Shown here: positions 1 through 64,000 of the stretch, piece by piece
How the letters are laid out: every line of letters begins with the position of its first letter
Numbering within the stretch: the first letter of the stretch is position 1
Assembly (NCBI RefSeq): GCF_001886815.1
Contig: NZ_CP018099.1
Span: 186,001 to 250,000 of the forward strand
Source: Caldithrix abyssi DSM 13497
GTDB taxonomy: Bacteria > Calditrichota > Calditrichia > Calditrichales > Calditrichaceae
Direction: 5' to 3'
Length of the DNA stretch: 64,000 bases
Position numbers and translations under genes: made by a program
The notes under the pieces: model-generated
Told to the model about the DNA's origin: nothing
The model's input: the letters and a program-made list of their open reading frames with translations, nothing else
Database searches by the model: none

Positions 1-2
1 TC

Positions 3-137
3 GGGGCAGTGCAAGCCCATGAGGTTAAGAAATTAAACTACCTTCTCCACAAAATTCCCATTAAGTTAATTAAACTGGAAGATGTTAAGGAAAGTGATGT
101 TTCGTTACAGTTGATAAAGGAATTGTATGACTTATAA
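3..137 (+). CDS. C-terminal fragment of an unidentified upstream gene
   Basis: An open frame enters from the left edge and ends at TAA 135-137, giving the last 44 residues (ending IKELYDL) of a protein whose body is outside the window. It overlaps the start of nth by 11 bases, the usual sign of a translationally coupled operon. The fragment is lysine- and leucine-rich with no recognisable motif, so no function is proposed. Confidence 0.55.
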   Translation, partial: GAVQAHEVKKLNYLLHKIPIKLIKLEDVKESDVSLQLIKELYDL

Positions 138-822
138 CAAGCTCACAGGTAAGGAGCTCAGCAGACGGCAAATTAATGAAATACTGAAGATTCTGGAAGA
201 AACATACAACGGGGCGGAGACGGCGTTAAAATATAAAACGCCCTTTCAATTGTTAATTTCGACCATGCTGGCCGCGCAAAGCACGGACAAACGCGTAAAT
301 ATTGTGACAGAAAAGTTGTTTAAAGATTACCCAGACGCGGCTTCCATGCGGCGCATGAGCGAAGAGCAGATACGAGAATACATAAAAACCGTGGGGCTTT
401 ACAAAGCAAAAGCTAAAAATATTTTAAACGTAAGTGAGATCCTGGATGAGAAATACGGCGGCGACATCCCCGCCACGCGTGAAGAATTGATGGCTCTGCC
501 GGGCGTAGGGCGAAAAACAGCCAACGTAGTTTTGAGCATTGCCAAAAACGTGCCGGCCATTGCGGTGGATACGCACGTGTTCCGCGTCAGCAACCGAATT
601 GGACTGGCGCGAGCCAAAGACGTTTTGAACACGGAAAAACAATTGATGGAAAGCATTCCCAAAGAAAAATGGTCGCAGGCTCATCACTGGCTGATCTGGC
701 ACGGGCGAAAAATTTGCCGGGCGCGCAATCCTCTTTGCACGGAATGCCCGCTCAATCGAATCTGCTTGTATTACCGGCAAAATGAAAAAGAGGACGAAGG
801 GGCGGCAATCGCTGAAAAATGA
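127..822 (+). CDS. nth: Endonuclease III (base-excision DNA glycosylase/AP lyase)
   Basis: 231 residues, the normal length of the family. It removes oxidised pyrimidines from DNA and cleaves the abasic site by beta-elimination. The helix-hairpin-helix LPGVGRKTA is at residues 124-132 with the catalytic lysine K130; the catalytic aspartate is D148 in VDTHVFRVSNR. The C-terminal 4Fe-4S cluster is complete: C197, C204, C207, C213 in the classical C-X6-C-X2-C-X5-C spacing. The start ATG lies inside the end of the preceding gene, so it is probably co-transcribed with it. Identification is secure; the last about 15 residues are an acidic tail without known role. Confidence 0.97.
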   Translation: MTYNKLTGKELSRRQINEILKILEETYNGAETALKYKTPFQLLISTMLAAQSTDKRVNIVTEKLFKDYPDAASMRRMSEEQIREYIKTVGLYKAKAKNILNVSEILDEKYGGDIPATREELMALPGVGRKTANVVLSIAKNVPAIAVDTHVFRVSNRIGLARAKDVLNTEKQLMESIPKEKWSQAHHWLIWHGRKICRARNPLCTECPLNRICLYYRQNEKEDEGAAIAEK

Positions 823-1139
823 TCCTCAGCTCTTTTTAGGCTATTTGAAGTCCCCGGACCTTTTTAAAAAGTACCGCCAGTTTTGTAAAAAACAAAGAAG
901 AATATTTTTTTTCTAACCTTTTTTTAACGTTAGTCTTACCGCAGCTAAAAAAGAAGTTGATTAATAGCCTTTTACGCGGTTTTTCTCCACCATTCTAAAG
1001 ACAATGGGCCGCGGCCGATCAAAAAAGCCAGGTTAAGAATTATTTTTTGAAAAATACTTTACCGTTTGTTAATTTCAAATTTGTGAATTTAGGGATAATC
1101 GTTGAAATAGAAACTGAAAGCAAAAAAAAGGAATGATAA
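823..1139. other. Intergenic stretch, nothing recognised
   Basis: A 317-base AT-rich gap between nth and the phosphate transporter. It holds only an AAGGAATG ribosome site next to the downstream start; no clear terminator, repeat or small gene was found. Confidence 0.5.
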
Positions 1140-3398
1140 ATGGGAATTGAGTTTTACTACTATGCAGTTTTGATTCTGGCCATGTTTGCCGTTTTCGACA
1201 TCGTTGTTGGCGTTAGTAATGATGCCGTTAACTTTCTGAATTCTGCCATTGGCTCGAGGGTTGCTCCTTTTTATGTGATTATGATCATTGCAGGTCTTGG
1301 TCTTGTTTCGGGCGTAGTTTTTTCCAGCGGCATGATGGAGGTAGCCCGTAAGGGAATCTTCCATCCGCAATTTTTTACCATGCCCCAGTTAATTGTGCTT
1401 TTTCTGGCTGTAATGATTAGCGACGTTATTTTGCTGGACGTCTTTAACAGTTACGGTCTTCCTACTTCCACCACGGTTTCGGTTGTATTCGAGCTGCTGG
1501 GCGCGGCCGTTGCTATTTCTTTAATAAAAATATTTTCTGAAAGTCAGTCTATCGCCATGCTGGCTGAGTACATCAACACCAGCAAAGCGTTGATTATTAT
1601 ACTTGGTATTTTACTCAGCGTGGGCATTGCTTTTATTGTAGGAGCGATTGTTCAGTTCTTAACGCGTCTGCTTTTTACATTTGATTTTAGCAAACGGCTG
1701 AAAAAGTATGGCGCCCTGTGGGGGGGGCTGGCCCTGGCTTTTATCACCTATTTCATTTTGATTAAAGGCGCTAAAGGCGCTGCTTTCATTACGCCGGAAA
1801 TGTTAAAATGGATTCAAACGCACGCCTTTAGTATGCTGGCTATCATCTTTGCGGTTTCGGCCATATTTTTGCAGATATTGATCTTTTTAAATATTAATAT
1901 TCTCAAACCCATTGTATTGATTGGAACGTTTGCTCTGGCCATGGCCTTTGCCGCCAACGATCTGGTTAACTTCATCGGTGTGCCCATGGCTGGCTATCAC
2001 GCTTACGAGGCCGCTGTGCAAACCAGTGCGCCTTTAACCACAACCATGGAGGCGTTAAACAGCAAGGTGCCGGCAGAGCCGCATCTACTGCTGCTGGCTG
2101 GTATCATTATGGTTGTTACGCTGGCTTTTTCTAAAAAGGCGCGCACTGTAACTAAAACCGAAATTGATTTGAGTCGGCAGTCCGAAGGCGAAGAGCGCTT
2201 TGAATCCGTCTTTCTGGCCAGAAAAATTGTGAAGTTCTTTATTAGATTTTTCGATGCCGTCAAAAAAATTCTTCCGCAGTCGGCTCTAAACTGGTTTCGC
2301 AAAAGGCTGGATTCCGAACACTATCACCACCATCTGGCGGATGAACATACTCCTTCGTTCGATTTATTGCGCGCAGGGGTGAATTTGATGGTGGCCAGCG
2401 CGCTAATCTCTTACGCCACGTCGCACAAGCTGCCCCTTTCCACTACCTATATCACCTTTATGGTAGCCATGGGAACTTCCTTTGCCGATATGGCCTGGGG
2501 ACGCGAGAGTGCCGTTTACCGCGTGACCGGTGTGTTGACGGTTATCGCCGGCTGGTTCATGACCGCCTTTGCCGCTTTTGTTTCGGCGGCGCTGATCGCT
2601 ACTTTTATCTATTTTACCAAAGCTATCGGCGTGGGGATCATGCTTCTTGTGGTGATTGCATTTATAGCCCGCAATCACATTAAACATAAAAAACGTTTTA
2701 TCGAAAGCGAAGCCACCGAAGTTTACAACCTGAAAAAGATTACCGATGCGCATTCGTCCATTCACACTACTTTCGAGCAGATGGGCTTTTTGGTGCAAAA
2801 AATTCGTGAATCCTTAGATACCGCGCTGGAAGGTCTTTTTCAGCAAAATGAATACATTATCAAAAACGAAAGAGCAAAGAATAAAACATTCCAGAAATGG
2901 GCTAACATCATAACGGCCAACATCTTTAAATGTCTGCGTCTTTTGCAAAAGGAAGAGGCAGAGCTTTCTTACAAATATGCCAACACCATTCGCCATTTGC
3001 AGCGCATGGTTGACGGCCACCGCGATATTGTAAACCGCTCGTATTTACACGTAAGTAACCACCACAAAGGACTGCTGGGCGTGCAAATTGAAGAATTAAG
3101 CGAACTTAAAAATCAACTGTTAGAAATGCTAAAGGATGTTGAAAATACGCTGCACGCCAACGAAGAGCTTGACTACCATAAATTGGAAGAAAAGCACACC
3201 GCGCTGGAAACTCTGGCCGAAAGACTAAACGAGAAACAGATCGAACGCATTAAAGACGGCTCTTCCAAAACGAGGTTGAGCATCCTGTATTACGCCATTG
3301 TCAATGATGCGCTAATGCTTTCCAAGCAAAATTTGAAGATTCTTGAGATTTTTTCCGAAGTGTTGCACGGGGCCAAATCGGTTCTTGAAGAAAATTAA
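1140..3398 (+). CDS. PiT-family inorganic phosphate transporter with C-terminal PhoU-like domain
   Basis: 752 residues, much longer than a bare PiT carrier (about 420-540). The N-terminal part has many membrane helices and both halves of the PHO4 signature: the first copy contains NSYGLPTSTTVSVV near residue 105 and the second contains KLPLSTTYITFMVAMGTSFA near residue 430. PiT proteins import phosphate (or metal-phosphate) with H+ or Na+. After the last membrane segment (about residue 520) comes a roughly 220-residue soluble, helical, charged tail (HSSIHTTFEQMG onward) that looks like a PhoU-type helical bundle; in most bacteria such a regulator is a separate gene (pit accessory protein). 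Strong AAAAGGAATGATAA ribosome site precedes the ATG. Transporter call is firm; the PhoU-like label is inferred from length and helix pattern. Confidence 0.9.
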   Translation: MGIEFYYYAVLILAMFAVFDIVVGVSNDAVNFLNSAIGSRVAPFYVIMIIAGLGLVSGVVFSSGMMEVARKGIFHPQFFTMPQLIVLFLAVMISDVILLDVFNSYGLPTSTTVSVVFELLGAAVAISLIKIFSESQSIAMLAEYINTSKALIIILGILLSVGIAFIVGAIVQFLTRLLFTFDFSKRLKKYGALWGGLALAFITYFILIKGAKGAAFITPEMLKWIQTHAFSMLAIIFAVSAIFLQILIFLNINILKPIVLIGTFALAMAFAANDLVNFIGVPMAGYHAYEAAVQTSAPLTTTMEALNSKVPAEPHLLLLAGIIMVVTLAFSKKARTVTKTEIDLSRQSEGEERFESVFLARKIVKFFIRFFDAVKKILPQSALNWFRKRLDSEHYHHHLADEHTPSFDLLRAGVNLMVASALISYATSHKLPLSTTYITFMVAMGTSFADMAWGRESAVYRVTGVLTVIAGWFMTAFAAFVSAALIATFIYFTKAIGVGIMLLVVIAFIARNHIKHKKRFIESEATEVYNLKKITDAHSSIHTTFEQMGFLVQKIRESLDTALEGLFQQNEYIIKNERAKNKTFQKWANIITANIFKCLRLLQKEEAELSYKYANTIRHLQRMVDGHRDIVNRSYLHVSNHHKGLLGVQIEELSELKNQLLEMLKDVENTLHANEELDYHKLEEKHTALETLAERLNEKQIERIKDGSSKTRLSILYYAIVNDALMLSKQNLKILEIFSEVLHGAKSVLEEN

Positions 3399-3454
3399 CG
3401 CGACTTCTCCCGGCGCTTGCACAAACACGCAAAGGCACAAAGAAAAAGACGGGT

Positions 3455-4117
3455 TTAGGATACTTCCTCTGGAAGATCTATCCAGCCCGGGCGGGATTTG
3501 AAAATTTTTGTGCTGCTTTTAAAACTCATCCCCCAGCCCCTTCTCTTTAAAAAAGAGAAGGGGCGTAAATAGCGCCGGTTTTGTTTAGCTTTTGTCTTAA
3601 ATGTTAATTAATTTTCTGCGATTATTGGCGTAATCTGCGAGAAAATTACTTGGCGCGCGTTACGGTTGATTTTGGTTGCGGCTTCGCTGCCTTGGGATAC
3701 TTCCTCTGGAAGATCCACTCTTGCCCTGGCGGGATGCGAAAATTTTTGTGCAGCAGGAGTGGTTAATTAGTTGAATGGTTGAATGGTTGAATAGTTAGCC
3801 TGTCATTTCAAACCTGTTTCTGCAAATGTGGTGAATTCCTGACACCGTTTATGTAGGGGCGAAGGATTTCCAAGAACAATTCAGCGATGGTAAGCATTCA
3901 TCTTTAGTCATATCAAAAAAGCGCGCTGGATAAAGTAGGGTTGGAAATCCTTCGCCCTTACAAGTACGTTCATTCCTGATCTTTTGTCTGGGAGTGATGA
4001 TCGAGCGAGCAAGGGTAATTTAATTTAAAACATTCTTTGCGTCCTTTGCGACTTCTCAGGGCTCTCTGTGGTTGCTTAAATCTCAACGGAAAAGTTTTTT
4101 ATTGCGACTGTGCTGCC
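3455..4117. repeat. Dispersed non-coding repeat cluster, copy A
   Basis: The gap between the phosphate transporter and the symporter is filled by modules found again at 11131-11585, 32593-33404, 48254-48354 and 50131-50530. Modules seen: a block around GGATACTTCCTCTGGAAGAT with a GC palindrome (GCCCGGGCGGG), followed by TTTTTGTGCTGC and a perfect hairpin CCCCTTCTCTTT/AAAGAGAAGGGG; a TTGAATGGTTGAATAGTT block; and a long unit with inverted arms GGGGCGAAGGATTTCC and GGAAATCCTTCGCCC about 110 bases apart. No coding potential is evident. Confidence 0.85.
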
Positions 4118-4141
4118 CGGATCAATTAAATTTAAAAATTA

Positions 4142-5668
4142 TCAATCCTGTGTTTCTTTGTGTTTCCGTGCGGTGTTGGCTACTCTCATTGATTTAAAAT
4201 AGTCGTCCACCTGTGCGGGCGGACGCGTTAAGAGACTCACGATTACCGTTGCCAGAGCAGAGAGGAAAAAGGCCGGCACCAGTTCATAGATCATGCTCTT
4301 TAAAGCTGGAATATTGTACCAGATGATGGTGGTCAATGTGCCGGTGAGCAGCCCGGCCATAACGCCTGCCCTGGTGGTGCGTTTCCAGAACAGGGCTAAA
4401 ATAGAAGTGGGCCCGAGCGAGGCGCCAAGACCGGCCCAGGCAAACAGCACCAGCCAGAACACCAGATCTCTGGCCAGGTAGCCCAGCCCCAGAGCCGCAA
4501 TAACCAACAAAAAGATGGTTAATCTGCTGTAAATCACCAGTTGTTTTTTATTCAGACGCTGACCTTTTTTGATGAATTTTTCGTAAATATCGCGCACCAG
4601 GCTGGAAGCGGCCACCAGCAACTGCGAATCGGCGGTGGACATGATGGCGGCAAATACGGCGGCAATGGCAACGCCAAACAAAATGGGATGCAAATGCAGT
4701 TGCGCCAGAACGGGAAACAGATTCTCCGTGTCGTGGTTGGGCAGCATTTCAGGGCGGGTGAAATAGGTGCGCCCAACCAGACCAATAAAAATGGCGCCCC
4801 AGGCCATGACCACATTCCAGATGGTGCCGACCACGGCAGAATAGCGGAGCTGTTCGGCTTCTTTGATCGACATGTAGCGAACGATAATATGTGGATTTCC
4901 CGGCGAACCCAGTCCGATGCCTAAAAATCCGATGGCGGCTCCGACCGAAAGCGCAAAGGGATCAACAAACTTCGGATCAAGCGCCTGTAGCTGTGCCAGT
5001 ACCACGCTCAGCCCGCCTTTGTGCAAGATGGCAAGCGCCGGAAGAAGGACCAGCACGAGAATCATCAAAATTGCCTGAAGCATATCCGTTAAACTTACGG
5101 CCAAAAAGCCGCCTAAGATGGTGTAAAGCAGAACAATTCCGGCGGTGAGTAAAATCCCATAATCCGTTTCAATGCCAAAGCTGGCGGCAAAGGCCTTTCC
5201 GCCGCCGACAAACTGAGCGGAAACATAACTGACCATAAAAACAACCATAATCAGGGCTAACGTTAGCCGTAAAAGTCCGCTGCGGTCTTCGAAGCGATCT
5301 GCAAAAAAATCCGGTAATGTAATGCAGTCAAATTGTTCGCTAAAATGCCGTAATCTTCTACCGTAGAAAAGAAAGAGGAATAATTCTACTACAATGTATC
5401 CGATTACCGCCCACACCGCCGAAGGCCCTATTTTGTAAGCCATGCCCGTTACGCCTAAAAGCAACCAGGCGCTGCGTCCGGAAACCACGGCAGACAGGGC
5501 AACCACAAAGCGGTTCATCTTACGCCCGCCGACAAAAAATTCCCGAATACCAGCGGAGGAAAAACGGCTGGAAAAAACGCCGATCAAACTGACTAACACT
5601 AAATAGGCGATAAATGCCCCCAGACTGTAAGCATCACCGTGAATGTACGCGCTGCCGATTTTTTCCAT
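4142..5668 (-). CDS. Sodium:solute symporter (SSS family, PutP-like)
   Basis: 508 residues from ATG 5668, preceded by AAAAAGGAATTGAAC. About 13 hydrophobic segments. The family hallmark is seen in VSAQFVGGGKAFAASFGIE and in the substrate/sodium region SGRSAWLLLGVTG, close to proline symporter PutP and relatives. It would import a solute such as proline or a carboxylate with Na+ across the inner membrane; substrate cannot be fixed from sequence. The frame is open another 36 codons upstream, but this extension lacks a ribosome site and overlaps a better-supported 29-codon ORF in another frame, so the internal ATG is chosen. The stop codon of that small ORF lies 2 bases before this start, suggesting translational coupling. 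Confidence 0.92.
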   Translation of the reverse strand: MEKIGSAYIHGDAYSLGAFIAYLVLVSLIGVFSSRFSSAGIREFFVGGRKMNRFVVALSAVVSGRSAWLLLGVTGMAYKIGPSAVWAVIGYIVVELFLFLFYGRRLRHFSEQFDCITLPDFFADRFEDRSGLLRLTLALIMVVFMVSYVSAQFVGGGKAFAASFGIETDYGILLTAGIVLLYTILGGFLAVSLTDMLQAILMILVLVLLPALAILHKGGLSVVLAQLQALDPKFVDPFALSVGAAIGFLGIGLGSPGNPHIIVRYMSIKEAEQLRYSAVVGTIWNVVMAWGAIFIGLVGRTYFTRPEMLPNHDTENLFPVLAQLHLHPILFGVAIAAVFAAIMSTADSQLLVAASSLVRDIYEKFIKKGQRLNKKQLVIYSRLTIFLLVIAALGLGYLARDLVFWLVLFAWAGLGASLGPTSILALFWKRTTRAGVMAGLLTGTLTTIIWYNIPALKSMIYELVPAFFLSALATVIVSLLTRPPAQVDDYFKSMRVANTARKHKETQD

Positions 5669-5670
5669 GT

Positions 5671-5760
5671 TCAATTCCTTTTTGTTTTTTGTGCCAGCCA
5701 CAACGAAAAGAGAATAAGTCCCGTAGGAACGATGAACATCATAAAATAAAAAGAGAACAT
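5671..5760 (-). CDS. 29-residue hydrophobic peptide coupled to the SSS symporter
   Basis: ATG at 5760 with GAGGAG eight bases upstream; TGA at 5673-5671, two bases before the symporter ATG. The peptide starts MFSFYFMMFIVPTGLILFSL, forms one membrane helix, and ends with a positive tail (QKTKRN). The symporter ribosome site lies inside its last codons. Small membrane proteins encoded beside SSS and NSS carriers are known as accessory subunits in other bacteria (for example MetS beside MetP), so an accessory role is plausible but inferred. It could alternatively be only a coupling leader. Confidence 0.6.
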   Translation of the reverse strand: MFSFYFMMFIVPTGLILFSLWLAQKTKRN

Positions 5761-5913
5761 AGCCATTTCTCCTCAATTTATTAATGTTAAAAAATAGAAA
5801 AAAAACATAAGCGGAGCAAGAAAGACAGGTTCGGAAATGGTCAATTTTTTTTGTATTTGAATAAAATGATTTACTGCCTTAATTTATCCTCTGACAAATT
5901 GAAAGGAGTAAAG

Positions 5914-8046
5914 ATGAAGATTCGTTTGTTTGGTGTTTTGCTTTTGTTCACCTTTTCGCTCTTTGCCGAAGAAGGCATGTATCCCATTACGGAAATTCAT
6001 AAACTCAACCTGAAAAAACTGGGCATTGAATTGAGCGCAGACCAGATTTTTTCGGAAAACGAAGTGAGCCTTTCTGACGCCATTGTTCAAATAGGAGGAT
6101 GCACGGGCTCGTTTATTTCGCCGGAAGGTTTGATTTTGACCAACCACCATTGCGCATTTCGTGCCATTCAAAACATCAGCAGCACAGAAAACGACTATTT
6201 AACCAACGGTTTTGTCGCCCATACGCTGCAGGAAGAGCGCCCGGCTAAAGGCTACACGGTGCGCATTACAGAAAGAGTAGAAGATGTTTCGCAACGCGTT
6301 TTGAACGCCGTTAAACACATCGAAGACCCCATCGAGCGGGAAAAAGCAATCGAAAAAATCACCAAGCAAATTGTAAAAGAGCAGGAGCAAAAGCATCCAG
6401 GGAAAAGGGCCGCTGTTTCGGAGATGTTTCCGGGCAAAACCTATTACCTTTTCATTTACACCTATCTTAAAGACGTGCGTCTGGTTTATGCGCCGCCCCG
6501 CTCCATCGGAGAGTTTGGCGGAGAATTTGACAACTGGGAGTGGCCGCGTCACACCGGCGATTTTACGCTGATGCGCGCCTACGTGGCTCCGGACGGATCG
6601 CCGTCTGATTACAGCGAAGAAAACGTCCCTTACAGGCCTAAATCGTATTTAAAAGTAGCGGCTAAAGGCGTAGAAGAAGGGGATCGCGTGTTTATTCTGG
6701 GCTATCCCGGGCGCACTTACCGTCATCGAACCTCAGCCTTCCTGGCCTTTGAATATGAATTCCGTATGCCGTTTGTGGTTGATTGGTATCAGTGGCAAAT
6801 TGATTTGTTGACGACTTTGGGCAAAGACGACGCCGACCGTTCTTTAAAATTCAGTTCGTGGATTAAAGGTCTGGCTAACACGGAAAAAAATTACCGCGGA
6901 AAATTACAGGGCATCCGCCGGATCGGATTGCTCGAACAAAAAAAGAACGAAGAGGAAAAGATTCAGGTCTTCATTGCGGAAAATAATCTAAAAAAATATC
7001 AGCATGTTTTGACCGAAATTAAACAGATCTATCATACGTATCGACAAAGCGCCGTGCGAGAGATGTTGCTTTCTTATTTTGGCCGCAGCCCTGTTTTGCC
7101 GGCAGTTGCCCGAACTCTGGTTCTGGCTGCCGAAGAACGTCAAAAAGAAGACCTTGAGCGCGAAAGGGCCTTTATGGATCGTAATTTTAAACGTACGCAG
7201 ACGTACACTCTGTTACGTTTAAAAAATTTTGATAGCCAGGCCGATCAGTTAATTTTGCAAGAATTACTCAAAAAAGCGGCGGCGCTTCCTGAAGATCAGC
7301 GGATTTCCGCGCTTCGCTCAATTTTCAAGCTGGATGATGCCGCCGAAACGCGTCAGGTAATATCAGAGGCTTACCGGAAAACGCGTTTAAGCGATCCTGA
7401 GTTTGTGAAAACGTGCTTTGCCAAAACGCCGGATGAATTGAAAGCCCTGAACGATCCGTTAATCAACTGGATGCTGGCCCTCAAAGAAGATTACGAAACG
7501 TTGAAGAATATTCGCAAAGAGCGAAATGGAAAGTTACGTCGCCTGCGCGCCCTGTGGCTGGAGGCAAAACAGGCCTATCTAAAAACCGATTTCATCCCGG
7601 ATGCCAACGGCACCTATCGCATGACCTTTGGTTTTATTGAAGGCTACGCGCCGGCAGATGCGGTTTACAAAGCGCCTATCACCACCGGGCGCGGCATTTT
7701 AGAAAAACATACCGGCAAATCGCCTTTTGATACGCCGGAAAAATTGCTCGCCCTGCTCAAGGCAAAGCAATTCGGCCCTTTTGTCAGTAAAACGGTTGGC
7801 ACCCTGCCGGTTGGCATTTTGTACAGTTGCGACACCACCGGCGGCAATTCCGGCAGCCCGGTGCTAAACGCCCGCGGCCAGTTGGTCGGCTTAAATTTTG
7901 ACCGGGCTTTTGAAGCCACCATTAATGATTACGCATGGAACCACCAATACAGTCGCTCCATTGGCGTGGACATACGTTACATTTTGTTTCTATTAAAGTA
8001 TTTTTCAGGCGCGGAGCATCTTTTAGAAGAAATGGGCGTGCAGTGA
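5914..8046 (+). CDS. S46-family dipeptidyl-peptidase (DPP7/DPP11 type), exported
   Basis: 710 residues from ATG 5914, chosen because AAAGGAG lies just upstream and a signal peptide follows directly (MKIRLFGVLLLFTFSLFA then EEGMYP). Family S46 serine peptidases are periplasmic exopeptidases that remove dipeptides from peptide N-termini during protein scavenging. The catalytic histidine is in LTNHHCAF, the aspartate region in HTGDFTLMRAY, and the serine in TTGGNSGSPVLNARG; the central helical domain characteristic of S46 lies between. Shortly after the serine the sequence reads GLNFDRAFEA. The residue after FD is arginine, as in DPP11 (Asp/Glu-specific), where DPP7 has glycine; specificity is therefore inferred as acidic. 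Length is normal. Confidence 0.93.
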   Translation: MKIRLFGVLLLFTFSLFAEEGMYPITEIHKLNLKKLGIELSADQIFSENEVSLSDAIVQIGGCTGSFISPEGLILTNHHCAFRAIQNISSTENDYLTNGFVAHTLQEERPAKGYTVRITERVEDVSQRVLNAVKHIEDPIEREKAIEKITKQIVKEQEQKHPGKRAAVSEMFPGKTYYLFIYTYLKDVRLVYAPPRSIGEFGGEFDNWEWPRHTGDFTLMRAYVAPDGSPSDYSEENVPYRPKSYLKVAAKGVEEGDRVFILGYPGRTYRHRTSAFLAFEYEFRMPFVVDWYQWQIDLLTTLGKDDADRSLKFSSWIKGLANTEKNYRGKLQGIRRIGLLEQKKNEEEKIQVFIAENNLKKYQHVLTEIKQIYHTYRQSAVREMLLSYFGRSPVLPAVARTLVLAAEERQKEDLERERAFMDRNFKRTQTYTLLRLKNFDSQADQLILQELLKKAAALPEDQRISALRSIFKLDDAAETRQVISEAYRKTRLSDPEFVKTCFAKTPDELKALNDPLINWMLALKEDYETLKNIRKERNGKLRRLRALWLEAKQAYLKTDFIPDANGTYRMTFGFIEGYAPADAVYKAPITTGRGILEKHTGKSPFDTPEKLLALLKAKQFGPFVSKTVGTLPVGILYSCDTTGGNSGSPVLNARGQLVGLNFDRAFEATINDYAWNHQYSRSIGVDIRYILFLLKYFSGAEHLLEEMGVQ

Positions 8047-8091
8047 ACCAATTTTGCCAATCATCATTAAAAATAAAAAAAGGAATGAACC

Positions 8092-8892
8092 ATGTTTCAC
8101 TGGAACGTAGATCCGGAAATATTTAGTTACGGAATAATCCATATTCGCTACTACAGTTTGCTGTTTATGGCCGGCTTTGTGGTTGGCATTTACATGTTCA
8201 ACTGGATTTACAAACGCGAAAACAAGCCGTTACAGGATCTGGATACGCTATTGGTTTACATGTTGGTGGGTACGATTGTGGGCGCCCGGCTGGGCCACTG
8301 CATTTTTTACGATTTTACCTATTATTTCAGTCAGCCCATTCGTATTTTAAAGGTCTGGGAGGGCGGTTTGGCCAGCCACGGCGCGGCCATTGGTATTTTG
8401 CTGGCCCTTTACCTGTACACTAAAAAGCGGCCGGATCAACCGTTTTTGTGGCTGGTCGATCGCATCGTTATTGCCGTTGCTCTGGCTGGCAGTTTTATCC
8501 GCCTGGGGAATTTCTTTAATTCGGAGATTATCGGTCGGCCGACCGACGTGCCGTGGGCCGTTATTTTTGACCGGGTTGACGCCATTCCCCGCCATCCGAC
8601 GCAGATTTATGAAGCTCTGGCCTATTTTTTGATCTTTCTTTTTCTCTTTTTTAAATACAAGAAATTGGGAGCAAAAACACCGCAGGGACACCTGTTTGGC
8701 CTGTTCTTAATTCTGGTTTTTGGATTCAGATTTTTTGTGGAATTTCTAAAAGAAAACCAGTCGGCATTTGAAGCGCAACTCCCTTTGAATATGGGGCAAA
8801 TTTTGAGCATCCCGCTGGTCATTTTCGGGTTTTATCTGTTGTTGCGTCAGCAAAAACAAAAATCCGGATCAGGGAACGGTAAAAAGGAATGA
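8092..8892 (+). CDS. lgt: Prolipoprotein diacylglyceryl transferase
   Basis: 266 residues, seven membrane segments. Lgt moves a diacylglyceryl group from phosphatidylglycerol to the lipobox cysteine of prolipoproteins at the inner membrane. Family motifs present: SHGAAIGILLAL, the signature RLGNFFNSEIIGRPTDVPWA near residues 138-157, and RHPTQIYEAL. A ribosome site AAAAAAAGGAATGAACC precedes the ATG. It follows the peptidase gene by 45 bases and is probably co-transcribed. The window encodes likely substrates (lipoproteins at 25101-25826 and 11668-13062). Confidence 0.97.
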   Translation: MFHWNVDPEIFSYGIIHIRYYSLLFMAGFVVGIYMFNWIYKRENKPLQDLDTLLVYMLVGTIVGARLGHCIFYDFTYYFSQPIRILKVWEGGLASHGAAIGILLALYLYTKKRPDQPFLWLVDRIVIAVALAGSFIRLGNFFNSEIIGRPTDVPWAVIFDRVDAIPRHPTQIYEALAYFLIFLFLFFKYKKLGAKTPQGHLFGLFLILVFGFRFFVEFLKENQSAFEAQLPLNMGQILSIPLVIFGFYLLLRQQKQKSGSGNGKKE

Positions 8893-8933
8893 AAAATTTT
8901 GCTCCCCTGTAAAACCAAATGGGAGGAGCCGCC

Positions 8934-9770
8934 ATGTTAAACCAAGTTAAACTGACTATTCTCAGTGAAAACCGGGTGGTTAGCCCGCAACTGGTCGCCG
9001 AGCAAGGACTTTCTATTTTTGTCGAAACCCCGGAAGGAAATGTATTATTCGATACGGGTCAGACAGAGGCTTTTATTCACAATGCCAGAATTTTGAATAT
9101 TTCACTGGAAAAGACGGATTTTGTGGTGCTGAGCCACGGCCATTACGATCACACAGGCGGGTTGCCTTACCTGGCCGAATTTAAAAGCCCGCTACCGGTT
9201 ATTTGTCACCCGGCGCTTATTAACAAAAAATATCGCGTCTATTCTGCCGGCAATCTGGATATTGGCGTTCCGTGGGAAAAGAACGTTTTAGCGCGCAAGG
9301 GCATTGTGTTTCACTTTCATACCCACCCTTATCAAATTTTTACAAATGTCTGGTTCTCTGGCGAAGTTCCGCGCAATAATCAATACGAAACCATCGACGA
9401 GGCCTACAAGCAACGAGTGCTGGAAAGTTTAATCCATGATGAACTCCATGATGACGGGTTTTTAGTCATTAATACCGCCAAAGGGGTTATTGTTTTATTG
9501 GGTTGCGGCCATGCCGGGCCGGTAAATTCGTTAAAACACGCCATGCGCATTACGGGCAACCGCCATGTGTACGCCCTGATTGGCGGAATGCATCTGAGCT
9601 CGGCCGATGAAGAAAAAATCGATTTGATCATTAAAAACATCCACAAAATCAATCCGGATCTGATTGTTCCGCTGCACTGCACGGGCTTTAAAGCAATCCA
9701 CAAATTTTTTAATACTTTTAAAGACAGAGTACAATTACTAAATGTTGGCGATCAGATTACGGTGTCCTGA
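8934..9770 (+). CDS. MBL-fold metallohydrolase
   Basis: 278 residues from ATG 8934, preceded by GGGAGGAGCCGCC; an earlier in-frame ATG at 8919 lacks a ribosome site. The metallo-beta-lactamase metal motif HGHYDHTGGL is at about residue 65, a later metal histidine in LLGCGHAGPVNS and the last in VPLHCTGFKA. The overall pattern (FDTGQTEAF before the motif, GCGHAG, IGGMHL) matches the branch that includes archaeal dihydropterin-type enzymes and many uncharacterised hydrolases. Reaction unknown. It sits in a plus-strand run lgt-MBL-dCMP deaminase. Confidence 0.85.
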   Translation: MLNQVKLTILSENRVVSPQLVAEQGLSIFVETPEGNVLFDTGQTEAFIHNARILNISLEKTDFVVLSHGHYDHTGGLPYLAEFKSPLPVICHPALINKKYRVYSAGNLDIGVPWEKNVLARKGIVFHFHTHPYQIFTNVWFSGEVPRNNQYETIDEAYKQRVLESLIHDELHDDGFLVINTAKGVIVLLGCGHAGPVNSLKHAMRITGNRHVYALIGGMHLSSADEEKIDLIIKNIHKINPDLIVPLHCTGFKAIHKFFNTFKDRVQLLNVGDQITVS

Positions 9771-9795
9771 TTAACAAGAAAGGATTTTAAAGGTC

Positions 9796-10287
9796 ATGGA
9801 CAAATCTTTGTACAAGCGTCCAAGCTGGGATGAGTACTTTATGCATCTGGTAGATGAAGTGGCTCAGCGCGCCACCTGCGATCGCGGTAAAAGCGGGGCC
9901 ATTATCGTACGCGACAAGCGCATTTTGTGTACCGGCTATGTGGGTTCGCCTCCGGGATTTGCGCATTGTGATGAGGTGGGCCATCTGCTAAAAAAAGTGA
10001 TTGACGAAGACGGCACCATCCGCCAGCATTGTGTGCGTACCATTCATGCCGAGCAGAACGCCATTGCTCAGGCCGCGCGTTACGGCATTCCGCTGGAAGG
10101 CACCACTCTGTATTGTACCATGGAGCCCTGCCGCGTTTGCGCTATGTTAATTATTAGCGTGGGGATTAAAAAAGTGGTGGCTAAACGGCGCTACCATGCC
10201 GGGCAAGAGACCAGAGACCTCTTTAAAAAAGCGGGCATTGAGTTGATCGTTATGGAAAACAAGATCGAAACGTATGAAAATCAATAA
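9796..10287 (+). CDS. Deoxycytidylate (dCMP) deaminase family protein
   Basis: 163 residues with the zinc-dependent cytidine/deoxycytidylate deaminase fold. The zinc and proton-shuttle motif HAEQNAI is near residue 84 and the second zinc motif TMEPCRVCAM near residue 112. The N-terminal RPSWDEYFMHLV and TGYVGSPPGFAHCDEVGHL are typical of ComEB/dCMP deaminases, which convert dCMP to dUMP for dTTP synthesis. Start has AAGAAAGGA upstream. The extra histidine/cysteine residues between (HCDEVGH, RQHC) fit the second zinc site known in some dCMP deaminases. Confidence 0.9.
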   Translation: MDKSLYKRPSWDEYFMHLVDEVAQRATCDRGKSGAIIVRDKRILCTGYVGSPPGFAHCDEVGHLLKKVIDEDGTIRQHCVRTIHAEQNAIAQAARYGIPLEGTTLYCTMEPCRVCAMLIISVGIKKVVAKRRYHAGQETRDLFKKAGIELIVMENKIETYENQ

Positions 10288-10361
10288 TTATTGGCAGAGA
10301 GGAACAGGGAGCGAGTCTTCAGAAAAGGCAGGTTAAGGCGCTGGATTGAAAACGTTTCACT

Positions 10362-10814
10362 TTATCTTTGAAGGTGCTTTTGAAGGAACTGGTCTAACTG
10401 GTTGGCAAAGTTTTGACGGTCTTTTTGACTTAACGGAGGCGGCCCCGTGCCATTTAAACCGCTACTTCTCAAATCATCCATAAAATTTCGTATCGATAAA
10501 AAATAGCCAATATTTTCTTTTGTGTACAATTGGCCCCGGGGATTTAAGGCAAAGCCTTGTTTTTCGATGACTCTGGCTGCCAGCGGAATATCCGCCGTGA
10601 TTACCATATCTCCTTCAGCCATTTCTTCCACAATGTAACCATCGGCCACATCCAGGCCGCCGGCAACATGTTTAAAAGAGAGGAAGTCGGAGCTCGGGAT
10701 TTTTAACGGTTGATTGGAAACAAAAATCGTTTTGATTTTGAGGCGATTGGCGGCCCTGTAAATGATTTCCTTCACCGGCCTGGGGCAGGCGTCTGCATCA
10801 ACCCAAATTTTCAT
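10362..10814 (-). CDS. YaiI/YqxD family protein (UPF0178, DUF188)
   Basis: 150 residues. The N-terminus [20 protein letters not shown] is the diagnostic start of this family, followed by [20 protein letters not shown]. The fold resembles PIN-like nucleases (acidic residues D6, D8 and D-rich second motif), but no biochemical role is established. A 14-codon ORF with its own ribosome site lies upstream on the same strand. Confidence 0.93.
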
Positions 10815-10901
10815 CTTGTGAAATCTGCTTTCCTGAAGTTAAAAAAGCTGTTGAATGTAGGGAAAAACTGCAACACGTTTGGCAAGGTAATTAGGATAAT
10901 A

Positions 10902-10946
10902 TTATCTGGTTTTAATTTTGTACTTAGCTTTAATTTTTAATTTCAT
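10902..10946 (-). CDS. 14-codon lysine-alternating mini-ORF upstream of the YaiI gene
   Basis: ATG at 10946 is preceded by AAAAGGAG with a six-base spacing, one of the best ribosome sites in the window. The peptide MKLKIKAKYKIKTR has lysine at every second position up to residue 12 and ends with TAA, 87 bases before the YaiI start. It may be a leader peptide, a relic start of a decayed gene, or a real small cationic peptide; nothing in the sequence decides. Confidence 0.35.
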   Translation of the reverse strand: MKLKIKAKYKIKTR

Positions 10947-11130
10947 GGTCAACTCCTTTTGTTTTTAATTTCTGGCTAAAACTCGTTAAATCGCAGCCTT
11001 TACGCATTGACTGCCATCACAATCTGTTGATTTTGTGATTTTGGTTAAATGGTCGTAAAGAAAAAGTAAAACTTTAAAATTAGAGTCAAAGGTTTGACAA
11101 AAGTTACAAAAAGTAATGAGTTCACTCTAA

Positions 11131-11585
11131 GGCAGCACAGCCGCAACCAAAATCAACCACAACGTGCGCAAAGTAATTTTCTCGCAGATTACGCCAACCA
11201 TCGCAGAAAATGATTCAACAAACTATTCTGAGGCTAAAGCTAAGCAAATCGGCGCTATTTACGCCCCTTCTCTTTTTTAAAGAGAAGGGGCTGGGGGATG
11301 AGTTTTTAAAACAGCACAAAAATTTTCAAACCCCGCCATGGCGGGACAGATTCTACAAAGGAAGTATTCTAAAGTTAATGCTTACCATCGTTGAATTGTT
11401 CTTGGAAATCCTTCGCCCCTACATAAACGGTGGCAGGAATTCACCACATTTGCAGAAACAGGTTTGAAATGACAGGCTAACTATTCAACCATTCAACTAA
11501 TCAACTATTCAACCAATCAATGGCTGGGGGATGAGTTTTAAAAGCAGCACAAAAATTTTCAAACCCCGCCAGGCCGGGAATTCGG
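11131..11585. repeat. Dispersed non-coding repeat cluster, copy B (inverted relative to copy A)
   Basis: Starts with AAGGCAGCACAGCCGCAACC and contains the CCCCTTCTCTTTTTTAAAG hairpin module, the GC-palindrome module (CCCCGCCATGGCGGG), GGAAATCCTTCGCCCCTAC and the CAACCATTCAACTAATCAAC block, all matching copy A in reverse complement. One arm of the GAAGGATTTCC inverted repeat is missing here, so copies differ by internal deletion. Open frames inside it (for example 11210-11467) are translations of repeat. Confidence 0.85.
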
Positions 11586-11624
11586 AATGATTTAAAAGAA
11601 ACTCACTAATTTTTACACTTTTAA

Positions 11625-11659
11625 ATTTCCTGCTGCTCTGGAATCCAACAGCAGGAAAT
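11625..11659 (-). terminator. Hairpin after the amylase-like gene
   Basis: Perfect 11-bp stem ATTTCCTGCTG / CAGCAGGAAAT with a 13-base loop, directly downstream of the minus-strand gene ending at 11668. The T-tract is weak (TTTAAAAGTG), so termination efficiency is uncertain. Confidence 0.5.
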
Positions 11660-11667
11660 GTGCACAT

Positions 11668-13062
11668 TTAATCGATGGCAACCAGGATTTTGGCGCTAAA
11701 TGGCTGCATAGTCAGGCGATTTGTTTTTTGCAGGCTGATCTCTTCGCCCGTGAGCCATTCGACAACCGGTCGGTCCATGATAAAATGCAGGGTGTCTGGT
11801 ATTTCAAATGCAACCGTTTGCGTTTTGTCATCAAAATTTAATACCGCCACAACGGCCTGATTATTTAAAATATTGCTGTAAACCAGGGTTCTCTTTTGAT
11901 TGTCGTAGTGCACCACCTGCCACTGACCGGCGTTAAAAGGAAAGGCGTGCCTTAACTCTGTCAACTTTTTGTAAAAAGAAAACAGCGTAGAATCAAAGCC
12001 CTGCCAGTTAATGGTTACCTTTTCAAACAGGCTGGCGGAAGCGTTGTAGTTGGTGTCGCCGAACTCCTGCCCCATAAACAGCAGGGGCAGGCCGGGCGTG
12101 GTGAAAATGAACGCGGCGTAAGGTTCCAGCCGATCTATGCCAAATTTTTTTACGGCCCGTTGTTCATCATGGTTTTCGATGAAACTGAGAAAACGTCCTT
12201 CGGGAAAGTATTGTTCGTATTTGGTTTGATAAATTTCGAGCATCTGCCCGACTGTTTTGGAATGGGTTTGCAGGTCCTGAAAAGCATGCAGCATCTTCCA
12301 GTTGTAATCTGCAGAAAATCCGAAGTCAATGAATTTGTGATCTTCCCATTCGGCCAGCAAGAACAACTCTTCCTTTACTGAGCGCATTGCAGGAACGGCC
12401 TGCCGCCAGAAATCATCGGGAACCATGCCGGCTACATCAAAGCGATAACCGTCGATATCGAATTCGCGAATCCAGTATTTTAATATTTCGATGATGTGTT
12501 TGCGCAGGTCGGGGTTGTCGTAATTAAAATCGGTGATGTCGCTCCAGTCTTGAACCTCGCGCGTAAACTTTCCGTTTTGATCGCGCATAAACCAGTCGGG
12601 ATGTTGGGCCATTTCCACGTAGTCGTTGGCGCTGTGGTTAGGCACAAAACCGATGATTATTTTTAAACCGGCCTGATGAATGGCCCTGACCAGGTTTTTA
12701 AAGTCTTGTTTCGTGCCGAACTCGGGATTGACTTCGTAGTAATTTTGCACCGAATAGGGACTGCCCAGCGACCCCTTGCGACCTTTTTGACCGATGGGGT
12801 AGATGGGCATCAGCCAGACGATGTCCACGCCCAGCTCTTTCAAGTAAGGAATTTTTTCTTGAGTCGCTTTAAACGTTCCCTGTGGGGTGAAATCTCGGAC
12901 AAATAGTTCATAAACTACAGCCTCATTAGCCCAGGCGGGCAGGTTTTGAAAATGGGGCGCGGAGCCGCTGTCCTGATTGTGGCAGCCTGTCCAAAAGACA
13001 GAAGCGGAGAGAAAAAAGAAGAGAAATGAAAAGACTCGTTTGAAATTTGTGTTCGTTAACAT
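11668..13062 (-). CDS. Alpha-amylase family (GH13) lipoprotein
   Basis: 464 residues. N-terminal signal ends in a lipobox (ASVFWTGC, about residue 27), so the protein is expected to be lipid-anchored outside the inner membrane. The GH13 barrel has the four conserved regions: GFVPNHSAND, the nucleophile region DGYRFDVAGMV, the acid/base region LFLLAEWED, and FIENHDEQRAV with the transition-state aspartate. Such enzymes hydrolyse or transfer alpha-glucosides; the compact size and lack of carbohydrate-binding modules resemble maltogenic or oligosaccharide-acting members. Exact substrate is not determinable. Lies alone between a repeat cluster and fumC on the same strand. Confidence 0.92.
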   Translation of the reverse strand: MLTNTNFKRVFSFLFFFLSASVFWTGCHNQDSGSAPHFQNLPAWANEAVVYELFVRDFTPQGTFKATQEKIPYLKELGVDIVWLMPIYPIGQKGRKGSLGSPYSVQNYYEVNPEFGTKQDFKNLVRAIHQAGLKIIIGFVPNHSANDYVEMAQHPDWFMRDQNGKFTREVQDWSDITDFNYDNPDLRKHIIEILKYWIREFDIDGYRFDVAGMVPDDFWRQAVPAMRSVKEELFLLAEWEDHKFIDFGFSADYNWKMLHAFQDLQTHSKTVGQMLEIYQTKYEQYFPEGRFLSFIENHDEQRAVKKFGIDRLEPYAAFIFTTPGLPLLFMGQEFGDTNYNASASLFEKVTINWQGFDSTLFSFYKKLTELRHAFPFNAGQWQVVHYDNQKRTLVYSNILNNQAVVAVLNFDDKTQTVAFEIPDTLHFIMDRPVVEWLTGEEISLQKTNRLTMQPFSAKILVAID

Positions 13063-13103
13063 CGATTAGCCTCGCTTTTTTTTAAAAGGTTTTTTCTTCT
13101 AAG

Positions 13104-13122
13104 CCGCCGCCTTCAACGGCGG
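13104..13122 (-). terminator. GC-rich hairpin between fumC and the amylase gene
   Basis: CCGCCG and CGGCGG pair around CCTTCAA, 33 bases after the fumC stop on the minus strand. The stem resembles the CCGTTGAA-type palindromes at 16403-16489, so it may be a REP-like unit; no good T-tract follows. Confidence 0.35.
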
Positions 13123-13154
13123 TGAAGAGCGATTTTTTTTTCTATTCAAAGATT

Positions 13155-14540
13155 TTACTTCTCCGGCGCGATCATCTCTTCCGGTTTAACCCAGGCGTCA
13201 AACTCCTTTTCGCTCAAATAACCCAGTTCCAGCGCGGCCTGTTTAAGGGTTTTGTCTTCCCGCCAGGCCTTTAAGGCGATTTCAGCGGCTTTGTCGTAGC
13301 CAATATGGCGATTTAAGGCCGTAACCAGCATGAGCGAATTTTTCAGGTTCTGGTCGATCTTTTTACGATTGGGCTGGATGCCGCTAATGCACCGCTCGCG
13401 GAACGATCGGCAGGCGTCGCCCAGCAGACGAATGGACTGCAGAATGTTGTAAGCCATGAGTGGTTTAAAGACATTTAACTCAAAGTTTCCCTGAGAACCG
13501 GCCATGCCGATGGTTACATCGTTGCCGTACACCTGGCAGACCACCTGGGTCACCATCTCGCTTTGTGTGGGATTGACTTTACCTGGCATGATGGAGCTTC
13601 CCGGTTCGTTGGCCGGTAAAATGAGCTCGCCGAGTCCGCTTCGTGGCCCGCTGCCCAGCCAGCGGATGTCGTTGGCGATCTTCATCAGAGCGGCAGCCAG
13701 TGTTTTTAAGGCGCCGGAAAGTTCCACGATGGCGTCGTGCGCGGCCAGCGCGGCAAATTTATTGCGTGAAACCTTAAAGGGCAGGCCGGTAATTTTAGAC
13801 AGTTCATCTGCCATCAGGCGGTCGTAGCCCTGTTTGGTGTTGAGTCCGGTGCCCACCGCGGTTCCGCCGATGGCCAGTTCATAAAGATGATCGGTTGTAT
13901 TTTCTATGGCTTCACGCGCCATTTCGATTTGGGCCGCAAATCCGGAGAACTCCTGACCCAGTGTGAGAGGGGTGGCGTCCTGCAGATGAGTACGACCGAT
14001 TTTTACAATGGCGGCAAATTCCACTGCTTTGCGCTCCAGCTCTTTTTGCAGGGCGCTCAGTTCGGGGAGTAGATGCTTTTTTAAAGAGAGTGCGGAGGCA
14101 ATGTGCATGGATGTGGGAATGGTGTCGTTGGTCGATTGCGACATGTTTACATGGTCGTTGGGATGCACGGGCGACTTGCTGCCGATCTGTCCGCCGGCCA
14201 GCTCGATGGCCCTGTTGGCAATCACCTCGTTGACGTTCATGTTAAACTGCGTGCCGCTGCCGCTTTGCCAGATAACCAGCGGGAAGTGCTGATCGAATTT
14301 GCCGGCAATCACCTCATCTGCGGCTTGTTCGATCCACTGAGCCCGTTGCGCGTCGAGTAAGCCAAGGCGGTGGTTAACGCGTGCGGCGGCTTTTTTAACC
14401 ATGGCGTGCGCCTGAATGAACTCCTGGGGAAAACGTTCGTTGCCTATGTTGAAATTTTCTGACGCCCGCTGTGTTTGCGCGCCGTAATATTTATCTTCCG
14501 GCACCAGAACTTCGCCCAGTGCGTCTTTTTCTTTACGCAT
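13155..14540 (-). CDS. fumC: Fumarate hydratase, class II
   Basis: 461 residues, normal for FumC. It interconverts fumarate and L-malate in the TCA cycle without an iron-sulfur cluster. The superfamily signature [16 protein letters not shown] is near residue 315; [19 protein letters not shown] near residue 95, and [17 protein letters not shown] near residue 183 is the catalytic-loop region of fumarases. It follows the two-subunit class I fumarase genes on the same strand, separated by a strong terminator hairpin, so its expression can be independent. Confidence 0.97.
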
Positions 14541-14563
14541 GGTGTTCCCTTTCTTTTAAAAAA

Positions 14564-14601
14564 AACTCCTGTTTTGCACAATAAAATGCAGAACAGGAGT
14601 T
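14564..14601 (-). terminator. Rho-independent terminator of the class I fumarase operon
   Basis: Stem AACTCCTGTTTTGCA / TGCAGAACAGGAGTT (one mismatch) with an 8-base loop, followed on the minus strand by TTTTTTTT. It lies 24 bases after the beta-subunit stop and just before fumC. Confidence 0.85.
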
Positions 14602-14625
14602 AAAAATTCCAGACAGAATAAAGAA

Positions 14626-15210
14626 TTATTGATTGATCAGTTGTTCGGCAATGCGGGAAGATTTTTCCAGTATTTCCTTGTGGATGCTGTTACCATGGGC
14701 ATCCATGGTGACTACCAGCGGAAAATCTTCCACTTCAATTACCCAGAAGGCCTCCGGCGTGCCGAATTCTTCTAATTTGAAGACGTTGATGACCTTTTTA
14801 ACGCGATTGGCGATTAGCGTTCCGGCGCCGCCTACAGCATGGAAGTAAACTGCGCCGTATTTTTGAAGGCCTTCGGCCGTTTTAGGTCCCATGCCGCCTT
14901 TGCCGATGACGCCGCGCACGTTGTACTCGCCAATTACCGTTGCCTGGTAGGGTTCTTCGCGCGCCGAGGTGGTGGGGCCTGCAGAGACAAACTGCCAGTT
15001 CCCGTATTCATCCTTACGCACCACGGGCCCGCAATGATAAATGACCGATTCTTTCAAATAAGGCCGCACAAAATCGGGTTTTTCTTCGACCATTAATTTA
15101 TGGGCCTGATCGCGGGCGGTTACGATGACGCCCGACAGCAGAACCGTGTCGCCCACTTTCAATTTTTTGATTTCTTCTTCTGAGATCGGAGTTGTTAATT
15201 TAATCGTCAT
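14626..15210 (-). CDS. Class I fumarate hydratase, beta (C-terminal) subunit
   Basis: 194 residues matching the C-terminal half of FumA/FumB and the separate TtdB-type beta subunits. Recognisable parts: VGDTVLLSGVIVTARDQAHK, ESVIYHCGPVV, SAGPTTSAREEPY and VIGKGGMGPKT. In complex with the alpha subunit it hydrates fumarate to malate (tartrate dehydratase is a close alternative). The start overlaps the alpha-subunit stop by 11 bases, indicating coupled translation. Confidence 0.93.
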   Translation of the reverse strand: MTIKLTTPISEEEIKKLKVGDTVLLSGVIVTARDQAHKLMVEEKPDFVRPYLKESVIYHCGPVVRKDEYGNWQFVSAGPTTSAREEPYQATVIGEYNVRGVIGKGGMGPKTAEGLQKYGAVYFHAVGGAGTLIANRVKKVINVFKLEEFGTPEAFWVIEVEDFPLVVTMDAHGNSIHKEILEKSSRIAEQLINQ

Positions 15211-16069
15211 AACGCACCTCGCCGTTTTTGATGGTCATGGTTTTGCGTCTATAGGCCCAGCAGTTGTAAGAAACAGAAACATAGTAGGTGGCCGGATGCC
15301 GGGCTTGCGAAGCGATGAAAACTTCTAACACGGTAGTTTTGCCGCCAAAGCCCATAGGGCCAATTTGTAGTTGATTCAATTCTTCTAATAGGCGCGTTTC
15401 CAGTTCGGCCAATTCGGGGTTTGGGCTGCGCTCTCCCATTTTTCTAAAAAACTGTTCTTTAGAAAGCGCATATGAGGTGTCACGTCCGCCACCAATGCCG
15501 ACGCCAATAGAGCCGGGCGCACAGCCGAGTCCTTGAGCGTTTTTAACCGCGTCGATGATTACCTTGCGCACGCCCTTCAAATCACGGCCGGCGTTCAGCG
15601 GAGGATGGGGCAGTTTGTACTGCGCGCCTACATTTTCGCTACCGCCGCCCTTTAGCAGCAATCGAACACGTACTTCGTCTTTTTGCCACTGGTGAAAGTG
15701 AATGTAGGGGGCATTAATACCCAGATTATTGCCCGAATTTTTACCGCTGATGGGGTCAACCGCATTGGGGCGCAGGTATTGACGATTGGTTGCCTCCACG
15801 GCCGCCCATTCAATGGCTTCGCGATAGGTGCGTTCCTGTCCGCCTTCCGGATAGTCGATGTAAAATACCAGGGAACCCGTGTCCTGACAGATGGGCGTGC
15901 TCTGTTTGCGGGCCAGTTTAACGTTTTCCAGAATGGTGGCAAAAACATTCTTTGCAGGCGTGTTGTCGTCTTCTTTTTCGTAGGCTTTTTGCAGAACCGC
16001 TTCCACATCGGGCGGCAGATCTGTCGCAGCCCGGCGTATAAGTTCTAAAAAGGCTTCTTTTAATTCCAT
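15200..16069 (-). CDS. Class I fumarate hydratase, alpha (N-terminal, 4Fe-4S) subunit
   Basis: 289 residues from ATG 16069, which has GGGAGA at good spacing; the frame is open 39 codons further upstream but that stretch has no ribosome site and no family similarity. Three cysteines fit the 4Fe-4S ligands of class I fumarases: CQDTGSLVFY, GLGCAPGSIGVGIGGGRD, and SVSYNCWAYRRK. The enzyme is oxygen-sensitive, complementing the robust FumC encoded next to it. A TtdA-type tartrate dehydratase role is the alternative, but a fumarase role is favoured by the neighbour fumC. Confidence 0.93.
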   Translation of the reverse strand: MELKEAFLELIRRAATDLPPDVEAVLQKAYEKEDDNTPAKNVFATILENVKLARKQSTPICQDTGSLVFYIDYPEGGQERTYREAIEWAAVEATNRQYLRPNAVDPISGKNSGNNLGINAPYIHFHQWQKDEVRVRLLLKGGGSENVGAQYKLPHPPLNAGRDLKGVRKVIIDAVKNAQGLGCAPGSIGVGIGGGRDTSYALSKEQFFRKMGERSPNPELAELETRLLEELNQLQIGPMGFGGKTTVLEVFIASQARHPATYYVSVSYNCWAYRRKTMTIKNGEVRYDD

Positions 16070-16402
16070 GCTATGTCTCCCGTTATTTTTCGCAAAGTTC
16101 AGGCGTAATTTACAAAATAAAAAAATAAAGGCCAATTTGTTGTTGAAGCGAGTTTTATTCTTGCTCGATATGTAAGTTTTTTGCAATTCTTCGAATAATG
16201 ACCTGCAGTTTAAAGAGGGGATTAAGCTACGCGGGACAGGCGTTTTCCGGATTTGGCCTCACCGCAATCTTAGGAGAGGTGGCGGTTTCCGGTGGGCAAT
16301 TTTTCCCAAGGGTGTTCCGGCATCCTGGTTTGGTCAAAAAACGTTCGACGCGAAGGGAAAGCGCCTAATAATGAAAGATGTTGATCGGTTGTTAAATCGC
16401 GT

Positions 16403-16516
16403 AAACCGTTGAAACGGTTTCCGATTTCGTCCCCGCCGAAAAGATGGTGGCTTTTGGTGTTGCCTTTTACCCACCGTTGAAACGGTGGGCTATTTTCATT
16501 TAATCCCTTCGGGATT
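16403..16516. repeat. Cluster of three REP-like palindromes
   Basis: Perfect palindromes AAACCGTTGAAACGGTTT (16403-16420) and CCCACCGTTGAAACGGTGGG (16470-16489), then AATCCCTTCGGGATT (16502-16516). Shared core CCGTTGAAACGG marks them as units of one REP-like family. They sit in the roughly 630-base gap between divergent fumarase and purine permease genes; the rest of the gap (16070-16402, 16517-16690) shows nothing else recognisable. The open frame across them is a translation of the repeat. Confidence 0.7.
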
Positions 16517-16700
16517 TTTGAATTTGCCAATCAACTCTTACACTTTTGACCGTTTTCCTCCAAAAGATGTAAGGGATTCTTTGCCCAATCAAGTAACCAG
16601 GCATTACGTTGACAAAGTATGCGATGCAAGATTCAATGTTTTGAAAAAGGCGTTTATTTTTATTAAAATGCTTTTTGTTCACCATGAATGGGGAGGCAGC

Positions 16701-18023
16701 ATGTTGCAGAGATTGTTCTGCGTTGAGGGAGAGCGCTTTGAGCTCAGGAATGAAATCATCGGAGGAATCACCACTTTTTTGGCTTCCATGTACATTATTG
16801 TTGTGAATCCAGCCATTTTAAGTAAAAGCGGCATGCCCTTTAGCGGCGTTTTAACAGCCACGGTGCTGGTCAGCGCCTTCAGCAGCATTGCCATGGGCAT
16901 TTACGCTAAAAACCCGATTTTAATCGCCCCGGGCATGGGGTTAAACGCTTTTTTTACCTATTCGGTGGCGCTGGCGATGGATGTTAGCTGGCAAACGGCT
17001 CTGGGCGCGGTGTTCTGGTCAGGAGTGATATTTGTTTTACTCTCTGTTTTCAATATCAGAACTTACATTGTCAGGGCCATTCCGCGGCAATTACGTTTTG
17101 CGCTGGCCGGGGGCATCGGATTGTTTATCAGCTTAATCGGTCTGGAAAACGCCCGATTTATTGTTTCCAGTCCGGCGACTATTTTAACCATAGGCGATTT
17201 AAACAGCGTTACGTTGACCTTTGTAATCGGCTTGCTTTTTACGGCCGTGCTGGTGGCCAGGAGGGTGCATGGCGCCCTGGTCATGGGCATTATTTTTACC
17301 ACTTTGCTGGCCTGGCCTATCGGGAGATTTTGGGGCGACGCCACGGCTTTGTTTGGTCAGCCTACCCTGGTCGAGTTAAAAGGTTTTATGTCCCGTCCCG
17401 ATTTTTCGTTGATCTTTAGTCTGGATTTATATGGTTCGCTGAAGCTGGCCTTTTTGCCGGTTATTTTCGCCTTTTTGTTTACCGATCTATTCGACAGCTT
17501 ATCCACATTTATTGGCGTGGCCGAAGCCGGACGTCTTTTAGATGAAAACGGAGAACCGCGCAATATCAAACAATCGCTGATTGTCGATGCCTTTGCCACC
17601 TTAATTTCCGGCATTTTGGGCACAAGCTCGGGAACCAGTTACATTGAATCGGCAGCGGGTATTGAAGAAGGCGGGCGGACGGGATTAACCGCCGTGGTGG
17701 CGGGGTTGCTGTTTTTGCCCTTTATGTTTTTTTCGCCGCTGCTCTCCATTGTGCCGGCCATTGCCACGGCTCCGGCGCTGGTGCTGGTGGGCGTTTTTAT
17801 GATGCAGCCGGTGGCAAAAATCAACTGGTTTAAATATGATGATGCCATCCCGGCCTTTCTGAGTTTTATTCTAATTCCGTTGACCTATTCCATTACGCAG
17901 GGCATTATCTGGGGATTCTTAAGCTGGACGGCCATCAAGTTGTTGACCGGTAAAAAGCAAGAGGTAAGCCCGACCTTGCTGGCGATCGATCTGTTTGCCA
18001 TTCTGGCGCTCATTCTCAAATAG
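16701..18023 (+). CDS. NCS2-family purine permease (AzgA-like)
   Basis: 440 residues from ATG 16701 with GGGAGG upstream; earlier in-frame codons lie in repeat DNA. Strongly hydrophobic with 12-14 helices. The start RNEIIGGITTFLASMYIIVV and NPAILSKSGM are typical of the AzgA branch (adenine/guanine/hypoxanthine:H+ symporters). Further family marks are PGMGLNAFFTYSV and LFTDLFDSLSTFIGVAEAG, the latter carrying the conserved acidic residues of the substrate site, and GTSSGTSYIESAAGIEEGG. Purine uptake is expected; the exact base is not readable. Confidence 0.93.
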   Translation: MLQRLFCVEGERFELRNEIIGGITTFLASMYIIVVNPAILSKSGMPFSGVLTATVLVSAFSSIAMGIYAKNPILIAPGMGLNAFFTYSVALAMDVSWQTALGAVFWSGVIFVLLSVFNIRTYIVRAIPRQLRFALAGGIGLFISLIGLENARFIVSSPATILTIGDLNSVTLTFVIGLLFTAVLVARRVHGALVMGIIFTTLLAWPIGRFWGDATALFGQPTLVELKGFMSRPDFSLIFSLDLYGSLKLAFLPVIFAFLFTDLFDSLSTFIGVAEAGRLLDENGEPRNIKQSLIVDAFATLISGILGTSSGTSYIESAAGIEEGGRTGLTAVVAGLLFLPFMFFSPLLSIVPAIATAPALVLVGVFMMQPVAKINWFKYDDAIPAFLSFILIPLTYSITQGIIWGFLSWTAIKLLTGKKQEVSPTLLAIDLFAILALILK

Positions 18024-18502
18024 AAGCAGTGGTCGCAGGGGGTGAGGGCTACCAGGTGGTTGAATAGTTAATTGGTTGAATGGTTGATTGGGAAAGAGCG
18101 AAAGGGAAAAGGTATAAGAGTGTACAAGTTTAGCGTGCTTACTTCAATAGATTGAGCGCTTTAGCGCGTAAAAAGTTTTGTAAATACGAAACGCATGATG
18201 AATTGATCTCATTGTTTACATTTTTTGAGATTGATCGTTGATTATAAACACTTTGGTTTACGGAGGTAAATCATTACACGTCGCGCGTTACATATTACGC
18301 TGTTAAGTCCTGTCGTACTTTGCGCTTTGTTTTAGGATCACTTCTGAGTTTTTTAGCCGCGTATTTGCAACCATAGCGTAAAACTCTTTAAATAAATCAA
18401 AAAAAATTGCGAACTATGGTTTTAAAAACTTTGTTTATTCGGTTTAAGATATTAAGTTTAATACAAAACAAATTTCGAAATAAACAGGGGACAATGAGAT
18501 AA
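18024..18502. other. Intergenic stretch with short dispersed-repeat fragment
   Basis: 479 bases. A GGTTGAATAGTTAATTGGTT fragment of the host repeat lies at about 18050-18090, and TTGAGCGCTTTAGCGCG near 18150 is a small palindrome. Otherwise AT-rich sequence with no recognisable gene; it probably carries the promoter of the downstream carrier. Confidence 0.5.
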
Positions 18503-20101
18503 ATGGAAGTTTCAGCCTATTTACACAGTCACGCCGTTTTTTTATTGATTCTGATTATCGTTTTCGGATTTTTGTTGGGCAGAATTCGTCTTTTTAATTT
18601 CTCTCTGGAAACATCTGGCATTCTTTTTGTTGCCATGGCTTTTGGCCACTTCGGCTTCCGCCTGCCCGGGGAGTTTCAGACACTGGGATTGATATTGTTT
18701 ATTTATGCCATTGGTTTGCAGGCCGGTCCTTCAATTTTCAACATTTCCAGAAAACAGGGCTTTCAACTCAATTTGATCGTACTCGTTCTCATCTCATCCG
18801 GGGCCATTTTAACACTTATTCTGGCAAAGCTTCTGGACGTGAACACGGCCCTGGCCGTCGGCCTGTTCACCGGCGCCCTGACCAGCACGCCCGGGCTGGC
18901 CGCCGCCCAGGAAGCAACCGGTTCCACCCTTACTTCTACCGGCTATGGCCTGGCTTACAGTTTTGGCGTGATTGGCGTCATCCTGTTCATTAAATTAATG
19001 CCCGTCATTTTTCGCAGCAGTATTAAAGAAGAAGATCAAAAGATAACACAGGAAGAACAAAAGCAGAAAAAACCCATTTTACGCAAAGAGGTGGTCATCA
19101 CCAATCAGGCGCTGGAAGGCAAAACCTTAGCCGATCTACATTTCTTTCAGACAACTGGCACCGTCATCTCGCGCATTTCGCAAAAAGGAAAAATCGTCAT
19201 TCCCGGGCCGGACACCGAATTACACGTGGGCGACGTGGTGCGCATCATAGGCGAGGAGGCGCAGATTAAAGCGGTTATTCCCTTTTTAGGTAAAGAGAGC
19301 GAACAGCCACTGCCTGATGTCAGCCGCTTTGAATCGCGCAAATTCATTTTAACCAATCGCGATATAGTGGGAAAGACCATCAGCGAATTAAATCTGCGCC
19401 AACGGTTTAACGCCAATATAACGCGCGTCCGACGCGGCGGTCTTGAATTTACCGCAGAGCCCGGACTGAAATTACAATGGGGCGATCGCGTTCGCGTGGT
19501 GGGCGAGGCAGACCAGATGGAGCAAATTCGCCAGTTGTTTGGCGACGAAATGAGAAAAATAGAATACGGCGATGTGTTTGCCATAACTATGGGCATTTTG
19601 ATCGGCGTATTAATCGGGTTGGTTCCTTTTTCCATCGGCCGTATCTTTTCCTTTAGCCTGGGCCTTACCGGCGGGGTTTTGTTTGCCGGACTTTTCCTCA
19701 GCAACCGTGGCAAGGTGGGGCCGGTCATCTGGCAGGTGCCGGTGCCCATTATTACCTTCATGCGCGACCTGGGGCTAACATTTTTCCTGGCGGTGGTGGG
19801 CACTAAGGCCGGCGCAGAAGTGGTGCAGGTAGTTCAGACCTCCGGCCCCAAACTCATTTTAATGGGCGCCCTGATTACCGTGTTGCCCATGGTTTTAGTT
19901 TCTATCTGGGCGCGAAAAAAATACAAACTGTACTTACTCGACCTGATGGGCATCATCAGCGGTGGGATGACCTCCAGCCCCGGCCTGGCCGCGGCCGCAA
20001 GCATGACCGAATCGCAGCGACCGATCATTCTGTACGCAACGGTTTATCCCTTTGCCATGATTTTGATGATTATCTGGGCTAAAATCATGGCCCTGTTTTA
20101 A
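18503..20101 (+). CDS. AspT/YidE/YbjL-family transporter with two RCK_C domains
   Basis: 532 residues. Two membrane halves (about 1-175 and 355-532) each carry the Asp-Al exchanger motif: GALTSTPGLAAAQEATG and GGMTSSPGLAAAASMTE. Between them are two TrkA-C type domains (about 190-265 and 275-350), seen as VVRIIGEEAQIKAVIPFLG and RVRVVGEADQMEQIRQLFG. The family includes the aspartate:alanine antiporter AspT and uncharacterised E. coli YidE/YbjL. Substrate unknown; the RCK_C pair suggests ligand control of transport. Confidence 0.92.
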   Translation: MEVSAYLHSHAVFLLILIIVFGFLLGRIRLFNFSLETSGILFVAMAFGHFGFRLPGEFQTLGLILFIYAIGLQAGPSIFNISRKQGFQLNLIVLVLISSGAILTLILAKLLDVNTALAVGLFTGALTSTPGLAAAQEATGSTLTSTGYGLAYSFGVIGVILFIKLMPVIFRSSIKEEDQKITQEEQKQKKPILRKEVVITNQALEGKTLADLHFFQTTGTVISRISQKGKIVIPGPDTELHVGDVVRIIGEEAQIKAVIPFLGKESEQPLPDVSRFESRKFILTNRDIVGKTISELNLRQRFNANITRVRRGGLEFTAEPGLKLQWGDRVRVVGEADQMEQIRQLFGDEMRKIEYGDVFAITMGILIGVLIGLVPFSIGRIFSFSLGLTGGVLFAGLFLSNRGKVGPVIWQVPVPIITFMRDLGLTFFLAVVGTKAGAEVVQVVQTSGPKLILMGALITVLPMVLVSIWARKKYKLYLLDLMGIISGGMTSSPGLAAAASMTESQRPIILYATVYPFAMILMIIWAKIMALF

Positions 20102-20166
20102 GCAAATTTTTGCATCATATTGATTTTTCGAATACTATTAATCAGTTCGATTGGGAGTAACGGAAA

Positions 20167-21135
20167 ATGGAATACCGTCAATTTGACAAATCCGAGCAAA
20201 AAGTATCACGCCTGGGCGTGGGCACCTGGGGCATGGGTAAAACCATGTGGATTGGTGCCGACGACAAAGAATCCAAACGCGTGTTGCACAAAGCCATTGA
20301 TGAGGGAATCAATTTTTTTGACTCGGCGTTGGTTTACGGGATGGGGCATAGCGAAAAGTTGTTGGGCGAAGTGGAAAAGGAGGCGGCTGCCGATCTGTTC
20401 ATTACCACCAAAATCCCTCCTAAAAACTTTCGCTGGCCGGCCAAAGATTCCTATAAACTGGAAGACTGCTTTCCTGCGGATCACATCATTCAAATCACCG
20501 AACGCAGTCTGCGCAATCTTAAGCGCGATTACATCGATCTGCAACAATTTCACGTCTGGTCGGACGCCTGGGCCGAAAGGGACGAATGGAAAGAAGCCAT
20601 TTTACGCCTGAAAAAAGAGGGCAAGGTGCGTTTTTTCGGCATTTCCATGAATGACCATGAACCCACCAACGGGATCAAAGCGGCTGAAAGCGGTTTAATA
20701 GATGCTTTCCAGGTGATCTTTAACCTGTTTGATCAGTCTCCTGCGGATGAACTATTCCCCTACTGCCTGAAGAACAACATCAGCGTCATCGCCCGCGTGC
20801 CGTTCGACGAAGGCGCGCTCACCGGCAATGTCCGTCCGGAAACCACCTTTCCCAAAAAGGACTTTCGCAACCGCTATTTTCGCGACGATCGAAAGGAGCA
20901 GGTCTGGCAGCGCGTTCAGGAAATCATGAAAGATGTTGCCGATACAACGGAATCCCTTGCAGAGGCGGCTTTGCGTTTTGTTATCTCTTTTGACGCCGTT
21001 ACCACCGTTATCCCGGGCGTTCGTAAAATGGAACATTTACTGTCTAATATTCGGGCGGTTGAAAAAGGGGCGCTGCCCGAAGACCTGATAAAAACATTAG
21101 CCAGGCATCGCTGGATTCGTAATTTTTACGTCTAA
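20167..21135 (+). CDS. Aldo/keto reductase
   Basis: 322 residues forming the expected (beta/alpha)8 barrel. Start MEYRQFDKSEQKVSRLGVGTW is typical; the catalytic tetrad residues are D and Y in FFDSALVYGMGHSEKLLGE, the lysine in ITTKIPP, and a histidine in LQQFHVWSDAW. C-terminal VISFDAVTTVIPGVRKMEHL is the NADP-binding edge. It reduces an unknown aldehyde or ketone with NAD(P)H. The ribosome site GGGAGTAACGG precedes the ATG. A plus-strand run AKR-MFS-phosphodiesterase follows with short gaps. Confidence 0.93.
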   Translation: MEYRQFDKSEQKVSRLGVGTWGMGKTMWIGADDKESKRVLHKAIDEGINFFDSALVYGMGHSEKLLGEVEKEAAADLFITTKIPPKNFRWPAKDSYKLEDCFPADHIIQITERSLRNLKRDYIDLQQFHVWSDAWAERDEWKEAILRLKKEGKVRFFGISMNDHEPTNGIKAAESGLIDAFQVIFNLFDQSPADELFPYCLKNNISVIARVPFDEGALTGNVRPETTFPKKDFRNRYFRDDRKEQVWQRVQEIMKDVADTTESLAEAALRFVISFDAVTTVIPGVRKMEHLLSNIRAVEKGALPEDLIKTLARHRWIRNFYV

Positions 21136-21159
21136 TGCTTTTTTTAGAAAGGGAAAAAC

Positions 21160-22479
21160 ATGACCGGTCAATCGACAACCATAGCCAGGGGATGGCTAAA
21201 TCCGGCTTCTCGTGTTTATCGTTTTACTGTTTTGTTTTTTGTTTCCATGCTCACATTTGGCAGCTACTTTGCTTACGACATTATCGGAGCAATTGCGCCC
21301 ACCCTTATCAAGGATCTTGGCGCCTCGCGCGAAACTGTTGGAACGCTGTACACCGTTTACAGCATTGCCGCCATAATGTCGGTGCTGATTGGCGGTTTTT
21401 TAATCGATAAATTGGGCACGCGTATGGCCAGCATGATCTTTTCCACGCTGGTTTTTTTGGGTTCGTTGCTGGTCGCTTTTGGCGGGAGCCTGCCGCTGGT
21501 TTTTGCTGGCCGCTTTATTTTTGGCGCCGGTTCGGAGCCGCTGGTCGTCGCCCAGTCGGCCATTCTTGCGCGCTGGTTTAAAGGCAAAGAGCTGGCTCTC
21601 TCCTTCGGCATTGCCTTAACCATCAGCCGTCTGGGAACGTTATTCAGCTTTAATACCGGCGAATTGATCGTTCACCACTTTGGCGGTTATCGTTATGCGC
21701 TGATTGCGGCCATGTTGTTCTGCCTGCTTTCGCTGATTTCCAATATCGTTTACGTTTTGATGGATCGTTACGGCGAAAAAGCGCTGGAGCTGGAAGAGAC
21801 TGGCGCCGAAGAAAAACTGGTCTTAAGCGATGTGAAGAAATTTGGTCCGGCTTTCTGGTACATTGCCATGTTGTGCGTATTGTTTTATTCGGCCATCTTT
21901 CCATTTACCGCTCTTTCCACAGATTTCTTTGTCGATAAATGGGGTATTGCCCGCGTGGCGCCCACCGGAGGCGGATTTTTTAACCAGGCCTTTAACAACT
22001 TTCTGCACATGTTCAGCACCGCCGGCGGCATCTCTTCGATCATTATTTTCGCTTCCATGGTGCTGGCCCCTTTTGCCGGTCAGCTGGTGGATAAAGTGGG
22101 CAAACGCGCCACGTTAATGATCTTTGGCTCTCTTTTGATGATTCCCAGCTATCTCATGATGGGCTTAACCCATGTTTATCCTGCCTACTCGATGCTCATT
22201 CTTGGCGCGGCCTTTGTGCTGGTTCCGGCCGCCATGTGGCCCTCGGTGCCGCTGATCGTTAAAAAAGAACTGGTGGGCACCGCCTTTGGTTTAATTACCT
22301 TCATACAGAACATCGGCCTGGCCCTGTTCCCATATTTGAACGGCATGCTGCGCGATAAAACGCACAGCTACACGGCAAGCATGCTAATGTTTGCCAGCCT
22401 GGGATTATTTGGCCTGTTTTTTGCGCTATTACTGAAAAGAGAAGATCGAAAATTAGGTGGAGTTTTAGAAAGGCCCTGA
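21160..22479 (+). CDS. Major facilitator superfamily transporter
   Basis: 439 residues, 12 predicted helices. The MFS motif between helices 2 and 3 is GGFLIDKLGTRMASMIFS, and the second-half counterpart is LAPFAGQLVDKVGKRATLM. A charged central loop (DRYGEKALELEETGAEEK) splits the halves. Starts 24 bases after the aldo/keto reductase and ends six bases before the phosphodiesterase, so one transcript is likely. No substrate-specific motif was recognised. Confidence 0.9.
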   Translation: MTGQSTTIARGWLNPASRVYRFTVLFFVSMLTFGSYFAYDIIGAIAPTLIKDLGASRETVGTLYTVYSIAAIMSVLIGGFLIDKLGTRMASMIFSTLVFLGSLLVAFGGSLPLVFAGRFIFGAGSEPLVVAQSAILARWFKGKELALSFGIALTISRLGTLFSFNTGELIVHHFGGYRYALIAAMLFCLLSLISNIVYVLMDRYGEKALELEETGAEEKLVLSDVKKFGPAFWYIAMLCVLFYSAIFPFTALSTDFFVDKWGIARVAPTGGGFFNQAFNNFLHMFSTAGGISSIIIFASMVLAPFAGQLVDKVGKRATLMIFGSLLMIPSYLMMGLTHVYPAYSMLILGAAFVLVPAAMWPSVPLIVKKELVGTAFGLITFIQNIGLALFPYLNGMLRDKTHSYTASMLMFASLGLFGLFFALLLKREDRKLGGVLERP

Positions 22480-22485
22480 GGTAAA

Positions 22486-22953
22486 TTGAAAGTCGGACTG
22501 ATTTCAGATACGCACGGCTATCTGGCGCCGGAAGTTTTTTCCATTTTTGAAGGCGTGGAGCTCATCCTTCATGCCGGCGATATCGGTAATGAACAGGTCA
22601 TTGCCGAGCTTTCGGCCATTGCGCCGGTTAAAGCCGTTTACGGCAACAGCGATCGTTTTCCGCTGGTTAGCCGCTATAAGCGCATGAATTTTTTCAGGCT
22701 GCAAAAATTCTACGTCTGCCTGACACACATCGTGAGTTCGCCAAAGACCTTTGCCTTTCAATTGTTTAAGATGGACAAAAATGTCGATGTGGTCATTTTC
22801 GGCCATACACACCGCGCAGAACAGGCGCGCTTTAAAGATATTTTGTTTGTCAATCCGGGCAGCGCCAGCCAGCCGCGTTACGGCAAGGCAAAATCCGTGG
22901 CCATCATGGTTGTTTCGAATGAAAATATTAAAGTAGATTTCAAATATTTTTAA
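22486..22953 (+). CDS. MJ0936/YfcE-type phosphodiesterase
   Basis: 155 residues from a TTG codon with GAGGT just upstream. All metallophosphoesterase motifs are in order: LISDTHGY, ILHAGDIGN, VYGNSDRFP, LTHIVSS, and FGHTHRAEQ, with the family ending NPGSASQPRYG. These small enzymes hydrolyse phosphodiesters with two metal ions; natural substrates are unknown. The motif-IV segment THIVSS replaces the more common THGH, a small departure that could affect metal ligation (THG-H histidine is lost). Confidence 0.88.
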   Translation: MKVGLISDTHGYLAPEVFSIFEGVELILHAGDIGNEQVIAELSAIAPVKAVYGNSDRFPLVSRYKRMNFFRLQKFYVCLTHIVSSPKTFAFQLFKMDKNVDVVIFGHTHRAEQARFKDILFVNPGSASQPRYGKAKSVAIMVVSNENIKVDFKYF

Positions 22954-22967
22954 GTTAAACGAAAATA

Positions 22968-23488
22968 TCAGACCTGAGAGAAGATGGTTCCTAAGTTTAT
23001 CTGCAGATCTTTTATGATTGTGGAGACAATGTTCCTCTGTCGTTCTGTGCGCAGTTTTTTGGGGTCGACAATCCAGTACTCTTTTACCCCGAATTGTTCG
23101 TACAACTCCTTTTTTCCCACCAGATCGTAATAGGCGCTGGAAGGCGATAAAATTTCTATAATTAAATCCGGCGCGCCTTTAATGTTGTCTTCTGTGATTA
23201 TTTTTTGATTTTCTTTGGCAATGAAGAGTATATCGGGTGTAACACATTGTATTCGTCGAGGTAAACGTCACAGGGGGCGCCAAACACTTCGCCAGAACGT
23301 TGGGCTGACACAGGTGAAATCAAGGCGTGCTTTACTCTTTGATGGACAATTTTAGGAGCTGGCGTCATAACCAACTCTCCTCTAATCAACTGATAGTGGG
23401 AGTCGTCAGCAGGCAGGTTTAGATAATCCTGATAGGTAAACACCTTCTTTTTCAATGCATATCTGGGCGCTGTTTCTTTGACTGTCAT
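22968..23488 (-). pseudogene. Uma2-family (DUF820) endonuclease, frameshifted
   Basis: From ATG 23488 the frame gives a Uma2 N-terminus (FTYQDYLNLPADDSHYQLIR, GELVMTPAPKIVHQRV, GEVFGAPCDVYLDEYNV), then shifts and stops at about 23198. Reading in the next frame continues the family exactly: DILFIAKENQKI, GAPDLIIEILSPSSAYYDL, LYEQFGVKEYWIVDPK, to a TGA at 22970-22968. The shift is at LHP/DILF near 23242. The segment between HQRV and GEVF is also several residues shorter than usual, pointing to a second lesion. Uma2 proteins have a PD-(D/E)XK nuclease-like fold of unclear role and are commonly found decayed. Confidence 0.85.
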
Positions 23489-23502
23489 GGGATTCGCTCT
23501 GT

Positions 23503-23610
23503 TTACTGGTAGAATTTAATCAAATAGATCAGAGAAGTAAAGAGTAGAATCGCTTGCATCCCCATACCAATAACAACGCCTTTGTCAATAAAATTCTTAC
23601 TTAGTCCCAT
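23503..23610 (-). CDS. Possible 35-residue membrane peptide
   Basis: ATG at 23610 to TAA at 23503; sequence starts MGLSKNFIDKGVVIGMGMQA and continues as one hydrophobic helix ending IKFYQ. No convincing ribosome site is seen, and it lies upstream of a pseudogene, so it could be part of a decayed locus. Listed only as a candidate. Confidence 0.25.
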   Translation of the reverse strand: MGLSKNFIDKGVVIGMGMQAILLFTSLIYLIKFYQ

Positions 23611-23722
23611 TGCGCATGTCTAAGACTGGTTGAGGAAGTTAAGATATTTTTCAGAACTCATTTTACCATTCACTTAAGCGATAGTAAAATATTACCTCAT
23701 TAATTTTACTCCTGCTTGCCGC

Positions 23723-25081
23723 TTAAAAAGCGAAGATTTCTTTTAATTTTTGTTTCAGTCTTTGGGTTCTGATTTTTTTTTCAATAATTTTGCCTTCAGG
23801 ATCAATCAAAAACGTAGTCGGATATGATTTTACCTGATACAGGTTAATGATTTCTTTAGACGTTTCCTGCACAATTTGCGGCCAGAGAATTTTATGCTGT
23901 TCTACAAATTTTTTTACCTTTATTCGTTCATCGTTGGCAATGCCAATAAATTTAAAATTTTTATCGGAATAGGTTTGATAAATTTCCTTTAATAATGGAA
24001 TTTCAGAAACACACGGTTTGCACCACGTTCCCCAGAAATTGAGCAAAACATAGTTTCCTCGCAGCGCTTTCAGATCGATTGTTTTGCCATCCAGCGCTGC
24101 TGCCGAAAAAGGTAGGGCCTGCAATCCTACCTCAACGCCAGAATCTTTTTCAACCTCCGAGACTTTGACCAGTTTAACATATTCTCCCGCCCTTAACACC
24201 TTTTCAAAGCGGTAGAAAACATCGCCTATTTGTATTTTTTCACCGACTTTAATTTCATTGGAATAGTTCGCACGGTAATCATTTTTTGAAATCTTCTTAA
24301 TTTTTAAACGAGTGGAGCCTCGATAAACAGGGCGGCTATTATAAATGACCAGCTCATATTTGCTGCCGTTTAATTCAAATCTTCCTGAGCGGTATTCAGC
24401 AAAGTTTGTCGCAATTTGCAGCGGCCTTTTTTTAAGCGCTGAATCGGGAAGATGATAGGTCGAAAAATCATAATCCACATATAGCCATGTTGTCCCCTTT
24501 TTTATCTGACTACCATCAAAATACTCGTAATCGATCGCAAACGGTAGGCCGTCGTGGTACCTTCCCCAGTATAACTGTCCCGGCAGTTTAGTAGGAACAA
24601 CGTAGGCAGGATCATCGCTCAGATCATAATTGTTATTTCTATCCGCAATGACAACTAGCCGCCCCTTACTATCAAATCCAGCAGCCACAGGAATCAATAC
24701 CTTTAAAGGTTTGTCCGAGACAAAATTCATGCCCGCATCGAATGCACTCATCTTTTGCAAAGATTGATACCGCTCCTCTGGTATTTTCCCGTTTTTAAAA
24801 CTTTGATAGGCATGTTGCAGAAAATCCACCTCTTCATAGGCGACCAATAAATTTTCAAGGCTGTCAGGAATCCCTTTAATTTCAGGCTGCGCATGATACC
24901 ATGGGTTATCCTTTTCCAATGCTTTTAAGGGATGTACGCCGTGCCTGAAGGGGCCAAATCCTTTGTGCTTTTCGGTTTTTATCAGCAGTGTATCGGGCGC
25001 GGCGGCTAAAACAATAGAACACCAAAACACAGCCAAAAAAAAGGCTGAAACCATTCTGGGCAAAACGAGCCTCCTTAACAA
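23723..25081 (-). CDS. Exported protein with C-terminal TlpA/ResA-like thioredoxin domain
   Basis: 452 residues with a signal peptide (FFLAVFWCSIVLAAA). The N-terminal about 310 residues are not recognised; the last about 140 form a peroxiredoxin/TlpA-like domain: LNFWGTWCKPCVSEIPLLKE with the redox pair in WCKPC, FKFIGIANDE, and the cis-proline region VKSYPTTFLIDPEGKI. It would act in the periplasm as a thiol-disulfide reductant or isomerase. The gene starts 19 bases after the lipoprotein gene at 25101-25826, so the two are probably one operon. The N-terminal region contains repeated YxG and R-rich beta-type segments. Confidence 0.85.
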   Translation of the reverse strand: MLRRLVLPRMVSAFFLAVFWCSIVLAAAPDTLLIKTEKHKGFGPFRHGVHPLKALEKDNPWYHAQPEIKGIPDSLENLLVAYEEVDFLQHAYQSFKNGKIPEERYQSLQKMSAFDAGMNFVSDKPLKVLIPVAAGFDSKGRLVVIADRNNNYDLSDDPAYVVPTKLPGQLYWGRYHDGLPFAIDYEYFDGSQIKKGTTWLYVDYDFSTYHLPDSALKKRPLQIATNFAEYRSGRFELNGSKYELVIYNSRPVYRGSTRLKIKKISKNDYRANYSNEIKVGEKIQIGDVFYRFEKVLRAGEYVKLVKVSEVEKDSGVEVGLQALPFSAAALDGKTIDLKALRGNYVLLNFWGTWCKPCVSEIPLLKEIYQTYSDKNFKFIGIANDERIKVKKFVEQHKILWPQIVQETSKEIINLYQVKSYPTTFLIDPEGKIIEKKIRTQRLKQKLKEIFAF

Positions 25082-25100
25082 CGTTAGTTTTAAATTTTAA

Positions 25101-25826
25101 TTATGGGACGCTGTTTTTAACGATTTGTTTGAACTTGAAAGAGAAATCCACATCTTCATGCGAAAAATGGATAATGATTTTAGAGGATCTGGCGTTGACC
25201 GGGAAAAAGAGATTCCCCTGAATCTGGAATCCCGGCGGCAATGTGGTTTTACGCAATGCCTGATCAGCCCATTGCCTGCGCAGTTGATTGATGGAACGCA
25301 AGGTTTTATCATGCTCCAGATTGCTTTTAACATCCTCCACATCTCGTTCTAAGGCGTTTAAAGACTTTGTGCGTTCGTCGTCATCTGCAGCGGCCAGATC
25401 GCTCAAAGATTCAAAAAAAGAAACAAGCGCTCTGTTGCCCTGTTCTGTTTTGTAATGGGCTATCTCCCGCGCTTGCTGCAGATAAATTTTTTGTAGCTGT
25501 TGTTCGGGATTCACCGCCAGTGTCCGTTCGACGACAATCTTCTTATCACTTATCATGGCCGTTTGATAAAAGAAATTTTCCGGAGATATCACCACCGGCT
25601 TTCGTTTGCCATTGACAATAAACACATTGAATACGTAATAATCCTGCCAGGAGCGGTCGAAAGCAAGCGCAACTTCTAAGCTGTCCTTGCGCTGCACCTG
25701 GTAATACTTTCCCCACAGCCAGAATCCCTGATCTTTTTCGGCTTCCAGCAGGTAAAGGGGTTTGGGGGCGTAGTAGCAAGAAGTCATTAATACGCTCAAA
25801 AACACAATCAAGGTCTTTTGTTTCAT
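25101..25826 (-). CDS. Hypothetical lipoprotein
   Basis: 241 residues; lipobox LMTSC near residue 17 followed by YYAPKPLY. The mature part has a coiled, charged middle (DDERTKSLNALERDVEDVKS) and a C-terminal beta-rich end (IIIHFSHEDVDFSFKF). No family recognised. Its position just upstream of the TlpA-like gene suggests a shared envelope function; that is inference only. Confidence 0.75.
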   Translation of the reverse strand: MKQKTLIVFLSVLMTSCYYAPKPLYLLEAEKDQGFWLWGKYYQVQRKDSLEVALAFDRSWQDYYVFNVFIVNGKRKPVVISPENFFYQTAMISDKKIVVERTLAVNPEQQLQKIYLQQAREIAHYKTEQGNRALVSFFESLSDLAAADDDERTKSLNALERDVEDVKSNLEHDKTLRSINQLRRQWADQALRKTTLPPGFQIQGNLFFPVNARSSKIIIHFSHEDVDFSFKFKQIVKNSVP

Positions 25827-26048
25827 TTGTGCACCTACCGTAATGATCGTTGGTTATTAATTTACCTACAAACTAATTATGGCACGGCATAAAAATCAAG
25901 GCAAAAATTTCGGAGGCACGAATCCATAAAACTCACTGCAAACGTTCATGGAAAAGACAGAGCGGGTGGACACAATATTATTCTACTAAAAAATGACAAA
26001 TTATCCTTTTTAAAGCGATCTCACGTTTCAATCGTCGTGCATTTCAGC

Positions 26049-26079
26049 AAAAAAAAGCCCCATCCAAAACGACAGGGCT
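26049..26079 (-). terminator. Rho-independent terminator
   Basis: On the minus strand AGCCC...GGGGCT forms a stem and is followed by a run of eight T. It lies about 30 bases after the stop of the zinc-ribbon gene, closing the 28814-26107 gene run. Confidence 0.75.
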
Positions 26080-26106
26080 ATGGTGAAACGGCCAGATAAT
26101 ACGCGC

Positions 26107-26298
26107 TTAAGCGTACACTTCTTTTTCATTGCATTTGCAAACCGCAACAATTTGCTCGGCAAAACGATAAGAGCCTTCTTTTTGGCTTGGTTCGGTATTT
26201 ACCACTTTAACATAGGTGTACGCCTCGCCGCACACGGGACAGGTTTTGCCGTGTTTGGATTTCATCGTTTTGCTTGCAAAATCTTGTTTCTTTGCCAT
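26107..26298 (-). CDS. Small zinc-ribbon protein, function unknown
   Basis: 63 residues with CPVCGEAYTY and a second pair AVCKCNE, a probable four-cysteine zinc site. The ribosome site TTGGAGGATAA lies in the last codons of the GAF gene upstream, so translation is coupled. Lysine-rich N-terminus. No family name can be assigned. Confidence 0.8.
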   Translation of the reverse strand: MAKKQDFASKTMKSKHGKTCPVCGEAYTYVKVVNTEPSQKEGSYRFAEQIVAVCKCNEKEVYA

Positions 26299-27540
26299 TT
26301 ATCCTCCAACTTGTTTTTCATATATTAATCGGTTTATTGCATTCGAAAATAGCGCCGTATATCGTTGAAGGCGCTCTTTGTCTGTTGTTTTAAATTTCCC
26401 GGATTTTTCATCTTCCAGGGTGACCATACCGATGGCCTGTTCCTGATATTCAACAGGCACCGATAAAAAGGCCCGCAGGCCGTAATTAGTTTTTTCCTGG
26501 CGGCTGAAACGCGGCACAAAGTATTCGCCCTTCTCAATATCATCCAGTAAATAGGGGCGATTTTTCAATATTACCCAGCCGTTCAATCCCTCTTCAAGCA
26601 CAAATTCGGTTCCGGCCTTGAATGGGTCTTCTTTGCCGATAGCATAAAACACCATACCGCGCGCCTGGTTCAGGTCAAAATCTTTCCTGAAGGCGATAGT
26701 CAGTTTGCTGGCCTGGAATTCATGCACCAAAAAGTCGCAAAATCTTTCAACGGCCGTTCTTAAACTTTTGGTGGATGCGACCTCCTCCATCAGCTCAAGC
26801 ATCTTGCTTTTTTCGTGGGCTTCCTCTTTCAGTTTTTCCATGATTAAGACATTTGATAAATACGTCATGGTCAGGTCATTAATCTTGTTAAGAGTAGCCC
26901 GGTCTTCTTCATTAAAAAAATCTGCCAGCTCCGCATCAAACAACCAGTACAAATACAGCTCCTCTGCCAGCTCGGTACGAAAGGCCAGAAAAGAACGCGG
27001 AACATAGGACTGTGGAACATAAAACGGGATCAGATTGGATCCGTTTTGCACGTGGTTTTCCACTAAAAAGCCCTGCGCGCTATCGATCAAATTTAAAACG
27101 GGAATCGGTTTATTTTTAGGAGAACGAAAGATATCGTTCCGTACTATTTTGTGTAAAAGGACGATTTCCCGTTTGGGTAGCATTAAAAGTAAAAATCCAT
27201 TGTGAGGCAGAATCAAGTTCCAGATCACCGAAAATTGTTTCTTTAATAGATCCATCACTTCCGGATTCTTTTGCAGGGCCCGGGAAAACAAGGCCGCCTG
27301 GTTGTCAAAGAACGGACTCTGATTTCTGGTTAATTGCTGCTCATCAGGGACTTCACTCTCATCTTCTTCTGTTTCATCCTGATATTCGCTCCATAAACGA
27401 TAAAGCATAACGCTGATCCCGCCAAAGAGCGAAATCTTGAACAATAGCCGGCCCCAGGCTCCCCAGGATTCCGGATTGACAAAAATGCCAACAAACGTTA
27501 ACAAAAAAAGAACGACAAAATAAACCACCGATGAACTCAT
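26299..27540 (-). CDS. Membrane-anchored GAF-domain protein
   Basis: 413 residues. Two N-terminal hydrophobic helices (VVYFVVLFLLTFVGIFV and LLFKISLFGGISVML), an acidic stretch (DETEEDESEVPDEQQ), a middle region of unknown type, a short coiled coil (KLKEEAHEKSKMLELMEEVA), and a GAF domain at about residues 255-405 (FRKDFDLNQARGMVFYAIG, GLNGWVILKNRPYLL, FLSVPVEYQEQAIGMVTLED). GAF domains sense small molecules or redox state; no output domain follows, so a signalling partner is needed. It lies downstream of the ECF sigma/anti-sigma pair. Confidence 0.85.
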   Translation of the reverse strand: MSSSVVYFVVLFLLTFVGIFVNPESWGAWGRLLFKISLFGGISVMLYRLWSEYQDETEEDESEVPDEQQLTRNQSPFFDNQAALFSRALQKNPEVMDLLKKQFSVIWNLILPHNGFLLLMLPKREIVLLHKIVRNDIFRSPKNKPIPVLNLIDSAQGFLVENHVQNGSNLIPFYVPQSYVPRSFLAFRTELAEELYLYWLFDAELADFFNEEDRATLNKINDLTMTYLSNVLIMEKLKEEAHEKSKMLELMEEVASTKSLRTAVERFCDFLVHEFQASKLTIAFRKDFDLNQARGMVFYAIGKEDPFKAGTEFVLEEGLNGWVILKNRPYLLDDIEKGEYFVPRFSRQEKTNYGLRAFLSVPVEYQEQAIGMVTLEDEKSGKFKTTDKERLQRYTALFSNAINRLIYEKQVGG

Positions 27541-27653
27541 ACCTTAATAAAGCCTGTTAAATTAAGAATAAATTTACTGAAATACAAGTACTTAAGGCAA
27601 TGGCGGGATAATAAAATAAAAGGATTGCCAGCTACAATCCTTTTATTCAAAAC

Positions 27654-28187
27654 TTAGTGCTTTTCCTGGTCAACCAATTTGAGCTGGTCCCTATCAATCA
27701 CAGCCGGATTATTTTTAACCGTATCCTGTCGATTCTGAAAAGTACGCATATTCGACTTGGTGATGGATGGTTGAGCCAGAATGGGAGACGCCATTTGTTG
27801 TTGCTGAGGTGCCATCCTCCCGGGTGTTGCCGTTTCTTGCACCGTAATTGTGGGCGTATTGAGTGTCGTCAGAACAAAAAAGGTAATCATGGCAATTAAC
27901 GCGGCGCCAGACAGCCCAAAGGTTAAGCTTCGTTTGTTGAATGTCGAAGGCGATTCACTGGAAAACTCTCCGGAAATCCTTAATCGTAATTGCGAATCAA
28001 AATCTTCTGAAGTCGTAATGGGAGGCAATTGTCGCAGCTTTACGGTGAGAAACATGACATCGTCGAAAACGTGCTTGCACTCCGCACAATGATTTAGATG
28101 ATCATCCACTGCGGCTTGATCTTCAGATGGGAGGTTACTCTCAATGTAATCGGATAACATCCGTTTTGCAGTATCACAACTGATCAT
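27654..28187 (-). CDS. Zinc-finger anti-sigma factor
   Basis: 177 residues. The N-terminal zf-HC2 (ZAS) motif is HLNHCAECKHVFDDV: H-X3-C-X2-C, preceded by C4. A single membrane helix lies at about 90-110 (LSGAALIAMITFFVLTTL), followed by a proline/glutamine-rich periplasmic tail. Such proteins hold their partner ECF sigma factor inactive. The partner is encoded 18 bases upstream on the same strand. Confidence 0.9.
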   Translation of the reverse strand: MISCDTAKRMLSDYIESNLPSEDQAAVDDHLNHCAECKHVFDDVMFLTVKLRQLPPITTSEDFDSQLRLRISGEFSSESPSTFNKRSLTFGLSGAALIAMITFFVLTTLNTPTITVQETATPGRMAPQQQQMASPILAQPSITKSNMRTFQNRQDTVKNNPAVIDRDQLKLVDQEKH

Positions 28188-28205
28188 AGGCTATCTCTCC
28201 CTGAT

Positions 28206-28814
28206 TTATTGTTCATTCATCAAATGTTTTAGGTCCTCTTGCAATTTTAATCGTGCCCGGTTGACACGCGATTTAACGGTTCCCAGAGGAATGCCAACAA
28301 TTTCTGCAATCTCTTCATACGAAAACCCCTGAATATCGCGCAGGATGATAACCTGCTTAAATTTCGGCGACAATTTATCAATCGCTTTCTGGATGATCCT
28401 ATCGGTAACCACTGTATTGGTTTCTCTTTCAGGATTACTCTCTTCGTCCGGAATATCATAATCCTTTTCACTGGTCATGAATGAACTGATCGACAGTAAT
28501 TTTCGCCTTCTGCGTCTGCGCAGCTCAGTTTTTGCCAGATTACCGGCAATGGTGTAAATCCAGGTCGAGAACTTGGCTATTTCGCGATAATAGTGCTTGT
28601 TTTTAAATAGCCTTAAAAATGTCTCCTGGACTATATCTTCCGCTTCTTCTCTTTCTCCGACAAAGCGAAATACAAAATTCATCAAAGGATCTTTGTAGCG
28701 TTTTACCAGCAAATCAAAGGCGTAATTATCGCCTTGCTGAAAACGGGCAATTAACTCTTCGTCTGTCGGAGAATCCTTTGTCTTTAAGTCCTTTTCCGTT
28801 TTTACCATGTACAA
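28206..28814 (-). CDS. ECF RNA polymerase sigma factor (RpoE-like)
   Basis: 202 residues. Region 2 is seen in DLLVKRYKDPLMNFVFRFVG and EAEDIVQETFLRLFKNKHYY; region 4 is the HTH in GFSYEEIAEIVGIPLGTVKS. The pair with the following zf-HC2 anti-sigma gene is the standard ECF arrangement for envelope or oxidative stress control. The N-terminal about 25 residues are charged and variable. The stimulus is not readable from sequence. Confidence 0.95.
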   Translation of the reverse strand: MYMVKTEKDLKTKDSPTDEELIARFQQGDNYAFDLLVKRYKDPLMNFVFRFVGEREEAEDIVQETFLRLFKNKHYYREIAKFSTWIYTIAGNLAKTELRRRRRRKLLSISSFMTSEKDYDIPDEESNPERETNTVVTDRIIQKAIDKLSPKFKQVIILRDIQGFSYEEIAEIVGIPLGTVKSRVNRARLKLQEDLKHLMNEQ

Positions 28815-28983
28815 ACTTTCTGTTTAACACAACTTAAAAAAAATAAGTTCCGAAATATTTTAATATTTCTGCCTCTTTCGCTTCAGATCTTCGATAATTC
28901 GCGATCGATTCACAACATTCAGAATTCTTCTCGTCGGCAGAAACCTTTTTTATTCTTGCTTTATTTAAAAATACACTCCAAAA

Positions 28984-29979
28984 TTACAATCTGCAAATCT
29001 GGTAACACAAAAGTTCCAAATGTTGTAAACTGGAAGACTTAATTCCCTTCTGCGCCAGATCAAAATCGTTTAATAATTTAATCGCCTTCTTAATCTGGTC
29101 GAAATTGTATTTTTGCAAAACAACATTAATATCGCGCATCTGAAAATCTGCCATTTTCATCTTTTGAGCGACCTGCCGGATGTTCAATCCCTGGCGCCTC
29201 AACGATGCAGCCATTAACGATTTTCTGAAAAAGGCGAATAAGACCGCATTTATCATTGTCGGATCGATTCCGGCTTCCATTAATTGATGTGTAATATTCA
29301 AACTTTTGCCAAGCTGGCGCTGGGCCAACGCTTTTTGCAGGGCAAAAATATTGGCCTCACGGTAAACGCCGGAGGTCTCGTGTAAATCATCAACGGTAAT
29401 CGGCCCTTCGTCTGTCTTAAAGCTGATCACTTTTTCGATTTCGTTCTTTAACGTCAAAATATCATTGCCCACATTGGCCACTAAAAAATGAATCGCCTGG
29501 TCTTCAATCCCCCGCCCCAGTGTGTGGCAATATTGTTTTACCCATTCCGGCAGTTGATTTTCGCGGATGGGTTTGCAATCCACCACCGTGGCTGCTTCTG
29601 CCAGAGATTTAAAAAATTTGTTTCGAGGCGCTTCGCTGGCGCACAAGACAAGAACCGAAAATTTTGGAGGCTTTGTCAGATATTTCTTGAACGTCGCATC
29701 GTCTTCTATTTTCATTTTATTGAATTCGCGCACAATGACCAGTTTTTTGTCTGCCAGCATGGGATAGGCGCTAAACTGCGACAGCACTTCCGACTGCGTA
29801 TTTTCCGTTCCGTAGAGTGTGATTTCATTGAGATCGCGACTGCCACGATCGGTAAATAACTTGCGTGAAAGCGCATTAATCACCTGATCGTGGAAGAACT
29901 TTTCTCCGCCAACTAAAAAATAAACGGAATCGATGCGATTTTCATCAATTTCTTTTAACACCTGTACGGGTGTCTTCAT
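28984..29979 (-). CDS. holA: DNA polymerase III delta subunit
   Basis: 331 residues from ATG 29979 (GGGAGAAGAG upstream); an alternative ATG at 30000 adds seven residues. The clamp-loader delta subunit opens the beta sliding clamp. Typical features are VYFLVGGEKFFHDQVINAL at the start, KLVIVREFNK, and the C-terminal collar region ending LELLCYQICRL. Domain order and length fit bacterial HolA. Confidence 0.92.
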   Translation of the reverse strand: MKTPVQVLKEIDENRIDSVYFLVGGEKFFHDQVINALSRKLFTDRGSRDLNEITLYGTENTQSEVLSQFSAYPMLADKKLVIVREFNKMKIEDDATFKKYLTKPPKFSVLVLCASEAPRNKFFKSLAEAATVVDCKPIRENQLPEWVKQYCHTLGRGIEDQAIHFLVANVGNDILTLKNEIEKVISFKTDEGPITVDDLHETSGVYREANIFALQKALAQRQLGKSLNITHQLMEAGIDPTMINAVLFAFFRKSLMAASLRRQGLNIRQVAQKMKMADFQMRDINVVLQKYNFDQIKKAIKLLNDFDLAQKGIKSSSLQHLELLCYQICRL

Positions 29980-30051
29980 CCTCTCTTCTCCCAACATCAA
30001 TTAATTTCAAGATTTTACGGCGCACGTCTTTCACATCGCCCGCACACGCTC

Positions 30052-31512
30052 CTATTCAGTTTCTTTTACCGCCGCAAGCCACCTGACAAAATGTTTTGTT
30101 GCCCACAGCCCTGCTGCAATAACCGCCATCCATTGCAGGAGGGTCGTCCCCAGACTGTACGTACGCAAGGGATGCCACCATGTTTCAGGGTTCCACTGAA
30201 TCGCCTGCCAGAACCACCAGCCCAGCATGGCTACAAACTGCAGGGGAATTAAAAATTTGAACAAAATCGTTCCGCCAATTTTTAACCCACGGCGTTTTAA
30301 ATCTAAATTTACCCATTCGCTCAAGAAGGTTTCCACCCCAATCCAGTTTACAACGAATGCAAAAAACAGGCCGCTTAATAATAGGCCCAGCCCCCACACC
30401 CAGTCCTGATTATTAAAGAATTCGAGTGAAAGAGCCGAGGGGGCGCCGAACAGAAAAGTGGCCAATCCGATGCTCAACACGGCTCTTTTTCTCTTCAGGC
30501 CAAAGTCCATTAAAACGCGCGTAGCCAGTTCGATCATGGAGATCAGACTGGAAAGAGCGGCAAAAAAGAGCGAAAGGAAAAAGACCGAAACAAAAAACAG
30601 ACCGGCGGGCATCTTTTCAAACAACTGTGGCAGGGCAATAAAGGCCAGGCCCTGATTTCCGGCTCCCAGAACCTCGTGAGCTTGATCCAGATTTGCAGAA
30701 AGCGCAAAAACCGTGGGAATGATGGCCAACCCGGCCAGAATCGATGCCAGGTTGTTGCCAATGCCCGTAAGAAAAGAATTGCTCACAATGTTCTCCTGAT
30801 TGCGGGCGTAAATGGCGTAAGTTAAAAGCAGGCCCCAGCCCGCCCCGGTGGACCAGGCCGACTGCGAAAGGGCATCCAGCCAGAGGCGATAGTTCAAGAA
30901 CTGGTGCATTTCTATTCTAAAAAAATAATGCAGACCGATTTCTGCATTTGGAAGCGTTATAGCCCGCACCGCAGCCAGCAGCAAAAGCACAAACAACAAC
31001 GGCACAATAATTTTAGAAAATCGCTCCACACCCCGTACAATGCCGCGGTAAATTATAAAAACGCCCAGGGCGATGGCCGCAAAATGATAGAGTAGCGCTT
31101 CCGGATTAAAATGTGTAAACGACTGCCACATCTGTTCATGATTGATCGTAAAGATTTTTCCCTGCACAGCCAGCAAAAAATATTTCAGACTCCAGCCGCA
31201 AACCACTGAGTAATAGAACAAAATGGCGGTGGTGCAAAAGCCCACAAACCAGCCCAGCCAGGTGAACCGCTTGTTTATCTTGCTAAATGCGCCTATGGTT
31301 CCCTTACGCGTTTTTTTGCCGACGCCGAATTCAACGATTAAAAGTGGAATGGACCACAAAAACAGAAACAGTAACCAGGGAATTAAAAAAGATCCGCCAT
31401 ATTGTCCCGCCAGTCGCGGAAAACGCCAGATGTTGCCCGCCCCCACGGCCATGCCAATGGTGGCCGCAATCAGACCGTAACGGGAAGTAAAAAAGTCTTT
31501 ACTTTTTGCCAT
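30052..31512 (-). CDS. Sodium-dependent transporter, NSS (SNF) family
   Basis: 486 residues with 12 helices. The first helix has the NSS sodium site GMAVGAGNIWRFPRLAGQYG followed by GGSFLIPWLLFLFLWSIPLL. Bacterial NSS carriers import amino acids with Na+. SAWSTGAGWGLLLTYAIYAR (helix 6) and SLISMIELATRVLMDFGL are further marks. It lies between holA and uppP; uppP ends 13 bases upstream, so the two may share a transcript. Confidence 0.95.
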   Translation of the reverse strand: MAKSKDFFTSRYGLIAATIGMAVGAGNIWRFPRLAGQYGGSFLIPWLLFLFLWSIPLLIVEFGVGKKTRKGTIGAFSKINKRFTWLGWFVGFCTTAILFYYSVVCGWSLKYFLLAVQGKIFTINHEQMWQSFTHFNPEALLYHFAAIALGVFIIYRGIVRGVERFSKIIVPLLFVLLLLAAVRAITLPNAEIGLHYFFRIEMHQFLNYRLWLDALSQSAWSTGAGWGLLLTYAIYARNQENIVSNSFLTGIGNNLASILAGLAIIPTVFALSANLDQAHEVLGAGNQGLAFIALPQLFEKMPAGLFFVSVFFLSLFFAALSSLISMIELATRVLMDFGLKRKRAVLSIGLATFLFGAPSALSLEFFNNQDWVWGLGLLLSGLFFAFVVNWIGVETFLSEWVNLDLKRRGLKIGGTILFKFLIPLQFVAMLGWWFWQAIQWNPETWWHPLRTYSLGTTLLQWMAVIAAGLWATKHFVRWLAAVKETE

Positions 31513-31524
31513 TTGCCGAAATCC

Positions 31525-32331
31525 CTAAAATAAATAATAAATCAGCCCAGCGGTTGAAAGCGCCAGGCAGTAATATCCGAACCACTGAATCTTTCCTTTT
31601 TTTACAAAGTCCAGCAACCACCAGATGGCCAGGCATCCAAACGCAAAAGAAAAAAGCGTTCCTAAGGCAATATTAATCAATTCCGAAGAAGTTACAGGGT
31701 TTCCGATTAAATGTTTCAGTTTTAAGAGCACGGCGCCAGCTACAGCCGGGATGGACATGATAAATGAAAAGCGGGCTACTTTCTCTCGATCGCCGCCGCT
31801 TAAAATGCCCACAAAGATGGTGCTTCCACTGCGCGAAATACCCGGTAAAATGGCAAGGGCCTGCGCAAACCCCATTAAAAAAGACATGGGCGCGGTAATA
31901 TCTTTACTGCGATTTTTAATAAAAGGAATGGAGGCCATCATTAAACCGGTGACAAACAAAAAAGCAAAGGCCGCTATTACGCTACCAAAAATTTGTTCAA
32001 TCTGATCCTCAAAGGTCAGCCCAATTACGGCAGCAGGAATGGAAGCTAAAATCACGTACAAATCCCAGCGCCAGTAATAGCGGTTCTCTTGGGTTGGATT
32101 TCCACGGATCATGGCCAGGGGACTGATAATCATCTGCCATAATTCTTTTCTGAATAAAACAAAAATAGAAAACAACGTCCCCAGGTGCATAAAAACATCG
32201 AACATTAACCCCGCTCCTTCAAAATTTAGAAGATGTGAAAATATTACCAGATGTCCAGAACTGGAAATAGGAAGAAACTCGGTTAGCCCTTGAATCGTCC
32301 CCAATACAATGGCTTTAATTAATTCATCCAT
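31525..32331 (-). CDS. uppP: Undecaprenyl-diphosphatase
   Basis: 268 residues, eight membrane segments. UppP (BacA) recycles undecaprenyl diphosphate for cell-wall synthesis. Both catalytic signatures are intact: LTEFLPISSSGHLVIFSHLL near residue 16 and ILPGISRSGSTIF near residue 160. Length is normal. Confidence 0.96.
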   Translation of the reverse strand: MDELIKAIVLGTIQGLTEFLPISSSGHLVIFSHLLNFEGAGLMFDVFMHLGTLFSIFVLFRKELWQMIISPLAMIRGNPTQENRYYWRWDLYVILASIPAAVIGLTFEDQIEQIFGSVIAAFAFLFVTGLMMASIPFIKNRSKDITAPMSFLMGFAQALAILPGISRSGSTIFVGILSGGDREKVARFSFIMSIPAVAGAVLLKLKHLIGNPVTSSELINIALGTLFSFAFGCLAIWWLLDFVKKGKIQWFGYYCLALSTAGLIYYLF

Positions 32332-32592
32332 GTATTCTCCTGAAAAAATGAGTTAGAGTTTACGGACAACCTGCGTCCTTTTTGCATGCGCACACACAAT
32401 TTTTTTTGCAAGTCCGGGCAAAGATGACAAAACATCAACATTCCCCGGTCCGGCAAGATACTTTTTCAAAATATTTATTCAGTTAAAAATTAATTTATCC
32501 ATTTTATCGTTTCCTGTCCAGAATAATTAGAAAGTTTTGATTATAGAGTACGTGGGCTTTCTTCGCAGTGTTTTTTATCATGTGCTTACCCT

Positions 32593-32765
32593 AAGGCAGC
32601 ATAGCCGCAACCAAAATCAACCGCAACGTGCGCCAAGTCATTTTCTCGCAGATTACGCCAATCATTGCAGAAAATTATTTAACATTTAAGACAAAAGCTA
32701 GACAAAAATGGCACTGGGGGATGAGTTTTTAAAACAGCACAAAAATTTTCGAATCCAGCTAGATG
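32593..32765. repeat. Dispersed repeat, copy C part 1
   Basis: Begins AAGGCAGCATAGCCGCAACC and contains CTCGCAGATTACGCCAATCA and GGGGGATGAGTTTTTAAAAC, the inverse of copy A modules. The block 32332-32592 before it is AT-rich promoter-type sequence without gene. Confidence 0.8.
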
Positions 32766-32960
32766 GGGATTCGAAATGAGCGGCCGATGAACAATTTAAT
32801 TTTTGAACCAGGATTTGCTTGATTTTTGGATTACCATGATTTTCCTTTTTTGCTTTTTAACTTTTTCATTAAATTTGGAGAATAAAATAGCATCGCGTGC
32901 AAAAAATCAAGGCTATCATGTAATCCTTTTAATCAAGGTTCAAAAACTACCTTCAAAGTC

Positions 32961-33404
32961 CTAAGGCACCAAAGCCGCAAGCAAAATCAACCGCAACGTG
33001 CGCCAAGTAATTTTCTGGCAGATTACGCAAATAATCGCAGAAAATGATTAAACAAATTATTTCAAGCAACCAGAGAAGTCACAAAGGGCGCAATGAATAT
33101 TTTAAATTAAATTACCCTTGCTCGCTCGATCCTCACTCCCAGACAAAAGATCAGGAATGAACGTACTTGTAAGGGCGAAGGATTTCCAACCCTACTTTAT
33201 CCAGAGCGTTTTTTTGATATGACTAAAGATTAATGCTTACCATCGTTGAATTGTTCTTGGAAATCCTTCGCCCCTACATAAACGGTGGCAGGAATTCACC
33301 ACATTTGCAGAAACAGGTTTGAAATGACAGGCTAACCATTCAACCATTCAACTAATCAACTATTCAACCATTTTGACGAAACAAAAATTTCAAATCCCGC
33401 CCGG
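32961..33404. repeat. Dispersed repeat, copy C part 2 (split by IS1182)
   Basis: Same orientation as copy B. It contains both arms of the inverted repeat (GGGCGAAGGATTTCC near 33175 and GGAAATCCTTCGCCCC near 33260), the CAACCATTCAACTAATCAAC block, and half of the GC palindrome (CCCGCCCGG), at which the IS1182 element begins. The other half resumes at 35113. Confidence 0.85.
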
Positions 33405-35112
33405 GAGGCTGTTGCAAATTCAGTTTGAGTAAAATTCAAAAAATTTGTAAATTCTGGGCGACAGATAAAACAAGTAATAACAAAGGAATTCCATGAGTTT
33501 TATTACTTATAATCGCTCACAAATGAATCTCTTTGGCTATAGTGTGGAAGATTTTGCCAGAGACGATCCAAAGAGTCGATTTGTAGTGGAGTTGGTTTCG
33601 CGCCTTGATTTAAGTGCACTTTATTCCCGTTATAGTTCGCAAGGCGGTGATTCTTATGCCCCAGACATGATGCTTGCCTTATGGTTTTATGCTTATAGTA
33701 ACGGCATTACCAGCACCCGTAAGCTGGAGGAATTGTGTAAATTTGATACGCGCTACATTTATATCACTGGGAATCAGCATCCGGATCATAGTACATTAAG
33801 TCGTTTTCGCAAGGCACATTTGGATTTATTAGACCAATATTTTGTAGAGATACTTTTAATTGCCCAGGCCGAAGGCATAAGTAGTTTCAACCAGATAGCC
33901 ATAGATGGCACGAAAATCAAAGCGCACAGCAGTAAGCGTCATGGCTACACTGAGGATCAATTAGACAAACGTATAGAGAAGTTAAGAGCAGAGATCAAGC
34001 AATACATGCAGCGCTGTAATTTTGTAGAACAGGGGGCCACGGATGAATTAGATTTAGAAACTCTTCGAGCGGAGAAAGAACGGCTTGAGCGCTTAGAGAA
34101 AGAGATATTAGAACGTAAAGCCCAATTGAAAGAGCGTAAGAAACAGCTCAAATCAGAACATCGTTCAAGACATCAAATAAATGTAAAAGAGCCGGATGCC
34201 CGCATGATGCCTTCGGTGGATGGGCCGGGTTATAACGCACAATTAGGCGTAGATATGTCGAGTCATTTAATTGTAGCCCATGAAGTGGTAAGCCAGCCCA
34301 ACGACCAGGGTCAATTCATACCGATCCAAGAACAAGTAGAGAAGAATCTTGGTTCAGATGATAAGCGATCTTACACAGCCGATTCCGGTTATCACAATAG
34401 CGCAGACCTAAAAGAATTGGAAGAAAAGCAGATCGATGCCGTAATAGCCGATCCCCAGTTATCCAATCGTTCGATAAAGGAGACACCGACCTCCAAGGAA
34501 GAATTGCAAAAAGAAGAAAGAAAACTAAAACGAAGTGATTTTGTGTATCATGAACAGGGAGATTACTATGAATGTCCGGCGGGTAAGAAGCTTTTTCCAG
34601 TTGAGAGGAATAGCGAACGGATCGTATATCGTTCCAATGATTGTCAGGACTGTCCCTTAATTAATTTATGTATTTCCAGTAAAAAGAAAGTTAAGCAAAT
34701 CCATCGTTCAGTTAATGAGAGTTATTGCGAACGTATGGCGAAAAAGTTACAAACTTCAGCGGCGCAGGAACGACTAAAGAAGCGTTCGGTGACAGTTGAA
34801 CCTGTTTTTGGTAATTTGAAGCATAATTTAGGCTATCGTGGATTTTCCTTATCTGGTCTTAATAATGTTCGTAGTGAATTTACGTTAATGTGTATTGGGC
34901 ATAATATTAATGTTCTATTTAAAAATATGTTAGGGAAACGTTTAGCAGCGTTTATAACAGCATCACAAGAAAAAGATGATCTATTAATTTTATTTTCAAA
35001 GAATATTTTGGCGTTTTTAATTCTATATTTTGCCCAACGTTTAAGAATGAGAAAAAATTATCAATATCGGAGAATATAAACATTAATTCCTCCCCCCCCA
35101 TGCAACAGCCTC
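33405..35112 (+). mobile_element. IS1182-family insertion sequence, copy 1 (complete)
   Basis: 1708 bases. Ends are imperfect inverted repeats starting GAGGCTGTTGCA on each side. Flanks read CCCGC-CCGG on the left and CCGG-GCGGG on the right, consistent with a 4-bp CCGG duplication in a CCCGCCCGGGCGGG palindrome of the dispersed repeat. Contains one transposase gene and, before the right end, a run of eight C. A second copy at 52515-54225 differs by only two amino-acid changes and three bases in this homopolymer. Confidence 0.92.
33493..35079 (+). CDS. IS1182-family DDE transposase, copy 1
   Basis: 528 residues. N-terminal InsH-like region (SRFVVELVSRLDLSALYSRY, HPDHSTLSRFRKAHLD), then the catalytic core: D138 in QIAIDGTKIKA, D297 in YTADSGYHNS, E436 in VTVEPVFGNLKHN. 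A long coiled coil (about 152-222) and a four-cysteine cluster (C361, C384, C387, C393) are inserted between, as is usual for this family. Residue 84 is F and 489 is T, versus Y and K in the other copy. Full length and apparently intact. Confidence 0.95.
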   Translation: MSFITYNRSQMNLFGYSVEDFARDDPKSRFVVELVSRLDLSALYSRYSSQGGDSYAPDMMLALWFYAYSNGITSTRKLEELCKFDTRYIYITGNQHPDHSTLSRFRKAHLDLLDQYFVEILLIAQAEGISSFNQIAIDGTKIKAHSSKRHGYTEDQLDKRIEKLRAEIKQYMQRCNFVEQGATDELDLETLRAEKERLERLEKEILERKAQLKERKKQLKSEHRSRHQINVKEPDARMMPSVDGPGYNAQLGVDMSSHLIVAHEVVSQPNDQGQFIPIQEQVEKNLGSDDKRSYTADSGYHNSADLKELEEKQIDAVIADPQLSNRSIKETPTSKEELQKEERKLKRSDFVYHEQGDYYECPAGKKLFPVERNSERIVYRSNDCQDCPLINLCISSKKKVKQIHRSVNESYCERMAKKLQTSAAQERLKKRSVTVEPVFGNLKHNLGYRGFSLSGLNNVRSEFTLMCIGHNINVLFKNMLGKRLAAFITASQEKDDLLILFSKNILAFLILYFAQRLRMRKNYQYRRI

Positions 35113-35210
35113 CCGGGCGGGATTGATCTTCCAGAGGAAGTATCCTAATAAACTCTTACACTCTTAAACTCTATAAGCCTCGCCGGAGCGGGATCAAAAT
35201 GACAAATGAC
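35113..35210. repeat. Right half of dispersed repeat interrupted by IS1182
   Basis: CCGGGCGGGATTGATCTTCC and GAGGAAGTATCCTAA are the reverse complement of the copy A module, followed by AAACTCTTACACTCTTAAAC and a second palindrome GCCTCGCCGGAGCGGGAT. Confidence 0.8.
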
Positions 35211-35313
35211 ATATTTTAGAGCAAACTCGAACATTAAAATTTTCTATTTCGTCCCTTTTCATCTAAATTGTAATCAAACCTTAAACTAAAAAGAATCAAC
35301 CAACGGAAGAAAA

Positions 35314-35721
35314 ATGTTCTCAAAAAATCCATTTTTGCGCCTGCCCAAATCCTTGTGGCGCGTGGTTAAAATAAATCAGGATGGGGCATTAAGCGTAAAA
35401 GAAGTTTCTACGGCGCCCCGGATTGAAGAGATTGTTGCCTTTAATGATTGGCGTCCCCTCCAGAAAAAGGTGGAAGAGCTTTCCACGGCGTTCATTGATG
35501 TTTTATGGATCGAAGGCGCCCCGCCGACAGAGCTGACGGCAGACACGTTGATTAAAATCATGAATTCCGACAGTAAGATTCTGTTCAATGAAGAGGCAAA
35601 GCCCATGCTGGAATCGTTGGTGCAGGGCAGCGGATTCAAATTTTTAAAAAGGATAAAAACGCGTAACAATACAGCCTATCTTGTTTTTAAAAAAGACATC
35701 ATCCCCTGTTGTGGAAGCTGA
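35314..35721 (+). CDS. Hypothetical protein, 135 residues
   Basis: Starts MFSKNPFLRLPKSLWRVVKI with GGAAGAAAA upstream; ends CCGS. Mixed alpha/beta, no signal peptide and no recognised motif. The middle (LWIEGAPPTELTADTLIKIM) and end (LKRIKTRNNTAYLVFKKD) suggest a methyltransferase- or response-type fold fragment, but this is not firm. It is followed by a hairpin, so it is a stand-alone gene. Confidence 0.7.
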   Translation: MFSKNPFLRLPKSLWRVVKINQDGALSVKEVSTAPRIEEIVAFNDWRPLQKKVEELSTAFIDVLWIEGAPPTELTADTLIKIMNSDSKILFNEEAKPMLESLVQGSGFKFLKRIKTRNNTAYLVFKKDIIPCCGS

Positions 35722-35726
35722 AAGAA

Positions 35727-35761
35727 GGCGGGAAGCCGATTCGTTTAGCCGGTTTTCCGCC
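35727..35761 (+). terminator. Terminator hairpin after the 135-residue protein
   Basis: GGCGGGAAGCCG pairs with CCGGTTTTCCGCC around ATTCGTTTAG, six bases after the stop codon. The downstream T content is moderate. Confidence 0.6.
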
Positions 35762-36223
35762 CTCATTATCTTTGCAGCAAACTCAATGCTTTTCTATTGG
35801 CGACGGAAAAATATTGGATGTCCCCCAAAGTTTTAATCAAACTTCTTACAATCGATTGATATTTAGAGGAATAGTTTAGCTAAAGGCTTGAAAGCAACTC
35901 ACCCCCTTAATCCCCGCCCTTGCTCCGTGAGCTTGCTCTGTGAGTCTTTTTGCAAAGAGAGGGGGACAAGAGCATCCCTAACGTGTAAGTAAGTGTGAAG
36001 GTAGGGGGTGAGTTGTAAAAATGATCTTAGAAAAAATATGGTAATCTTAAAAATTTCAGGAGACATTCCAAGGAAAAAATATTGTTGAAGGTTTGCCGTT
36101 TTTTTACTATATTTATAAGTTCTAAAGAACACAAAGTCGGCCAGATGGGTTGCATGTAACTTTTTGCAGATCGTATCATCAAAAGGCATTGAAGTTTTAA
36201 AGTTGTAAACACAGGAGGACTCA
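35762..36223. other. Intergenic stretch with a short repeat block
   Basis: About 35885-36015 carries ACTCACCCCCTTAATCCCCG and its inverse GGTAGGGGGTGAGTTG, inverted copies flanking GCTCCGTGAGCTTGCTC; this resembles the other dispersed palindromic repeats. The rest is AT-rich and probably holds the glutaredoxin-groES promoter. The antisense frame 36294-35899 is not credible as a gene. Confidence 0.5.
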
Positions 36224-36475
36224 ATGCCAGCTACAGCGCAACCCAAAGTAGTTATCTTTACGACGCCGACATGCAGTTTTTGTAATGCGGCCAAGCGTTA
36301 CTTTAGAGAAAAAAAAATTAAATTTAAAGACATAGACGTCTCGAGGGATCAGCGTGCCGCCAGAGATATGGTGCGTATTACGGGTCAATCGGGCGTTCCG
36401 GTAATTTTGATTAATAATCGTCCGATTGTAGGATTTGACAAACCAAAAATTAACAGGTTATTGGGAATAAAGTAA
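36224..36475 (+). CDS. Glutaredoxin-family protein
   Basis: 83 residues with a strong CAGGAGGACTCA ribosome site. Active site TPTCSFCNAAKRYF (CXXC), cis-proline region SGVPVILINNRPIVGFD, as in NrdH/glutaredoxin-like proteins. It reduces disulfides, using glutathione or thioredoxin reductase. It is followed 11 bases later by groES, an unusual pairing that suggests a shared stress promoter. Confidence 0.92.
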   Translation: MPATAQPKVVIFTTPTCSFCNAAKRYFREKKIKFKDIDVSRDQRAARDMVRITGQSGVPVILINNRPIVGFDKPKINRLLGIK

Positions 36476-36486
36476 AGGAGGGTGCT

Positions 36487-36756
36487 GTGAAGATTAAACC
36501 ATTAGATGATCGGGTTCTTATTGAGTTGATTGAAGAGGAAGAGGAAAAGGTAGGTACCATTATCATTCCTGATACGGCCAAAGAAAAACCCCGCATGGGT
36601 ACAGTAGTTGCCGTTGGCACCGACGAAGACCTGCAGGAAAAGATTAAAGAAGGCGACAAAATTATCTTCTCCAAATACTCCGGCGACGAGGTCAAAGTTG
36701 GTGACAAAGAATATTTGATCATTCAACGCAGTGATATTTTGGCGAAAGTCGAGTAA
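36487..36756 (+). CDS. groES: Co-chaperonin GroES (Cpn10)
   Basis: 89 residues from a GTG codon with AAAGGAGGGTGCT. Family start KIKPLDDRVLIELIEEEEEK, mobile-loop region GTIIIPDTAKEKPRMGTVVA, and the end DKEYLIIQRSDILAKV are all typical. GroES caps the GroEL ring. No groEL follows: a terminator and the convergent glmS gene come next, so this is an orphan co-chaperonin gene or its partner lies elsewhere. Confidence 0.96.
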   Translation: MKIKPLDDRVLIELIEEEEEKVGTIIIPDTAKEKPRMGTVVAVGTDEDLQEKIKEGDKIIFSKYSGDEVKVGDKEYLIIQRSDILAKVE

Positions 36757-36761
36757 ATTGC

Positions 36762-36793
36762 AAAAGCCCTCTCGCAAATCGAGAGGGCTTTTT
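36762..36793. terminator. Bidirectional Rho-independent terminator
   Basis: AAAAGCCCTCTCG and CGAGAGGGCTTTTT form a perfect stem with a 5-base loop, with T-tracts usable in both directions. It separates convergent groES and glmS. Confidence 0.92.
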
Positions 36794-36794
36794 A

Positions 36795-38624
36795 TTATTC
36801 TACAGTTACGCTTTTCGCCAGATTGCGCGGCTGATCCACATCGCAGCCACGCAGTACCGCAATATGGTAAGCCAGCAGCTGCAAGGGAATAACGCTCAAC
36901 AACGGCGTTAATGCCTTGCAGGTGTATGGAATATAAATAACATGATCCGCATGCTTTTCAATTTGTTCGTCGCCCTCATTGGCCACACAAATAACGCGCC
37001 CCTTGCGCGCCTTCACCTCCTGAATATTGCTGATTACTTTATCATAAATAGCATCCTGAGTGGCAATAAACACCACAGGCATGTTTTCATCGATTAAGGC
37101 AATGGGCCCGTGCTTCATCTCTGCCGCCGGGTAGCCCTCGGCATGGATGTAAGAGATCTCTTTTAGCTTTAATGCCCCCTCCAACGCAACGGGAAAGTTG
37201 TAGCCGCGGCCCAGGTATAAAAAGTTACGCTGCGAATAATAGGTTTCGGCCAGCTCTCTGATGTAATCATTTTGAGCGAGAATTTTTTCCACATTTGCAG
37301 GGATCTTTTGCAGGTCGTCGAGCATTTGCTTGCCCTGCACAACCGACATGTATTTTTTACGGGCAATCAGGATGGTTATCAAAACCAGCGCGGTAACCTG
37401 CGATGTAAAGGCCTTTGTACTGGCCACGCCGATTTCCGGTCCGGCGTGAATGTAAACGCCGGCGTGCGTTTCGCGGGCAATGGTGGAGCCCACCGCGTTA
37501 ACAATACCCAGCACCAGCGCGCCTTTATGTTTGCCTTCACGTAAAGCGGCCAGGGTATCGGCCGTTTCGCCCGATTGCGAGATGGCAATGATGATATCAT
37601 TTTCATTGATGATTGGATTTCGATAGCGGAACTCCGAAGCATACTCCACTTCTACGGGAATGCGGCAGAACTCTTCTAACAAGTATTCGCCGATCAAGCC
37701 GGCATGCCACGACGTGCCAGAAGCAACAATAATAATTCTGCCGGCATGCATCAACTTATCTTCCACTTCTGCCAGACCGCCCAGTTTTACCAGGCCTTCT
37801 TCACGCAAAATTCGACCGCGCATGGTGTCCATGATGGTTTTGGGTTGCTCAAAAATTTCTTTGAGCATGTAGTGTTCAAAACCCTGCTTTTCGATGTCGT
37901 CTAACTGAAGGGTAATTCGCTGCACCTGTTTTTCAACGACCTTATTCTGGATGGTCTTTGTAATGATGCCCTGACGCGTTAAAATGGCCATTTCGTCATC
38001 TTCCAGATAAAACACATTGCGCGTATGGGGAATCAGAGGCGTAACATCGGAAGCGACGAAATACTCGTCCTCGCCCACGCCAATCACGATGGGACTTCCC
38101 TTGCGCGCCACATAGATTTTATCCGGCTCGTCTTTATTGAGCACGGCAATGCCAAAGGTGCCTTCGATGCGTTGCAGCGCTTCGCGAAAGGCCTGTTCAA
38201 AATTGGTGCCGTCGTACAACTCCTCAATGAGGTGAGCGACAATTTCCGTGTCCGTATCCGACTTAAAAGAGTGGCCGGTTTTCTCCAACAATTGTTTAAG
38301 GACGGAGTAATTTTCGATAATCCCATTGTGGATCAAAACGATCTTCCCGCTGCAATCGGTGTGCGGATGCGCATTAATTTGATTGGGCTTTCCATGGGTT
38401 GCCCAGCGCGTGTGTCCAATGCCCACGGTGCCGGGCGGCGTTTTTTCTGCAATGGCCTCTTCCAGCTTGCGGATTTTACCAACCTCTTTTACGACAAACA
38501 TATCGCCATTGCTCAGGGTGGCAATGCCCGCGGAATCATATCCGCGGTATTCCAAACGCTTTAACCCGTTAATTAAAATCAGGGCGGCTTCCCTATTCCC
38601 CAGATATCCGACAATCCCGCACAT
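36795..38624 (-). CDS. glmS: Glutamine-fructose-6-phosphate aminotransferase (isomerizing)
   Basis: 609 residues, normal length. N-terminal glutaminase with the catalytic cysteine directly after Met (MCGIVGYLGNREAALIL) and RWATHGKPNQINAHPH; two SIS domains follow, with ASGTSWHAGLIGEYLLEE and SQSGETADTLAAL, ending in the strictly conserved DQPRNLAKSVTVE. It makes glucosamine-6-phosphate for peptidoglycan and LPS. Last gene of a minus-strand run starting at tsaE, 15 bases after guaA. Confidence 0.98.
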   Translation of the reverse strand: MCGIVGYLGNREAALILINGLKRLEYRGYDSAGIATLSNGDMFVVKEVGKIRKLEEAIAEKTPPGTVGIGHTRWATHGKPNQINAHPHTDCSGKIVLIHNGIIENYSVLKQLLEKTGHSFKSDTDTEIVAHLIEELYDGTNFEQAFREALQRIEGTFGIAVLNKDEPDKIYVARKGSPIVIGVGEDEYFVASDVTPLIPHTRNVFYLEDDEMAILTRQGIITKTIQNKVVEKQVQRITLQLDDIEKQGFEHYMLKEIFEQPKTIMDTMRGRILREEGLVKLGGLAEVEDKLMHAGRIIIVASGTSWHAGLIGEYLLEEFCRIPVEVEYASEFRYRNPIINENDIIIAISQSGETADTLAALREGKHKGALVLGIVNAVGSTIARETHAGVYIHAGPEIGVASTKAFTSQVTALVLITILIARKKYMSVVQGKQMLDDLQKIPANVEKILAQNDYIRELAETYYSQRNFLYLGRGYNFPVALEGALKLKEISYIHAEGYPAAEMKHGPIALIDENMPVVFIATQDAIYDKVISNIQEVKARKGRVICVANEGDEQIEKHADHVIYIPYTCKALTPLLSVIPLQLLAYHIAVLRGCDVDQPRNLAKSVTVE

Positions 38625-38639
38625 ATATTCTCCTCAACG

Positions 38640-40208
38640 TTATTCCCATTCAATGGTTGCCGGCGGTTTTGAGCTAATATCGTACACCACTCGATTAACC
38701 CCCGCAACCTCATTAATTATTCGGTTAGATATTTTTGCCAGCGCCTCATAAGGCATCCGATACCAGTCGGCGGTCATCCCGTCGCTGCTGGTAACGGCGC
38801 GCAAGGCAATAACATGATCATACGTTCTTTGATCGCCCATCACACCAACTGTACGCACGGGCAGCAATACGGCAAAAGCCTGCCAGATGGCATTGTATAT
38901 TTTAAAGGTGTTTAGTTCTTCAATATAAATGGCATCGGCCTTTTGTAATAACTCGACACGTTCTGGCGTAACTTCACCCAAAATTCGGACGGCCAGGCCG
39001 GGCCCCGGAAAGGGATGGCGTTCAATGATCAGATCGGGGATGCCAAGCTCCCGCCCCACCTGACGCACTTCGTCTTTAAACAGTTCGCGCAAAGGTTCCA
39101 AAAGCTCAAAGTCGAACGTATCCGGTAAACCGCCCACATTGTGATGAGATTTTATGGTAGCCGAAGGGCCTTTAAAAGAAACGCTTTCAATCACATCCGG
39201 ATACAGCGTACCCTGCGCTAAAAAATGAAATTTGCCCAATTTTTTGGCTTCTTCTTCAAACACGCGGATAAATTCTTCGCCGATGATTTTCCTTTTTTCT
39301 TCCGGATCCACAACGCCCTTCAACCGATTCAAAAATCTTTCCCGGGCATCGACGACGGTTAGATTGATTTTAAAGTGTTTGCGAAAAACGGTTTCCACCT
39401 CTTCCGCTTCACGGTAGCGCAGCAGGCCGGTATCCACAAATACGCAGTGCAATTGATCGCCAATGGCTTTATGAATGAGCACGGCCGCCACACTGGAATC
39501 GACCCCGCCGCTCAAGCCGCATAAAACGCGTTTATTGCCCACTTTGTTTTTAATGGTTTCCAGGCTCTCTTTGATAAAAGACTGCGTGGTCCAGTCGCCG
39601 GCGCAACCGCAAACCTCAAACACAAAATTTTTTAGAATTTGCCGGCCGTAGCGTGTGTGCTGCACCTCCGGATGGAATTGCAAACCAAACAGGGGCTTGC
39701 TTTTATGGGCAATGGCCGCGTAAGGAGAGTTGTCTGTCTGGCCAATTACTTCAAAAGCGCGCCCTAACTTCAACACTTTATCTCCGTGACTCATCCAGAC
39801 CGGACTTAAATCCGGAACATCTTTAAACAATGGGCTGCGGCCAAGCAGTTTTAGCTCGGCCAAACCGTATTCTTTTTTTTCTGCGCCAGAAACTTCGCCG
39901 CCGGCCAGATAGGTAATCAATTGTAAACCGTAACAAATGCCCAGAACAGGCAGCCCCAATTCCAACAATTGGCTTTCAATTTTTGGCGCATCCTTTTCGT
40001 AAACCGAAGAAGGCCCTCCTGAAAATATCAAACCTTTAATATTTTTATCTTTCAAAAAAGTTTTATCAACGTTGTAGGGATGAATTTCGCAGTAAACGCC
40101 GAACTCGCGAATGCGGCGTGCAATAAGCTGGGTGTATTGGGAGCCAAAGTCAAAGATGATGATGGTTTCGTGCGGAAAGTTTGCTGTTAGTCCATTTTGA
40201 TGTTCCAT
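38640..40208 (-). CDS. guaA: GMP synthase (glutamine-hydrolysing)
   Basis: 522 residues. Class I glutamine amidotransferase domain first ([17 protein letters not shown]; nucleophile in [21 protein letters not shown]), then the ATP pyrophosphatase P-loop [15 protein letters not shown] and the C-terminal dimerisation domain ending TIEWE. It converts XMP to GMP. Its start overlaps the surE 3' end by 22 bases, indicating coupled translation. Confidence 0.98.
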
Positions 40209-40957
40209 TTCTTAAGTTCCTCTAAAAAAGAATAATTGGTTAAATCATACTGAATTGGCGTGATCGAAACCTTGTTTTGCATCACAACCAGGTCATCCAC
40301 ATCATTTCCGTTGTCCAGAATCATCCGTTTGCCGGTTAGCCAGTAATACACGCGATTATTGGGGTCTATTCGTTTATCGAAGGCTTCTTCGTAGCGTCCT
40401 TTACCCTGACGTGTGATTACGATCTCTTCTATCTCTTCTTCGGGCACCGCAGGCACATTTACGTTTAGCACCGTACGCTCCGGAAGCCCGCGCTCCAGCA
40501 CCATGCCGGCCAGCTTTCTGGAAAACCTGGCGGCAAAGGAAAATTCCTGCCTGGTAAAGGAGGCAATGGAAACGGCAATTGCGGGAATGCCCATGATGGC
40601 CGCTTCGGCCGCGGCAGACACCGTTCCCGAATAAATCACATTGGTGGCGGTATTGGGTCCCTGATTAATGCCGCTGATGACCAGATCGGGCTTGCGCGGC
40701 AGAATACACTTACAGCCCAGTTTAACACAGTCGGCCGGCGTGCCGTTAACCGCGTAACCGAAAAAATCGTTATCGCGCTCAATTTCCGTTACGCGCAAAG
40801 GATCGGAAAGGGTGATGGCGTGACCGACAGCGCTCTTTTCAACCAGCGGAGCAACCACATAAAGATCGCCCGCCCCTTCCAGCGCCTTTTTCAGGCTGTA
40901 AATTCCGGGAGCGTAAATACCATCATCGTTGGTAACTAAGATTAACGGTTTTTTCAT
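40187..40957 (-). CDS. surE: 5'/3'-nucleotidase SurE
   Basis: 256 residues. Metal site at the start ([20 protein letters not shown]), [12 protein letters not shown], and the metal/phosphate motif [20 protein letters not shown] are diagnostic. SurE dephosphorylates nucleoside monophosphates and is linked with stress survival. Follows accD by nine bases. Confidence 0.97.
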
Positions 40958-40966
40958 GTTGTTTAA

Positions 40967-41818
40967 TTAATGTGGATTTTGATGCGCGAAAAAATCAAGG
41001 ATCCTCGCAATTCTCTGTTTTAATTGATGGCGGTGTACGATCAAATCCAGAAAACCATGCTCCATAACGAACTCGGAACGCTGAAACCCCGGCGGCAGGT
41101 CCTGGCCGATGGTTTGCTTGATGACGCGCGGTCCGGCAAAACCTATTAAGGCTCCCGGCTCGGCCAGAATAATATCGCCTAACATGGCATAACTGGCGGT
41201 CGTACCGCCTGTGGTCGGATTGGTTAAAATGGAAATATAGGGAATCTTGTTTTCGGCCAGGAGCGCTAATTTGGCGCTGGTTTTAGCCATTTGCATCAAA
41301 CTAAAAATGCCTTCGTGCATACGCGCTCCGCCGGAAGAGGAGAGTATTAGTAGCGGTTGTTTTAATTCCAGCGACCGGTCAATGGCCCGCGCCACTTTCT
41401 CTCCTACAACCGAGCCCATGCTGCCGCCTAAAAATTTAAAATCCATGATGGCCGCCACCACATCGTGCTGTTCCAGCTTCCCTGTGCCCGTTACAACGGC
41501 TTCGTTCATGCCGGTCTTTTTAACAGTGGCCCTGTACTTTTCGATATAAGGTTTTGAGTCGGTAAATTGTAAAGGATCGTCGCTCATAAGATGCGCGTTA
41601 AATTCCTCAAACGTGCCCTCATTAAACAAAATGGCGATGTAATCTTTGCTCCCGATGCGAAAATGGTAATCGCACTTGGGGCACACGTACAGTTTCTTTT
41701 CCAGCTCTTTTTTGTAAATGATTTCGCCGCAATTATCGCATTTAACCCACAAGCCGTCCGGCAATTCTTTTTTTGCTCCGGGCGTTAAGGTCTGTTTTTT
41801 TCTTTTAAACCAATCCAT
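40967..41818 (-). CDS. accD: Acetyl-CoA carboxylase carboxyltransferase, beta subunit
   Basis: 283 residues from ATG 41818 (GAGG nine bases upstream); a TTG two codons earlier is possible. The four-cysteine zinc ribbon is complete: KCDNCGEIIYKKELEKK then YVCPKCDYHF. Carboxyltransferase motifs SSSGGARMHEGIFSLMQMAK and TNPTTGGTTASYAMLGD follow. With AccA it transfers CO2 from biotin to acetyl-CoA for fatty-acid synthesis; accA is not in the window. Confidence 0.97.
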   Translation of the reverse strand: MDWFKRKKQTLTPGAKKELPDGLWVKCDNCGEIIYKKELEKKLYVCPKCDYHFRIGSKDYIAILFNEGTFEEFNAHLMSDDPLQFTDSKPYIEKYRATVKKTGMNEAVVTGTGKLEQHDVVAAIMDFKFLGGSMGSVVGEKVARAIDRSLELKQPLLILSSSGGARMHEGIFSLMQMAKTSAKLALLAENKIPYISILTNPTTGGTTASYAMLGDIILAEPGALIGFAGPRVIKQTIGQDLPPGFQRSEFVMEHGFLDLIVHRHQLKQRIARILDFFAHQNPH

Positions 41819-41877
41819 AGTCAAAACCTCAATTGTAAGTTTTGTTGAATTAAATAATGTGCGTTAAATGTACATTA

Positions 41878-42324
41878 TTATTTATTATTTCTCAAATCTT
41901 TAACCATCACCAGCGCGTCTTCTCCGTCCCGATAGTATTTTTTACGTATTTGCATGGTGCGAAAACCAAACGATTGGTAGAGCCTGATGGCCGCTTCGTT
42001 TGTTCGACGCACTTCCAGAAAAGCAAAACGCGCATCGCCAAACTCTTTTAGAACGTAACGCATGAATTGTTTTCCCAGCCCCCGCTGACGAAATTCTGGA
42101 TGAATGGCGAAGTTGGCAATGTGCATCTCGTCGGCATAACGCCAGATCACCGCATAGCCGACAATCTGTCCGTTTATTTCCATTACCAGCGGAAAGGAAT
42201 AATCATTGCTCACAATTTCGCTGACAAAACTCTCTTCGCTCCAGGCGTCGATAAATATCTGGCGTTCCAATTCGACAATGGTGGCCAGGTCCTGAATCCT
42301 CATTTCACGAATCTTCAGATTCAT
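41878..42324 (-). CDS. rimI: Ribosomal-protein-alanine N-acetyltransferase-like GNAT
   Basis: 148 residues with the GNAT acetyl-CoA loop HPEFRQRGLGKQFMRYVL and the RimI end LEVRRTNEAAIRLYQSFGF. Acetylates a protein N-terminus (S18 in E. coli). Its start overlaps the tsaB stop by four bases; the tsaE-tsaB-rimI order is a very common bacterial arrangement, which supports the name. Confidence 0.93.
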   Translation of the reverse strand: MNLKIREMRIQDLATIVELERQIFIDAWSEESFVSEIVSNDYSFPLVMEINGQIVGYAVIWRYADEMHIANFAIHPEFRQRGLGKQFMRYVLKEFGDARFAFLEVRRTNEAAIRLYQSFGFRTMQIRKKYYRDGEDALVMVKDLRNNK

Positions 42325-43013
42325 TGCACTCCGGCAAAAGGTCTGATGTACAGAGGCTCAATTTTTTTCAGATCGTCGGCGCCGTATTTTTTGAACTTGG
42401 CGTGGCCCAAATTGGCGATCAAGCGCGCCAGATATTCGCCTTTGTAATGAACGGTTACGCCCTTTAATTTAAGCTTTTGTAAAATTTCGGCGTCCAGCTC
42501 GTGGAAAAACGGTTTTACCAGCACGGCGCCAGATTGCAAAACTTCGGGCAATCTTTGACGCAAAACGATATCGTGCTCCACGATTTCCGGATAGCCTTCC
42601 GGCGAAAATTCCAGCTTTGCCAGATACACCTCTTCGCGCCGGGCGTCAATCATGGTGTACAACTGTTCGCGCGGTCGCCGTACCTGTTTGGCCAGCACCT
42701 GATGGTTAGAGATGCCTACAATGGGCAGTCGGTTGGCAAAACAAAATCCCTGCGCAAAGCTCAGACCGATGCGCAACCCGGTAAAAGAACCCGGCCCCAC
42801 CGAAACCGCAACCAGTTCAATCTTTTTCTCAAAACCCAAATTTTCTGAAATCGTCTGTTCAACAAAGCGCAGCGCATTTTCCACCACCGAAGCCAATAAA
42901 GTGGCGTGCTGCATGGGCAGCTCCAGGTTAGATTCCAGAATGGTTTGTTTTTTTTCGGCATCCCAGAGGGCAACGCTACAAACAATATCCGACGTTTCAA
43001 TAGCTAAAATCAT
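42321..43013 (-). CDS. tsaB: tRNA threonylcarbamoyladenosine biosynthesis protein TsaB
   Basis: 230 residues. ASKHA-fold start MILAIETSDIVCSVALWD, and SVGPGSFTGLRIGLSFAQGF is diagnostic. TsaB is the non-catalytic partner of TsaD in making t6A37 in ANN-decoding tRNAs. Two bases separate it from tsaE. Confidence 0.96.
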   Translation of the reverse strand: MILAIETSDIVCSVALWDAEKKQTILESNLELPMQHATLLASVVENALRFVEQTISENLGFEKKIELVAVSVGPGSFTGLRIGLSFAQGFCFANRLPIVGISNHQVLAKQVRRPREQLYTMIDARREEVYLAKLEFSPEGYPEIVEHDIVLRQRLPEVLQSGAVLVKPFFHELDAEILQKLKLKGVTVHYKGEYLARLIANLGHAKFKKYGADDLKKIEPLYIRPFAGVQ

Positions 43014-43015
43014 TG

Positions 43016-43444
43016 TTAATCCCGATCCAATCTGTTTACTTCCGTTAATTCAAATACGCGATGCTCGCCTTCGAACCGAATGCAAATTTTGTAAAAACGC
43101 TGTAAGTGATTTTCTATTAACTGCGGCCATTCGATAAACGTAATGGCCCCCTGACTTAGCATCTCTTCCCAGCCCAGTTGATCCAGTTCGCTTTCATTGT
43201 GTAGGCGGTAAAAATCAAAATGATTCACCGGCTGCGGCCCCTGGTAGTGGTGTATGATGGGAAACGACGGGCTGGAGGCCGAATCTACGGTATTAATCAA
43301 CCGACAAAAGGCTTTCACTAAAAACGTCTTACCACTGCCCAGATCGCCTTCCAGCAAAACGACGTCATTGGGCTTTAAAATTTGCGTTAAATAGCGGGCC
43401 ACTTCTATGGTATCCTGTTCGCTTTTGGCTACAAATCGCTTCAA
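43016..43444 (-). CDS. tsaE: tRNA threonylcarbamoyladenosine biosynthesis ATPase TsaE
   Basis: 142 residues. Walker A in LLEGDLGSGKTFLVKAF, SSPSFPIIHHYQG (switch-like), and HFDFYRLHNESELDQLGWEE are typical. TsaE is the ATPase that powers the TsaBD cycle. It is the first gene of the minus-strand run that ends with glmS. Confidence 0.96.
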   Translation of the reverse strand: MKRFVAKSEQDTIEVARYLTQILKPNDVVLLEGDLGSGKTFLVKAFCRLINTVDSASSPSFPIIHHYQGPQPVNHFDFYRLHNESELDQLGWEEMLSQGAITFIEWPQLIENHLQRFYKICIRFEGEHRVFELTEVNRLDRD

Positions 43445-43820
43445 TCCTGTTCCTCTTTTTTTAATGAAAAAGTTCTATCAAATTAACGGTAAACGGCCAA
43501 AAAAACAAGATTTTCAATTTTTAAAAAGGTTGTAGTAACATGTTTGATAATTCTGTTTGACATACTTCTTGTAATAGATGTATCCCGCGCATGGCGGAAT
43601 GCGAAAAGCTACGCATTACTCAAATGTGCTTATATTTTCATGGCCTACTTTGCGCGTTTTGTGGCTGTGCTTCTCTTGGTTCCTTTTTCTGTAAAAATCT
43701 TTGTAAAAAAAGCATCGATTTTTATTTTTTTTCTTTATTTTGAAAATGTTTTTTCTTATCTTATTTCATCCTGTTAAATCAAACTATCTCTTGCATTCTT
43801 TTATTTGAAAGGAGGAAAAT
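43445..43820. other. Divergent gap between tsaE and ssb
   Basis: 376 bases that must hold promoters for both directions. A palindromic repeat scrap (TATCCCGCGCATGGCGGAAT) lies at 43578-43597. TTGACA at 43556-43561 is a candidate -35 but no matching -10 at correct spacing is evident. The hydrophobic frame 43544-43777 is probably chance. Confidence 0.45.
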
Positions 43821-44279
43821 ATGTCGCGTGGAACAGTCAACAAAGTTATTTTAGTAGGTCGGGTCGGTCGAGACGCCGAGCTACGGTACACGCCCAGCGG
43901 CGCTTCGGTAGCCAGTTTTTCTCTGGCAACCAATTTCCGTTCAAAAGATGCAGATGGAAACTGGCAGGAAAACACCGAATGGCACAACATCAGCGCCTTT
44001 GGCACGCTGGCCGATTTTGCCGGTCAATACATCAAAAAGGGTCGATTGCTGTACGTGGAAGGTCGTTTGCAAACACGCTCCTGGGAAGATCAAAACAATG
44101 TAAAACATTATCGTACCGAAATTATTGCCAACTCCATTCAATTGTTAGGCCCCAAACCGGAAGAAAGCGCCGAACCCATTGTTAATGACACCGCTTCTCA
44201 GGCTGCCGCTCCCAACAACACCGTTGAAGAGCCGCCTGTTGACAGCGCGCCTAAGGATGAAGAAGATTTGCCGTTCTAA
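43821..44279 (+). CDS. ssb: Single-stranded DNA-binding protein
   Basis: 152 residues with AAAGGAGGAAAAT before the ATG. OB fold: SRGTVNKVILVGRVGRDAEL, TEWHNISAFGTLADFAGQYI, KKGRLLYVEGRLQTRSWEDQ. A flexible linker (about 112-143) leads to the acidic tip DEEDLPF that recruits partner proteins. Normal length. Confidence 0.97.
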   Translation: MSRGTVNKVILVGRVGRDAELRYTPSGASVASFSLATNFRSKDADGNWQENTEWHNISAFGTLADFAGQYIKKGRLLYVEGRLQTRSWEDQNNVKHYRTEIIANSIQLLGPKPEESAEPIVNDTASQAAAPNNTVEEPPVDSAPKDEEDLPF

Positions 44280-44310
44280 ATAAAACGTCCTCCTTTCTGC
44301 GGAGAAGTAC

Positions 44311-44334
44311 AAGGCATAGGAGGTGCCTTTTTTT
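44311..44334 (+). terminator. Rho-independent terminator after ssb
   Basis: AAGGCA and TGCCTT pair around TAGGAGG, followed by seven T. It is 32 bases after the ssb stop. Confidence 0.8.
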
Positions 44335-44522
44335 GAAATACTTTCCGCAAAATATCTGTACCGCCAAAATGGTTGAATGGTGGTAATAGTTTAAGAGTGT
44401 AAGAGTATAAGAGTGTAAGGGCGGCGGGCTGCCCTAACAAATTCAACTTTATGGGTTAATGGTCAGCAGGGAAATCTCCATTAACGTTGGAAATAAGCTG
44501 CCATGCTAAACTTCCCCCTCTG

Positions 44523-44659
44523 CCAGACTTTTAGTCTGGGAGAGCAGCCTAAAAGCAACAATTTGAGATATGGCGGGAAGACCTTCATATCCCCACAATA
44601 AAGGCATACAATAGTATGACCTTCGATAATAAGAGGGCAAAAAAGGCTTCCCGTCATAT
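44523..44659. repeat. Palindromes in the ssb-trmJ gap
   Basis: CCAGACT-TTT-AGTCTGG (44523-44539) and a wider inverted repeat, ATATGGCGGGAAG (44568-44580) against CTTCCCGTCATAT (44647-44659, one mismatch), enclosing a weaker inner pair AAGGCATAC / GTATGACCTT. They could form cruciforms or an RNA structure next to the DnaA boxes. Confidence 0.65.
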
Positions 44660-44765
44660 TTTATTTACCTTAGTTCTGATTAAGTAAGATAAGAGCTGTT
44701 AAAATACAGACTCTCGAATATCAGGGTAGAACAAGGTAAAATATCTCAAAAAATAGATGAAAAAG

Positions 44766-44838
44766 TTATCCACAATAATTAACATATTAAAAAGAAAGGA
44801 GTTAGGTGTGTAGAAAATGAGTTATCCACATATCCACA
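44766..44838 (+). promoter_or_regulatory. Cluster of three DnaA-box sequences
   Basis: Two exact TTATCCACA boxes (44766-44774 and 44822-44830) and a one-mismatch ATATCCACA (44830-44838), all in the same orientation, followed by the AT-rich ATTATTAAAATATTTG. They lie in a 787-base gap between convergent genes, where no promoter is needed, and next to ssb. The rest of 44340-45066 holds short scraps of the dispersed repeat (44366-44430, 44920-45000). A replication origin or a DnaA-titration site are the candidate roles. Confidence 0.55.
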
Positions 44839-45066
44839 CCCTCTACAATTATTAAAATATTTGACTATAATAAATCAGGGGGGAGGGCAATTATGGTGAA
44901 CAAAAAACTATTTTCAATTTAAAACATTCTTTGCCCATTTTGTAACCTCTCTGGTTGCATTAATCTCTACGGAAATGTTTTTGGTGGTAGCTTCGCTGCC
45001 TTGGTTGAAAGAAAGATGCCATACCTTACAAAGATCGCCTGCCGGACGTGATGCAATAATAGATAT

Positions 45067-45858
45067 CTAATAGATTTTGCGTTTTGGTTTATTGCCGCTC
45101 TCTTTTTCAAGGTCTTTAATGCGCGTTTCAAAAATTTGCAACAATTTATGCAGCAGGCGCACATCACGTTGTTCGGCCATGGAGCGGCCGATTAAGCGCC
45201 GGAAACGTGTTACAAAGTTATCGATGCCGTCGCGCGGCACAAATTGCACCAGGTCAATGGCCTGCGCCAGATGCTCGTAAAACTTTTCCAGTTCATACTG
45301 TGAGGCCAGTTCATACTCGTAATGCAGGTCTGTTTTTTGTACTTGCTGGAAAAAGGTGTAAGCGTAAATCATCACCGCCTGGGAAAGATTTAATGCCGGA
45401 TTTTGTGTTGCCGTTGGAATGGTGGAATGCAGCTGGCATTTTAAAATTTCTTCGTTGGTTAAACCGCTACTTTCCCGGCCAAAAACAATGGCTACAGGAT
45501 GCTGCATGGCGGCCGTCAACAAGCGTTCCGCAATCTGTTCCGGAGAGAAAAAGGGGAATTTAAAATGCCGTTTGCGCATGGTGGTTGCCACCGTCAACCG
45601 CATGTCCTTAATGGATTGTTCAAAGTCCGGAAAGATGGCCGCATTGTGTACAATATCTAGGGAGCGATGGGCCATCATTTTGACCTCGTCGTTGTTTAAA
45701 TCGCATGGATTAACCAGAATCAACTTTTCGAAGCCCATGGTTTTAAGAGCGCGAGCCACAGAGCCTACATTGCCCGGCGACTCCGGCTCAACCAGAATAA
45801 AATGCAGGTTTTGGCGAATGATTTTAAACTTTTCGTTCAAAGGAATGCGCAAGGTCAT
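45067..45858 (-). CDS. SpoU/TrmH-superfamily tRNA/rRNA 2'-O-methyltransferase (TrmJ-like)
   Basis: 263 residues. The SPOUT motifs are FILVEPESPGNVGSVARALK (motif 1), AIVFGRESSGLTNEEI (motif 2) and IPTATQNPALNLSQAVMIYA (motif 3), the last forming the deep-knot SAM site. The arrangement with an extended C-terminal helical tail fits TrmJ, which methylates position 32 of some tRNAs. Ends in a basic tail (KPKRKIY). It starts four bases after the sfsA stop, so the two are one operon. Confidence 0.9.
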   Translation of the reverse strand: MTLRIPLNEKFKIIRQNLHFILVEPESPGNVGSVARALKTMGFEKLILVNPCDLNNDEVKMMAHRSLDIVHNAAIFPDFEQSIKDMRLTVATTMRKRHFKFPFFSPEQIAERLLTAAMQHPVAIVFGRESSGLTNEEILKCQLHSTIPTATQNPALNLSQAVMIYAYTFFQQVQKTDLHYEYELASQYELEKFYEHLAQAIDLVQFVPRDGIDNFVTRFRRLIGRSMAEQRDVRLLHKLLQIFETRIKDLEKESGNKPKRKIY

Positions 45859-45861
45859 CTT

Positions 45862-46563
45862 TTACTCCAGTTCAAAATCTATTTTTTGCGTGACTTTTAT
45901 CTCCGTGGGCGAAACGTCGGCCAAATATGGCAGGATTTCCACGCCCTTTTGGTAAACTTCGCGCAGCAGGCGGCCGTATTGCGGATCGATGTGATCGGCC
46001 GGTTTAAAAATGCTGCCATCGTTCCGTTGAAGCAGAAAAAGCATGACGGCGCGGTGGCCGTTTTTGACCATTTCCGCCAGTTCGTTTAAATGTTTTTGGC
46101 CGCGCGTGGTAACGGCATCCGGAAAGTAATAGTATCCGTCCTCTTCCACCAGGGTCACGTTCTTGATTTCCACAAAACATTGCTGGCCGTCTTTAGCCAG
46201 CCACAAATCGACGCGACTGTTCTGTCCGTATTTAACTTCCGTACGCCATTCCGTGTAGCCCTGCAGCTCCTTAATGACGCCTTCCTTTACGCCCTCCACG
46301 GCGACTTTGTTAGCTAAAATGGTGTTAATGCCAATCCAGCACCTGCCGTTGTGCACCATCTCCCAGGTGTATTTGAGTTTGCGCTTAGGATTGTTTGATT
46401 CGCTAAGACGTACCTCCCAGCCTGGCCGATCGCAGGTTTTCATGCTGCCCGAATTGGGGCAATGCGCGGTGACCACCGTTCCGTCTTTGAGTTCGATATC
46501 GGCCAGAAATCGTTTGTAACGGCGTAGCAATTTCCCGGCAATCAGCGGTTGTTCGAATTTCAT
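45862..46563 (-). CDS. sfsA: SfsA-family nuclease-like protein
   Basis: 233 residues from ATG 46563; an ATG five codons upstream is an alternative and neither has a strong ribosome site. Family marks: FLADIELKDGTVVTAHCPNS, GSMKTCDRPGWEVRLSES, and the PD-(D/E)XK-like region SRVDLWLAKDGQQCFVEIKN. SfsA was named for sugar-fermentation stimulation; binding and cleavage of nucleic acid are reported but the role is unclear. Confidence 0.93.
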   Translation of the reverse strand: MKFEQPLIAGKLLRRYKRFLADIELKDGTVVTAHCPNSGSMKTCDRPGWEVRLSESNNPKRKLKYTWEMVHNGRCWIGINTILANKVAVEGVKEGVIKELQGYTEWRTEVKYGQNSRVDLWLAKDGQQCFVEIKNVTLVEEDGYYYFPDAVTTRGQKHLNELAEMVKNGHRAVMLFLLQRNDGSIFKPADHIDPQYGRLLREVYQKGVEILPYLADVSPTEIKVTQKIDFELE

Positions 46564-46684
46564 GTTTCGTTCTCGCATTAATTTAAAGTGTGGAATTTAA
46601 GGATTTTGCGGCAATTAGCCAAAATAAGAGATGAGTAACGACCAATTAAAAGCGGATTGCTTTACGCCTTTCATTTTGTAGATA

Positions 46685-48034
46685 TTAAAAATGACTTTTA
46701 ATCCAGGTGGCAATATCTTCAATGACCTGTTTGTCAACATGCCCCGGCTTTTCATATTCCTGCGGCGTTGCCATGCCTTCGCCAGACATGAACAAATGGT
46801 TCAACTGGTAGTAATATTTAAAGGTTGCCTTTGGATTGTGTTTGAGGTGTTTTTTCCACAAATCAAAGTCCCGTTTGGTTACCTGGTAATCCCTTCCACC
46901 CTGCAAAACCAGAATGGGCTTGCGTAATCGTTCAATCATTTTTAACGGATCGTACTGCATCAGGTCTAACCAGTAGGCCGGCGGCGCGCCGAGAATCAAT
47001 TGCGTGGGGTCTGCTTTTTTCAAAAAGTTTTCATTGCGGATTAGAGCGATCAGCGAATCCAGTTCCTGCAATTTAACTTGTTCCTCCGCTGTAATTTGTC
47101 CGTCAAGATTAAAGATGTAACGGTACTGCTCTTGCAAAAGATCCGGCAACGGTCGGGCCGAGCCTGCCATGATGATCAAGCCTGCGAGCCGCGGATAATA
47201 ACGCGCAATGCGCGGAATGGCGTAGCCCCCCAGACTGTGACCGAGCACAATGATCTTTTCCGGATCGATTTCGACGATGTCCCGTAAAAAGGAAACACCG
47301 GCAAGGGCGTCTTCCACGGTCTCTTCGATGAGCGTAAACTGGCCGTGCAGCGAATCTACAATGTTGGGATAGATGCGCGTACGTTTTTCGTAGCGCAGCA
47401 CGGCGATTCCCCTTGTGGCCAGCCCCCAGGCCAGATCACGGAAAGGCTTGTTGGGGCCTATGGTTTCGTCGCGATCGTTAGGGCCAGAGCCATGCACCAG
47501 AACAACGGCCGGGAAAGGTCCCGGACCGTTGGGTAAACTTAAACTGGCCGGCAATTGCCAGGTGGTAGGGATTTTTAATGTGTCGATCTCCGTAAATGCA
47601 TGTGTATCCACATAATCGGGCGGCTGCCAGCCCTGCGCCTGCTGATGGGGAACGAAAAACAGACCGCCAATTTTGTTTTGCTGATCGAAGACCACTTTGG
47701 CGTCCAGTTTGCCTTTCTCGAACTCGCAGGTGACGTAAACCACCCGATAAACCTGAACCGTTTCGGTGCGCACGCCGGAGCGCGCCTTAAAGTTGCCCAT
47801 CTGCTGCTGCAGCGACTGCCACATGGCCCGCAGTTTTTCTGCCGGCAGGGCTTTGCTCATGTTGGCGTCCATGTAGCCGACCGCGCTATCGAATTGCGCC
47901 TGTTCCAGCAAATCAATAAATTGGGCGGCCAGGGCGATGGGCTTTTGCCATTCATCGCTCGGTTCGACTTTTTGAGCCTGTACGCCTGCGCCAACCATTA
48001 ACCAGACGATTAAGGCGAAAATAAGTTTGTGCAT
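46685..48034 (-). CDS. Exported alpha/beta hydrolase with N-terminal DUF3887-type domain
   Basis: 449 residues from ATG 48034, which has AAAGGAGGAACG and a signal peptide right after it (MHKLIFALIVWLMVGAGVQA). Residues about 30-130 resemble the DUF3887 domain (LLEQAQFDSAVGYMDANMSK). The hydrolase core follows: oxyanion region VVLVHGSGPNDRDETIG, nucleophile LGHSLGGYAIPR, aspartate region LVLQGGRDYQVTKRDF, histidine LNHLFMSGEG. Expected to cleave an ester or peptide bond in the periplasm; substrate unknown. Confidence 0.9.
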   Translation of the reverse strand: MHKLIFALIVWLMVGAGVQAQKVEPSDEWQKPIALAAQFIDLLEQAQFDSAVGYMDANMSKALPAEKLRAMWQSLQQQMGNFKARSGVRTETVQVYRVVYVTCEFEKGKLDAKVVFDQQNKIGGLFFVPHQQAQGWQPPDYVDTHAFTEIDTLKIPTTWQLPASLSLPNGPGPFPAVVLVHGSGPNDRDETIGPNKPFRDLAWGLATRGIAVLRYEKRTRIYPNIVDSLHGQFTLIEETVEDALAGVSFLRDIVEIDPEKIIVLGHSLGGYAIPRIARYYPRLAGLIIMAGSARPLPDLLQEQYRYIFNLDGQITAEEQVKLQELDSLIALIRNENFLKKADPTQLILGAPPAYWLDLMQYDPLKMIERLRKPILVLQGGRDYQVTKRDFDLWKKHLKHNPKATFKYYYQLNHLFMSGEGMATPQEYEKPGHVDKQVIEDIATWIKSHF

Positions 48035-48253
48035 CGTTCCTCCTTTCTGAATAAAGATGTAAAATTCTTCCGTAAAAAACAATATCTACTTTAAATATCG
48101 CCTTAGCTGATTTTTATTCAAAAAATGAAAAGACAGTTGTGTAAAAAGGAGGAAAAGTGGATTCACAAACCAAGTTCGCGAAACAAGGTCACAGAGGGAG
48201 CCAAATCGTAACAGGTAATGCATGATTCGTAATTTGTTTTCACCGGTCACGTT

Positions 48254-48354
48254 TTAGGATACTTCCTCTGAAATATCTAGCCCCGCCCGGGCGGGATTTG
48301 AAAATTTTTGTGCTGCTTTTAAAACTCATCCCCCGTCCATGGATTGGTTGAATA
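48254..48354. repeat. Dispersed repeat, copy E (GC-palindrome module only)
   Basis: TTAGGATACTTCCTCTGAAA, CCCCGCCCGGGCGGGATTTG and TTTTGTGCTGCTTTTAAAAC as in copy A. The CCCGCCCGGGCGGG palindrome is intact here, showing the empty form of the IS1182 target. Confidence 0.85.
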
Positions 48355-48405
48355 GGTGTTATGTTTAAAAGTCAGCATTACCTGAGGTGTGCAGATGTCG
48401 AGTTT

Positions 48406-48536
48406 TCCTTTTCTGGCTTTTAAAGAAGATATTTACTTTTTTGAACTTGTCAAGGGGCAGAAAAAAGCCGCTTAATCAAGGTAGCCCTTGACAAGTTCAA
48501 AAAAGTAAAAGTTAATTAATTAAAGCCAGAAAAGGA
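48406..48536. repeat. Long inverted repeat upstream of the IS110 element
   Basis: A perfect 25-bp inverted repeat (48432-48456 against 48485-48509; core TTTTTTGAACTTGTCAAGGG) with a 28-base loop, nested in a second pair TCCTTTTCTGGCTTT (48406-48420) and AAAGCCAGAAAAGGA (48522-48536). Either the structured target into which the IS110 element inserted or part of its left end. Confidence 0.75.
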
Positions 48537-48569
48537 AAAAAAGCTGTAACGGTGGTCGTTTCAAAAAAA

Positions 48570-48632
48570 GGCATCCTTTCTTATTTTAAGTTGAAATTTT
48601 TTTTAACGTTAAATTAACCAAGAAAGGATGCC
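48570..48632 (+). promoter_or_regulatory. Hairpin that can hide the IS110 ribosome site
   Basis: GGCATCCTTTCTT (48570-48582) is the exact complement of AAGAAAGGATGCC (48620-48632). The right arm contains AAAGGA, the ribosome site of the ATG at 48636. Transcripts reading in from outside would fold and block translation, a device known for other insertion sequences. Confidence 0.6.
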
Positions 48633-48635
48633 AAA

Positions 48636-49703
48636 ATGAAGCAATCACAACAAAGTAATAAGTTAAGGTTTGACGGACAAGTTTTTTTTATTGGGATTGA
48701 TGTCCATAAAAAAAGTTGGACAATCACAATTAGGTTAAACGGCATGCAGTTGAAAACCTTTACCATGGAGCCAAACGCCAAACAACTCCAAAAGTTTTTG
48801 AAAAAAAATTATCAGGGAGGACATTATTTCTCCGTTTATGAAGCCGGATTTAGTGGATATTGGCTTCACCACCAACTGACGGAATTAGGCATCAAAAACA
48901 TAGTGGTCAGTCCTGGCGATGTACCTATTAGCAATAAAGAAAAAAGTTACAAAGATGATGCTATTGATTCGCGTAAGCTTGCAAGGGAATTAGAAAACAA
49001 CTCACTCAAGGCAATTTTTGTGCCTACTCCTAAACAAAGCGCCACGCGCCAAATATCAAGACTGTACGCACTACAAAGTAATGAGAATAAGAAAATTAGA
49101 CTCCGGATAAAATCATTTTTAAATTACCTGGGAATTGAGATTCCTTTTGAAGTTGGGAGTCGATGGTCTAATCGATTAATTAATTGGTTAGAAAAACTGG
49201 AATTAGAGAATGAAGGAGATCGTTATTACTTGGATCAGTTAATCAAAAACATGAAAGCCAAAAGAAAAGAGCTTTTAGCTACTTTAAAGTTAATCAAAAA
49301 AAATTATGCTGACCATCAAGTGATTAAACGATTACGTACTATTCCAGGTATTGGATTAATAACGGCCTTTACCTTTTATGCGGAAATAATGGACATTCAT
49401 CGTTTTGATAATGAGAATAAGTTAGCTTCCTATGTGGGCTTAATTCCATCTCTTAAATCGTCAGGTAATAGAACTCGAGTTCGAGGGCTTAATCATCGTC
49501 AGAATAAACTTTTAAAATTCAGAATTATTGAATCAGCCTGGGTAGCTATAAAAAATGATCCGGCTTTAACCTCAAGTTACATGAGCTACATTAAAAGAAT
49601 GCCAAAGCAGAAAGCGATCATCAAAATAGCCAGAAAACTATTAAACAGAATGCGTAGTGTCTGGATTAATCAAAAAGAATATCAAATAGGGAGAATGATA
49701 TAG
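48636..49703 (+). CDS. IS110-family transposase (DEDD recombinase)
   Basis: 355 residues. N-terminal RuvC-like DEDD core: D22 in FIGIDVHKKSW, E69 in SVYEAGFSGYW, D108 and D111 in YKDDAIDSRKLARE. A coiled linker and helix-hairpin-helix (RTIPGIGLITAF, 234-245) lead to the C-terminal Tnp domain with the conserved serine in GLIPSLKSSGNRTRVRG. IS110 enzymes use a bridge RNA from a flanking non-coding end to choose target and donor. The gene is complete and may be active. Element ends are not marked by ordinary terminal repeats and could not be fixed. Confidence 0.93.
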   Translation: MKQSQQSNKLRFDGQVFFIGIDVHKKSWTITIRLNGMQLKTFTMEPNAKQLQKFLKKNYQGGHYFSVYEAGFSGYWLHHQLTELGIKNIVVSPGDVPISNKEKSYKDDAIDSRKLARELENNSLKAIFVPTPKQSATRQISRLYALQSNENKKIRLRIKSFLNYLGIEIPFEVGSRWSNRLINWLEKLELENEGDRYYLDQLIKNMKAKRKELLATLKLIKKNYADHQVIKRLRTIPGIGLITAFTFYAEIMDIHRFDNENKLASYVGLIPSLKSSGNRTRVRGLNHRQNKLLKFRIIESAWVAIKNDPALTSSYMSYIKRMPKQKAIIKIARKLLNRMRSVWINQKEYQIGRMI

Positions 49704-49733
49704 AAAAGTTTTAAAAAAAACCGATCTCGTTTC

Positions 49734-49802
49734 GCGCAGACCGCTTTGTTCAACCTGCAGTTGCAGAAAGTGTAAATTGCTTTTTATAGACTGCGGCTGC
49801 GC
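49734..49802 (+). ncRNA. Candidate IS110-family bridge RNA segment
   Basis: Downstream of the transposase stop, GCGCAGACCGC (49734-49744) pairs with GCGGCTGCGC (49793-49802), enclosing a small CTGC-AGTT-GCAG hairpin. The about 180 bases after the gene have no frame. Structured RNA at one non-coding end is a known property of IS110/IS1111 elements; placing it here is inference from position and folding only. Confidence 0.4.
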
Positions 49803-49892
49803 ATTTATCACCAATAACAAACACCTTGTGGCTTTACATAACATGATAAAGACCACTAATAACAGTTTGATCGGATATTTTATTATTAAAGA

Positions 49893-50025
49893 TAGGCTTC
49901 TGCAAAATTAACCTGTGTCTCTCATTCTAAGGAGCGAAGCGACGAAGAATCCATCGTTTCTATTTAACTTATGAGATTCTTCGCTTCGCTCAGAATGACA
50001 AATAAAGTAATTTTGCAGAAGTCTA
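49893..50025. mobile_element. 133-bp MITE with 18-bp terminal repeats and 8-bp target duplication
   Basis: Terminal inverted repeats TAGGCTTCTGCAAAATTA (49893-49910) and its complement at 50008-50025 (17 of 18 match). Both sides are flanked by ATTAAAGA (49885-49892 and 50026-50033). The inside has no gene but a second inverted pair around GAAGAATCC / GAGATTCTTCGCTTCG. This is a non-autonomous element that was moved by a transposase making 8-bp duplications; that enzyme is not in the window. Confidence 0.85.
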
Positions 50026-50130
50026 ATTAAAGAAAATTTGGAGTAAATTTTTTATGATGAAGAAAATAAGAAGGGATGCCTCTGTCCAAAATTGAAAAAA
50101 AATCGATTTTTATTTGACTTTTAACATAAC

Positions 50131-50530
50131 AGTTGATTAGTTGAATGGTTGAATAGTTAGCCTGTCATTTCAAACCTGTTTCTGAAAATGTGGTGAATTC
50201 CTGCCACCGTTAATGTAGGGGCGAAGGATTTCCAAGAACAATTCAGCGATGGTAAGCATTAATCTTTAGTCATATCAAAAAAGCGCTCTGGATAAAGTAG
50301 GGTTGGAAATCCTTCGCCCTTACAAGTACGTTCATTCCTGATCTTTAGTGTGGGAGTGAGGATCGAGCGAGCAAGGGTAATTTAATTTAAAATATTCATT
50401 GCGCCCTTTGTGACTTCTCTGGTTGCTTGAAATAATTTGTTTAATCATTTTCTGCGATTATTGGCTAATCTGCGAGAAAATTACTTTGCGTAAGTTGCGG
50501 TTGATTTTGGTTGCGGCTGTGCTGCCTTAG
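50131..50530. repeat. Dispersed repeat, copy D (most complete long unit)
   Basis: Runs from GTTGATTAGTTGAATGGTTG to TTGCGGCTGTGCTGCCTTAG in the same orientation as copy A, with both GAAGGATTTCC inverted arms and CGATTATTGGCTAATCTGCG. It lies just outside the prophage left end; 50531-50664 is AT-rich host sequence ending in TATTCGTGTACATTCGTG. Confidence 0.85.
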
Positions 50531-50680
50531 AATTAACACAAATATTTTTTCATTAAATTATAAATGAGTCCACTCTAAAAAGGAATTATTATCGAACTTC
50601 ATTTAAATATGATAATTGTTTTTATTTAAATTACATAAAATATATTCGTGTACATTCGTGAAATTGTTATTTTTCAATTA

Positions 50681-50805
50681 GTTTGAGAAATGAGAAAATA
50701 TATTTAAGTTATTAAAATATTTGTTTTTATCCATAAAAATTAAGTTTGAGAAATTTAGCCGAATTTTTAAATAAATACACAGAAATTTCACTTGGTTTGA
50801 GAAAT
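50681..50805 (+). promoter_or_regulatory. Three candidate MuA-type end-binding sites (L1-L3)
   Basis: GTTTGAGAAAT occurs at 50681-50691, 50744-50754 and 50795-50805, all in the same orientation, between the presumed left end and the repressor gene. Phage Mu has three A-protein sites in the same place (attL, left of c), so the same role is inferred. Confidence 0.6.
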
Positions 50806-50851
50806 TTAAAAAGCCGTTCCACGGGCGTTTAATCATGGTTAAAAATGATGT

Positions 50852-51304
50852 TTAAGCCTTCTTTAAAAGCAATTCTTTAAGGATTTTTATTTGACCAATA
50901 AGCTCTCTATTCTCAAGCTCAAGTTCTCTAATTTTAGCCTGAAGAGCTTGCAAGTGAGCTTTATCCTTTTCTTCTTCCTGATCCATTTTTTTTAGCTCTG
51001 CTTTTAAGTTGGTTATTTCTTGCTTTAAGCGCTCTATTTCCTGCTCTTTTGCTTGGTACGCCTGGGCGTGCTCATTTACGGTAGGCGGCGGAGACGGCTG
51101 CAGGAACATATTACCCTGGCCGGTGAGAAGCCAATTAAGATTAACATTATATATTTCGCATATACGTATTAATGCTTTAGATGATGGTTCAGATTTACCT
51201 TTAAGCCAATCACTTAAATTACCAGGGCTAACATTAATTGATTTAGCAAAATCCTTCTTAGCAAGCCCTAATTTTTTAATTAATATGTTTAACCTATCAA
51301 CCAT
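50852..51304 (-). CDS. Prophage repressor: XRE-type HTH plus coiled coil
   Basis: 150 residues from ATG 51304. The HTH is at the start (KLGLAKKDFAKSINVSPGNL, then SDWLKGKSEPSSKAL); a proline-rich hinge (LQPSPPPT) leads to a long leucine-heptad coiled coil (about 85-150) for oligomerisation. A TTG 11 codons upstream is an alternative start, but it would run through the operator, so the ATG is preferred. Transcribed away from the early genes, as Mu c is. No peptidase domain is present, so induction is not by LexA-like self-cleavage. Confidence 0.85.
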   Translation of the reverse strand: MVDRLNILIKKLGLAKKDFAKSINVSPGNLSDWLKGKSEPSSKALIRICEIYNVNLNWLLTGQGNMFLQPSPPPTVNEHAQAYQAKEQEIERLKQEITNLKAELKKMDQEEEKDKAHLQALQAKIRELELENRELIGQIKILKELLLKKA

Positions 51305-51318
51305 AAAAATACTTTTAT

Positions 51319-51343
51319 GCGAAATAATACTTGACAATTTCGC
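51319..51343. promoter_or_regulatory. Candidate repressor operator
   Basis: GCGAAAT (51319-51325) and ATTTCGC (51337-51343) form an inverted repeat with an 11-base spacer that covers the -35 of the early promoter and lies between the divergent repressor and early genes. Confidence 0.5.
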
Positions 51344-51359
51344 AATTACGAATTATATT
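51331..51359 (+). promoter_or_regulatory. Prophage early promoter
   Basis: TTGACA (51331-51336), 17-base spacer, TATATT (51354-51359), about 40 bases before the first early gene. The consensus -35 overlaps the inverted repeat proposed as operator. Confidence 0.7.
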
Positions 51360-51405
51360 AGTTAAAAAACAATAACAATAATTTTAAAATAAAAAGGACG
51401 ACGTT

Positions 51406-51576
51406 ATGCCAATCCTTAAAAATCCTAAAATGGTCAACCAATCCGAAATTGCGCGGAAGCTGGGCATTACGCCCGCCTACGTGCACATGCTGCTAACCGG
51501 CAAACGGAGCAGCGAAAAGTATGAAAAGGCTATCAAAGAACTGATTAACCGGGAATTACGCGGTAAAGCCGCGTAA
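51406..51576 (+). CDS. Small Ner/Cro-like HTH protein
   Basis: 56 residues with AAAAAGGACG before the ATG. SEIARKLGITPAYVHMLLTG is a helix-turn-helix. It is the first early gene to the right of the switch, the position of ner in Mu, where Ner turns down early transcription. A perfect hairpin covers its stop codon. Confidence 0.75.
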   Translation: MPILKNPKMVNQSEIARKLGITPAYVHMLLTGKRSSEKYEKAIKELINRELRGKAA

Positions 51577-51588
51577 AGCCCTTTTTTT
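51556..51588 (+). terminator. Attenuator-like hairpin at the end of the Ner-like gene
   Basis: TTACGCGG-TAAAG-CCGCGTAA is a perfect 8-bp stem containing the stop codon, followed after AGCCC by seven T. Since early genes continue downstream it would be a partial terminator. Confidence 0.5.
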
Positions 51589-51641
51589 ATTTTAAAGATA
51601 AATAAAAGGCAAAGCAATTAAAAAACCGGCAGGGGTTTTTA

Positions 51642-52109
51642 ATGAGCCATTACACCACCATTAAAAATTTACTATATGAAACGATCCACCGCGGGAAAAA
51701 GCCGGTGGAACAGATTTCAGACGAGATGGGCATTAGCGCCAATTACCTTTACCGGGCGGGCATGCCCTTAGACGGCAGCGGGGTAAAGTTCCCTTTAGAA
51801 TACCTTGTGCCGCTGATGAAAACAACACGGAATTATAAAATATTAAAGCATTTAGCGCGCTTGTGCGGCTTTATTCTGGTGCGGGAACCGCGCTTTAAAG
51901 GCTTTAAGGGCGATGAGATTGACCTGGTGGACGACTACCAGCACGCGGCGACCAGGGCGACGCACGCCTTAAAGCTGTTTTTAAGCGAACCTACCTTTAA
52001 GAATTATGAAAAGGCCACGGCGGCTTTAAACGAGGTTTTGGAGCAAAGCGCGCGGGCCGAACGCTATTGCCATAAAAAGGCTAAAGGGCAATTGGAGCTT
52101 GACCTATGA
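51642..52109 (+). CDS. Phage CII (CP76)-like regulatory protein
   Basis: 155 residues. N-terminal SDEMGISANYLYRAGMPLDG then FPLEYLVPLMKTTRNYKILK and LCGFILVREPR match the Phage_CII/CP76 regulator type found in Mu-like and P2-like prophages. The last 60 residues are helical. The stop overlaps the MuA start by four bases (ATGA), so translation is coupled. Confidence 0.75.
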   Translation: MSHYTTIKNLLYETIHRGKKPVEQISDEMGISANYLYRAGMPLDGSGVKFPLEYLVPLMKTTRNYKILKHLARLCGFILVREPRFKGFKGDEIDLVDDYQHAATRATHALKLFLSEPTFKNYEKATAALNEVLEQSARAERYCHKKAKGQLELDL

Positions 52110-52458
52110 AAAGCCAGCGAAGAAGACAAAAAGAGACTGAAAAATTGGGAACCGGTAACGAGGAATTGGTTCCTAATTCGGAACTTGGAATTAGGAACTT
52201 TTTAGGAACTTCTAAGGGGCAGGTTCCTAATTCACTAAATAGTAATAAAAACAATAAATTGTCATGTTCTGAGATTTGGCTTGAAATAGCAGAAATTAGG
52301 AACCTATTAGGAATAACAGAACGTGCTATTAGAAAAAATTGTAAAGCCGGAAAATATGTCATAAAGACAGTGCCGAGTAGAGGGCGAAAAGGCGAAAAAT
52401 ACTTAATTGCGCTTAGCAGCTTGCCGGTGGAGGCGCAGGCGCGGTATTGGGAAGTGAA

Positions 52459-52495
52459 GATTAAAGATGAAAGATTAAAGATTAAAGATGAAAAG
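52459..52495 (+). repeat. GATTAAAGATGAAA repeat inside MuA (linker)
   Basis: Three tandem units encode KIKDERLKIKDE between the N-terminal DNA-binding domain and the IS insertion. The same unit recurs at 55861-55910 and 56028-56060 (MuA C-terminus) and between genes at 58100-58130 and 60772-60808. Confidence 0.8.
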
Positions 52496-52514
52496 GATTC
52501 TTCTCCCGCCGGGG

Positions 52515-54225
52515 GAGGCTGTTGCATGGGGGGGGGGGAGGAATTAATGTTTATATTCTCCGATATTGATAATTTTTTCTCATTCTTAAACGTTGGGCAA
52601 AATATAGAATTAAAAATGCCAAAATATTCTTTGAAAATAAAATTAATAGATCATCTTTTTCTTGTGATGCTTTTATAAACGCTGCTAAACGTTTCCCTAA
52701 CATATTTTTAAATAGAACATTAATATTATGCCCAATACACATTAACGTAAATTCACTACGAACATTATTAAGACCAGATAAGGAAAATCCACGATAGCCT
52801 AAATTATGCTTCAAATTACCAAAAACAGGTTCAACTGTCACCGAACGCTTCTTTAGTCGTTCCTGCGCCGCTGAAGTTTGTAACTTTTTCGCCATACGTT
52901 CGCAATAACTCTCATTAACTGAACGATGGATTTGCTTAACTTTCTTTTTACTGGAAATGCATAAATTAATTAAGGGACAGTCCTGACAATCATTGGAACG
53001 ATATACGATCCGTTCGCTATTCCTCTCAACTGGAAAAAGCTTCTTACCCGCCGGACATTCATAGTAATCTCCCTGTTCATGATACACAAAATCACTTCGT
53101 TTTAGTTTTCTTTCTTCTTTTTGCAATTCTTCCTTGGAGGTCGGTGTCTCCTTTATCGAACGATTGGATAACTGGGGATCGGCTATTACGGCATCGATCT
53201 GCTTTTCTTCCAATTCTTTTAGGTCTGCGCTATTGTGATAACCGGAATCGGCTGTGTAAGATCGCTTATCATCTGAACCAAGATTCTTCTCTACTTGTTC
53301 TTGGATCGGTATGAATTGACCCTGGTCGTTGGGCTGGCTTACCACTTCATGGGCTACAATTAAATGACTCGACATATCTACGCCTAATTGTGCGTTATAA
53401 CCCGGCCCATCCACCGAAGGCATCATGCGGGCATCCGGCTCTTTTACATTTATTTGATGTCTTGAACGATGTTCTGATTTGAGCTGTTTCTTACGCTCTT
53501 TCAATTGGGCTTTACGTTCTAATATCTCTTTCTCTAAGCGCTCAAGCCGTTCTTTCTCCGCTCGAAGAGTTTCTAAATCTAATTCATCCGTGGCCCCCTG
53601 TTCTACAAAATTACAGCGCTGCATGTATTGCTTGATCTCTGCTCTTAACTTCTCTATACGTTTGTCTAATTGATCCTCAGTGTAGCCATGACGCTTACTG
53701 CTGTGCGCTTTGATTTTCGTGCCATCTATGGCTATCTGGTTGAAACTACTTATGCCTTCGGCCTGGGCAATTAAAAGTATCTCTACAAAATATTGGTCTA
53801 ATAAATCCAAATGTGCCTTGCGAAAACGACTTAATGTACTATGATCCGGATGCTGATTCCCAGTGATATAAATGTAGCGCGTATCATATTTACACAATTC
53901 CTCCAGCTTACGGGTGCTGGTAATGCCGTTACTATAAGCATAAAACCATAAGGCAAGCATCATGTCTGGGGCATAAGAATCACCGCCTTGTGAACTATAA
54001 CGGGAATAAAGTGCACTTAAATCAAGGCGCGAAACCAACTCCACTACAAATCGACTCTTTGGATCGTCTCTGGCAAAATCTTCCACACTATAGCCAAAGA
54101 GATTCATTTGTGAGCGATTATAAGTAATAAAACTCATGGAATTCCTTTGTTATTACTTGTTTTATCTGTCGCCCAGAATTTACAAATTTTTTGAATTTTA
54201 CTCAAACTGAATTTGCAACAGCCTC
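52515..54225 (-). mobile_element. IS1182-family insertion sequence, copy 2, inside MuA
   Basis: 1711 bases, inverted relative to copy 1. Ends GAGGCTGTTGCA on both sides; flanks are CCCGC-CGGGG left and CGGGG-GCGGG right, a 5-bp CGGGG duplication. The only length difference from copy 1 is the homopolymer near the transposase 3' end (11 instead of 8). Confidence 0.92.
52551..54137 (-). CDS. IS1182-family DDE transposase, copy 2
   Basis: 528 residues, differing from the copy at 33493-35079 only at residue 84 (Y for F) and 489 (K for T). All catalytic residues (D138, D297, E436) are kept. Transcribed against MuA. The near identity points to recent transposition within this genome. Confidence 0.95.
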   Translation of the reverse strand: MSFITYNRSQMNLFGYSVEDFARDDPKSRFVVELVSRLDLSALYSRYSSQGGDSYAPDMMLALWFYAYSNGITSTRKLEELCKYDTRYIYITGNQHPDHSTLSRFRKAHLDLLDQYFVEILLIAQAEGISSFNQIAIDGTKIKAHSSKRHGYTEDQLDKRIEKLRAEIKQYMQRCNFVEQGATDELDLETLRAEKERLERLEKEILERKAQLKERKKQLKSEHRSRHQINVKEPDARMMPSVDGPGYNAQLGVDMSSHLIVAHEVVSQPNDQGQFIPIQEQVEKNLGSDDKRSYTADSGYHNSADLKELEEKQIDAVIADPQLSNRSIKETPTSKEELQKEERKLKRSDFVYHEQGDYYECPAGKKLFPVERNSERIVYRSNDCQDCPLINLCISSKKKVKQIHRSVNESYCERMAKKLQTSAAQERLKKRSVTVEPVFGNLKHNLGYRGFSLSGLNNVRSEFTLMCIGHNINVLFKNMLGKRLAAFIKASQEKDDLLILFSKNILAFLILYFAQRLRMRKNYQYRRI

Positions 54226-54235
54226 CGGGGGCGGG

Positions 54236-54303
54236 ATCAGAATGACAGGGGGGATGGAAGGGATTCTTCGTCCCGATAAATCGGAACTCAGAATGACGGT
54301 GAG
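54236..54303 (+). repeat. Host-type dispersed repeat embedded in frame in MuA
   Basis: GATTCTTCGTCCCGATAAAT and CGGAACTCAGAATGAC belong to the same widespread repeat type as the inside of the MITE at 49893-50025. Here they encode RMTGGMEGILRPDKSELRMT between the DNA-binding and catalytic parts without breaking the frame. Confidence 0.65.
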
Positions 54304-55860
54304 CAGGAAGGCGCTGGCGCGGCACGATTTGTTGAGCGCTTACGCTAAATATTGCGCCGGGTTTGGACGGGGGAAGATTAAACAAGCCAAAGAGACGTTT
54401 TTAAAGCTTTATAATGAAAAGCGCTATTTTGATCAGGTTTACAATATTTTAGGGCCGGTTAGTTATGCAACTATCGAGCGGTGGCGCAAACAGTGGGAGG
54501 CCGGTGGTAAAATACCGGACGCTTTAGAAGACCGGTACAAATCGCCCAGCCAGAGTTCTATTAGCGCGGAACAAAGCGCTATTTTGATAAGCCACATTTT
54601 AAGCCCTAATAAACCGCCCTTAAAAGAAGCCATTCGCTTAGCAAAAGAAGAGATGCGCCTTAAAGGCATTGCATTTGCGCAAAGCGATATTACGTTTTAC
54701 CGCTATGGGCGCAAATGGATTGCGGAAAATTTACCCATTTACACCTTTACGCGCTATGGCGGGAAAAAGCTTAACGACGAGCTGGCGCCGTTTGTAATGC
54801 GCGATTATTCCAAAATTGAAGTGGGTGACATTTTTGTGGCGGACGGTCATGTTTTGAATTTTGAAATCATTAATCCGTTTACGGGCAAGACAAAGAGGAT
54901 GCAATTAATTGTTTTTTACGATATGAAATGCGGCTTGCCGATGGGGTTTGAAATTATGCCCACGGAAAACACGATGGCGATAAGCGGAGCGCTGCGGCGG
55001 TCTATATTGCTTATGGGCAAATTGCTGGGCGAAGATAAGGGATTTATTCCTCGGGCGGTTTACATCGATAACGGGCGGGCTTTTAGGGGGCAATATTTTA
55101 CGGGCGTTCACGATTTTGAGCAAACGGGGCTAAAAGGTTTATACGAACGGTTAGGGATAAAAACGATTATCGCCAAAGCTTACCACGGACAGAGCAAAAC
55201 GGTGGAACGATTTTTTGGCGCGTTTGGCGAATTTGAGCGGCGATTGACCACTTACATCGGCAACAATATTGAGAATAAACCGGCGCGGCTTTTGCGCAAT
55301 GAAAAGGCGCACGTGAACGCTTATAAGGCGTTAACCGGCGGGCAGGCGCCGGAGCTGGCTGCGGTTTACCATTATTTGTACGAGTGGATTTTAGAATACG
55401 CGCAACGGCCGCATCAGGACGGGTATTTTAAGGGATATTCGCCTTTGCAGGTTTTTGAAGAGAGCGCCAAAAAACTAAAAGCCCTGCCGGATTATGAAAG
55501 CCGCCTGATTGATTTTGAAAAGCTGCATTTTTTGATGATGGAAGAACGGCGGACCACCATTCAACGCAACGGCATCCGGTTTAACAATCGATTTTACTGG
55601 AACGAAGCGCTTTACGGGCGGCGCGAAGCTGTGGTAATTAAATACGATTGGATGTATCCGGAAAAGATATTGGTTTTTGAGCCCACGGGCGAATTTATTT
55701 GCGAGGCGACTTTACCGGAGCGCGTGCATCCGGCGGCGGCGATATTGGGCACGGAGGCGGATAAAGCGCTTTTGCGCAGGCAGTTAGAAGCGCAGGCGCG
55801 GTTAAAGAAAGAGACGGCGCAGGTGGGCGAGGTTTTGTTGAATGCGGGCGTTGGGGATAA

Positions 55861-55910
55861 GATTAAAGATGAAAGATTAAAGATTAAAGATGAAAGAGGA
55901 AAGATTAAAG
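55861..55910 (+). repeat. GATTAAAGATGAAA repeat near the MuA C-terminus
   Basis: Encodes KIKDERLKIKDERGKIKED. A further partial copy at 56028-56060 encodes ERLKMKDERLKTKK at the very end of the protein. Confidence 0.8.
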
Positions 55911-56156
55911 AGGATGGGCAGACGGTTATTGGGCAGTTGGTGGCGGCGGCGGAAAAAGAGAAAGAGGCGGAGCCGGAAGAACCGATTTTTGTTTGGGAGT
56001 TTGAGCGGAAGGCCTGGGAAGAAGAAAGATTAAAGATGAAAGATGAAAGATTAAAGACGAAAAAAAAAGTGATTTAGATGAGAAAAAAAGTGGATAATTG
56101 ACAATTAAAAATTACGAATTACGAGTTACGAATTTCAAAAATTTAAGGGGGTAAAG

Positions 56157-56348
56157 ATGCGGGTGAGTGTATTTAATGTTAAGGGCAAGAATGAAACATT
56201 GAGTTATGCCTATGTGAACGGCGCGGAAGCGGTTAGCCGATATTGGTTTGTTGCTATTGTTAAAGCCTGGTATCGGTCGCGATATGTTGATCAACGCTTA
56301 GAGAAAGTAAAGTTGTTTTTATCGAAAATGCTGATTCACTCAAACTAA
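56157..56348 (+). CDS. Small phage protein, 63 residues, unknown
   Basis: ATG with TTAAGGGGGTAAAG upstream. Sequence is MRVSVFNVKGKNETLSYAYV then AVSRYWFVAIVKAWYRSRY. The stop codon TAA lies within the palindrome TCAAACTAAAGTTTGA, so the natural C-terminus may have been altered by that repeat. Sits between MuA and MuB. Confidence 0.55.
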   Translation: MRVSVFNVKGKNETLSYAYVNGAEAVSRYWFVAIVKAWYRSRYVDQRLEKVKLFLSKMLIHSN

Positions 56349-56355
56349 AGTTTGA
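56340..56355. repeat. Palindromic repeat TCAAACTAAAGTTTGA
   Basis: Followed by GTTAC. The related unit TCAAGCTAAAGCTTGA, also followed by GTTAC, is at 63371-63386. Both lie at gene ends within the prophage and supply or touch the stop codon. Confidence 0.7.
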
Positions 56356-56376
56356 GTTACAAAAAGGAGGCGTAAG

Positions 56377-57255
56377 ATGAGAGAAGAACTTAAGCGCTTG
56401 ATGGAAGCGCGGGGCTGGAGCCAGAGCCATGTGGCGCGGGCGCTGGGCATTAGCGGCGCGGCGCTAAGCCAGTGGCTGGACGGCAAGTATAAGGGCGATG
56501 TAAAGCGCATTAACGAAGCGGTTAAGGCGTTTTTAAAACGGGAACAAGAGCGCCTACAAACGCCCAAAAAGCTGTTTCCGTTTGTGTTAACGAGCAATGC
56601 GCAAAAGGTATTTGAAACGGCGCGTTTTTGCCACATTGACGGCGAAATAGGTCTTGTAATCGGCGAAGCGGGCACGGGCAAGACCACGGCTGTTAAGGAA
56701 TATGCGCGGCAGAATCCGGACGTGATTTTAGTAGAGGCGGATTTAGGTTATACAACGCGCGTATTGTTCCGGGAACTGCACAAGGCGGTTGGCTACGACG
56801 GCGAGGGGTTAATCCATGATATGTTTACGGATGTGGTGGAAAAGCTAAAAGACAGCGGACGGTTGATTATTGTGGATGAGGCGGAACATTTGCCTTACCG
56901 GGCGCTGGAGCTTTTGCGGCGCGTTTACGACAAGGCGGGGATCGGCATTTTGCTGGTTGGCATGCCCAGGCTTTTGACCAACCTGCGGGGCAAGCGCGGC
57001 GATTACGCGCAGCTTTACAGTCGGGTAGGGATAGCCACAAAATTGCAGGCGGTTAGCGCGGTTGACGTTCAGGCGTTTACGATGGCGGTATTTCCGGAGA
57101 GCAACGGGATATGGCAGGAATTTTATAAACAATGCCAGGGCAGCGTTCGGACGCTTACCAAATTGATTTTGCGGACGGCGCGGATTGCTGAGTTGAACCA
57201 CAACCAGGTCAGTAAAAGTATGGTGCAAAGGGCGGCGGAAACGCTGATCATTTAG
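56377..57255 (+). CDS. Mu B-like AAA ATPase (target-capture protein)
   Basis: 292 residues, close to Mu B (312). N-terminal HTH (MEARGWSQSHVARALGISGA, ALSQWLDGKYKG) then AAA ATPase: Walker A GEAGTGKTTAVKEYA at 96-110, Walker B RLIIVDEAEHL at 162-172, and the sensor region GIGILLVGMPRLL. Mu B binds target DNA and activates the A transposase. AAAAAGGAGGCGTAAG precedes the start. Intact, unlike MuA. Confidence 0.92.
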   Translation: MREELKRLMEARGWSQSHVARALGISGAALSQWLDGKYKGDVKRINEAVKAFLKREQERLQTPKKLFPFVLTSNAQKVFETARFCHIDGEIGLVIGEAGTGKTTAVKEYARQNPDVILVEADLGYTTRVLFRELHKAVGYDGEGLIHDMFTDVVEKLKDSGRLIIVDEAEHLPYRALELLRRVYDKAGIGILLVGMPRLLTNLRGKRGDYAQLYSRVGIATKLQAVSAVDVQAFTMAVFPESNGIWQEFYKQCQGSVRTLTKLILRTARIAELNHNQVSKSMVQRAAETLII

Positions 57256-57266
57256 GAGGGGTAATC

Positions 57267-57467
57267 ATGTTTGATAAAAATAATAACCGCATACGGCGCG
57301 GGGACTTTGTAAGATATGATGAACGAATTTACCGTGTGAGCTATATTTATTTTCGCACCATCATTTTGGACGACGGAGAGAAAAAAATAGCATTAAAGGT
57401 TCCGCGTCTGACGTATCCCATTTTAAACCTTGAAGTTGTAAATCATAAAACCATTATTCCAAATTAA
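57267..57467 (+). CDS. Small phage early protein, 66 residues, unknown
   Basis: TTAGGAGGGGTAATC gives a strong ribosome site. Beta-rich sequence (GDFVRYDERIYRVSYIYFRT, IILDDGEKKIALKVP), possibly a small SH3-like barrel. No family recognised. Twelve bases after MuB. Confidence 0.65.
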   Translation: MFDKNNNRIRRGDFVRYDERIYRVSYIYFRTIILDDGEKKIALKVPRLTYPILNLEVVNHKTIIPN

Positions 57468-57483
57468 CAAGAAAGGAAAAATT

Positions 57484-58029
57484 ATGGGCAAAGCACGGAA
57501 AAAGGTTGTTTTAAAAAGCAACCTGCAAAACTGGGAAGAGGTAAACGAAACGCTGCGGGCCATCGCGGAAAAACAGAGCTATGTGGAAGCGATGGTGAAT
57601 AAATACAACGAGGCGGAAGCGCGGCGGCGTAAGGCTCTGGACGACAAGATCAATCCGATCAAAAAAGAGATTGCGGACATGGAGCTGGATTTAAGCCTGT
57701 TTTGCGAAGAGCACAAGGACGAATTTGGCAAAAAGAAGAGCAAAGAATTGAGCAACGGAATTGTGGGCTTTCGGTTGGGCATGCCAAAATTGAAGACCTT
57801 AAAAGGCTTTACCTGGAAGGCGGTACTGGAATTGATTAAGCGCAGCGTTTTTAAAGACGATTACATCCGGACCAAGGAAGAAGTGGCAAAAGACAAAATT
57901 ATTCAGGATGCCTTAACTAAACAACTGGATCAGGAAGTTTTAGACACCATGGGCGTGCAGGTTGTTCAGGAAGAGACATTTTATTACGAGCCGCGTATTG
58001 CCACGGAAAATATGGAAAAAGCAAGTTAG
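57484..58029 (+). CDS. gam: Host-nuclease inhibitor Gam-like protein
   Basis: 181 residues, as Mu Gam (174). A long N-terminal coiled coil (AIAEKQSYVEAMVNKYNEAE, KINPIKKEIADMELDLSLFC), then GIVGFRLGMPKLKTLKGFTW and the acidic/basic C-terminus. Gam binds linear DNA ends like Ku and shields phage DNA from exonucleases. Strong AAGAAAGGAAAAATT ribosome site. Confidence 0.9.
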   Translation: MGKARKKVVLKSNLQNWEEVNETLRAIAEKQSYVEAMVNKYNEAEARRRKALDDKINPIKKEIADMELDLSLFCEEHKDEFGKKKSKELSNGIVGFRLGMPKLKTLKGFTWKAVLELIKRSVFKDDYIRTKEEVAKDKIIQDALTKQLDQEVLDTMGVQVVQEETFYYEPRIATENMEKAS

Positions 58030-58053
58030 CGGACGATCCGGGAGATCGCGCAG

Positions 58054-58091
58054 GCGCCTCGTCTTTGACCCCTGGGGGCGGGGCGCTTTTT
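58054..58091 (+). terminator. Terminator hairpin after gam
   Basis: GCGCCTC (58054-58060) pairs with GGGGCGC (58080-58086) and is followed by five T. An internal CCCC/GGGG pair stabilises it. Placed 25 bases after the Gam stop. Confidence 0.55.
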
Positions 58092-58131
58092 GAGGGGAAA
58101 GATTAAAAATCAAAGATTAAAGGTTAAAGAA

Positions 58132-58338
58132 ATGAATGCGTCGGAGCGCATGGTTAAGCAGTTATTAAGCAATGTCAATTTGTGTCAATTGCAAAAAGTG
58201 TTTACTTCATGGAATCCTGAAGAGTTTGGGATTATTGATCGCCTGACGGAAGAACAAAAACGTTTTGAGATTGAACATTACGGCTATTATCAACCAATGG
58301 TTATTTCTAAAAAATCAAAGCGGGAAAATAAAAAATGA
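58132..58338 (+). CDS. Small phage protein, 68 residues, unknown
   Basis: From ATG 58132; an upstream TTG at 58090 would add a repeat-derived KIKNQRLKVKE stretch and is less likely. Sequence MNASERMVKQLLSNVNLCQL then RLTEEQKRFEIEHYGYYQP. The stop overlaps the next start by four bases. No family recognised. Confidence 0.55.
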   Translation: MNASERMVKQLLSNVNLCQLQKVFTSWNPEEFGIIDRLTEEQKRFEIEHYGYYQPMVISKKSKRENKK

Positions 58339-58553
58339 CGCAAAGCGAATTAATTTTAAAACATTTGATAAGAAATAAGGGCATTACGGCGCTGGAGGCG
58401 TTACGGCTTTACGGCTGTTTGCGATTAAGCGCGCGCATCTGGGAATTACGGCAAAGAGGCTACCGAATTGATTCGCAATTGATTGAATTAAAGAACGGCA
58501 AAAAAGTGGCGCGGTATATGTTAAAGAATAAAGATAAAAAGATAAAAGGTTAA
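58335..58553 (+). CDS. Small winged-helix/HTH phage protein
   Basis: 72 residues. SELILKHLIRNKGITALEAL then RLSARIWELRQRGYRIDSQL is the common phage helix-turn-helix domain (HTH_39-like) that often lies in early operons. The end KNKDKKIKG comes from the AAAGATAAAA-type simple repeat. Confidence 0.75.
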   Translation: MTQSELILKHLIRNKGITALEALRLYGCLRLSARIWELRQRGYRIDSQLIELKNGKKVARYMLKNKDKKIKG

Positions 58554-58558
58554 AAGTG

Positions 58559-58741
58559 ATGTTTAAAGACGATTTGATCTTTTTTTTGATATGGATTATT
58601 GTTTTTCTTTTGACGTGGATCATTGAGTTAAAGATAAGAGAAAAACGATTAAACTTAGAGTTGAAAAAAGAGCGATTTGTAAAAGCGCAGCTTTATAAGA
58701 TGTTGAGATTAAAACGACGCGTAAAGATAAGTTTGAATTAA
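58559..58741 (+). CDS. Small membrane protein, 60 residues
   Basis: One N-terminal membrane helix (FFLIWIIVFLLTWIIELKI) then a highly basic helix ending KRRVKISLN. Its last 18 codons are part of a 54-bp direct repeat whose second copy is at 59358-59411, which encodes LLYKLLQLKRRVKISLN and the same stop. GTG three bases upstream is an alternative start. Confidence 0.65.
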   Translation: MFKDDLIFFLIWIIVFLLTWIIELKIREKRLNLELKKERFVKAQLYKMLRLKRRVKISLN

Positions 58742-58748
58742 TTAAGGT

Positions 58749-59237
58749 TCATAATATGTTAGCGGAAATATCAAAATCATATCCTCCAATTAATAATTTT
58801 AATTTAGCGTTTTGTGTAATGTCGATTTTAGGAGGCAGTTCAAATAAAATTAACCCAGAATCGGTTTGGTTTTGTAGGAGGTATAAATTAGAAGGTAAGA
58901 TTTTTAATGATTTTATTTTTTTGCGTTCCATAATAAATAAGTTGAACGGCGCATTTACCTGGATAACATCGCCGGCGCTGGTAATGATTTTTACATTTTC
59001 AATAGGTAAATTATCAATTTCTAAATCGCCTAAAATTAATTTAAAACCAACGATCGTGAAAGGCATTTCAGAATTATTAGAAACAGAAACTTCTAAGAGC
59101 AAGCATTTTTTATCTAACGAAAAGCCATTAACTTTAAAGTGGAAAACAGGCGATTTTTCTTTTTTTCGATCTTTTAGTTCAATGCCTTTAGAAATTATAT
59201 CAATCATTTGTGAAATAAAACCTATTAATTCAACCAT
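58749..59237 (-). CDS. Inserted cargo gene (moron), 162 residues, unknown
   Basis: Read against the early operon. ATG 59237 has CCAGGAGATAGTTCC; longer starts lack a ribosome site. Starts MVELIGFISQMIDIISKGIE; the body is beta-rich with an immunoglobulin-like feel (CLLLEVSVSNNSEMPFTIVG, FKLILGDLEIDNLP), AT-richer than its neighbours. It has its own promoter (59282-59310) and is enclosed by direct repeats, typical of a moron. A role in lysogen fitness or exclusion is possible but not shown. Confidence 0.7.
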   Translation of the reverse strand: MVELIGFISQMIDIISKGIELKDRKKEKSPVFHFKVNGFSLDKKCLLLEVSVSNNSEMPFTIVGFKLILGDLEIDNLPIENVKIITSAGDVIQVNAPFNLFIMERKKIKSLKILPSNLYLLQNQTDSGLILFELPPKIDITQNAKLKLLIGGYDFDISANIL

Positions 59238-59281
59238 GGAACTATCTCCTGGCAAATTAATTAAGGATGCGCGGCATAAAG

Positions 59282-59310
59282 AATATAATAAAAAAAATAA
59301 AAAAAAACAA
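59282..59310 (-). promoter_or_regulatory. Promoter of the inserted cargo gene
   Basis: On the minus strand TTGTTT (59310-59305), 17-base spacer, TATATT (59287-59282), leaving a short leader to ATG 59237. A 10-bp hairpin GCAGGG-CTAA / TTAG-CCCTGC lies upstream at 59336-59361. Confidence 0.55.
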
Positions 59311-59357
59311 TCTCCTGCAAAGGGGATGTGCGGCGGCAGGGTCTAAGAATTTAGGCC

Positions 59358-59411
59358 CTGCTTTATAAACTATTGCAATTGAAGCGACGCGTAAAGATAA
59401 GTTTGAATTAA
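59358..59411 (+). pseudogene. Orphan 3' end of the small membrane-protein gene (direct repeat)
   Basis: 46 of 54 bases match 58688-58741; the last 27 match exactly. In frame it reads LLYKLLQLKRRVKISLN and a stop, a variant of the C-terminus of the gene at 58559-58741. No start is present. It is the leftover original 3' end after the cargo segment arrived with its own copy. Confidence 0.75.
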
Positions 59412-59426
59412 AGGAGGTAATTAATT

Positions 59427-59738
59427 ATGCAAGTAATGACCGTTGAAGAATACATAAGAAAAGGGGAATCTCTTTTTGGAAAAGACAGAAAAAAGTGGAA
59501 ATTTATATGCCCTAAATGTGGAACAATCCAATCATATAAAGATTTTGAAGATGCCGGGGTACCGACTAATCAAATATGGTATCGCCTTGGATTTAGTTGT
59601 ATTGGAAGGTTTACCGCTAAGATGGGGTGTAATTGGACCTTAGGCGGATTGTTTCAAATACACAAATTAGAAGTTATAGATAAGAAAGGAAAAAAACATC
59701 CGCGATTTGAATTTTACGAGAAACACAATGGATTCTAA
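59427..59738 (+). CDS. Small phage zinc-binding protein, 103 residues
   Basis: AAAGGAGGTAATTAATT precedes the ATG. Cysteines in FICPKCGTIQSYKDF and FSCIGRFTAKMGCNWTLGG suggest a metal site. The pattern (EYIRKGESLFGKDRKKWKF at the start) recalls a family of small conserved phage/prophage proteins (VVA0879-like), but I hold this loosely. Function unknown. Confidence 0.65.
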   Translation: MQVMTVEEYIRKGESLFGKDRKKWKFICPKCGTIQSYKDFEDAGVPTNQIWYRLGFSCIGRFTAKMGCNWTLGGLFQIHKLEVIDKKGKKHPRFEFYEKHNGF

Positions 59739-59740
59739 TT

Positions 59741-60118
59741 ATGGCAACGAAAAAACAAATACAGATTATCCATATCGCTAAACAGCAGTTGGGGATCGAC
59801 GAAGACACCTATCGCGATATTTTAGGGCAATACGGCGTTAAAAGCAGCAAGGATTTAACGCCGGAACAGGCAAAGGGCTTAATCCGCTATTTTCAAAAAT
59901 TCGGCTTCCGGATAAAAATAAAATATCGTGAGGGCATGATAACGCCAAAACAAATCGGTTATTTAAAATATTTATGGCAATCGAATCCTAAAGTGCGCAA
60001 TAAAAGCGTGGAGGGTTTAGAGAATTTTGTAAAGCGCATAATAAAAATAGATCGCCTTGAATGGATACCGCGCAACAAGGTGCAAAAGGTTATAAAGGCG
60101 ATTGAGAGTTTGAAATAA
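59741..60118 (+). CDS. gemA: GemA-like regulatory protein (Mu gp16, DUF1018)
   Basis: 125 residues. Start TKKQIQIIHIAKQQLGIDED, TYRDILGQYGVKSSKDLTPE, and ITPKQIGYLKYLWQSNPKVR with the DRLEWIPRNKVQKVIKAIE end are diagnostic for the GemA family of transposable phages, which modulates host gene expression and DNA supercoiling in Mu. Two bases after the preceding gene. Confidence 0.9.
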   Translation: MATKKQIQIIHIAKQQLGIDEDTYRDILGQYGVKSSKDLTPEQAKGLIRYFQKFGFRIKIKYREGMITPKQIGYLKYLWQSNPKVRNKSVEGLENFVKRIIKIDRLEWIPRNKVQKVIKAIESLK

Positions 60119-60157
60119 AATCAGTTGAATGGTTGAATAGTTTAATGGTTGAATGAT

Positions 60158-60490
60158 ATGGCTGGGCATGATGATTTATATAGAGAAGAGATTTTAAAGG
60201 CCGCTCAACAGGCGAACGTTAATAAAAAAGATGTTGTTGAACGGCTTTTAAAAAAAATAAACGAAACGCGTTTTTTTAAAGACAGCAAACCGGCTATTGA
60301 TTTTGAATTTGTAGAGCATTTAGTAAAAACCTATGGCGAAAAAGAATTACGGCAGGAACTCAATAAGATGTACGTATGGCTTTTAGCCGATCCGCGGCGA
60401 CGCAAAAAGAATTACCGGCGATTTATTGTGAACTGGCTTAACAATAAGGATAAGCGGTTTTATGTGGAATGGCGGAGAGGGGATTATTAG
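60158..60490 (+). CDS. Phage protein, 110 residues, unknown
   Basis: From ATG 60158; its upstream region is a TTGAATGGTTGAATAGTT dispersed-repeat scrap. Helical and charged (KAAQQANVNKKDVVERLLKK; DPRRRKKNYRRFIVNWLNNK). Located where Mu has small middle genes; no family assigned. Confidence 0.6.
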   Translation: MAGHDDLYREEILKAAQQANVNKKDVVERLLKKINETRFFKDSKPAIDFEFVEHLVKTYGEKELRQELNKMYVWLLADPRRRKKNYRRFIVNWLNNKDKRFYVEWRRGDY

Positions 60491-60545
60491 TTTAGGGATT
60501 TAGAAGTTTAGGTGTTTAGGTGTTTAGATGTTTAGATGTTTAGGA
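60489..60545 (+). repeat. 8-bp tandem repeat GTTTAGGT/GTTTAGAT
   Basis: Five or more units (GTTTAGGTGTTTAGGTGTTT, then AGATGTTTAGATGTTTAGGA) between the 110-residue gene and the zinc-ribbon gene, reaching the region where a ribosome site should be. Confidence 0.75.
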
Positions 60546-60556
60546 GTTAAGGCGTT

Positions 60557-60769
60557 ATGATATGTCCCAGGTGCGGGCAGGATAAAGAGCGGGTGGTTCG
60601 TGTTTACCGAAATATGGTTTACCGCGACGGCGTTTGGCGGCGGGCCAATATGGATACGCGGGAAATTATTTGCAGTGAATGCGGGGCGCGTTATTTTACG
60701 GAAACAAGGCTAACACATAAAATTGAATTTGACAATCGATTGTTTAAAAAAGTGATTGTTGAGATTTAG
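60557..60769 (+). CDS. Small two-CXXC zinc-ribbon phage protein
   Basis: 70 residues. MICPRCGQDKERVVRVYRN and REIICSECGARYFTET give two CXXC pairs separated by about 36 residues, a transcription-factor-like zinc ribbon. The basic middle suggests nucleic-acid binding. In some Mu-like phages small zinc proteins near this place act as late activators; that role here is speculative. Confidence 0.65.
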   Translation: MICPRCGQDKERVVRVYRNMVYRDGVWRRANMDTREIICSECGARYFTETRLTHKIEFDNRLFKKVIVEI

Positions 60770-60771
60770 AA

Positions 60772-60808
60772 AATTAAAGATTAAAGATGAAAGATTAAAG
60801 GTTAAAGG
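60772..60808 (+). repeat. GATTAAAGATGAAA repeat before the MuF gene
   Basis: ATTAAAGATTAAAGATGAAA followed by GATTAAAGGTTAAAGG. Here the unit is non-coding and its last AAAGG supplies the MuF ribosome site. Confidence 0.75.
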
Positions 60809-60813
60809 GAGCG

Positions 60814-61914
60814 ATGGGGTTTGAAGACGAGATAAGGCGCTTTGTTCGCCGGCAGTTTGAAAGCGGCAATGTGCGGAATTTACGCAAGCGGGTGAGGGAA
60901 TTTATTAAAGAAAACGGCTTTGAAGAATCCTTTAAAAATGATGTTCAAAGGCTGATTAAAAGCGTTGAAAACGATCTTTTTGAGCAATTTAAAAATGATT
61001 ATTCAGGCGGCGAAGACGTTCAAAAAAAGGCGGAAGATATTTTAAGCGCGTATGCGCAGCGCCACATTAACGAAATACAGGATATGGCGCTTTATAGTTT
61101 AAAATACATCGATCGCCGATTGATACGAGAAATAAGCCAGGCGATTGAACAGGGTATTAAAGGCGATTTAAACTGGCAGGAAACGGCGCGGGCTGCTTTA
61201 CGCAAATATAAGCTGCGTAAAAGGCATATTGAAACGGAAATAAACACCACACAGGCGGCTTTAGATCGCCTGGCGCGGATTGAGCAGATTAAGCAATCGG
61301 GCGCTAAATATGTTCGTTACGCAGGTCCAACAGGCACGGTTAGGCCCTTTTGCGTTCGACATATTGGCGGCGTTTATCGGATTGAAGAGATTGAAGGTAA
61401 GTTAAATCGATTCCGACAACCGGCGCTTTATTATATGGGCGGTTATAATTGTCGGCATCGCTGGGTGCCTATGGAAGGTAAAGAAATTTACAGGCAAAAA
61501 AACGGACAGGGACGCGTATTTGTGGAACAGGGATTTAAAGAGCGTAGTAAAGAGATAACAATCGCTAAACTGCGCGCCCGTTCCGGATTCAGGATTGTTT
61601 TGCGGAACGCTACAGGCCCAAAAGGCATAAAATTAGCAGACACCTGGGAAAACGGTCGGGCGGTGGAATATAAACGCTTGACATCATCGGCAACCAATAT
61701 TACGGAAGCAACGCGCAGGCAAATAAGGAATGGCAAAAAACAGGCCGGGCATGTTTTGCTTTATAACGAAGGCTCATTGGCAGAGGATTTAATTATTGAA
61801 GGCATTAAAAAAGCAATAAAGTTTGACGATAAAAGAGAAATTAAGCAGGTTACGATTTTAAAAAAGAATGGCACATTTATAACAAAAAATAGAGAGGGTT
61901 GGGAAAATGACTAA
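60814..61914 (+). CDS. MuF-type head protein with C-terminal toxin-like nuclease domain
   Basis: 366 residues. Residues 1-225 are the phage Mu F / SPP1 gp7 minor head domain: helical start, then the core RLARIEQIKQSGAKYVRYAG, PFCVRHIGG and YNCRHRWVPM (C180, H183, C213, H215). After a short linker (KEITIAKLRARSGFR) residues 258-366 form a separate domain: GIKLADTWENGRAVEYKRLT with D276, E285, K287, then EATRRQIRNGKKQAGHVLL and TILKKNGTFI. This layout (D, E-x-K, then Q..R..KKQA) resembles the CdiA C-terminal tRNase/BECR-type toxin domains. MuF proteins with polymorphic toxin tails are known in temperate phages. The stop overlaps the next start by eight bases. Confidence 0.85.
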   Translation: MGFEDEIRRFVRRQFESGNVRNLRKRVREFIKENGFEESFKNDVQRLIKSVENDLFEQFKNDYSGGEDVQKKAEDILSAYAQRHINEIQDMALYSLKYIDRRLIREISQAIEQGIKGDLNWQETARAALRKYKLRKRHIETEINTTQAALDRLARIEQIKQSGAKYVRYAGPTGTVRPFCVRHIGGVYRIEEIEGKLNRFRQPALYYMGGYNCRHRWVPMEGKEIYRQKNGQGRVFVEQGFKERSKEITIAKLRARSGFRIVLRNATGPKGIKLADTWENGRAVEYKRLTSSATNITEATRRQIRNGKKQAGHVLLYNEGSLAEDLIIEGIKKAIKFDDKREIKQVTILKKNGTFITKNREGWEND

Positions 61915-62158
61915 AGAATTTAAAGCGTTAATAGAAAACGTGAAAAAGGTTAAAAAACAGGGCTTGCTAACCGATAAATTTAAGGTTTACGTAGCCGGTT
62001 GGGCGCAAGGGTTATTAATGGAAGATCTTATAACAATAAAAGAAAAAGAAGAATTACAAAAATTGGCCGAAATTGACGGCAATTTTATTGAAGGGGTCGC
62101 GCAATTAGCCGGTTATGGCGATAACGAGGACGAAGATAGCCCTCTGGAGTTCGATTAA
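61907..62158 (+). CDS. Small acidic protein, probable immunity partner of the MuF toxin
   Basis: 83 residues, overlapping the MuF stop by eight bases. All-helical (FKALIENVKKVKKQGLLTDK, ITIKEKEELQKLAEIDGNFI) with an acidic end (GYGDNEDEDSPLEFD), net negative as expected for a protein that caps a basic nuclease. Position directly after a toxin-tailed gene and the terminator right behind it are the evidence; no homologue is recognised. Confidence 0.65.
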   Translation: MTKEFKALIENVKKVKKQGLLTDKFKVYVAGWAQGLLMEDLITIKEKEELQKLAEIDGNFIEGVAQLAGYGDNEDEDSPLEFD

Positions 62159-62161
62159 AAA

Positions 62162-62184
62162 AAAGTCCCGAATTTCGGGACTTT
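62162..62184. terminator. Bidirectional terminator between convergent phage modules
   Basis: AAAGTCCCGAA and TTCGGGACTTT form an 11-bp stem, with A/T tracts on both sides (four bases after the immunity-like stop; three bases before the stop of the next, minus-strand gene). Confidence 0.88.
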
Positions 62185-62186
62185 AT

Positions 62187-62786
62187 TTAGAATCTATAAG
62201 AAAGGCTTAAACTTTGCGGCGAGGCTTTAATTTGTACCTTTTTAAAAGATATAATTGCATTAATAATTCCGGAAGCCATAAATACAGTTCCTATTATTTG
62301 TTTTCTCTTTTTTTGGCTTTTCAAATCATCAATCAAATCTAAATATTCTTTTTCCAGTTTTTCATCGCCAATATAACTTCGGATCAAAAAATCATTAAAA
62401 TTAATAAACTTTTGGATATTATTAGCTTCTTTAAAATAATCATAACTTAAGGCAAAAGAAACGATGCTTAAGGTAATCAACTTAAAATTCGGATAACTTT
62501 CCGTTTGTGATTTTTCAACATCCATTTTGGAAATATGGGTAAAATCAGGCGCAATTATTTGCGATTTTAATTTTGGGTTAAAAGGGATGTTTTCAATTTT
62601 TAGCACTGCATTTTTACTAATTTTTGTCTTTTTGCCATTAGCCATCTGGTAATAAATCCATTTTTGATCCTGATTTAAAACTTTTACATTAATAATTTTT
62701 GTTCCGTTTTTCATAAAAATGTTATCCGCCATAGAGGGCAAAAGAAAAAGAAGGCAAAAGATTAATGAAAGGATTAGTTTTTTCAT
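62187..62786 (-). CDS. Exported protein of the prophage, unknown
   Basis: 199 residues with a signal peptide (MKKLILSLIFCLLFLLPSMA). Next comes a beta-rich part (FMKNGTKIINVKVLNQDQKW, YYQMANGKKTKISKNAVLKI) and a later membrane helix (IIGTVFMASGIINAIISF). The start overlaps the gpG-like stop by four bases, so it is expressed with late genes. Not a known structural component; a lysogenic-conversion or exclusion role is possible. Confidence 0.75.
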   Translation of the reverse strand: MKKLILSLIFCLLFLLPSMADNIFMKNGTKIINVKVLNQDQKWIYYQMANGKKTKISKNAVLKIENIPFNPKLKSQIIAPDFTHISKMDVEKSQTESYPNFKLITLSIVSFALSYDYFKEANNIQKFINFNDFLIRSYIGDEKLEKEYLDLIDDLKSQKKRKQIIGTVFMASGIINAIISFKKVQIKASPQSLSLSYRF

Positions 62787-63343
62787 GGTTTTGCTCCTGT
62801 TTGTTTAACATTGTCTAATAATAATTTGCTCATTTCGGCAGTAATTTGCAAGCCGTATCGTTTTTTTAATTGCTCCCATTGTTCTTTACGCAGGCCTAAA
62901 AATTTCCATAATTTTCGGCTGCGACCGGCTCCGGAAATATTGAGCCAGAAGGCTTTTTGCGCCTGAATCGGATCGGTAAAGCCGATAATTACCTGGTTAT
63001 TTTCGGCCTTAATGATTTTTAGATTGCGCAGCATTTTACCGGAGAAAGTTAAAAAGTCGTTAGCGGCTTGCGGATTTACTTTTTGCTTGTATTGTTTATA
63101 ACCGCCCAGGATGATCATGCCCAGCTTTCCGGTGGATTTTGATTTGACGATTTCGTAAAACTTTCCTTTCCCGCTTTTGCCGCCCAGTTTTTTGACGATT
63201 TGCGGATCGTAAGGCCGGTAAAAGGGTTTTTCGGAATAGGCAAATTTTTGGCCATGGACATCCACGCCCTGGGCAATGTTTTGCTCGATCATGGCCAGGA
63301 CGGTAACGCCGATGTCGGTTAAGAGTTTTTGGGAGAACTTCAT
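62783..63343 (-). CDS. Phage virion morphogenesis protein (Mu gpG-like)
   Basis: 186 residues. Start KFSQKLLTDIGVTVLAMIEQ, then DVHGQKFAYSEKPFYRPYDP, and KMLRNLKIIKAENNQVIIGF with AFWLNISGAGRSRKLWKFLG fit the phage virion morphogenesis family (PF05069). It lies 44 bases after the portal gene, where Mu would have F and then G. Confidence 0.75.
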   Translation of the reverse strand: MKFSQKLLTDIGVTVLAMIEQNIAQGVDVHGQKFAYSEKPFYRPYDPQIVKKLGGKSGKGKFYEIVKSKSTGKLGMIILGGYKQYKQKVNPQAANDFLTFSGKMLRNLKIIKAENNQVIIGFTDPIQAQKAFWLNISGAGRSRKLWKFLGLRKEQWEQLKKRYGLQITAEMSKLLLDNVKQTGAKP

Positions 63344-63370
63344 AAAAATAAACCTGTTGTTTGTTAAATT

Positions 63371-63386
63371 TCAAGCTAAAGCTTGA
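63371..63386. repeat. Palindromic repeat TCAAGCTAAAGCTTGA
   Basis: Sister of the unit at 56340-56355; the portal stop codon (TTA 63388-63390 on the plus strand) is directly beside it within the shared GTTAC extension. Confidence 0.7.
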
Positions 63387-63387
63387 G

Positions 63388-64000
63388 TTACAATAATTCG
63401 TCGTCTGGTTCGGGCGGAGTCAGGCCGACCATGGCGTAAGCTTCTTGCTTTTTGATGGGCAAAAATCGGCTGAGCGTTTCCAGGGCGGCGGCATTTTTTT
63501 CAATATCCTGTTCTTGCGCTTCAATGAATTGGAATTTATAAGGCGCTTCGGTCGCATTGGGATTGAAGTTTAACTTATAATCGAGCAATAATAAGCGATT
63601 GATTAATTTTTCGACGCGGATCATGTCGGTGTACATGATATCGGCGGAGATCATTTTTTGAATTTGCAAGGCGGCGCGCGAACCGGAACCGGAAGGCAAA
63701 TCGGGGGTGTTGGCCTGGCCTAAAATGGCTATGGCGATATCGCGGTTTAAGAGATCGATAAAATCTTTAAAATTGGTCCCGGCCTGCTGGGCGATTTGGT
63801 TAAGCTTGAATTCCACAAAATCGGAAGTTACTACGTAGTTATGTTGAATGGCTTTTTGCGCGGCGATTTCGGCCTGGGTTTGCTCTTCGGTACTGGCACC
63901 TTTATTGATGATTTGCAAAATGCCTTTAAGCTTGCGCAGGTAGTTGGCGTTTTCCAGAATAATATCGTAACGAATAATTTCGAGCGGCATTAAGGTGCGC
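63388..64000 (-). CDS. Mu gp29-like portal protein (DUF935), C-terminal part
   Basis: At least 203 residues; the frame is open to the window edge (RTL before MPLEIIRY), so this is the C-terminal part of a larger gene and the ATG at 63990 is probably internal. Family marks: FVEFKLNQIAQQAGTNFKDF, ILGQANTPDLPSGSGSRAAL and the end PIKKQEAYAMVGLTPPEPDD. The portal forms the DNA gate of the phage head. It reads toward gpG on the minus strand. Confidence 0.85.
   Translation of the reverse strand, partial: RTLMPLEIIRYDIILENANYLRKLKGILQIINKGASTEEQTQAEIAAQKAIQHNYVVTSDFVEFKLNQIAQQAGTNFKDFIDLLNRDIAIAILGQANTPDLPSGSGSRAALQIQKMISADIMYTDMIRVEKLINRLLLLDYKLNFNPNATEAPYKFQFIEAQEQDIEKNAAALETLSRFLPIKKQEAYAMVGLTPPEPDDELL

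Follow-up and report, generated by a model that had tools for sequence, protein, structure and literature searches.

Directly ahead of a sodium/solute symporter (SSS) family gene in Caldithrix abyssi DSM 13497 lies a short open reading frame (ORF) for a 29-residue membrane peptide, and the same arrangement is conserved ahead of related symporters in five bacterial phyla. We think it likely, with a probability of roughly 0.7, that the pair is a two-gene unit in which a symporter of the PutP branch is joined by a single-helix accessory subunit, working on it much as MAP17 works on SGLT2; the claim is one of analogy. A carrier accessory subunit was what the original prediction had proposed from the letters of this locus: it is the best-supported reading, while the function itself is something that we infer.

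The window, meaning the whole stretch of DNA analysed, comprises 64,000 nucleotides (contig NZ_CP018099.1, positions 186,001 to 250,000 of the forward strand), and all positions below are window positions.

Materials and Methods

The 132 symporter loci were picked by similarity to the window symporter, and an ORF scored as absent is absent within the stretch read. Twenty of 28 symporter matches that initially had no locus were added, and 5 of 40 plasmid records were used. Rows were dropped as distant (L011, L012), as copies (L016 of L006, L049 of L004, L060 of L010, L127 of L007, L153 of L003) or as fragments (L019, L055, L056); L051, masked at its start, was dropped as well, and L047 is an additional peptide and symporter outside the 132. 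ORF presence was called by script at 62 loci and by eye at 7 (L048, L084, L085, L091, L100, L125, L141); the starts or frames of 15 peptides (L013 and L065 among the rows mis-set by the script) were set by hand, as was the gap at L013. The tree holds 106 of the 132 symporters; two fragments (L017, L143) are omitted, as are 24 of the 29 Fibrobacterota rows, a set in which the ORF is lacking throughout (29 of 29). Eight symporter membrane blocks served as controls in the profile comparisons.

Results

The microprotein gene and its coupling to the symporter. The features of the locus are as follows.

4142..5668, minus strand: SSS symporter gene, 508 aa, GR-type clade of the PutP branch (PF00474, TIGR02121, tree)
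4799..4801, minus strand: codon of Trp290, candidate contact (Trp retention compared with peptide presence in the clade)
5474..5479, minus strand: codons of Gly64-Arg65, aligned with Asp55-Met56 of E. coli PutP
5671..5760, minus strand: microprotein gene, 29 aa, MFSFYFMMFIVPTGLILFSLWLAQKTKRN (ORF reading, and an upstream ORF kept at 69 of 132 loci)
5676..5680, minus strand: AAGGA, symporter ribosome site, 7 nt before ATG 5668, within the last codons of the microprotein
5769..5774, minus strand: GAGGAG, microprotein ribosome site, 8 nt before ATG 5760

The microprotein has one helix, with a proline in its middle, and its ORF ends in a TGA at 5673-5671, leaving a gap of 2 nt before the symporter ATG at 5668. 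An in-frame ATG at 5766 gives a longer form of 31 residues (ORF 5766-5671, minus strand; MAMFSFYFMMFIVPTGLILFSLWLAQKTKRN), the 29-residue form being the one begun at the second ATG, 5760. The shorter form is the better call, because GAGGAG stands 8 nt from ATG 5760 and only 2 nt from ATG 5766, and because several homologues (MISFYFVLF, MIGFFIMMF, MLGFYLTMF) begin at the position equivalent to ATG 5760. For the symporter, the start at 5668 is favoured over TTG 5776, the first start of the open frame, since the N-termini of relatives align at MEKI. The original prediction had described a 29-codon membrane mini-ORF with a good ribosome site, a stop two bases ahead of the symporter, a symporter ribosome site within the end of the mini-ORF, and a symporter start corrected to 5668; each of these readings held up. 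A peptide search of the whole C. abyssi genome (one contig, 4,978,541 bases) returned a single match, the window locus.

Layouts of this kind were sought with a classifier that takes a whole ORF of 22-65 aa containing a hydrophobic 17-mer, with its stop between -40 and +15 of a gene start. Among genes of 250 aa or more, drawn from the window and 400 kb of the same genome, it was positive for 4 of 198, the microprotein-symporter pair included, and it was positive for none of the 11 other SSS genes of the C. abyssi genome. The layout by itself is unusual, but it is not proof; conservation decides. A 61-aa short hydrophobic ORF, MMFKDDLIFFLIWIIVFLLTWIIELK..., located just before 58756 (plus strand) and ending near the start of a 196-aa ORF, also matches the classifier.

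Conservation of the upstream ORF. A mini-ORF precedes the symporter at 69 of the 132 loci, is lacking at 60, and is undecidable at 3 cut by contig ends; because the loci were selected by symporter similarity, 69 of 132 is not a rate for genomes. The ORF-bearing loci belong to five phyla: that of the window, Fibrobacterota, Gemmatimonadota, Acidobacteriota and Bacillota. Among the first nine symporter relatives, eight have a matching mini-ORF directly upstream, and the ninth has 65 nt to the contig end. Conservation at orthologous loci, on which the original prediction had staked itself, is present: in the clade of the window symporter a related mini-ORF occurs at 43 of the 51 rows that could be decided, across the five phyla (44 of 53 if the two fragments excluded from the tree are added).

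That clade has an SH-aLRT support of 99 and contains 53 rows, the peptide being present in 43, absent from 8 and undecidable in 2; its Bacillota rows carry the peptide in 19 of 19 cases. Outside it, similar small ORFs are found in 17 of 20 rows of one Bacillales clade, in five of six SE-type rows, in two of three decidable rows of the GE clade, and at the isolated L152, which may be a chance ORF (it has no proline and sits on a long branch). No upstream peptide was found in the 15 rows of the clade with E. coli PutP, made up of plasmid copies (Escherichia, Acinetobacter, Staphylococcus, Tsukamurella) and ten Bacillales genes, or in seven other Asp-Met rows (Vibrio, Fibrobacterota, one Acidobacteriota). 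Presence and absence are clustered on the tree, with 10 changes against a shuffled mean of 29.3. Since the ORF is absent from 8 of 51 clade rows and from 60 of 132 loci within the stretch read, the peptide appears to be dispensable in some lineages; its absence from the E. coli PutP clade may be the reason it went unnoticed.

Loci were also sought with peptide profiles. Among 150 Gemmatimonadota genomes there were three matches (one a profile seed), all of which precede a GR-type symporter, and a symporter search of the same genomes found nine relatives at 59-69 % identity; three of them (L050, L053, L054) have no such ORF, and a fourth, L052, is cut. The peptide is missing or cannot be seen in these four, which make up a GR-type subclade and offer a natural peptide-free comparison. 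Among 22 genomes of the Melghiribacillus family, four of six matches (one a seed) precede such a symporter; the remaining two are L038, without an adjoining symporter, and L039, which is spurious. At L038, in genome G062, what is clearly the start of a Bacillota-type peptide, MGFNSEMILGLFIIPIGIILLGFLVW, continues into an 89-aa frame that no symporter follows, and the locus looks like a decaying orphan copy of the peptide gene. In 398 Bacillota genomes the profile found the seed genome, one false match inside a 666-aa frame, and nothing more; either few of the sampled genomes have the gene or so short a profile lacks sensitivity, and because of this poor yield loci were sought by symporter instead.

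Selection on the peptide and its fixed features. Pooled pN/pS was 0.20 in the peptide frame versus 1.56 and 1.83 in the other two frames, a result that comes from 25 close pairs among 27 Bacillota and Acidobacteriota loci, some pairs sharing loci and hence non-independent, and that pertains to relatives of the window peptide, not to that peptide itself, for which no sufficiently close relative was available. Among these close pairs, purifying selection acts in the peptide frame only. The 69 peptides are 28-57 residues long (median 34), and every one has more Lys and Arg residues after the helix than before it (mean 2.52 versus 0.04), so by the positive-inside rule the C-terminus would be expected inside. 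A mid-helix proline is found in 68 of 69, the exception being L152. At 61 of 69 loci a possible symporter start falls in the range from a 15-nt overlap to an 8-nt gap; at 35 the overlap is 4 nt or 1 nt. Ribosome sites with at least four matching bases were counted at 55 of the 69 loci, a count that we do not take as evidence since starts were chosen to favour such sites.

Scans of all 69 peptides against Pfam and NCBIfam gave no fitting family. The strongest match, to an LPXTG anchor, reached E 0.0022 with one peptide, and the next, to LAX, E 0.0058 with three. Three was also the largest number of peptides to match any one family, and a CydS-like family was touched by one (E 0.023); we take these matches as chance among hydrophobic helices. 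Small membrane genes of the DUF485 (YjcH-ActP), DUF4212 (VC_2705 type) and DUF997 (YhdT-PanF) families also adjoin SSS symporters, and their products are larger, with two helices. None of these identities could be adopted, as the peptides had no match at curated level; the nearest approach, at E 0.059, came from DUF485, in two matches for a set of 18 peptides, and the matches listed included none to DUF4212 or DUF997. The nearest look-alike, the MetS-type subunit of NSS carriers (PF16951), resembles the C. abyssi peptide in having about 30-35 aa, one helix and a Lys-rich end, and it is encoded next to its own carrier. Its motif, SAIVMMVVGxVIIWGGL, differs from the peptide here, however, and we reject a MetS identity: the 69 peptides had no Pfam match, profile comparison gave 0.2-14.8 %, and the partner here is an SSS rather than an NSS protein.

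Compared with one another, profiles of the Bacillota GR-type peptides and of the GR-type peptides of other phyla reached a probability of 96.6, against at most 77.5 and 35.4 for the controls with these two profiles, which supports the view that the two sets are related. The SE/GE-type peptides scored 90.8 against the other GR-type and 94.1 against the Asp-Met-type peptides (controls at most 35.4 and 1.0), which links them to both. Less clear-cut, the Asp-Met-type peptides scored 66-67 against the GR-type, above some controls and below the highest (77.5), and the Bacillota GR-type scored 67.8 against the SE/GE-type (highest control 77.5).

A clade of symporters apart from PutP. The window symporter belongs to the SSS family (PF00474, 269.1 bits against a cut-off of 22.8, covering profile positions 1-406 of 406). 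Its best NCBIfam match is PutP, TIGR02121, at 414.7 bits, below the cut-off of 515.5. In all 53 rows of the clade Gly-Arg replaces Asp55-Met56 of PutP, and the Gly-Arg rows are exactly the tree clade. PutP Trp244 is replaced by Ile in 53 of 53 rows and Tyr248 by Ser in 52 and Ala in one; Ala337 and Ser340 are unchanged in every one of the 53, and the position of Thr341 holds Thr or Ser. Met56 of PutP we take to lie at the Na2 site, where in other LeuT-fold carriers basic residues take the place of Na+. Asp55 and Tyr248 have been described as crucial for PutP function and proposed as participants in the inner gate (PMC7918813). With both replaced across the clade and the TIGR02121 score below its cut-off, we do not regard the window symporter as PutP proper, although it shares the same SSS branch; because of the changes at Asp55 and Tyr248, the substrate or the coupling of the GR clade probably differs from that of PutP.

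As to what is carried, our guess, from membership of the PutP branch and from the neighbours at two loci, is an amino acid or a similar small carboxylate. Divergent from the microprotein-symporter pair is a peptidase S46 gene (5914-8046, plus strand; 697 bits), and at L006 the genes ahead of the pair encode a POT-family transporter and an M24 peptidase; the neighbours at L003, L008 and L010 give no comparable substrate hint. Together the S46 neighbour and the L006 genes possibly indicate a context of peptide use, a weak hint at the substrate.

Trp290 as a candidate contact. Within the GR clade, Trp290 is found in 41 of 43 rows with the peptide (Tyr in the other two) and in 2 of 8 rows without it. 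It is the only one of 135 conserved columns lost in all of L018+L142, L050+L053+L054 and L126, where 0.018 such columns would be expected for that choice of lineages; the position is Gly, Met, Ala and Ala in L050, L052, L053 and L054. Once any lineage choice is allowed the signal is weak: for any three of five lineages, 0.29 columns are expected and two are seen, Trp290 and Val85, the latter changing to Leu or Ile only. In an alignment to vSGLT K294A (2xq2), Trp290 falls about five residues past position 294. Presumably it lies in core helix 7, and Val85 near the beginning of core helix 2. Both helices would be in the bundle domain, the domain that MAP17 is described as accompanying in SGLT2 (PMC10803289). 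These observations are suggestive only of a contact between Trp290 and the peptide helix.

Discussion

The linkage of peptide and symporter, the coding selection, the fixed form of the peptide, the coupling of the two genes, the kinship among GR-type peptides, the behaviour of Trp290 and the kinship with SGLT2 together lead us to favour an accessory subunit. Ribosomes would translate the 29-residue peptide, terminate, and reinitiate on the symporter, and by this stop and restart the two products would be made in step. The peptide would insert in the membrane with its C-terminus in the cytoplasm, its proline-bearing helix would pack on the outside of the symporter, against the bundle, and there it might stabilise the symporter's fold or scaffold in the fashion of MAP17 and SGLT2. 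Against such a role, classical PutP works without a peptide, and some lineages lack the ORF.

In SGLT2, the single-helix partner MAP17 is described as required for robust function; it adjoins one helix (TM13) and accompanies the bundle domain, serving as a fixed scaffold that stabilises (PMC10803289). SGLT2 (7vsi) is a distant sequence relative of the window symporter (E 6e-6), and the pair described here would have in common with it a single-helix partner of an SSS transporter; the analogy is one of working only. MAP17 is larger, eukaryotic and separately encoded.

Given that 35 of the 69 loci have a 4-nt or 1-nt overlap, that stop and start are overlapping or adjacent, and that the symporter ribosome site is within the ORF, one could suppose that the act of translation and not its product matters, the ORF being a leader that sets symporter expression through coupling. 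A mere leader needs none of what we find, however: the amino-acid sequence is under selection, and the helix, the proline and the charge pattern are kept across distant phyla, and we consider a leader quite improbable. The same fixed proline and tail would be superfluous if the hydrophobic nascent peptide served, in cis, to draw the mRNA and its ribosome to the membrane, an idea whose appeal is that a hydrophobic product stands directly ahead of a polytopic membrane protein; as none of the 11 other SSS genes in the genome has such an ORF, we give it very little credence. An accidental ORF in the space ahead of the symporter deserves mention because the classifier also flagged 3 of the remaining 197 genes to which it was applied in the window and 400 kb of C. 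abyssi sequence, but conservation, symporter linkage and coding selection are all contrary, and conservation together with coding selection in relatives effectively rules it out.

A regulator seems to us unlikely, if more deserving of attention. Here the peptide would bind the symporter only at times, inhibiting it or steering its turnover, like MgtS, MgtR and SgrT with other carriers. That the symporter can work alone is shown by the lineages that lack a peptide, and such roles are reported as established for proteins of 28-42 aa (PMC10710835). The direct gene coupling at most loci suggests, instead, a fixed production in step. MgtS, MgtR and SgrT, for their part, are in most cases produced separately from their targets or in response to stress.

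Small partners have been documented for other transporters (PMC10710835) and for SGLT2; what would be new is a small partner for the PutP branch. In the open-access literature searched we found no description of a small subunit for PutP-branch symporters, and a term search of the main text of a 2021 review of prokaryotic SSS symporters did not turn up the words subunit, accessory, small protein or YjcH. PutP is a leading bacterial SSS model, and if the peptide is indeed a subunit, experiments on PutP relatives by themselves may be missing a part of the machine; bacteria would then also offer a compact model of a single helix tuning an SSS transporter, as MAP17 does in kidney. Genes of 28-57 residues that are absent from Pfam and NCBIfam are in this way assigned a clear partner, and for the GR-clade transporters the name PutP is unwarranted without a test.

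Tentatively, and with the odds in our view somewhat against it, we speculate further that symporters across the PutP branch (GR, SE/GE and one Bacillales Asp-Met clade) include a single-helix subunit bearing a proline, a general and perhaps ancestral component that textbook PutP has lost, and that the GR clade is an unstudied class of transporters with Arg in the place of Met56 and a different substrate or ion coupling.

Convergent with the symporter unit, at 1140-3398 on the plus strand, lies a gene for a 752-aa protein that, judged by eye, has the look of a PiT phosphate carrier whose long, soluble C-terminal part is similar to PhoU/DUF47.
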